Shown: in pieces, positions 1-26,068 of the stretch | Layout of the letters: every line of letters begins with the position of its first letter | How positions within the stretch are numbered: position 1 is the stretch's first letter | IMG/VR virus record: IMGVR_UViG_3300045740_000152 | Coordinates: 1 to 26,068 of that record | Strand: one strand, 5' to 3' | Source of the DNA: a virus | Length of the DNA stretch: 26,068 nucleotides | Made by a program: the position numbers and the translations under genes | Notes under the pieces: generated by a model | Seen by the model: the letters and a program-made list of their open reading frames with translations, nothing else | Told to the model about the DNA's origin: nothing | The model's database searches: none

Positions 1-107
1 GGAGGAACAGATGTTGTAAATGTAGTTGTTACTCCGTTAAAACTACCTGAAATATCTGTTAACTTGCGCCACTGTCCACGAGAAGGAGTGTTGCCGACGT
101 ATGCCAC
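1..107 (-). CDS. Tail fibre paralogue, N-terminal fragment (runs off left edge)
   Basis: I see an open minus-strand frame from a GTG at 105-107 to the window edge, with no stop in 35 codons. It starts MAYVGNTPSRGQ and continues with DISGSFNGVTTTF. The first residues match the start of the 874-residue fibre at 544-3168 (MPYIGN..., then DISGSFNSVTTSF), which also begins with GTG. I infer a second fibre or tail-spike sharing an N-terminal virion-attachment module and differing downstream, as is common where phages keep several adsorption proteins. The upstream base run has only a weak purine-rich site. The rest of the protein is outside the window, so receptor-binding function is inferred only from the shared head. 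Confidence 0.72.
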   Translation of the reverse strand, partial: MAYVGNTPSRGQWRKLTDISGSFNGVTTTFTTSVP

Positions 108-172
108 GTTTTACTACTTCAAAGCTACTTATATCTTAGTTTAGCTTGATTAGCATACGCCGGCAAACTTAA

Positions 173-481
173 TCAGTTACCCCAAGGTAGGCCAGCAGCT
201 TTAGTAGGAGAGCGTTGTTCAACCAGTTGGTTTGTCAAAGCCTCTTCAATATTGGTTACCTTTTCAGGACCAAGTGCTGTTTTCACCCATTCGATAACAT
301 CAGCTTCCTTCAAGCTGCTATACGGAATCAAGGTCTCAGGACGTTCAAAGTTAATGGAGCCATAAGCACCTGCTTTATAGGTGTTATCAGCTGCATCAAC
401 AGTGTAGTGCGCCAGATAAACAAAGCCGTCAGCAGTTTCGCGCTCTAAATTCGAGATGCGCCAATCAATCGTGGTTGCCAT
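173..481 (-). CDS. Small conserved phage protein between fibre genes
   Basis: A 102-residue protein starting MATTIDWRISNLERE. A TTG three codons upstream (490) is in frame, but the ATG at 481 is preferred: it has GGAAG about 11 bases upstream and begins the conserved-looking part. The pattern (W-I-x-N-L-E-R, then DGFVYLAHYTV, AGAYGSINF, and a C-terminal EQRSPTKAAGLPWGN) resembles a small protein I have seen repeatedly next to tail-fibre genes of marine phages; I cannot name a function. It looks soluble and mixed alpha/beta, with no signal peptide or membrane segment. It lies between the S74 fibre and a second fibre gene, which suggests a virion or fibre-accessory role. Confidence 0.75.
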   Translation of the reverse strand: MATTIDWRISNLERETADGFVYLAHYTVDAADNTYKAGAYGSINFERPETLIPYSSLKEADVIEWVKTALGPEKVTNIEEALTNQLVEQRSPTKAAGLPWGN

Positions 482-543
482 AGAAACCAAAACTTCCGTA
501 CAAGTATAAGGTACTTTTTATTTTAAAACTGTAGAGGGAACCG

Positions 544-3168
544 TCAACCGTTTTCTAATGCAGCAATTTTTGCTTCCAGTACTTCAATGCGCTCCATTGC
601 TTCTTGAAGAGCCTTAACAGCTTTCATATAAAGAACAGAAGTCTTCACCGATTTTGTAACGGTACCAAGATCGTTGCCATCTTCATCGTAATCAGGAGAC
701 GAATCAACAAGACCTGGAGAAACCTCTTCGACTTCTTGAGCAATAAGACCAATCTGTGTATGAGTCTGACCCTCCTTGAGGTTATAGTTGCAGATACGTA
801 AAGCTTTAATGTCATCCCATTGGGAGGAAGCATCAACAATATTTTCTTTTAGTTTTAAATCGGATATAGTTCCGTAGCTACCGTTAGTATTGATAACGTT
901 GCCGTTTGTCCAAACAATAAAACAGTTTGTGCCATTATCAACGCTAGTTGCCGTGTGCTTACCAATAATGATTGCATCACTGGTACCAGCACCACGGGAT
1001 GTACCAAGCGAAATGACTTCATTAGTTGATGCAAATAAACGTGCTGTACCGCCTGGATCAATCTGGTGACGCGTTGTAACGCTTGCCGCGCCATCAGCAG
1101 TGACTTGGAACTGCAGACGCCCTGGCATATCGTTGGCGCCCGGAGCGCCTCCAGACAGACACCTGATGACTCCAGCGGTTTCAAAATCGGTTCCATCTGA
1201 TCCAGCAAAAACAATTTCTCCTAAAGAATCACCGTTGTTAACAATTGTGTGGCTACCAATTGTTGCATTACGGCTCTTATTTAGCATGAAAATTGAGCCG
1301 TTTGCATCTGCTGAATAGCGATAAAACGCGCCAATTCCAGTAGCTTGACTAACCTGTAGACCTGGGTTGACAGTATTGGTATTTACCCTAGCAGCTAAAT
1401 TAGTTCCATGGCCAATTAAGACGCGTCCGCTAGGATCAACAGCTACTCTAGTTGCGGCAGCAGTGCTGTCATAAAGATAAAATGTATTAGCTGGTGTAGC
1501 AGAAGAACCTCGTGCTCCTAACTCCCAATCACTACCGTTTGTAAAAAATTTAACACTAGCGCGTCCAGTTGCGTCAGTAGAAACAATTTGTACAATATCT
1601 CCTGATGTAGCATTAAATCTTGCATAGCCACCGTTAGCAAATAGAGTATATGCATCAGTAATTGTTACATTAGTTCCTGCAGTAGGAGGACCATCAATAT
1701 AAAGTGATGATGCCGTTGTGTAAGTTACACCAGTATTTGTTGCTGCGATACCAGTATTATCAATAGCAACAATTGTTCCATGTGAAACAGTACCTGATGC
1801 AGCTGTAGCAGTATCAGTATATGTTTGACCACCAACAAAGAATTTTGCTGGAGTAGTAAGGCCTGCGGCTGGACCTTGAGCGGTGTTGGAACCAATTGCA
1901 ACTCGGCCTGATGAGCCGATACGCATTCTTTCTACAGGAGCGCTTGAACCGTCAAGGGTTGTGCCAAAGACAAGCCTGCCCGGCATGTTATTAGTACCGG
2001 GAGTACCGTCTATTTCAGCTGTAATTTGAGCTGCCCTAATCTGATTTGTACCATCAGAGGCGCTGAAGAAAATTGCGCCAGTTACATCGTTGTTTGCGGC
2101 TACAGTCTGATCGCCAATTGTGGTGCTATTGCTTCTAGCAAGTGAAAGAGTGCCACCACCACCTGCATCAGTACCAAAGAATACACTTGAAATAGCGCTA
2201 TCTGACCAAATGGTACCAACTCGTTGTAAGCCGGGTGATCCAAGGCCACCACTGCCACGAGGCACGGCGTATGCATTAGATGTACCTGCTAACAGCCTGC
2301 CGGAGTTGTCAATGCGTACACGTTCGGAAGAGGCTCCTGTGTAAAAAGCAAGATAATCGGTTTCAGTTGAAGCGGTTAAACGTACCGCTCGCATAAACAA
2401 TGCGGAGCTATTGAAAGCATCGTTTACACCTTCAAAACTAAGAGTAGACGAATCAGCTCTGATACGCCACCTTTTTTCGTCAGTCCCAGCATCAGTCTCA
2501 TCAAATAAAAGACCCGGCGTTGTTGAAGCAATATGAACATCATCCAGTGGACTTATTGTGTTAATGCCTACAAACCCGCTTGCATTAACAAACAACCGTC
2601 CAGTTCCACCTGTAGACAAAGCCAGTTGGTCTACACCTGGAGAATAAATACCTGTATTGGAATCACCCGTAAAAGTATAAGAAGGAGAACCAGCAGTTCC
2701 TGCGTTATTTAAAAGTTGACCTGCACTGCTGATACTAAACTTTAAACTTCCACCTGTTGTAAATCCAATCTCATTAGCTGCAGTATTATAAATACCAGTA
2801 TCAGGATCACTATCAAACGTAATAGAAGGTGCTGCAGCACTGCCACTAGGGAAGCTTGCACCTACATTGACGTAATCTGCGCCAGCAAGAATAACGCCAA
2901 AGAAGTCTGCACCAGTGGTTGGAGCAGCTGCAAAAATGATATTCCCACCACTTAAACGAAAACCTTCTGTGCCGCTGTCATCAGGGCGCTGTACAACACC
3001 GCCAACAGAGATCAAACACTGTTGCGAATTAATGGGCAGAGGTACTGGAGCTGCACCATTAACCAGCAATGGAAAACTCGTAGTTACACTATTGAACGAT
3101 CCACTGATATCGTCAATGTTTTTATAGGTAGGAAATGCTACCTGTAAGTCATTACCAATGTACGGCAC
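544..3168 (-). CDS. Tail fibre/spike with C-terminal S74 intramolecular chaperone
   Basis: An 874-residue beta-rich fibre. Residues 1-35 form the module shared with the fibre at the left edge. Around 120-150 and 169-198 are two copies of a D-[PS]-[DN]-TGIY...TGG...SSAG unit. Residues about 287-421 and 577-707 are two diverged copies of a longer unit, each with a TIG...GTDGSDGT-type core and N-[DN]-MPGRL. The last 110 residues start SDLKLKENI (Ser769, Asp770, Lys774), matching peptidase S74 domains, which trimerise fibre ends and then cut themselves off before the Ser; IGLIAQEVEEV and a C-terminal leucine-rich coiled coil (YMKAVKALQEAMERIEVLEA) complete it. The start is GTG, with a weak AAGA site upstream. 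The likely role is host recognition; the receptor is unknown. Confidence 0.9.
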   Translation of the reverse strand: MPYIGNDLQVAFPTYKNIDDISGSFNSVTTSFPLLVNGAAPVPLPINSQQCLISVGGVVQRPDDSGTEGFRLSGGNIIFAAAPTTGADFFGVILAGADYVNVGASFPSGSAAAPSITFDSDPDTGIYNTAANEIGFTTGGSLKFSISSAGQLLNNAGTAGSPSYTFTGDSNTGIYSPGVDQLALSTGGTGRLFVNASGFVGINTISPLDDVHIASTTPGLLFDETDAGTDEKRWRIRADSSTLSFEGVNDAFNSSALFMRAVRLTASTETDYLAFYTGASSERVRIDNSGRLLAGTSNAYAVPRGSGGLGSPGLQRVGTIWSDSAISSVFFGTDAGGGGTLSLARSNSTTIGDQTVAANNDVTGAIFFSASDGTNQIRAAQITAEIDGTPGTNNMPGRLVFGTTLDGSSAPVERMRIGSSGRVAIGSNTAQGPAAGLTTPAKFFVGGQTYTDTATAASGTVSHGTIVAIDNTGIAATNTGVTYTTASSLYIDGPPTAGTNVTITDAYTLFANGGYARFNATSGDIVQIVSTDATGRASVKFFTNGSDWELGARGSSATPANTFYLYDSTAAATRVAVDPSGRVLIGHGTNLAARVNTNTVNPGLQVSQATGIGAFYRYSADANGSIFMLNKSRNATIGSHTIVNNGDSLGEIVFAGSDGTDFETAGVIRCLSGGAPGANDMPGRLQFQVTADGAASVTTRHQIDPGGTARLFASTNEVISLGTSRGAGTSDAIIIGKHTATSVDNGTNCFIVWTNGNVINTNGSYGTISDLKLKENIVDASSQWDDIKALRICNYNLKEGQTHTQIGLIAQEVEEVSPGLVDSSPDYDEDGNDLGTVTKSVKTSVLYMKAVKALQEAMERIEVLEAKIAALENG

Positions 3169-3190
3169 AGTTTTTCTTGATCAATAATTG

Positions 3191-3559
3191 TTATTCTACT
3201 GGAGTTGTATTAGGACCTTCACTGCTTGGTTCAACCGGCCACTGAATTAATTCTGGATCTAAACCCTTATAAGTCTGAGGGATATCACGCAGGATCTGGC
3301 GATACAAAGACCACTCTCGTTGCGGAACAGTGACACCCGTAATCATGGTCCAGTCACTTTTCCGAAGCAGCATATTACGCTTCTCCCGTACTCCTTCCCA
3401 TGTGGTAGGAGTATCATCGAGCAGCTCTGCATAAAAGACTGTATCTTTTAACAGCTTTAACTGCTGATCAATTTCTTCTAGCTTAGTTTCAAGTTCTTCT
3501 TTCAGTTTACCAAGCTCTTCAGTTAAACTCTTGGCCTGGTTGTTAACTGTCAATCCCAT
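3191..3559 (-). CDS. Tail assembly chaperone-like protein with N-terminal coiled coil
   Basis: A 122-residue protein. Residues 10-45 are a heptad-rich coiled coil (LTEELGKLKEELETKLEEI). The segment at about 65-100, with RNMLLRKSDWTM then REWSLYRQILRDIP, matches the RN-x-LL-x-x-x-DW...W-x-x-YRQ-x-LRDI pattern of the phage tail-assembly chaperone family that accompanies fibre genes. The start ATG follows the preceding stop by two bases (TAACCATG), implying coupling. It lies just upstream of the S74 fibre in transcription order, where a chaperone or fibre-tip partner is expected. The family match is from memory of the motif. Whether it is a chaperone or a virion component is not settled by the sequence. 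Confidence 0.72.
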   Translation of the reverse strand: MGLTVNNQAKSLTEELGKLKEELETKLEEIDQQLKLLKDTVFYAELLDDTPTTWEGVREKRNMLLRKSDWTMITGVTVPQREWSLYRQILRDIPQTYKGLDPELIQWPVEPSSEGPNTTPVE

Positions 3560-3561
3560 GG

Positions 3562-3906
3562 TTATGGAGTCTGCTCAAGATAACTAACAGTGACATCAAG
3601 GCTGGTAGCCGTATCAGATCGAGCTTGAATTTTATCAGCAGGCTGCAGAATAACTTTATTACCGTTTACCAATTCCAATGACGATCCAGCAGGCACTGGT
3701 GCATTACGAATCAAGTAAACATCATCGCCTGTATTACGATCTAGATATACATCAACGTTGGCGCTAGTTCCAGTCTTGTTGGAAACAAGAATACTCAAAA
3801 TAACAAGTGTTGCTGTGGGGCCAGAGGTTACAACAACTGCACCGGCGTCTGGAAGTGCTGTTGTAACCAGACTGGATTTGGTATCGTTTTTAAACGTATT
3901 TGCCAT
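3562..3906 (-). CDS. Small beta-rich virion protein
   Basis: A 114-residue protein starting MANTFKNDTKSSLVTTALP. The middle (VDVYLDRNTGDDVYLIRNAP, then PAGSSLEL and VILQPADKIQA) alternates hydrophobic residues with short turns, and it ends SLDVTVSYLEQTP. This looks like a single beta-sandwich of a type common in tail-fibre clusters of aquatic phages. It has no enzyme motif, signal peptide or membrane span. Translation probably couples to the preceding gene: its stop TGA and this ATG are one base apart, and the AGG in the preceding gene's last codons can act as its ribosome site. The role is inferred as a minor tail or baseplate decoration protein. Confidence 0.75.
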   Translation of the reverse strand: MANTFKNDTKSSLVTTALPDAGAVVVTSGPTATLVILSILVSNKTGTSANVDVYLDRNTGDDVYLIRNAPVPAGSSLELVNGNKVILQPADKIQARSDTATSLDVTVSYLEQTP

Positions 3907-3907
3907 G

Positions 3908-4312
3908 TCAGCCTAAAGCAACAATAAGAGGAATGTTGTCAACGTTAGTAAATGAACCAGCAACAACTAGGCTGCCAGCAATTGACACGTTTCCACTGAA
4001 TAACGCGGTACCTGATGAATCTATTGTAACGCGTGCAACACCGCCAGTTACGATAGAAATCTGATCTGGACCTGCGCTCAACAGGCCTGTGTTTGGATCA
4101 TTGGCAAACTTCAAGGCACAACTTGAAAGGCTGCCAGGTGACAACCGCATGTTGGTTCCATCTTCCCGTAATAACGGAAAGCCTCCAGCGGTAGAACCAT
4201 TGTGAACAACACAAATATTCTGTGTTGTATCAACCGTAACTTCTCCTACGGCACCAGTGAAAGTTGCCGTTTCACTTGATGTTCCTCGTCTGAATTGTAC
4301 TTGTGTTGACAT
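3908..4312 (-). CDS. Short fibre protein with Mtd-like N-terminal domain
   Basis: A 134-residue protein. Residues 1-50 (VQFRRGT, TGAVGEVTVDTT, VVHNGSTAGGFPLL) match the small beta-prism module found at the N-terminus of phage major tropism determinant-like and other fibre proteins. Residues about 70-105 (NDPNTGLLSAGPDQISIVTG...RVTIDSSG) are another copy of the unit repeated in the 874-residue fibre. The protein ends IPLIVALG. The last codons, TTA GGC TGA, supply AGG upstream of the next ATG. An AGGA about eight bases upstream, inside the end of the preceding gene, supports the start at 4312. It is probably a short fibre or fibre-attachment protein; no enzymatic motif is visible. Confidence 0.78.
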   Translation of the reverse strand: MSTQVQFRRGTSSETATFTGAVGEVTVDTTQNICVVHNGSTAGGFPLLREDGTNMRLSPGSLSSCALKFANDPNTGLLSAGPDQISIVTGGVARVTIDSSGTALFSGNVSIAGSLVVAGSFTNVDNIPLIVALG

Positions 4313-4316
4313 AATG

Positions 4317-5756
4317 CTATCCTAACGCAATTGCTATTGCAGTAGCAAAATCTTGCGTAGCTAAGGTTCCTGTTTCATCAGGAAGTGTAATTACACGATC
4401 CACTGTAGGATCCGCTGCAGTTAGTGTTGTTTCATTTGTATCTGCTGTGCTGCCTTCAAAAATAATCCCAGAAGAATTTAAAGTAATACCATTTGCTGTA
4501 CCGCTGGCTAAGATATGAATAGCATCGGAAGTTAAAGATAGTAAACCTGCAATTGTTGTTGCAGAACTACCTAGTGCAATTGAAGTAGATCCAACTGTAA
4601 TACTTGAGTTCTGGAGCTGACTATTGGGAATACTGCTTGTCCCAAATTCCCCTGTAGAGCTGTTATAGGTTAAACCTGAACCAGCAGCAACACTAAAGTA
4701 AGAACGAATATCACTTCCAGAGGGACCCGTATAAGTGATGACGCCAGTGGTGTTGTTATAACTTAAGCTGCCTTCTCCACCTGCATCTGTAACAGAGATA
4801 GCAGCCCTTGCACGCCCATCTGTGTAATACAGATTTGTGTTTTCTGGAACAATGCTGGTATCAAGCGTGGTTGCAACAGCTTGATTGCTAACATTACCAA
4901 GGAAGATTCGTCCAGAATTTAAGTTAGGAACAGCGTTGGTACGGCCTGGACCAAGAACCAAGACGCGTCCATTAACACCAACATCAGTGATTTTGCCTAA
5001 GTTCTGAATGAGGTTACCTTCTCCAGAAGGCGGCGTTGTTGTCAGAGAACCTGGAGTTGTCCCAACGTAGATTGTTTGGCCAACAGTGTATGTACTGGTA
5101 TTGATTTGCTTAGCAATACCCATGGCAACAACACTACCGTTGCTTCCATTAGGAATCTGCTCATAGGCCAGGCCAATGGCAGGCATTTTGGCTGGATTGC
5201 TGGCATCTGCAGGCGCCACGGTAGGCCGACTTGAAGCATAACCCGTGATGTAAACCGGGGTACCACGAGGAATGGCAGAGCCGCTTTCATTACGGACTAA
5301 CTCAATAATGGTGGCTGCAGGGCCAACATCGTAAGCAGGAGAGTTGCCTAATGGAACAGCAGTTGTTACACCAAAAGCATCAATAATGTTAATAACACTA
5401 TTGGTTAATGATGTATTTGGAATATTTGCTAGTGCAAACACACCGGTGCTGCTGGTATAAGTAATACCAGTTGCTGTTGTTGCACTAAACAGACCGCGTA
5501 CAACTGAGTCGGTAACCTGTGTAAAAGTGAATGCGCCGGTAGTACTGTTATAAGTAAGGCTGCCTAGTCCAGTATTTGGAGAAGGGTCAGTAGTACTAAG
5601 ACTAATAGCCGAGCGGGCTCTTGTATTTGTGAAGTATTGATTAGTACCTTCGGCAAGATCTGTAGTTGTATTTCCTGCAAGATCAAGTTTATCTACAGAA
5701 GAATTTAACTCCTGGAATAAACCCGAGACAAGGACAAGCGGTTTTCTTGTTGCCAT
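4317..5756 (-). CDS. Repeat-built tail fibre protein
   Basis: A 479-residue fibre from the ATG at 5756; a TTG directly before it is in frame, but AGGATAG lies seven bases before the ATG. Two copies of a fibre repeat are visible, at residues about 35-122 and 304-389 (LAEGTNQYFTNTRARSAIS and VPENTNLYYTDGRARAAIS, each followed by GSL[TS]YN.TTG and IPN[ST].L.NS.I). Between them, residues about 150-270 form a beta module ending TPGSLTTTPPSGEGN that recurs in the genes at 5781-6896 and 7436-7969. The C-terminal part (DRVITLPDETGTLATQ) is a module common at fibre ends. I infer a virion adsorption or collar fibre; no hydrolase motif is seen. Confidence 0.83.
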   Translation of the reverse strand: MATRKPLVLVSGLFQELNSSVDKLDLAGNTTTDLAEGTNQYFTNTRARSAISLSTTDPSPNTGLGSLTYNSTTGAFTFTQVTDSVVRGLFSATTATGITYTSSTGVFALANIPNTSLTNSVINIIDAFGVTTAVPLGNSPAYDVGPAATIIELVRNESGSAIPRGTPVYITGYASSRPTVAPADASNPAKMPAIGLAYEQIPNGSNGSVVAMGIAKQINTSTYTVGQTIYVGTTPGSLTTTPPSGEGNLIQNLGKITDVGVNGRVLVLGPGRTNAVPNLNSGRIFLGNVSNQAVATTLDTSIVPENTNLYYTDGRARAAISVTDAGGEGSLSYNNTTGVITYTGPSGSDIRSYFSVAAGSGLTYNSSTGEFGTSSIPNSQLQNSSITVGSTSIALGSSATTIAGLLSLTSDAIHILASGTANGITLNSSGIIFEGSTADTNETTLTAADPTVDRVITLPDETGTLATQDFATAIAIALG

Positions 5757-5780
5757 CAATCTATCCTAACAAAATAAAGT

Positions 5781-6896
5781 TCAAGCTAAAGCAACAGGGA
5801 ATTTAATATTGACAATCAACTCACTATTACTACAGGCTTCTCCAATAAAAACAACATGATTATTGGCGCCACTTGGAGGTGTTGCTGTAATAGCGCCAGG
5901 GCTAACAGCAGACAAGAAGTATTGCTGCCCTTGCGTTAATCCTGAGGTAGCAAGCTTGCCTGTGGTTAAAACACGAACAGATTCTCCAGCAAGTTTAGTT
6001 GTTTCTGCAAAACCAACAACAGTAGCTAGATCAACTGTTGAATTTGCAACGGCACGTCCAACCTTACCATCACTGGCACGCATATATAGAGCATCGCCCT
6101 GAAAAACGTTTTCAAATGTTTGACGAGTAAAACCAATACTTGGGAATGCGTAGTTTGCTATGTTCTGAAGTGTTAATTTAAAATCAATAAGCACTTCAAT
6201 AAGGCCTACATAATTCGGTTCATAACTGCCAAAACTATTTACATCTCCTGTTGAAGTAATGTCAATAGCAATACCAGTTAAATTAAAAGACCCTGTTTCA
6301 CAAGTTAAAGTTCGATCAACAAAAGTAAAGAAACTAAAGACAGAAAAAGAAGCACTAAGAGGACTGAATGTTAAAGCAGCAACCAAAGGAATATCCATTT
6401 CCTCTAGTCCGTAACTTGCTGGCGCTGCAATAGTTGAATAATCTTGATGGCTTGTAATGTTTCCTCCACTTAGATCAAAACAACCGGTATCAACAATAAA
6501 TTGTTGTCCACGTCTAAACCCAACTTCATAAGCATCCAGATCAAAAGAAGTTGTATCTGTTGTTTGTATTTTGTGTGCTGCAATAGCAGCGCTATTTTCT
6601 GCTAAATAATATCCTTGATTTTCAACTGTAAAAATATAATCTCTTTTAAGATCTGCCTCTGGTGCAAGAACAGTTAGAACCAGGGTGTTAACAAGAAGTT
6701 TTAAACATGAACAAAAGTCAACAATACTTCCATTCAGTAAGAATACTTCTTGAGATGCAGTTAATTTATGATTGGCAACAAGACCGGTTGTTGTTCCAGT
6801 TAAAGGATAGTTACCTGATCCTGCAAAAACAGCAAGATCTCTTTTGAAATTAACTGAAGTTCCTGTTAAGTTAAATGCTCCAGAGGAGACGGTCAT
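5781..6896 (-). CDS. Virion protein: N-terminal beta repeats plus shared decoration-like domain
   Basis: A 371-residue protein. Residues 1-215 contain several degenerate copies of a G-x-[FY]-x-L-[TS]-G unit (SGAFNLTG, GNYPLTG, GCFDLSG, GSFNLTG), a repeat I associate with phage virion proteins. Residues about 224-371 are paralogous to residues 37-177 of the protein at 7436-7969: YEPNYVGLIEVLIDF, FQGDALYMRASDGKVGRA, VVGFAE, and SPGAITATPPSGANN line up in order. AGGAG eight bases before the ATG supports the start. The C-terminal half resembles small capsid- or tail-decoration beta domains (GDALY, then VVGFA, then G-x-I-x-x-TPPS), but I do not assign a named family. It ends KFPVALA. Confidence 0.75.
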   Translation of the reverse strand: MTVSSGAFNLTGTSVNFKRDLAVFAGSGNYPLTGTTTGLVANHKLTASQEVFLLNGSIVDFCSCLKLLVNTLVLTVLAPEADLKRDYIFTVENQGYYLAENSAAIAAHKIQTTDTTSFDLDAYEVGFRRGQQFIVDTGCFDLSGGNITSHQDYSTIAAPASYGLEEMDIPLVAALTFSPLSASFSVFSFFTFVDRTLTCETGSFNLTGIAIDITSTGDVNSFGSYEPNYVGLIEVLIDFKLTLQNIANYAFPSIGFTRQTFENVFQGDALYMRASDGKVGRAVANSTVDLATVVGFAETTKLAGESVRVLTTGKLATSGLTQGQQYFLSAVSPGAITATPPSGANNHVVFIGEACSNSELIVNIKFPVALA

Positions 6897-6919
6897 TGCT
6901 CATCTCCTAGTCGGCAGGA

Positions 6920-7372
6920 TTAAGCAAGGGTCAATGCACCGTTAACATTGTCAAAATCAATTGTTAACGACTCACCTGCATTTAAAGTTAAAGAGGAACC
7001 GTAATCATAGTAACCAATTAACGGGTCAGCAGGGGAAGTTGGAGTGTCGTTGAACAGATAAATATAACGGAAAGGACCTACAGAACCTGCACCTGCAGTT
7101 AGTGTTAAGTCATTCAAGTCAAGCTTATATGTCCCTGCTGTTTGTCCTGAACTAATTCGATTAACGTTGCGCGGATTAACGCCACTCAAGTTTGTATAGG
7201 AGACTTGAGAAACATTTGCTAAGACACAAGCAGCTGTGGAGCTGTTGGGATTAATTGCTTCACTAGAAGGCGGCGTATTGCTCAAAGCAACAGCTAGTTG
7301 ATCCGAACCAAGATCATGCACTTTCTCGGCAAGGTGTTCGATAAAACCATTCAGTTTATTGAAGACTGCCAT
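6920..7372 (-). CDS. Conserved phage virion protein (unnamed family)
   Basis: A 150-residue protein starting MAVFNKLNGFIEHLAEKVHDLGSD, followed by a line LAVALSNTPPS and a beta-rich remainder (GTYKLDLNDLTLTAGAGSVGPFRYIYLFNDT, broken by turns) ending GALTLA. A short protein with an F-N-K-x-N-x-F-x-E-x-L-A-E-x-V-H-D opening and an A-L-[ST]-N-T-x-P line is frequent in tail modules of diverse phages; I have no function for it. No Shine-Dalgarno is evident upstream, as for many genes here. About 60 bases separate it from the preceding gene, with no convincing terminator. A structural role is inferred from context only. Confidence 0.74.
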   Translation of the reverse strand: MAVFNKLNGFIEHLAEKVHDLGSDQLAVALSNTPPSSEAINPNSSTAACVLANVSQVSYTNLSGVNPRNVNRISSGQTAGTYKLDLNDLTLTAGAGSVGPFRYIYLFNDTPTSPADPLIGYYDYGSSLTLNAGESLTIDFDNVNGALTLA

Positions 7373-7435
7373 GGGAAATGCTAGGGATCTTTCTTACTTC
7401 AATATATTTACTGTACTACCAACAGGTTTACACCG

Positions 7436-7969
7436 TCAAGCAAGGAGTACAGGAGGCTCTAATTGAATACTAAAATCATTACCACTGATGCCTTCTCCTA
7501 CACGCGTTACAGCCTGTCCTGTTGCAGATGGAGGCGTTGTCGTAATTGCACCTGGAGTAGAAGCGCTTAGAAAGTAAATATCTCCTGCGTCTATTGGATT
7601 TGGTAATGTGATTACACCAGCAACAATGACTTTAACTATAGTGTCGTAACCGGCAGAACCATCAGCAAAACCCACGACAACAGCAGCTTCTGAACTACCA
7701 CTGCTAGCGGTGGCCTTGCCAACTTTTCCATCACTAGTTCGAATATAAAGCGCATCACCGTCTACAACAGGTTCAAATGTTGTTGCATTAAAACCAATAC
7801 GATAGGGAGAGAAGGCTGGAAACCCTTCTTTCAAATCAATCAACGCATCAACCAACCCACGATAGTTTGGTAGATACGGAGAACGGGTCATTACAAACCC
7901 GTTACCCTGCATGATATCAACAAGAACTGCTAATGCACCTTCAATATTAGGTTCGTATCCGGTTGACAC
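7436..7969 (-). CDS. Virion decoration-like protein, paralogue of the 371-residue neighbour
   Basis: A 177-residue protein. The first 50 residues hold two versions of one short motif (YEPNIEGALAVLVDIM and YLPNYRGLVDALIDLK). The rest aligns with the C-terminal 150 residues of the 5781-6896 protein: DGDALYIRTSDGKVGKA, VVVGFADG, STPGAITTTPPSATG. The apparent start is GTG at 7969 with only a poor site upstream. A much better AGGAGG (8007-8012) leads instead to an out-of-frame ATG at 7994, so the true initiation may be coupled to that short frame, or a one-base error may hide a longer start. It is the first gene left of the divergent promoter region at 7970-8043. It ends EPPVLLA. Confidence 0.76.
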   Translation of the reverse strand: MSTGYEPNIEGALAVLVDIMQGNGFVMTRSPYLPNYRGLVDALIDLKEGFPAFSPYRIGFNATTFEPVVDGDALYIRTSDGKVGKATASSGSSEAAVVVGFADGSAGYDTIVKVIVAGVITLPNPIDAGDIYFLSASTPGAITTTPPSATGQAVTRVGEGISGNDFSIQLEPPVLLA

Positions 7970-7994
7970 AGCTTTGTCTTTTAAACAGCTTCAT
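7947..7994 (-). CDS. Possible 15-codon leader peptide overlapping the next start
   Basis: The best ribosome site of this neighbourhood (AAAGGAGG, 8007-8014) is followed 12 bases later by ATG at 7994, opening a short frame MKLFKRQSCVNRIRT that stops at 7947-7949 inside the 177-residue gene, in another frame. It could be a leader that delivers ribosomes to the GTG at 7969, a remnant of a displaced start, or the sign of a one-base sequence error. The 12-base spacing is longer than ideal. Confidence 0.3.
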   Translation of the reverse strand: MKLFKRQSCVNRIRT

Positions 7995-8006
7995 TCTAAG
8001 TCGTTA

Positions 8007-8014
8007 CCTCCTTT
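8007..8014 (-). promoter_or_regulatory. Strong Shine-Dalgarno site (AAAGGAGG)
   Basis: A perfect anti-16S match on the minus strand, just downstream of the candidate promoter at 8015-8043. The only ATG in range is at 7994 (15-codon frame); the annotated GTG of the 177-residue gene is about 38 bases away. Confidence 0.6.
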
Positions 8015-8043
8015 AGAATATTTTGAGATAATACTTGTATCAA
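8015..8043 (-). promoter_or_regulatory. Candidate sigma-70-type promoter for the tail-fibre genes
   Basis: On the minus strand TTGATA (8038-8043; five of six to TTGACA) is spaced 17 bases from TATTCT (8015-8020; four of six to TATAAT). It sits in the gap between the plus-strand gene and the leftward fibre genes, directly ahead of the AAAGGAGG site. The start would fall very close to that site, so the leader would be extremely short. It is inferred from sequence only, and a phage-specific sigma factor could use other signals. Confidence 0.42.
8027..8032 (+). promoter_or_regulatory. Possible -10 box for the plus-strand gene
   Basis: GATAAT lies 10 bases before the plus-strand ATG at 8043. The -35 position (TTACCT, 8004-8009) is poor. 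No Shine-Dalgarno precedes the ATG, so if this box is used the message would be nearly leaderless. Confidence 0.25.
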
Positions 8044-8291
8044 TGACGCCAGAAGTAATCATTGCCGCTATTACGGCAGGCTTGGCTGCATTTACAGGTT
8101 TATCAAAATCACTATCTGCTTTCAATGAAAAACTTAACTCCAGGTTTGAAAAGCTGGAGCGGCATTGTGAGAACTTAGAAGATACAATTATTCGAGATTA
8201 TGTTTTAAAGCAAGACTTCCTTAGAGAAATGCAGTCGGTTCATCAGAAACTAGACCGTATTTGGGACTACATGATGAACCATAAGATTTAA
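8043..8291 (+). CDS. Only plus-strand gene: hydrophobic helix plus coiled coil
   Basis: An 82-residue protein from the ATG at 8043. The frame is open upstream to 7911, but that part overlaps the divergent gene antisense and does not look like protein. Residues 4-25 (EVIIAAITAGLAAFTGLSKS) can form a membrane or amphipathic helix. Residues 28-78 are a charged coiled coil (FEKLERHCENLED, then REMQSVHQKLDRIWDYM). Size and layout recall small membrane-linked phage proteins such as XhlA- or holin-associated ones, but I cannot assign it. Its stop and that of the convergent 140-residue gene share the bases TTAA at 8288-8291. A lone gene of opposite polarity inside a late operon is typical of independently expressed accessory genes. 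Confidence 0.7.
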   Translation: MTPEVIIAAITAGLAAFTGLSKSLSAFNEKLNSRFEKLERHCENLEDTIIRDYVLKQDFLREMQSVHQKLDRIWDYMMNHKI

Positions 8292-8710
8292 ACAGAATCC
8301 CAGTTAGTAGTGGTGCTGTTATAGATATAAAGCCTTGGAACAGATTTATCGTAATGTAGCTGGCCATCTACTGGATTCGTAGGGAATCCGCTAGCAGACG
8401 TTGACGCCACAGCCTTGGGAAGCTGCCAAGCGCTGCCGTCATACACTTTAAAGATCTGAGTGCTAGCAGTATCTAGCCAGCTTTCCCCTTTTGAAAGAGG
8501 AGTGTAACCAGTAGGTACAGCGTTAGGAGCAGTGTTGCCAACATGGATTGGTCCAACCTTAATGAGGTTGGGTGTTCCAGCGTTATCGCGGAAGTACAGG
8601 CCAGGTTCTGTAGCGTTGTAATTAACTGCAAGCTCTGCATCTCCTAAACGACTGGGGAACACCCTGTCATAAAGAAGACTAGAACGTAGACGCAGAATTT
8701 GAACTGCCAT
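8288..8710 (-). CDS. Tail-fibre associated protein (unnamed conserved family)
   Basis: A 140-residue protein with an ordered set of short motifs: LGDAELAVNYNATEPGLYFRD (split here by family-typical turns), KVGPIHVGNTAPN, SKGESWLDT, then FKVYDGSAWQ and a C-terminal VDGQLHYDKSVPRLYIYN. The GELAVNYN...PGLYF...VGPIHVG...GE-x-WLD...KVYDGSAW series is one I recognise from fibre proteins of aquatic phages, where it forms part of larger fibres. Here it stands alone. The ATG lies two bases after the preceding stop (TAAACATG). It is probably a small fibre, baseplate or adsorption protein, with no catalytic residues evident. The gene ends tail to tail with the plus-strand gene. Confidence 0.76.
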   Translation of the reverse strand: MAVQILRLRSSLLYDRVFPSRLGDAELAVNYNATEPGLYFRDNAGTPNLIKVGPIHVGNTAPNAVPTGYTPLSKGESWLDTASTQIFKVYDGSAWQLPKAVASTSASGFPTNPVDGQLHYDKSVPRLYIYNSTTTNWDSV

Positions 8711-8712
8711 GT

Positions 8713-11085
8713 TTAGTTATTCAGATAAACGCCGCAATCAATTTGAGTAAATGGCGGTGTTGTTGGTACGCCGTTAACGTATGTACCGCAGTCTAAAACA
8801 TCTGGTGTTCGTGTTCCAGTATCAGGATTGTAATCTTTTGGCGTGCCATTAAGATAAGTACCGCAATCAATCTCACCAAAACGGAAGTCTGAGTTGTAAT
8901 CCGTTAAAGGCTGATCAAGCATACCGAACTTAGCGCTCTTAATCAGATCCATATCAATGTTGAGCATCTTTTGCATGACTGTCAACATTGTATTTGTCAC
9001 GTTTAATGGTGTTCCTGTAAAGCTAAAGCGATTGCTATTGGGATTGTTTGGATCATATTGAGCATTGCGTCGAATGTCATCCGTAACCATCTGTGTTACC
9101 AGATTGGGATCATAATTAGCTACCTGAGTTGGCTGATTCCGATCACCGCTAATTGATTTAGCTCCAGTCCAGGGCATTCCGTAGCCCATCATTCGTAGAC
9201 GTTCTGCAGCTGCTTTTAGTTGTCCATTCTCTTTTTCAAGCTTCTTCATGAAGATTTCAACGGATTCACCAGCTGGAGAATCGTTTGGTTCAAGTAACCA
9301 AGTGTTGACATATTCGTGGGGCTTGAGATTCGTTACAAGACAATATCCTCCGGTAGTTTGGCTGAAGGGATAAATAATAGTAAAGTTATTAGCGTCAATA
9401 ACCTGGCTAACAATATACTCACCAGCAACAGCATTACCGCTTGTAAAGTCAACATTAATGCGGGTATTTAAGCTTAATCCGTGAGGTTCATCTGTTGTGA
9501 TGGTGATATTTGGACCTGATTGTGTATAACGTCCACTCAGATTCAGAGGATCATTGCCCTCATCGTGGACAATAGACCACATGGCAGCGTAGATGTGTTT
9601 ACACCAACGCAGTTGATAGTATGCAAGTAAAGGTCTTGAATAGTCAGGACTGTCTTCGTAGGTAGGAAGCTGGTAAAAATTATTGACAACTAAATAACCA
9701 AAGTCAGAATAAATACCGACATCATCTCGTGTTTCAATTAAGTTTCCTTCTCTGTCTAGCCTGTAACCAGGGCGGACAGAGGTTGCAATTGTATTGGGAA
9801 ACTTACGACGTTGTTCTTCCTTATAAAAATTAAATGTTTCTCGTTTTAAATAGTCTTGGCAAGTGCATTGATAACGTATCTCTGTAGTTAAAAATCTTCC
9901 AACAGTGAATCCTCGATGCGCTGGAACAACTGTTTTTGGAATCCCTTGGTTAGTACTAGAAGGTAAATTTGTAACAGGATCAAATAAGCGAGTAGCGTAA
10001 CTGTCTTCTCTTTGGAAAAGAACTTCATTTGTTGACAGATCAACACCTGTAACGGTGTAGCCAACGTAATCATTGTAGTTATAGCCGCGAATCCTGCGAT
10101 TAACAATTAAATTACCTGAGGTAACACCACTGGTTAATGTTGTGATTGTAAATTGCGTACTGTTTAAAACAGTAACGGTATATAGACCAGATGTAACCGT
10201 ACCGCTTGTTACAGCAACAAAAACTTCATTGCCACTGGAGAGTCCATGTGCGGAAGTGCAAGTTACCGTTACTGTAAAACCTACTCGGGAGTACGTTGAA
10301 AAGATTCCAGGGTCACGCTCAATGACGCGATCAACTAAACGTTCGCCTGCAAAGAAAGTAACTGGTGTAGGAATAGAGCGTAATTGAACACGTTGTTGAA
10401 CCCATTGTGGATCTGTAAAACTGGTAACTTTAAAAAGAGTTACATTACCTGTTGTACTAATAGAACTGGATGCTGTACAAGTAAATGTATTGGTTGTTGT
10501 TCCTGTAATTGTTAGCGTCTCATCTAACCCAGCACCACTGGTTACGTTTAAATAGATAGAGTCTCCAATGTTGTAGCCATGTGAAACACTGGTTACTGTT
10601 ATGGTTGTTCCGCTCTGCAAATAGGTTCCATTTTTAGGAGCTTGCATGTAGCGAACTCCAACAATGGGTAAACCAAAATTGTAAAAATTAAATGAGTTAG
10701 CATCACGAACACCAACCATCTGCTCCCCAATCTCACTATGAGAACTAGGGAATGTAAACATCCTTGCAGGGATAAAGACGCCAGGGAACTGTTGGAAGGC
10801 GCAGTACATCCGGAAGTCGCCACGCCGGTTTCGACCGTCTGCTCTGCTTCCCAGATACGTCTGCGTTAACGTGTACAGTTCATAGCCACGTCTCCACCGA
10901 TTCCACATGGAGTCGTGATTATAAAAACGAATCCGACTGATTTGATTACGATCAGCTGGTTCAAAACTAAATGGATTTTTATCTAGACCTAGCTGATAGG
11001 AACTTGTTTTTTTATCAATTTTATCCGAAAAGTTTTTAAAGCTACTATCGAATCTTCCACCAAAACTATCTTTACGCCTAGGCAT
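8713..11085 (-). CDS. Large virion protein with SWIM-like zinc motif and three beta modules
   Basis: A 790-residue protein. An N-terminal region of about 150 residues is basic and aromatic (MWNRWRRGYELYTLTQ). Three copies of a beta module (HG[YL]-x-x-G[DN], then TSG, then [NT]-x-FT) lie at about 156-218, 267-328 and 521-584, like domains annotated FCCH-like in phage tail proteins. Between the second and third, Cys407-x-Cys409 and Cys495-x-His497 reproduce the CxC...CxH signature of SWIM zinc fingers, with an unusually long spacer. Residues 608-632 form a coiled coil. The C-terminus has three copies of DCG-x-Y-x-N (740, 765, 784). The ATG overlaps the preceding stop. It is probably a tail, nozzle or baseplate protein. 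Confidence 0.78.
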   Translation of the reverse strand: MPRRKDSFGGRFDSSFKNFSDKIDKKTSSYQLGLDKNPFSFEPADRNQISRIRFYNHDSMWNRWRRGYELYTLTQTYLGSRADGRNRRGDFRMYCAFQQFPGVFIPARMFTFPSSHSEIGEQMVGVRDANSFNFYNFGLPIVGVRYMQAPKNGTYLQSGTTITVTSVSHGYNIGDSIYLNVTSGAGLDETLTITGTTTNTFTCTASSSISTTGNVTLFKVTSFTDPQWVQQRVQLRSIPTPVTFFAGERLVDRVIERDPGIFSTYSRVGFTVTVTCTSAHGLSSGNEVFVAVTSGTVTSGLYTVTVLNSTQFTITTLTSGVTSGNLIVNRRIRGYNYNDYVGYTVTGVDLSTNEVLFQREDSYATRLFDPVTNLPSSTNQGIPKTVVPAHRGFTVGRFLTTEIRYQCTCQDYLKRETFNFYKEEQRRKFPNTIATSVRPGYRLDREGNLIETRDDVGIYSDFGYLVVNNFYQLPTYEDSPDYSRPLLAYYQLRWCKHIYAAMWSIVHDEGNDPLNLSGRYTQSGPNITITTDEPHGLSLNTRINVDFTSGNAVAGEYIVSQVIDANNFTIIYPFSQTTGGYCLVTNLKPHEYVNTWLLEPNDSPAGESVEIFMKKLEKENGQLKAAAERLRMMGYGMPWTGAKSISGDRNQPTQVANYDPNLVTQMVTDDIRRNAQYDPNNPNSNRFSFTGTPLNVTNTMLTVMQKMLNIDMDLIKSAKFGMLDQPLTDYNSDFRFGEIDCGTYLNGTPKDYNPDTGTRTPDVLDCGTYVNGVPTTPPFTQIDCGVYLNN

Positions 11086-11233
11086 TTAAAGATAACCCTT
11101 CGCGGGGATCTCCTGGATAAGGATAATCTACTTCTTTTATACCCATCATACGTCGCCAATTATTGGCCATTTGTACAGCAAGTGACCAATTTAAACGGTT
11201 TTGTTCTTTTGACCAGGATTTAATATCCTGCAT
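11078..11233 (-). CDS. 51-residue protein between two virion genes
   Basis: A short protein starting MQDIKSWSKEQNRLNWSLAV and ending YPGDPREGLSLNA, rich in Trp and Asn in an N-terminal helix (NWSLAVQMANNWRRMM). The frame is open nine codons further up, but the ATG at 11233 lies two bases after the preceding stop (TGATCATG), the arrangement seen throughout this operon. It overlaps the start of the 790-residue gene by eight bases. I recognise no family. The helix and tight coupling on both sides suggest a small partner or assembly factor of the neighbouring structural proteins. Confidence 0.62.
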   Translation of the reverse strand: MQDIKSWSKEQNRLNWSLAVQMANNWRRMMGIKEVDYPYPGDPREGLSLNA

Positions 11234-11235
11234 GA

Positions 11236-12009
11236 TCAATAGTATCCGCCTTGGACACAAACATAGAAACCGTTAGTTAATGCATTAGTACCACTAACAG
11301 AAGCATACAAGGCTTGACCACGCTCCATAACAAGGCCTCGCATCTTTGGTGCTACCTCATTATTAGCTGAACCAAAGTTGGCGCCAGCGTGGGGCACTGG
11401 GTGATTAATCAAAGGCAGTACTTCGTTCAGAGTTAAGCTGTAATTCTGGCTAGCAGCAACAGCAGGAACACTGACAGTAAAAAGAGGGAAGAACTGGTTA
11501 ATGTTGGTAATAGAAGAAGTACCAACCACGTAAAAACAAATATCAATTGGCTGATAAACATTGACGTTACCAGAGGTAGTTAATGTGCCAGCACTGGTAA
11601 CTGTAAATGTTGTAGGAGTAACAGCAGTCACAGTTGCTGTTTCATCCACTGCTGTACCGCTGGTGTAATCTAAATAAACAGATTGACCAACTTTTAAATT
11701 GTGATTAGCAAGCGTAACAATAACGTCAGTTGTACCAGTCTGAGAGTAGGTACCTGCGCCAGCTGTTGTGGCATCTAAAAAGACGTTACGTTCTTTGGTA
11801 TAACGCAACCAGATCTCATCAATATATGCACCACTAATAGATGTATCTGTTAAAGCACTATCAACATCAAGAACATTGGTAGCGTTACCAACAGCGGTTG
11901 GAATTAAGCTTGTGGAAAACAGCTGGCCAGAAGCAACAGTTACGAGAGTACTGTTGAGAAACGGCCGGTCAATCATTGCCGGCTGTTTGTTGGTAGAAGA
12001 ACTAGCCAT
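11236..12009 (-). CDS. Virion structural protein with one beta module shared with the 790-residue protein
   Basis: A 257-residue protein. Residues about 88-152 (TYSQTGTTDVIVTLANHNLK, VGQSVYLDYTSGTAVDETAT and then TTFTVTSAG) are a copy of the module repeated three times in the 790-residue neighbour. The flanking parts (ASGQLFSTSLIPTAVGNATN; RGLVMERGQALYASVSGTN) read like a small beta-barrel virion protein interrupted by that module: the ERNVF before it and the ICFYVVG after it could be adjacent strands. No signal or membrane segment is present. AAGGA lies almost against the ATG, too close to be ideal. Function unknown; a tail or neck surface protein is inferred from the module and position. 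Confidence 0.74.
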   Translation of the reverse strand: MASSSTNKQPAMIDRPFLNSTLVTVASGQLFSTSLIPTAVGNATNVLDVDSALTDTSISGAYIDEIWLRYTKERNVFLDATTAGAGTYSQTGTTDVIVTLANHNLKVGQSVYLDYTSGTAVDETATVTAVTPTTFTVTSAGTLTTSGNVNVYQPIDICFYVVGTSSITNINQFFPLFTVSVPAVAASQNYSLTLNEVLPLINHPVPHAGANFGSANNEVAPKMRGLVMERGQALYASVSGTNALTNGFYVCVQGGYY

Positions 12010-12053
12010 TCCTTCTGGTTAACGTTATTTGCTAAAGCTATTGTAGCGCAGGT

Positions 12054-12263
12054 TTAGGCAAACAGCTTCTTAAAGATCATTGGATCAAGTTGCTCCATTC
12101 CTTTGATCTTGCTTCCTGCCATTCGGTAGTCACCAGGAAGGGGGCGTGTCCCTGGAGCGCCATCACCAGGGAGGGGCCGTAGTCCAGGCTCATAGTCACC
12201 GGCTTGCGCACCAAGCCCGCGTCCTCGTGGCGCTATGTCACGTCCCTGCAGTGGATCAATCAT
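12054..12263 (-). CDS. Small Pro/Gly-rich protein with PLPGD repeat
   Basis: A 69-residue basic protein. The first half is Pro/Gly/Arg-rich and carries two copies of PG[LT]RPLPGD (YEPGLRPLPGD and APGTRPLPGD) plus a related start. The C-terminal half (MAGSKIKGMEQLDPMIFKKLF) could be one helix. The ATG overlaps the preceding stop (ATGA, 12260-12263), which supports both the start and the reality of the gene. It has no recognised family, signal peptide or cysteine. The extended repeat half and helical tail suggest a linker or binding peptide in the virion, but this is inference. Confidence 0.6.
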   Translation of the reverse strand: MIDPLQGRDIAPRGRGLGAQAGDYEPGLRPLPGDGAPGTRPLPGDYRMAGSKIKGMEQLDPMIFKKLFA

Positions 12264-12472
12264 TGTCCTTTGTGTTTGGTAGCAAGTTCAACAGCACGCC
12301 GTGCTTTCTTAGCGGCAGGCGTATTTTCCACAAACTGTTTACCGCTGCGGGACTCCCGCTGTTTCTTTTGATCTGTTTGCTTGCGCTCTTCTGGAGAGAG
12401 TCGTGCCCATGCTGCTTTGGGTAAGTAACGCTCTGTGCTTTTCTTACCTGGCTCAATTGCTTTATCAGCCAT
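12260..12472 (-). CDS. Small highly basic protein
   Basis: A 70-residue Lys/Arg/Glu-rich protein starting MADKAIEPGKKSTERYLP. The frame is open 17 codons further, but GGAGGA ten bases ahead of the ATG at 12472 fixes the start; this gives an eight-base overlap with the preceding gene. Charged residues dominate (LSPEERKQTDQKKQRESRSG and KKARRAVELATKHKG), with no hydrophobic core larger than a short helix, so it is probably disordered or helical when bound to nucleic acid or to a partner. No family recognised. Both ends overlap neighbours by a few bases, as expected of a true operon member. Confidence 0.62.
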   Translation of the reverse strand: MADKAIEPGKKSTERYLPKAAWARLSPEERKQTDQKKQRESRSGKQFVENTPAAKKARRAVELATKHKGQ

Positions 12473-12890
12473 CGTTAATTGGTCCTCCGTAGAGCCATGC
12501 ATCACAGGTGCGTGCAGCAGCACACTTGAACTTAAAGAGCTGGCAATAACCTAAGTTGGAATGATCTAAAACTTCATAAGGATCTGCAGCACCGTTCTCA
12601 TTGATCCCTTCAATGATGCAATCTAAAACCAAACCAGATTGATCAAACGCTGCACAGTTTCCGCAACGGGCAGACATCACAGTTTCTACATCACTGTTCC
12701 ACATGTCTGCTTTCTTTTCCCAGAACCCTGGGTCAGGTTCATCAGGATTCAAAGGACCATAACCAAAGTTATCAATGGTCCAGTTTCTATTTTTGATATT
12801 TTCTTTAATATCAGTTGTAGCACGAGGACATGACTGCCCTACAGCAGTTGCAGTTTTACCAAGCAATGCTTTTGCTTTGTACTCTTGCAT
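12465..12890 (-). CDS. Cysteine-rich protein with HiPIP-like cysteine pattern
   Basis: A 141-residue protein with seven cysteines (21, 76, 79, 91, 116, 123, 129). The C-terminal half reads RCGNCAAFD, then GYCQLFKFKC, then TCDAW. This resembles the C-x-x-C...C-x-x-F...C-x-x-W signature of high-potential iron-sulfur proteins, in which four Cys hold one 4Fe-4S cube: here Cys76, 79, 116 and 129 would be the candidates, with about 20 extra residues between the second and third. Zinc binding is the other option. The N-terminal 70 residues are charged and Trp-rich (FGYGPLNPDEPDPGFWEKK). The start overlaps the preceding stop by one base (TAATG). Metal content and role are inference. Confidence 0.72.
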   Translation of the reverse strand: MQEYKAKALLGKTATAVGQSCPRATTDIKENIKNRNWTIDNFGYGPLNPDEPDPGFWEKKADMWNSDVETVMSARCGNCAAFDQSGLVLDCIIEGINENGAADPYEVLDHSNLGYCQLFKFKCAAARTCDAWLYGGPINDG

Positions 12891-13123
12891 TATCCTTTGT
12901 TTTTCTCGTACTCAGATTTGGTCATCCACTTCTGCTCACCCCAACGCTTCAAGGATTTTTGTCCTTCTGTTTTCTCTCCTTTGTAACTACCACCTTTCTT
13001 CTTATATTCTTGTGCTAATAGCTGAGCCTTACGTGCGCTCCATTGACCTGGCTTGCCACCTTTAGATCCAGCCATGATCCTATCTTTAATGCGTTCCCGC
13101 ATATCTGGTTTGGTATACGCCAT
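12890..13123 (-). CDS. Small basic protein of the KPGQWSARKAQ (DUF5872-like) family
   Basis: A 77-residue protein, mostly Lys/Arg/Gly. The central string GSKGGKPGQWSARKAQLLA, followed by EYKKKGGSYKGEK and SLKRWGEQKWMT, closely matches a short domain I remember (DUF5872) from viruses and phages of aquatic microbes; its function is unknown. Its charge and compact aromatic positions would suit nucleic-acid binding. The ATG overlaps the preceding stop (ATGA at the 13123 junction) and its own stop overlaps the next ATG. No membrane or signal segment is present. The family call is from motif memory; a profile search would decide it. Confidence 0.75.
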   Translation of the reverse strand: MAYTKPDMRERIKDRIMAGSKGGKPGQWSARKAQLLAQEYKKKGGSYKGEKTEGQKSLKRWGEQKWMTKSEYEKNKG

Positions 13124-13404
13124 CAGAACTGATTTTGAATAGGTCTTTTATTAAGAATAACAGGAGGCACTGCATCAGTCGCAGACCGATCTACTTCACG
13201 CATATAGGCAGGATTGTTCAGCTGATAGCGTGGATCATTGCTTCCGTTGTAACCCACAACATAAGAACAAGGACTGTGTTGTTCTTTCATTTGGGGTTGA
13301 AATGGATCAGCAAAACCAGCTGTGGTCATGCTGTAATCCTGATACATGTTGCTGTAATTAACAGGATAAGCAGAGCTATAACCAGGAACGTTTGCGAATC
13401 TCAT
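13123..13404 (-). CDS. 93-residue Tyr/Asn/Pro-rich protein, no family recognised
   Basis: A protein rich in Tyr, Asn, Pro and Ser (VPGYSSAYPVNYSNMYQDYS; NGSNDPRYQLNNPAYMREVD) with little predicted regular structure and a basic C-terminus (ILNKRPIQNQF). There is no cysteine pair, membrane helix or catalytic motif. It overlaps both neighbours by ATGA junctions, downstream of the M23 peptidase gene and upstream of the DUF5872-like gene, so it is very likely translated. The composition resembles flexible linkers or intrinsically disordered virion components. Function unknown. Confidence 0.65.
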   Translation of the reverse strand: MRFANVPGYSSAYPVNYSNMYQDYSMTTAGFADPFQPQMKEQHSPCSYVVGYNGSNDPRYQLNNPAYMREVDRSATDAVPPVILNKRPIQNQF

Positions 13405-14051
13405 GCAAAGTAGTTGGTTGTTGGCTGACTTTGAATCATCTTAACCAAGCTGTTAACAGGAATTGCAGAACTAGATTGTTGAGTCATTTTTGCAATATAG
13501 TTTTTCAAATACTCTTCTGGTGTTTGCTCTTCTTCTTTCTTGCCAGTTTGAATAACAATATTAATGGACTGCGGAGAATCAACACCTGCAGGTTGTTGAG
13601 TTGGTTGTACTTGTGGAGATTGTTGATTGCCTAAAGTTGTTTCTTGTCCACCTTTAGTATGAAGTAATTCAATTTCAAAACCCTCTGGAGTTTGAATTGT
13701 GCCTAAGCCTTTGCCCGGCTTAAAAGCACCTGCACCTTTCCAATACAAAGGAGTTCCACCAGGAATACCAAAGTCCATTCCTTTATGAAATGTGGACGCC
13801 CCAGCTGTAGGTGCAGCCCGTGGACCAAAACCAGAAGTGATTGGGAAAGACGGTTTGAAGCCGTCTTTAGTCTGTTGATAAAGGGGAGTTTTTGCCTCCC
13901 CAATCACCAGATTCTGCAGGCCACTACGCCATGTACTGGGGTCAATATATTGCCCACCTTTTTTAACACGAACATCAAGATGTGGTCCGGTTGTTGGAAA
14001 GATGTCCTCTCCAGGTTTTGCAACATAGCCAGTATGGATAATGCCTGCCAT
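13401..14051 (-). CDS. M23-type cell-wall peptidase with rearranged motif order
   Basis: A 216-residue protein. Residues 70-131 look like an M23 (LytM-like) endopeptidase: SGFGPR, then His89-x-x-x-Asp93 in TFHKGMDFG with PGGTPLY, then His131 in ELLHTKG. The motif expected last in M23, PH-x-HF...VDP, is missing there, but residues 21-40 read GPHLDVRV...GQYIDPSTW, which match it with Asp in place of the last His. The zinc-site halves are therefore in swapped order. Residues 160-216 form a tail homologous to that of the adjacent GH104 enzyme. It has no signal peptide. I infer a virion-associated muralytic or now structural protein; activity is uncertain because of the His-to-Asp change. Confidence 0.72.
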   Translation of the reverse strand: MAGIIHTGYVAKPGEDIFPTTGPHLDVRVKKGGQYIDPSTWRSGLQNLVIGEAKTPLYQQTKDGFKPSFPITSGFGPRAAPTAGASTFHKGMDFGIPGGTPLYWKGAGAFKPGKGLGTIQTPEGFEIELLHTKGGQETTLGNQQSPQVQPTQQPAGVDSPQSINIVIQTGKKEEEQTPEEYLKNYIAKMTQQSSSAIPVNSLVKMIQSQPTTNYFA

Positions 14052-14053
14052 GA

Positions 14054-14779
14054 TTATTTGAAGTAATTAACAGGCTCTGTTGTTACCATCTGTTGGGCCA
14101 ACTCCATTGGAGATGGAATAGATGAGCGCCTATTCTTTTGATATTCTAATAGAAAACTTAAAGGATCACTAGCTGCTGTTTTTGAGGCCTTAGTTCCATC
14201 GGCAATAATGATGTTAATGTTTGGCATTCCTGCCTGCTGCATCTGTTGTTGAGGTTGCTGAGGCTGTTGGCTAGCAACACTTCCTGTCCCAGCTTTTTGT
14301 TTTTGTTGCTCGTAGTATTGATACAGGTCACCGAGTTTTTTAGAAGGTTGCCCGTAGTAACTTCCTCCACTAGATGTTGGCAATGCAGCCCACTCTGGAG
14401 CAAGCTTGTTAAGAACAGTTCCAAATTTTTCTCCTTTTAAGAAGGGGTCTAATGCGCCTCGCTTTTTATCAATCAAATAAAGAGCAGCAAGGTCTTGGGA
14501 TTTGGGATCAAACTGGGTTAAACCAAGTGCTTTTGCTGTGCCTTGCCAGGTTGGCTGCAAGAACTGGTAGGCGCCAGCAGCAGTACTGGTGTAACCGCCA
14601 CTTGAAATAGCTTTATTTGGATGTTGCCATCCTTTGGTTGTGTCAAATTTGCTGCCACCAAACATGGTTTGATAGCCAGCTTCCCCTGGTGTACCCTCTG
14701 CATAACGGATAGTATTGAGCAGAGCACGTACCTGAGGACGTTGAAGCAGTTCTTCGTAACGTTGGCGTAAATCTGACAT
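14054..14779 (-). CDS. Lambda R-type lytic transglycosylase (GH104) with C-terminal tag
   Basis: A 241-residue protein from the ATG at 14779; an upstream ATG at 14872 would overlap the preceding gene by 89 bases, while this one follows its stop by four. Residues about 15-160 match the phage lambda endolysin R family, which cleaves the glycan strands of peptidoglycan: RYAEGTPG carries the catalytic Glu28, followed by STAAGAYQFLQPTW, FDPKSQDLAALYLID and APEWAALP. A Gln-rich linker (about 160-185) leads to a C-terminal segment (MPNINIIIADG to VNYF) shared with the adjacent M23-like protein. With no holin next door and a place among virion genes, it could be an endolysin or a tail-associated lysin. 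Confidence 0.86.
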   Translation of the reverse strand: MSDLRQRYEELLQRPQVRALLNTIRYAEGTPGEAGYQTMFGGSKFDTTKGWQHPNKAISSGGYTSTAAGAYQFLQPTWQGTAKALGLTQFDPKSQDLAALYLIDKKRGALDPFLKGEKFGTVLNKLAPEWAALPTSSGGSYYGQPSKKLGDLYQYYEQQKQKAGTGSVASQQPQQPQQQMQQAGMPNINIIIADGTKASKTAASDPLSFLLEYQKNRRSSIPSPMELAQQMVTTEPVNYFK

Positions 14780-14783
14780 GGGT

Positions 14784-15263
14784 TTACCGGAAGTTGTACT
14801 CGAAGTAGAAGCGGGTACCAACTGCCACGTCTGCGGGTCCGGGTAAAGCTTGGATAAATTCAGCGCCTTCACGCTCGAAGCGATAACGGGCTTGCATAGG
14901 ATTCCTATAGTTAGCCACGTATAAGTGCAGAGCTAAGCGATCCGTTTCATACAGATAAATCTCCGTCCAGGTTTTAAGTGTTTCTTTGAAATCAGTCGTT
15001 GTGATAGTACGGTCAACATCACCAGCGATGTTTTCTAACCGGTTACGAGGAACTGAATTATTATTCACACTACCTGTCATGTCGGTGCGCTTTTCCGCCT
15101 CATCGCACCGGCCGACTTGTTCGACTAATTTCGCGTACCAGAATGAATCCGGTACATTGTTCAAAGCTTCCTCAAGCCTAGCAAGATCACCAGCTGGAAT
15201 GGAGGTGGTGTTATATCCTAAGTGCCAACGAATCTTTGACTTGAGGAAGTTATCAAGTTGCAT
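14784..15263 (-). CDS. Possible neck/connector-region protein
   Basis: A 159-residue mostly helical protein starting MQLDNFLKSKIRWHLGYN, with GDLARLEEALNNVPDSFWYA early, a central GDVDRTITTTDFKET, and YRFEREGAEFIQALPGPADV near the end. The LKSKIRWHLGYN...PAGD-x-ARLEEA opening is familiar from late genes of aquatic phages, but I have no functional name. Size, helical character and place between capsid and lysis/tail genes fit a head-completion or connector protein. AGGAGG lies about 30 bases ahead of the ATG, too far to help, with nothing better nearby. The homing-endonuclease gene ends 46 bases upstream, so this leader may have been disturbed by that insertion. Confidence 0.7.
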   Translation of the reverse strand: MQLDNFLKSKIRWHLGYNTTSIPAGDLARLEEALNNVPDSFWYAKLVEQVGRCDEAEKRTDMTGSVNNNSVPRNRLENIAGDVDRTITTTDFKETLKTWTEIYLYETDRLALHLYVANYRNPMQARYRFEREGAEFIQALPGPADVAVGTRFYFEYNFR

Positions 15264-15309
15264 TAGAAAACTCTAAGTGCGTAGAGGTCCCAACCCTCCT
15301 ATTAATAGC

Positions 15310-15882
15310 TTAACACGATAAAGCTCCTTGTTTTTTAAGCTTGGCTTCTCTCATTTTTTGTTTTGTTTCTTCTGAATGTTTTCGACCAACCCATGTACCA
15401 GGCTTACCTTTTTTGGAAGCACTGATTTTTGCTTTGCTTTCTTCTGAATGAGTTTTACCATAGAAAGGATTTTTTTCTCCCTTGGTAACTTCACTCATTT
15501 TTTTTCTAACAGCTTTTGATCGTGGAACCCCTAGCTTTAAAGATCGCATTTTTTCTTTTGTTTCTTTACTATGGTGTTTGTTTGTTAGTGTTCCGGGTAA
15601 TCCTTGTCGATTAAATCCAGTGCTAGTTTGTTTAGCTTGATTTGCAAAATGTTTGTTTAAATGGACTTGATAAAATTCGTGCAAACAAATTTCTGCAGCA
15701 ATAGCTTCAGATCTAGTCGCAAATTCAGCAAGAATAATTTTATTGGTAGGTTTAAAGCTTTTATCTTTAAAGCTACCAAAGTACTTAACATCTTCCTCAG
15801 GTAGACAGGTGCAAGTCCTTACACCTATGTAGGCTCTGCCCCAGTTCTCATAACTGTAATAGACATAGTGATGTTTAAGCAT
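15310..15882 (-). CDS. GIY-YIG homing endonuclease with NUMOD3 repeats
   Basis: A 190-residue protein. Residues 7-22 give the GIY-YIG nuclease signature in variant form (VYYSYE, then AYIGVRT), with GSFKDKSFKPT and EAIAAEICLHEFYQV (catalytic Glu candidate) after it and QTSTGFNRQG closing the nuclease domain. From about 100 on there are four NUMOD3-like DNA-binding units (HHSKETKEKMRSLKLG; RSKAVRKKMSEVTKG; THSEESKAKISASKKG; KHSEETKQKMREAKLK). This layout is that of free-standing phage homing endonucleases, which cut DNA lacking the gene and so spread it. The ATG overlaps the preceding stop (TGATG); a GTG one codon earlier is possible. The gene is visibly A/T-richer than its neighbours. Confidence 0.88.
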   Translation of the reverse strand: MLKHHYVYYSYENWGRAYIGVRTCTCLPEEDVKYFGSFKDKSFKPTNKIILAEFATRSEAIAAEICLHEFYQVHLNKHFANQAKQTSTGFNRQGLPGTLTNKHHSKETKEKMRSLKLGVPRSKAVRKKMSEVTKGEKNPFYGKTHSEESKAKISASKKGKPGTWVGRKHSEETKQKMREAKLKKQGALSC

Positions 15883-16322
15883 CACTCTACGCGAATAAGA
15901 TTTTCTTTGATAATTTCATCCCAATCAACACGCTTAATAGCTTTAAGTTGATCTAAACGGACAAACTTTTCACCAGGCATTGAGGTTTGCAAATCCTTAA
16001 TATCCCGTGCGGTTTTTAGCCCAACGCCAGGGAGGTGGTCTGCAATCTGTCTAGCACTCGCAGTATTAAGGTTAATGCGAGTATCTAGAGGGAAAGTTTC
16101 CTTCTTAGTAGGAATGGGAGGATTAACGCCTTCTTCTTTAAGCTGCTCAGTAAGGCGTTCTTCCGTCCGATCCTTCTCATTGGTAGCACCAATGTGTGGA
16201 ATCAAATCATCGCGCTCGATGTACAGAACTTCATCCTGTGCATCAATACACATCATGATCCCATCACCGTGGTGAGAAATCATTTCAACGAGTTGACCAG
16301 TTGGTTTGTATTGGTAGAGCAT
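15882..16322 (-). CDS. Helix-hairpin-helix (ComEA-like) protein
   Basis: A 146-residue protein. Residues 1-45 form a small beta-rich domain (QLVEMISHHGDGIMMCIDAQ, then VLYIERDDLIPHIG), 46-75 a charged linker, and 83-146 a tandem helix-hairpin-helix domain: INLNTASARQIADHLPGVG with KTARDIKD, then VRLDQLKAIKRVDWDEII. The NLNTA...LPGVG-x-x-x-A pattern is that of ComEA-type non-specific double-stranded DNA binding. Within a capsid/connector gene block it may contact packaged DNA or serve as a protein-interaction domain. No Shine-Dalgarno is seen. Its stop overlaps the homing endonuclease start. The beta-rich N-terminus is unassigned. Confidence 0.8.
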   Translation of the reverse strand: MLYQYKPTGQLVEMISHHGDGIMMCIDAQDEVLYIERDDLIPHIGATNEKDRTEERLTEQLKEEGVNPPIPTKKETFPLDTRINLNTASARQIADHLPGVGLKTARDIKDLQTSMPGEKFVRLDQLKAIKRVDWDEIIKENLIRVE

Positions 16323-16382
16323 TCAAGAAGAGATGACAACTACCAATACAATACCAACCTCAACTCAGCTAATCAATATAGA

Positions 16383-17201
16383 TCAGCTATCGGTGCCACC
16401 CAGCTGAGAAGCAAAATCAATGAACTCATTGATATCTTCCCAAGCCACAGCAGCAGCCGGACGCAGGTAGTTCACGCGGCAGATAATGTAGCCGGCTTTG
16501 CCAGCATCCTTATCAGTTTGGCTGATGAACACACCGTCGCCATCCACAGTGGTGGAGGTCACGCCGTTCACGTTGAACACCTTAAAGGTGGTGTCCGCAG
16601 TGACTTTGTAGAACATCGAGTTAGCTGCGTCCTGGTCGTCGATACCAGCGGTGGTAACGGCAGTCCAGAAAGGCAGGTCAGCAACAGTGGTGTCGCTCAG
16701 ACCCTGAGCAAACAGGGAGCTGGTTGCAGAAATAATGGAGCTAGCAGCAGCCAGACCATTAGCCTGAGTTGCAGGAACACCAAACGGAGCGCCAGAGTCG
16801 TTAGGACCGAGCAGCAGACCTTCAGTGGAGGTACCGCCGATAGCGCAGGTTACAGGCGAGGCAGGGAAACCAGCCAGGCCGCCAGCGGGGATGTCCTGAC
16901 CAATGGCGATAGAAGCGCCATAGATGTAAGCAGGACGAGCAGCACTAGCTTGCACCACAAGGGAGGTGCGGTTGTCACGCACCCGGTCGTCAGGACGACG
17001 ATCAGGAGAGGGAACAATAATGTCAAAGCTCTTGAAGTTAGCTTTGTCAGCAGCAACGTTGTCGACTTTGACGTAGCCAATCAGCTCAAAGGCTTCGACG
17101 CCAGGCCAACCATACACACCTTCGGTGTTGTAGGAGGAGAGGCGATTGATTTGATTACCAGGCTGGAGAATAGCGCCAGCGTTGGACTTGTAAGTAGCCA
17201 T
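16383..17201 (-). CDS. Abundant virion protein downstream of the capsid gene
   Basis: A 272-residue protein starting MATYKSNAGAILQPGNQINR. It is rich in Gly, Ala, Ser, Thr and Asp, without membrane, catalytic or cysteine motifs. A perfect site (AAGGAGG, 17211-17217) lies nine bases before the ATG. Codons end mostly in C or G, as in the capsid gene but unlike the rest of the window, which points to high expression. The position next to the probable capsid protein suggests a head decoration, minor capsid or tail-tube protein; I do not recognise the family. The C-terminal segment (VNYLRPAAAVAWEDINEFID) could be an interaction helix. A long antisense frame exists, but it is a by-product of the codon bias. 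Confidence 0.78.
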   Translation of the reverse strand: MATYKSNAGAILQPGNQINRLSSYNTEGVYGWPGVEAFELIGYVKVDNVAADKANFKSFDIIVPSPDRRPDDRVRDNRTSLVVQASAARPAYIYGASIAIGQDIPAGGLAGFPASPVTCAIGGTSTEGLLLGPNDSGAPFGVPATQANGLAAASSIISATSSLFAQGLSDTTVADLPFWTAVTTAGIDDQDAANSMFYKVTADTTFKVFNVNGVTSTTVDGDGVFISQTDKDAGKAGYIICRVNYLRPAAAVAWEDINEFIDFASQLGGTDS

Positions 17202-17210
17202 TGTTAATTA

Positions 17211-17217
17211 CCTCCTT
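17211..17217 (-). promoter_or_regulatory. Perfect Shine-Dalgarno site of the 272-residue virion protein
   Basis: AAGGAGG lies between the capsid stop (17220-17222) and the ATG at 17201, nine bases from it. It is the strongest correctly spaced ribosome site in the window, in contrast to the capsid gene, which has none. Confidence 0.8.
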
Positions 17218-17219
17218 CC

Positions 17220-18362
17220 TCAAACGATGGTGAAAGCAGTGGTAACAAAGTCCTTATTCAGGTTGGCAAAGCCAGCGTACAGCTGCCAAATCAGAATGAT
17301 AAAGCGGCTGAAGTCATCATTGTTATTGATGAGAACCTGAGCATTAGGACCACCAATGCCCACACCCACGGCCTGAGGACCGAAGAACAGTGCAGGAGGA
17401 GTGTCGTGAGAAACAGCACCAGCGCCGTCACCGATATCAACGGTGATGGTCTTGGAGGGGAAGTTAGTGGATTCGAAGAAACGCACACCTTCAAACACGA
17501 AGCCAGAAGGCATGGTGGGCTCGCCACCAACAAATTGAGCTTGACCGTACTGACCGCCGCCGTAGATAGCAGCGTTGGGGTTCATGCCGCTCATCAGTGG
17601 GTTACCAGCAGCAAAGCCGGGGTAACGAGCCACTTCACGGAAGCCCTGATCAGCACGCAGGTCCTTCATGAAAGAAGGATCAGCAATACAACGGTAGTAA
17701 CCGTCAGCAAACACGGGGACGTTACGCTTGCGGAGGCTCTTCACCACTTCAAGCAGGTCGGTCTTCACGTTGAACTTATAACGCTCAGAGGCATACTCAG
17801 TAGCGGTGTAAGCAGTCAGCGTGGTAGCGCCAGTCTTTGCTTTGTTGTTGGGATAGTAGTAACCACCCTGGGTGTCGGAGGACTGACCACGGGACTCGGA
17901 CTTGAACAGTTCGTCCAGGAACACACGGTCGCGCCAGCGGCGGTAGTCATCCAGCAGGGTCAGCGAACCGATGGACTGGTGGAACATGTTGAGGTTCCCG
18001 GTGTCCAGCAGGAGACGCTGAGCGGTCATCAGAGTCTCACGAGCAATCTTGAAGGTGCTCGGAAGGTTGGCGTTGTTCGGATCGGCAGGACCGGTGTACT
18101 CACGCAGAGACACCAGCACCTTGTCCTTAACGATGGACCGGCTGTTAGCAGTACCAATGGTTTGATCCTGGGTACGCTCACGGTTGGTCTTGGTACCAGG
18201 GTTACCCCAGAAGCGGTACCGGTCTAACTGAACCGTTTGGCCGGGCTGTTTGGTGAAGTCGTGGACGACAACAGGCTCGCAAGCCATTTCCACGATATAA
18301 GCTGGATGGGGGCGGTACAGCTCCGCACCCAACAGCTTGGGAAAGTCGTTATCAATAAACAT
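17220..18362 (-). CDS. Probable major capsid protein
   Basis: A 380-residue protein starting MFIDNDFPKLLGAELYRPHP. The call rests on context: it follows terminase, portal, scaffold-like and peptidase genes, has its own strong promoter and structured leader, and shows strongly C/G-ending codons. Its length fits an HK97-fold capsid protein, and the style (VVVHDFTKQPGQTVQLDRY; DDYRRWRDRVFLDELF; FADGYYRCIADPSFMKDLR; GFVFEGVRFFES) recalls N4 gp56-like capsid proteins, though I cannot confirm the fold. No Shine-Dalgarno precedes the ATG, and an in-frame TGA four codons upstream excludes a longer start. No N-terminal propeptide cleavage site is obvious. Confidence 0.8.
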   Translation of the reverse strand: MFIDNDFPKLLGAELYRPHPAYIVEMACEPVVVHDFTKQPGQTVQLDRYRFWGNPGTKTNRERTQDQTIGTANSRSIVKDKVLVSLREYTGPADPNNANLPSTFKIARETLMTAQRLLLDTGNLNMFHQSIGSLTLLDDYRRWRDRVFLDELFKSESRGQSSDTQGGYYYPNNKAKTGATTLTAYTATEYASERYKFNVKTDLLEVVKSLRKRNVPVFADGYYRCIADPSFMKDLRADQGFREVARYPGFAAGNPLMSGMNPNAAIYGGGQYGQAQFVGGEPTMPSGFVFEGVRFFESTNFPSKTITVDIGDGAGAVSHDTPPALFFGPQAVGVGIGGPNAQVLINNNDDFSRFIILIWQLYAGFANLNKDFVTTAFTIV

Positions 18363-18461
18363 GTTGGTTATTCAGCGTAGTTTTAGCTGACACCGGAGAT
18401 CTGGAGAGATCCCTGACTTGTGGCAAAGAGCCACGGTAAATCTGGGAACTTCCGCCCCATT
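18363..18461 (-). promoter_or_regulatory. Structured 5-prime leader of the capsid message
   Basis: From the predicted start near 18461 to the ATG at 18362 the leader has two simple hairpins: GTGGC-TCTTT-GCCAC (18420-18434) and a seven-pair stem GGGATCT/AGATCTC around CTCC (18396-18413). There is no ribosome site near the ATG. The structures may stabilise the message or guide initiation; this is inference. Confidence 0.5.
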
Positions 18462-18467
18462 AATAAA

Positions 18468-18476
18468 ATTATAGCA
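18468..18476 (-). promoter_or_regulatory. Consensus extended -10 promoter of the capsid gene
   Basis: The minus strand reads TGCTATAAT, an exact TG-n-TATAAT extended -10 element, about 105 bases ahead of the capsid ATG and within the largest gap between genes. The -35 region is poor, as such promoters allow. It lies outside any coding frame, just after the metallopeptidase stop. Confidence 0.72.
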
Positions 18477-18496
18477 ATACTTACTTATGTGCTTTA

Positions 18497-19165
18497 TTAA
18501 TTTTGTCCCATTTGCTGGACAAAAGAACGTAAAAACCTACCTACTCCTAGCCCACCAAGAGCTGCAGCAGCTGGAGCTATTACATAACCAGCGGTTTGGA
18601 ACGCGCCAGGGGCAGCCGAAACAGGATACCCAGCTTGATTCACAAGGTTAGTTCCACGGCGACTGGCTTCAATTTCAGAGATGATGCGACCACTGTTATT
18701 GAGGTAGTTCATCCCTAAAGCAAGGGATGCAGCACGCCTAGCAGAGGGAACAGCAGCACTAACGCCAACAGTAGCTAATCCCATGACGTTGGGATTAACG
18801 CCACCATAAGTATGACGTTGAATCCAATCAAGGGGTCCGCCTAAATCTTTAATTGACTGGTGACCTAATTCATGGCCAAGAGTGAATTTGCTAGCAGCAT
18901 ACTGATTTAAGGAGATTGTTTTTTCTCCCGTTCTTTTACTCCTTCCAAATGGATCGGTATTACTAACAATCTGAGGAGTTACGCCTGTTTGTTTTGCATA
19001 TTCTCCGACAATCTGACTAAGTGCTGGCTGCTCAAGTGCTGGACCAGTTTCTTGCATTCCGCGCTGCTGATACTGTTTTACAGCGCCACGTTGTAGAGCA
19101 CGGGCACCAGCCATACCTGCTAATGCAAGTCCGCTTTGTAATGCAGTCTTTTCAGCCTGGTTCAC
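18497..19165 (-). CDS. HExxH zinc metallopeptidase, candidate head-maturation protease
   Basis: A 222-residue protein. FTLGHELGHQS (His98, Glu99, His102) is a textbook HExxH zinc site. About 60 residues later SEIEASRRGTNLVNQAGY resembles the E-x-x-AD...G...AG line of M48/HtpX-type peptidases, which would make Glu164 the third zinc ligand, with Ser168 in place of the usual Asp. Gly/Ala-rich hydrophobic stretches at 10-24, 127-153 and 190-211 could enter a membrane or pack as helices. The start is GTG overlapping the preceding stop (GTGA). The place between scaffold-like and capsid genes is where phages keep the prohead protease, normally a serine peptidase, so a maturation role is an inference. 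Confidence 0.78.
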   Translation of the reverse strand: MNQAEKTALQSGLALAGMAGARALQRGAVKQYQQRGMQETGPALEQPALSQIVGEYAKQTGVTPQIVSNTDPFGRSKRTGEKTISLNQYAASKFTLGHELGHQSIKDLGGPLDWIQRHTYGGVNPNVMGLATVGVSAAVPSARRAASLALGMNYLNNSGRIISEIEASRRGTNLVNQAGYPVSAAPGAFQTAGYVIAPAAAALGGLGVGRFLRSFVQQMGQN

Positions 19166-19365
19166 TCGGGATCAAAGTAAGGTTCAACATCGTGGTAACC
19201 AGCAGAGCGGTTCCAGTAGTTGTAACTATTGGGAGGCAGTGGACCAATCCGCTCGTACGGGTTGTAGTCCATCGGTTGAAGAGTTGGCATCTCAGAGCGA
19301 ATCTCAGGAATTAACTGCTCTGTATAGGCTTTTAATTGTTGTTTTGCTTTGTCAGATTTAGACAT
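19162..19365 (-). CDS. 67-residue protein coupled to the metallopeptidase
   Basis: A small protein starting MSKSDKAKQQLKAYTEQLIP. The first 25 residues form a charged helix; the rest is Pro/Tyr/Asn-rich (LQPMDYNPYERIGPLPPNSY, then YWNRSAGYHDVEPYFDPE) and likely extended. The ATG at 19365 overlaps the preceding stop (TGATG), and an in-frame GTG directly before it is less likely. The stop overlaps the peptidase GTG. I recognise no family. The tight coupling on both sides suggests it works with the peptidase or the 185-residue protein, for example as a short virion or assembly peptide. Confidence 0.65.
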   Translation of the reverse strand: MSKSDKAKQQLKAYTEQLIPEIRSEMPTLQPMDYNPYERIGPLPPNSYNYWNRSAGYHDVEPYFDPE

Positions 19366-19922
19366 CACGATTCAACCTCGGGTCCGTTGTTATAAATAGG
19401 CTCGGGTCCCATTGCTGCACGAAGCAAACGTTGACGTTCTTGCGCAGCTTTCACATCGTAAGAAAGGCGCATTTGTTGAATACCTAATGGAGAACCCGCT
19501 TGGTTTAACGCAATATAACTTGTTTGTAAATCGGAAGGCATTACATTACCTCCTACTTGTCCTGGTTGAGAAGCAACACGTCCACGAGGGTTAGTTGCTT
19601 GATATGCAATTAAAGAATTAATACCTGCATTAGCACCCATGCCGCCAACAAAAGCTCCGGTCATAGCAGCACCAGCAGCGGCAAGACCTAAATCACGTTT
19701 TTTAATTCCGTCCTTCATTCCAGCAGAGGCACCAAATTGCTTTGCTTGATTACCAATATTTTGTAAAAACTGTCCTACTTTTTGTCCAACACCACTACCG
19801 GCAGACTCTGCAGCTTGTGCACCAGCTTGTGCAATTTGTGCACCTTTTTGTTCAATTCCACGTGCAATGCCACCACCTAAATAGGCAGCTGCAGTACGCG
19901 CAGATTCAGGAAGCATTGCCAT
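19365..19922 (-). CDS. Gly/Ala-rich protein with a hydrophobic segment
   Basis: A 185-residue protein. Residues 1-70 are an Ala/Gln-rich helical region (GIEQKGAQIAQAGAQAAESA). Residues 77-107 are hydrophobic and small-residue rich (LGLAAAGAAMTGAFVGGMGA), able to span a membrane. The remainder is polar, with RLSYDVKAAQERQRLLRAAM near the end. It has no enzymatic motif. The composition recalls minor head or ejection proteins that associate with membranes, and a similar hydrophobic style is seen in the metallopeptidase two genes on. An intrinsic terminator ends only about 10 bases before its ATG, so expression of this gene and the next two depends on read-through. Confidence 0.68.
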   Translation of the reverse strand: MAMLPESARTAAAYLGGGIARGIEQKGAQIAQAGAQAAESAGSGVGQKVGQFLQNIGNQAKQFGASAGMKDGIKKRDLGLAAAGAAMTGAFVGGMGANAGINSLIAYQATNPRGRVASQPGQVGGNVMPSDLQTSYIALNQAGSPLGIQQMRLSYDVKAAQERQRLLRAAMGPEPIYNNGPEVES

Positions 19923-19931
19923 ATCTTTACA

Positions 19932-19961
19932 ATAAAAAAGGGGCAGTAATCACTACCCCTT
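19932..19961 (-). terminator. Strong intrinsic terminator within the head operon
   Basis: Minus-strand transcripts leaving the scaffold-like gene meet a ten-pair stem (AAGGGGTAGT paired to ACTGCCCCTT, one G-U) with a four-base loop, directly followed by TTTTTTATT. GC-rich stem plus U-run is the rho-independent terminator form. It lies 27 bases after the scaffold stop and ahead of the 19922 ATG, with no room for a new promoter. Confidence 0.85.
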
Positions 19962-19987
19962 ATTCTAAACTCAATTGTTTTTAAAGA

Positions 19988-20971
19988 TCAGTCCATTACC
20001 AGGAGTTTCTGGCGGAACACACCGGGATTGCGCTGAGCCTGTGACAGGTAACGCCAAGCATTTGCAGGATCGCGTTCAGCCACATTGCCAAAGTTATCCC
20101 AGAAGTTCTGAGAGTCCATATCAAACTGCGGGCTTGGAGGAACTGGCATACTGGCTCGCTCCAGGGAAGGAGAATAGTATTCCTGTTCTGGATAAGCTTG
20201 CTGCTGCTCTTCATAACCATAGCCGTAAGCAGGTTGTTCATCCTGCACTGGGTATGGACCGTTTTCACCAAAGAACTCACAGGTGTAGTCAGCCAGTACG
20301 TCAGGATCGGTCAGGATCTTTTCGTAAGCTTGATGTTCTTGTGCAAGTTCTTCCAGGAGTTGAACAGCTTCAGTCAACTGTTCGTAACGAGCAATCAGTG
20401 CATCTTCAACAGTGCACGCATAGTCATTCAGAACAGCAGGAGCATCGGCACCAAAGTGGTCAATGACCTCAAGACTTTGAGGACTTACCCCGTTTGCTAG
20501 AAGTTGTTGTGTTGTTATTTCCTGCGATGTTTGGGAAAAGCTGGGCGAGTAACCCTGGCTGGACGGATAAATCGGGGCTGCCGAATTGTTGCTGAACAGT
20601 CCGGTCTGTTGGGAACTGAAGCTGGCCGGGTCGATTCCTTGTGTCGCTGCGGACTGTTGACCCTGGAACGGGAATTGAACTGGTGAACTCAGGAGCGACA
20701 CTACCCGGTTGAATGCCTCCTTGTACGGGTTCTCCGCTGAAGGTTGGGACGGCTGGTACGACTGGATAGGGGCGTAAGGTGCCGCCGAGATCTGTGCCTG
20801 CATCTGGGGTGCCGGCGCCTGGGCTGCTTGGTAAGGTGCCACCCACTGGCTGGTTGTTGCTACCGGAGCTTGCGCTGCCGTCTGTTGTGCTACCGGCGCC
20901 GCGTAGCTGCTCGGCGGGGTCGAATACTGTTGGGGTACCGATTGGATCGGCGCTGCGGTATCGGCCTGCAT
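19988..20971 (-). CDS. Probable capsid scaffold, overlapping the portal gene
   Basis: A 327-residue protein. Residues 1-160 are Pro/Gln/Ala/Ser-rich and probably disordered; 186-222 form an acidic helix (EDALIARYEQLTEAVQLLEE); 240-265 is Tyr/Gln/Glu-rich; and the C-terminus (SQNFWDNFGNVAERDPANAW to FRQKLLVMD) is helical and ends in charged residues. Acidic helix plus disordered arms, directly after the portal, is typical of scaffolds, whose C-terminus often binds capsid protein; no sequence family was recognised. AGAGGTAA (20975-20982) stands three bases before the ATG and supports the start, so its first 167 codons overlap the end of the portal gene in another frame. Confidence 0.72.
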   Translation of the reverse strand: MQADTAAPIQSVPQQYSTPPSSYAAPVAQQTAAQAPVATTSQWVAPYQAAQAPAPQMQAQISAAPYAPIQSYQPSQPSAENPYKEAFNRVVSLLSSPVQFPFQGQQSAATQGIDPASFSSQQTGLFSNNSAAPIYPSSQGYSPSFSQTSQEITTQQLLANGVSPQSLEVIDHFGADAPAVLNDYACTVEDALIARYEQLTEAVQLLEELAQEHQAYEKILTDPDVLADYTCEFFGENGPYPVQDEQPAYGYGYEEQQQAYPEQEYYSPSLERASMPVPPSPQFDMDSQNFWDNFGNVAERDPANAWRYLSQAQRNPGVFRQKLLVMD

Positions 20972-22703
20972 AAGTTACCTCTTTCTGGAGACTTTCGAGT
21001 GTTCTGTAAAGGAATGGCGTCAGATCAAGACGCGGATCAGCTGCCAGGGGGAGATCTGGGCGCTGGGGATGAGGTGTGCGCATCTCTTGATTAATGAGAT
21101 CAAGGAATGATGCATACGCTCGTTGCACTTGGCCGACCATCCGGAATGGATAACCAGAGAGCATTTCTGCAACCTCGTCATCCGTTTTGGATGGGAACAA
21201 GTACTTAAGTGCCTCAATACTATCAACACCCAATTCTTGTAGGTTACGGGTAAAGATAGATTGGTTAACTTTGTCCTGAGGAGTGTCTTCATAGACAGGA
21301 CCCATCCAGCGCCAAAGCACTGTACGGTCACCATCTGGAGCAAGACCAATTACACCATCAGGAATCTCTTTGGTTTCAAAAGCTTTGTCTAAAGCTTTAT
21401 CTAAACCTTTCTCATACTTTTCTTTTGCTTTGCGGTGCTTTTCTAGTGCTGCTTCATCTGCATTCTCAGGCAATATCGGATATGTTAACCCGGATGCAAC
21501 TGCTAATGATTTACGGAAGAGTTGTTCTTCCTGGTAGATCATCAGCTCAAAGCAACGACAAATGCCGTAGGTGTAAAGCTGCAGACACTTCTTCTTTGCT
21601 GTGGCGCTAACGCGTCCATAAGCAGACTTAATTTCTGTAGCAGTAACGTTGGTAATTGAAAGGTCATCAATACCACCAAGCGCCAAGCGAATTTCAGAAC
21701 GCAGCTGATCCACATAACGGGACTGGTCTGTGCTGATAGCGTTAGGCGTAATGAAACCAACGCGATCTGTTGGCTCCAGGTTGGCAATCACCCTTGGTAC
21801 ACGAAGGCCGCCACCAGGGAGTCCGATGTACCCGGCTTGCTGCCGCTCAGTTGGATCTTGTTTAAAGGTCGAACTGGATAAGGAGAACTCAGATTGGAAA
21901 CCAGATTGGCTTGCAATACTTGGACGTTGAACAGCACCATCACGTGCTGTTTCAACAATGTCATGTTTTGGACGAGACGACAGCAGTGTTGGATTACCAA
22001 AGAACGACAGGTTTGCCCTGATGTTCTTTACCATCTCATCGTGAGCAATAATCTGATTGGCTAGCCATTCAAATTCACCGCTACCATCAGTACCAAAAGC
22101 ATCGGGATTATTAAGAACCTCTACGCAAGGAATAAAGCCAAGGGTATTTTCAAGTACCTTATTATCGTTAAAGTTAAGTGTTGCCTCCAGGGAATCAAAC
22201 GATAATTCTTGTTCGCTGTGGAGTTCGTGAATCTCACTTGGCGTGATACGCAGCCGCACATAACGCTTATCAGTAACAAGGCCCACGCCACCAAAGCCAC
22301 GGCTGGATTTAACCTTGTATGCGTAGATAATGATGACCTCTTCTAGATCACCGTCTGGGGAATAATACGTACGGTAAGCATCTTTATCAAACCAATACAA
22401 ACGATATGTTTTCTTTGTTGGCCTGATATAAAACAGTCCTTTACCGTAAGATAAGAACCGATCCCAAATAGAATCCAATCGTGCATCTAAACGATTGAAT
22501 TTAATAACTTGTTGGATAAAATCAAAACGCTGTGTTCCAAAATTATCTTGGTTGGGATAGAACTCAACGCCCTGCCGGATCCCAAACATTTTCATTTGGG
22601 AAAGATGGGCATTAATGAGCATCGTGTCTGCTGTGCCCGTGGACTCACGGTTCACAACAGCTTTGAGCATTCCTTCTAAAATGGAGTGGCTCTGGGTGCT
22701 CAT
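20469..22703 (-). CDS. Portal protein with long overlapping C-terminal tail
   Basis: A 744-residue protein. The N-terminal region (FDFIQQVIKFNRLDARLDSI, then FLSYGKGLFYIRP, then a beta-rich wing to about 210) and the helical region after 330 (SRYVDQLRSEIRLALGG, TATEIKSAYGRVSATAKKK) have the layout of SPP1-type portals: twelve subunits form the DNA channel at one capsid vertex and bind terminase. The core ends near 575. The last 167 residues are Gly/Ser/Pro/Thr-rich, finish with basic SSKRGKSSKS, and are read from DNA that also encodes the scaffold start. No Shine-Dalgarno is seen. The gene follows the AbrB-like protein and terminase, a standard packaging order. Confidence 0.88.
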   Translation of the reverse strand: MSTQSHSILEGMLKAVVNRESTGTADTMLINAHLSQMKMFGIRQGVEFYPNQDNFGTQRFDFIQQVIKFNRLDARLDSIWDRFLSYGKGLFYIRPTKKTYRLYWFDKDAYRTYYSPDGDLEEVIIIYAYKVKSSRGFGGVGLVTDKRYVRLRITPSEIHELHSEQELSFDSLEATLNFNDNKVLENTLGFIPCVEVLNNPDAFGTDGSGEFEWLANQIIAHDEMVKNIRANLSFFGNPTLLSSRPKHDIVETARDGAVQRPSIASQSGFQSEFSLSSSTFKQDPTERQQAGYIGLPGGGLRVPRVIANLEPTDRVGFITPNAISTDQSRYVDQLRSEIRLALGGIDDLSITNVTATEIKSAYGRVSATAKKKCLQLYTYGICRCFELMIYQEEQLFRKSLAVASGLTYPILPENADEAALEKHRKAKEKYEKGLDKALDKAFETKEIPDGVIGLAPDGDRTVLWRWMGPVYEDTPQDKVNQSIFTRNLQELGVDSIEALKYLFPSKTDDEVAEMLSGYPFRMVGQVQRAYASFLDLINQEMRTPHPQRPDLPLAADPRLDLTPFLYRTLESLQKEVTYAGRYRSADPIGTPTVFDPAEQLRGAGSTTDGSASSGSNNQPVGGTLPSSPGAGTPDAGTDLGGTLRPYPVVPAVPTFSGEPVQGGIQPGSVAPEFTSSIPVPGSTVRSDTRNRPGQLQFPTDRTVQQQFGSPDLSVQPGLLAQLFPNIAGNNNTTTSSKRGKSSKS

Positions 22704-22719
22704 AGTGGAAAAAAATTAA

Positions 22720-22905
22720 TTAGTTGTCTTCAATCTCGTAACCAGTCTGCAGGCGCCGTAAAGTAATTACGTCATCCTCTACCTCAATATCAAACTCAGT
22801 TCCTGGTTGGAGCGCCATGTCGTGACACAGCTCATCAGGTAAAGGAATGATAGCTGAACCGTAAGCATCTTGCTCAAGTTCAACAACAAAGTAACCGGTG
22901 CTCAT
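22720..22905 (-). CDS. AbrB/MazE-like small protein
   Basis: A 61-residue protein starting MSTGYFVVELEQDAYGSAII. The middle and end (IIPLPDELCHDMALQPGTEF, then DIEVEDDVITLRRL) reproduce the swapped-hairpin AbrB/SpoVT signature I-P-L-P-x-E-[LI]...L-x-x-G-[DT]-x-[FV]-x-[VI]-E...I-x-L-[RT]. Such proteins are dimeric DNA-binding regulators or antitoxins. It sits alone between terminase and portal with no toxin partner, so it may control late transcription, bind DNA during packaging, or be a domain recruited for another use. No Shine-Dalgarno precedes the ATG, and the acidic surface (many Asp/Glu) is unusual for a DNA binder. Confidence 0.75.
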   Translation of the reverse strand: MSTGYFVVELEQDAYGSAIIPLPDELCHDMALQPGTEFDIEVEDDVITLRRLQTGYEIEDN

Positions 22906-22945
22906 TTGGACGTAGTATCAGTCTAATTCCGACAATACTCTAACC

Positions 22946-24469
22946 TTAATATTCCAACTCCAACTTGCCCCGTGTCATCAGGCCATTACAGAGCCAGACC
23001 ATTGCGTCAACACAATCGTCATGGGAACTAACGCCAAAGTTAATGATCTCATCATGAAGCGCTTGGAATTTACGGTACTTGTTGAAGAAGATCTTGCGCT
23101 GCTCAAACAGACCCATGATGCCTCTGAAGCGTGCCAGTTTGTCGCCACGAAAACCTTTGACTGGATGCCAGATCATGTTGTAAAGACCGTGCTCTCCTAA
23201 ACAGATCCGTTTGAAGTCTGCCTCCAGAGATGCTTGGTATGCCACAGCTTCTGACCAAATATCCACATTGGATCCAGTGGGGAAATATTTGTCACCATCT
23301 TTATAAACAATTCCCCATTCATACATCATTTCCATCATTGCCTCTAGCTTCTCCAGGTTGCCCATCAACCGGAGACGCTTGGTGTCAATGATGTAGATCT
23401 TGTCCCCAACCCTACCACCTAGTACAAATACACTATAGTCATTACGCTCACGGACACCAGCCGACAGGTCAACACCAACACCCAATGTGTCGAACTCCGT
23501 TGGAATCTTGCTTTTGATCAGCAGTTCAGGAGAAACCGATAACTCACTGGTTTGAATAATTTGGTTTTGATACTGAAAGCTAAAACTGATTGGAGCCTGG
23601 CGCTTACGGTCTTGCAAGTATTCCAATGACCACATCTCAGGCCAGTAGGATTTATCATCACCGTTCTCATCAACTGTGATGGCAGACTGAACAATCTGCA
23701 CCCAATCATTAGCTGGAGTAAATGTTGTGTTGTGAATATCGTCGTGACGGAATCTGGTACCTAGGCAGATAGCCCGAGCACCTTCAAACATGGTAGGAAC
23801 AATAACTGAGTTCCAGTTATCTTCCATAGCAGCACGAATATCTTTGTTCTTAATATCGTCTGCACTCTTGATAGCGTCATCAATAATACAAAGGTGCGAA
23901 CGTTTCGAGGTCACAGCACCTTTCAAACCTGCACAACAAACAGTAAATTCTTCTTCACCGGTCGATCTAATACCTGCAAACTTCCAATCAATACTCCAGT
24001 ATTCATTGGAGTTAATCCCTTTGGCAATCTTAACCATTGGGAAGATTTCTTTGTAATGTTTATTCTCTTCAATGATCCGTTTAATAGCGGCACTCTTGGG
24101 GCGTGCAACATCAACGGTATAAGAAATATACAGAATCTTTAGCGGTTTCTTATGCAAGGCATGAATGCCAATAGACCACGCTGTAAACAAACCAAGTACT
24201 GTAGATTTTGCTGAGCCCCGTGGCGCCAGGATGTCAACATTTGGGCCAGCAATACCAATTAAACACTCAGAGTCATTGCCTGTGCAGAGATGCTCATGCC
24301 ATAAACGCATGTGTGTAGCTGGTGGTTTCTCACCAACCACATCACAGAAATAAGAAAAATCTACCCGAGCCCGTTCAATATCAATGTCACTGGTCTTCTT
24401 AACAACTTGCTGCTTTGCACCGGCACGGGCAGTTCGCCTGTAAACAGCATAAAGGGATGTGTTCGCCAT
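22946..24469 (-). CDS. terL: Terminase large subunit
   Basis: A 507-residue packaging motor. The ATPase domain has a Walker A motif APRGSAKST (82-90), Walker B CIIDD (194-198) and the coupling motif LGTRF (236-240). The C-terminal RNase H-like nuclease has its acidic residues in VGVDLSAG (Asp334), WSEAVA (Glu407) and SSHDDCVDAM (Asp484/485/488), with RGDKLARF between. Length and motif order are complete. It cuts concatemeric DNA and drives it through the portal. The start at 24469 has GGGTAAGGGG just before it. It lies 23 bases after the probable small subunit. It encodes no intein or intron, and nothing in it looks broken. Confidence 0.95.
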   Translation of the reverse strand: MANTSLYAVYRRTARAGAKQQVVKKTSDIDIERARVDFSYFCDVVGEKPPATHMRLWHEHLCTGNDSECLIGIAGPNVDILAPRGSAKSTVLGLFTAWSIGIHALHKKPLKILYISYTVDVARPKSAAIKRIIEENKHYKEIFPMVKIAKGINSNEYWSIDWKFAGIRSTGEEEFTVCCAGLKGAVTSKRSHLCIIDDAIKSADDIKNKDIRAAMEDNWNSVIVPTMFEGARAICLGTRFRHDDIHNTTFTPANDWVQIVQSAITVDENGDDKSYWPEMWSLEYLQDRKRQAPISFSFQYQNQIIQTSELSVSPELLIKSKIPTEFDTLGVGVDLSAGVRERNDYSVFVLGGRVGDKIYIIDTKRLRLMGNLEKLEAMMEMMYEWGIVYKDGDKYFPTGSNVDIWSEAVAYQASLEADFKRICLGEHGLYNMIWHPVKGFRGDKLARFRGIMGLFEQRKIFFNKYRKFQALHDEIINFGVSSHDDCVDAMVWLCNGLMTRGKLELEY

Positions 24470-24492
24470 CCCCTTACCCTAACTCCCTACAC

Positions 24493-24978
24493 TCAGGATT
24501 CTTCTGCCAGAATTTTTGTCCACACTGCCATGACAGCATCCTGGAGGGGACCTTCAATAGGATCATCTTTAAAGATTAAAACAATCTCGCGCAAAGCTCG
24601 ATCAGCGCCAGCGAGGATTAAACCTTGTTTATCACCAACATAACGTTCATCTTGAATCTGTTTGATGGCGCCACGCAGTTCTTTCTGGAGCATGGCAATA
24701 CGGGCAGTGCCATTGTCTTGTTTCACCATGCCTAAATCAATGGCTTGACGTAGTTTCTCAACGTCTTCCCGCATACTGCCCACTTCAATCTCCAGGATCT
24801 GCTGAAGATTTGTTTTCTTAAATGTGGACTGTTGCCATTGATCACATTCAACAATGCTACCTGTATACCCAAGAAAGCGGGCATACAGGTACATCTGAAT
24901 GGGAGAACTATGTTTTTTGCAGAATGTAAGGAACGCTTCTTTCTCGTTAGGACTTAAAGTTTCTAGCCAATCAATCAT
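24493..24978 (-). CDS. Probable terminase small subunit
   Basis: A 161-residue helical protein directly ahead of the large subunit, in the position and size range of small terminases, which recognise phage DNA and start packaging. The N-terminal part (SPNEKEAFLTFCKKHSSPIQ, YLYARFLGY, then VECDQWQQSTF) could be a helix-turn-helix-like DNA-binding region. Residues about 75-125 form an oligomerising coiled coil (IEVGSMREDVEKLRQAIDLG, IAMLQKELRGAIKQIQDE), and the C-terminus (DAVMAVWTKILAEES) would contact the large subunit. The assignment comes from position and architecture, not from a sequence family. The ATG overlaps the preceding stop (ATGA). Confidence 0.72.
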   Translation of the reverse strand: MIDWLETLSPNEKEAFLTFCKKHSSPIQMYLYARFLGYTGSIVECDQWQQSTFKKTNLQQILEIEVGSMREDVEKLRQAIDLGMVKQDNGTARIAMLQKELRGAIKQIQDERYVGDKQGLILAGADRALREIVLIFKDDPIEGPLQDAVMAVWTKILAEES

Positions 24979-26068
24979 GCACGGAATGCAGCACGAGATT
25001 GAGCATAGTCCTTCTCCTCTCTATAACGACGATAGAGTTCTTGCTGCAATTCAGTTTCTCGTTGCTGGCGACCAGATTCACCAAGCGTTAAGCGCTCTTG
25101 CTCACCAGTTAAACCAATCTGGCGTTCCTGACCTGCAAGCAGTTCTGATTGAGTTCTGCGTTGCTGTTCACCTGTTGTTTCAACAGTACGACGCTCTTGT
25201 TCGCCAGTGGTTTCAACTGTGCGGCGTTCTTCTGTACCGCGCAGACCGATCTGGCGTTCTTCTCCAGCAAGACGTTCAGCTTGAGTCAGACGCTCTTGCT
25301 CACCGGTTAAACCGATCTGACGTTCTTGGCCAGCAAGGAGATCGGCTTGAGTCAGTCGTTGCTGAGCGCCAGTAGCAGCAATGCCTAAGCGTTCTTGTTC
25401 ACCGCGAATAGCAGCAGTTAAACGCTCTTCCGTTCCACTAAGACCAATCTGTTCTTCTGCGCTTTCAGATGCAACTTTTTGAGTTTCAATCTGTCCACGA
25501 GCAGATTCAGTAGAAGCAAACTTAGTTGCGCCAGCAGATTCGCTAGCTGCAAACTTAGTTGCTTCTGCCTGTGCTAAAGCCCCTTGTAAACCAAACTCAG
25601 CAATCTTTTCATTAGAAAGGTTTTCTAAGATCTGTTGATCAAGGCCATATTGTGCATCAAGTTCGTTAAACGTCTCAGCTTGAGAGGCACCCAACACATC
25701 CATGACGCTGCCAAGAACACTTGTCAGATCCGGTAAATCTGTGACTCCTTTACCTTTACCTTTGCTTTTACCTTTATTAGAACCAGAAGAACCTTTTCCT
25801 TTGCTTTGTACGTTTGTTCCCTGTGCTTTCTGACTCTGTGCTTTTGGCACTTGGTTCTTTTGTGATTGTGCTTTCTGCGCCTGTGCTTTTGATTTAGCTA
25901 CTTCAGCTTTGTTGGGTTGCCTTTTTTGAGGTTGGGCGCCAGCAGATTTTTTAGCTTGTGATTGTGCCGCTGGTGCTGGTGATCTCTTGGCTTGTGCCTG
26001 AGCTGCGTTAGTTTTCTTGGCAAATGTTTGCGCAAATTTCTGTGCTTGCGCTTTTGGAGCGGGAGCAG
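24975..26068 (-). CDS. Long 11-residue-repeat protein, N-terminus beyond right edge
   Basis: The frame is open without a stop from 24975 to the window edge (at least 364 codons). A GTG at 25850 is in frame, but the same Ala/Gln/Lys-rich composition continues upstream of it (KAQAQKAQSQK, AQAQAKRSPAPAAQSQAKK), so the real start lies outside. The order is: an Ala/Gln/Lys/Pro-rich basic arm; a Gly/Lys/Ser-rich hinge (GKSKGKGKG); a short globular part (DLPDLTSVLGSVMDVLGASQ); then 17 gapless 11-residue repeats and a helix ending SRAAFRA. Such an array should form a long right-handed helical rod. Position ahead of the terminase genes suggests a virion, internal or DNA-binding role. Function unknown. 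Confidence 0.8.
   Translation of the reverse strand, partial: APAPKAQAQKFAQTFAKKTNAAQAQAKRSPAPAAQSQAKKSAGAQPQKRQPNKAEVAKSKAQAQKAQSQKNQVPKAQSQKAQGTNVQSKGKGSSGSNKGKSKGKGKGVTDLPDLTSVLGSVMDVLGASQAETFNELDAQYGLDQQILENLSNEKIAEFGLQGALAQAEATKFAASESAGATKFASTESARGQIETQKVASESAEEQIGLSGTEERLTAAIRGEQERLGIAATGAQQRLTQADLLAGQERQIGLTGEQERLTQAERLAGEERQIGLRGTEERRTVETTGEQERRTVETTGEQQRRTQSELLAGQERQIGLTGEQERLTLGESGRQQRETELQQELYRRYREEKDYAQSRAAFRA
25002..25562 (-). repeat. Array of seventeen 33-base (11-residue) repeats
   Basis: The coding sequence divides without gaps into 17 units of 11 codons, for example ATKFAASESAG, GQERQIGLTGE (twice), QERLTQAERLA, EERRTVETTGE and QERRTVETTGE. A larger segment of about three units centred on GQERQIGLTGE occurs twice with silent differences, which shows duplication followed by selection on the protein. 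Confidence 0.88.

Follow-up and report, generated by a model that had tools for sequence, protein, structure and literature searches.

A probable M48-like zinc metalloprotease gene, present or absent beside the head genes of S-EIV1-type cyanophages

The window, i.e. the whole stretch of DNA analysed here, is the IMG/VR virus record IMGVR_UViG_3300045740_000152, of 26,068 nucleotides. Its capsid protein shares 70% identity with its counterpart in Synechococcus phage S-EIV1, and the window therefore comes from an S-EIV1-type cyanophage. The minus-strand order is terminase large subunit, a 61-aa ORF that on reading its sequence we take to be AbrB-like, portal, scaffold-like ORF, g185, g68, protease gene and capsid, so that two genes (of 185 and 68 codons) lie between the scaffold-like ORF and the HExxH gene. 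The features discussed below are:

18497..19165, minus strand: gene for the probable M48-like zinc metallopeptidase (222 aa, GTG start), described by its ORF, family alignment, fold and dN/dS
18860..18874, minus strand: HELGH motif (residues 98-102), putatively two zinc ligands and the catalytic Glu
18653..18676, minus strand: EIEASRRG motif (residues 164-171), E164 being the probable third zinc ligand
19162..19368, minus strand: g68, a 68-aa gene directly upstream of the protease gene (ORF; homologues in carriers)
19365..19922, minus strand: g185, a 185-aa Gly/Ala-rich gene (ORF, comparison with relatives) whose product is possibly an inner virion protein
17220..18362, minus strand: major capsid protein gene of S-EIV1 type (phrog_1357 major head protein, E 9.6e-17)
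18363..18496, minus strand: conserved leader of the capsid gene, containing an extended -10 box (TGCTATAAT, 18468-18476) followed by hairpins
19988..20971, minus strand: scaffold-like ORF, conserved in relatives, overlapping the end of the portal gene in another frame
20469..22703, minus strand: portal protein gene (phrog_64 and phrog_104 portal matches)

The start of the scaffold-like ORF lies inside the 3' part of the portal gene, with an overlap of ~500 nt, in the window and in relatives.

The original prediction placed an HExxH protein at 18497-19165, without naming a strand, and numbered its zinc ligands His98, His102 and Glu164. The ORF is real, lies on the minus strand and encodes 222 residues, and the numbering is correct: residue 98 is the first of HELGH, residue 164 the first of EIEASRRG. 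When the protein is shuffled, an HExxH arises by chance in 0.08% of cases. Relatives drawn from IMG/VR viral contigs gave a 16-member family alignment, with identities as low as 22%, in which H98, E99, L100, G101, H102, E164 and A167 are among the residues invariant in 16/16. The gene is under purifying selection, with dN/dS of 0.09-0.20 against seven relatives. By M48 chemistry, H98, H102 and E164 would bind zinc and E99 would activate water for peptide cleavage. The downstream motif differs from the E-x-x-A-D of M48: it has the E-x-x-A and lacks the D, the next residue being Ser or Thr in most members and Asn in L151. A tether through hydrophobic stretches, also proposed, finds little backing: over 19 residues the Kyte-Doolittle mean of the window protein is 1.43 at best, and peaks across the family reach at most 1.2-1.6, so membrane insertion is not established and a membrane location is a guess.

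The AlphaFold model of the 222-aa protein (15 input sequences), a check suggested with the original prediction, is a confident fold (pLDDT 89.3, pTM 0.82) with both motifs in helices, HELGH within helix 93-108 and E164 within helix 142-177. Foldseek gave no match at E<=0.001 against solved and viral structures. With a second structure aligner, the top solved structures were mostly zincins: BepA (M48; Z 7.0 over 103 residues, rmsd 3.2), IrrE/PprI (6.8 and 6.7), ERAP1 (6.3) and the putative Zn-dependent peptidase 3c37 (5.6), where a Z under 8 is not decisive and can reflect a common arrangement of elements. Against an Escherichia coli BepA/HtpX/LoiP profile, hhalign gave a probability of 82% with both zinc motifs aligned, HELGH pairing with HEISH and SEIEASRRGTNLVNQAGY with NEQEADRIGIQVLQRSGF, and E164 falling on E201 of BepA. 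Single sequences gave BepA 52% and LoiP 34%, both with the two motifs, and HtpX 5% with HExxH alone. Among the controls, ArdC reached 28% over 12 columns at HExxH only, while E. coli YggI (a SprT-like protein), FtsH and the capsid protein stayed under 1%, with no match.

Scans of the protease against Pfam, PHROGs, NCBIfam and PADLOC gave no confident family. For Pfam M48 (PF01435) the cut-off was not reached: the window protein had no match and 3/16 members matched weakly, at best with E 0.023. PADLOC matched CapP weakly (E 0.024), and there is a weak sequence resemblance to IrrE/PprI. The EIEASRRG motif resembles an 'ExxASRR' of YugP, but kinship with YugP (Zn_peptidase_2, PF04298) was not supported; in carrier genomes PF04298 had no match to the protease gene at E up to 10 and found only an ArdC-like HExxH protein. 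No relatives were found in bacterial genomes by a pattern-based scan, nor in named phages. The alignment of both motifs with BepA/LoiP and the invariant site (16/16) agree with the predicted class: the protein is probably a gluzincin, a zinc metallopeptidase similar to M48. M48-like is the best name for it; the Asp of E-x-x-A-D and a Pfam match above cut-off, two defining M48 features, are absent. Judged by sequence comparison, the family is phage-only, M48-like and without a Pfam model.

Scaffold-to-capsid intervals were gathered from relatives found via the protease or the capsid protein. This gave 84 distinct intervals, 32 with the protease gene and 52 without, whose capsid proteins are 88-100% identical (70% for S-EIV1); the sampling was non-random, so the 32/52 ratio is not a frequency. 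A profile search agrees, matching 32/32 of the present and 0/52 of the absent intervals. Leaving L151-L153 out of the profile does not prevent it from recovering all three at 1e-21 or better, and absence from the 52 intervals is therefore not a failure of sensitivity. The gene is likewise absent from the complete S-EIV1 genome (79 kb, whole-record search), from 57 S-EIV1-proper loci each with more than 1.5 kb upstream, and from contigs of 77.7, 67.4, 62.8, 62.0, 59.8, 58.5, 55.3 and 47.0 kb, although contigs can be incomplete. Non-carriers whose capsid proteins are 88-95% identical keep the same portal-scaffold-capsid order, and small ORFs resembling g68 occupy the same place in them. In one locus (L083) a different 198-aa gene sits at the protease slot, 734-137 bases before the capsid gene; its product is apparently anchored in the membrane by its N terminus.

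A portal tree made by a quick method requires two changes of the presence label. One group holds 22 carriers, with the gene present in 22/22 rows; the L151 carrier is a separate case, beside the non-carriers L041 and L089. The protease gene diverges much faster than the portal and capsid genes, and g185 and g68 diverge fast as well.

With two exceptions, every carrier has the gene in the same position beside the head genes. (i) In L152 it precedes the g185-like gene. (ii) G028 has a 92% identical capsid protein; its sole copy of the protease gene lies at 9.7-10.4 kb and its capsid gene at 59.9-61.1 kb, one relocated case ~50 kb away. This copy is in the early region, not far from an ArdC-like gene, flanked by genes that on reading we take to be deaminase-like and DNA-polymerase-like. 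Elsewhere (L133) the scaffold-to-capsid interval holds two tandem, diverged family members, both with HELGH. A separate HExxH protein of about 315-338 aa was seen in early regions (L108 892-1839 in G001; L153 10789-11805 in G028), with similar matches in G004 and G005; we presume it to be ArdC-like and its neighbour ThyX-like from reading of the sequences.

The g68 stop and the protease start share 4 nt in the window, as they do in 14/32 listed carriers; the other listed carriers have spacings of -1 to 43 nt. Between the protease and capsid genes stands the leader of about 130 nt with its TGCTATAAT box, which also precedes the capsid gene in non-carriers and whose hairpins show compensatory change at 6/18 predicted pairs (15 sequences). 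Rfam had no family matching the window, leader included. The leader resembles a promoter belonging to the capsid gene itself, with the protease gene upstream of it; this reading is based on its conservation and on the match to an extended -10 box, because it was not among the promoters listed by a generic scan.

The original prediction was that a metal-dependent enzyme may mature the head in this phage. The enzyme class survives and the role finds no support, in view of the 52 intervals without the gene and the relocated and duplicated copies. The position next to scaffold and capsid genes is that of a head-maturation protease; conservation together with the capsid protein, expected of one, was not found (32 present, 52 absent). 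Co-occurrence with the same capsid family, offered as a check, failed in 52/84 intervals beside nearly identical capsid genes, which goes beyond the loss of HExxH named at the outset as telling against the idea, since the whole gene is missing. Most close relatives build a near-identical capsid without the gene, so it is most likely an optional, lineage-specific enzyme and not the head-maturation protease. T7- and P22-type heads mature without a recognisable protease, and our results suggest that S-EIV1-type heads do too; on the simplest reading, the S-EIV1-type phage group would need no such head protease.

The explanation that we favour, with confidence slightly above even, is a catalytically competent M48-like zinc metalloprotease, encoded by an accessory gene of one S-EIV1-type cyanophage lineage, with a host-directed or entry role. 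Its accessory status is well supported. The weaker half is the host-directed role: the protease would perhaps be synthesised late, at the same time as the head proteins or shortly ahead of them, and its target might be a host protein or a step of entry, possibly at a membrane, and not the capsid or scaffold. A survey of jumbo phages read patchy, variable-copy zincins as host-directed (PMC7824862), and by its reasoning the patchy presence, fast divergence, tandem duplication and second location fit a host-directed or entry role. The constancy of the gene in its main clade, which a lineage-specific virion role predicts, and its constant position beside the head genes count against a host-directed accessory reading.

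The main rival to the host-directed role, which we rate as unlikely, is a lineage-specific protease that would process the phage's own minor virion proteins (for example g185, g68 or inner ejection proteins) and not the capsid protein. The gene directly follows g185 and g68, with the 4-nt overlap, is always present in its main clade, and shares their quick divergence; against this, g185-like and g68-like small genes are also present in relatives without the protease, and the G028 copy is 50 kb away. Unlikely as well is a form in which, in one lineage, the enzyme would be packaged in the head with its Gly/Ala-rich neighbours, trimming them or being ejected to cut a cyanobacterial envelope protein; our searches gave no example of a virion-borne M48-like protease as a phage effector.

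It is distinctly improbable that the gene encodes a prohead protease for this clade only, the form closest to the original prediction, in which a metal-dependent enzyme would take the place of the usual serine one. It would account for the place between scaffold and capsid genes, and a Spartan-like metalloprotease has been proposed for a prohead role in Vibrio phage XM1 (PMC10457771). The claim that the window lacks a serine prohead protease held up, with none among ten of its proteins, and S78, S77, S14 and S49 profiles had matches in 0/9 whole records of carriers and non-carriers (S77 without a strong positive control). Serine enzymes are thus missing from the sampled non-carriers too, and an absence common to both groups does not mark this enzyme as a replacement. 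Besides the 52 intervals that have these head genes without the protease, and the relocated and duplicated copies, no column of the capsid alignment tells 26 carriers apart from 51 non-carriers, and over its first 70 residues the capsid protein hardly differs between the two groups. A capsid structure model, seeking a cleavable N-terminal arm from an alignment of the window and loci, had pLDDT 32 and was not used as evidence. Least probable is a protease like IrrE/ImmA or ArdC, serving counter-defence or regulation inside the host cell, which has IrrE/PprI among the best structural matches (and weakly in sequence) and the early-region G028 copy near an ArdC-like gene in its favour, and against it a profile alignment that spans the M48 E-x-x-A motif but only the HExxH of ArdC, the usual location among head genes, and the weakness of the CapP match.

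Under the preferred explanation, an accessory M48-like protease, a widespread group of cyanophages loses an attractive annotation that lacks support, that of a metal-dependent prohead protease. A phage-only family of M48-like proteases is defined as well, which evolves fast and which some phages carry and others lack although their capsids are nearly identical; a comparison of carriers with non-carriers can therefore test the benefit of the gene directly.

Several known systems resemble this one in part. Serine prohead proteases (S14, S49, S77, S78) share the gene position near scaffold and capsid genes, whereas the phage protein has no serine-protease homology and is not conserved with the capsid gene. 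In the literature on metal-dependent head proteases we found a sole proposal, that for Vibrio phage XM1, whose gp46 is likewise a metalloprotease proposed for a head role in a tailed phage (PMC10457771); gp46 is of SprT/Spartan type, unlike the S-EIV1-type family, which does not match SprT-like YggI, and the XM1 role is itself a proposal. Jumbo phages also encode zincins, some patchy and read as host-directed, others conserved and read as maturation enzymes; by family description these differ from ours, being SprT-like, ArdC-like and uncharacterised group-1 zincins (PMC7824862). The closest likeness is to the M48 proteins BepA/YfgC and LoiP of E. coli. The phage protein differs from these in having Ser/Thr for the Asp of E-x-x-A-D, in lacking a TPR domain and carrying extra Gly/Ala-rich N- and C-terminal helices, and in belonging to a family with phage members only and a weak Pfam M48 match (best E 0.023). 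It shares with them the HExxH, followed in BepA and the phage protein by E-x-x-A about 61-62 residues on, and a similar continuation (ADRIGIQVLQRSGF / ASRRGTNLVNQAGY), and BepA is its best match among solved structures.
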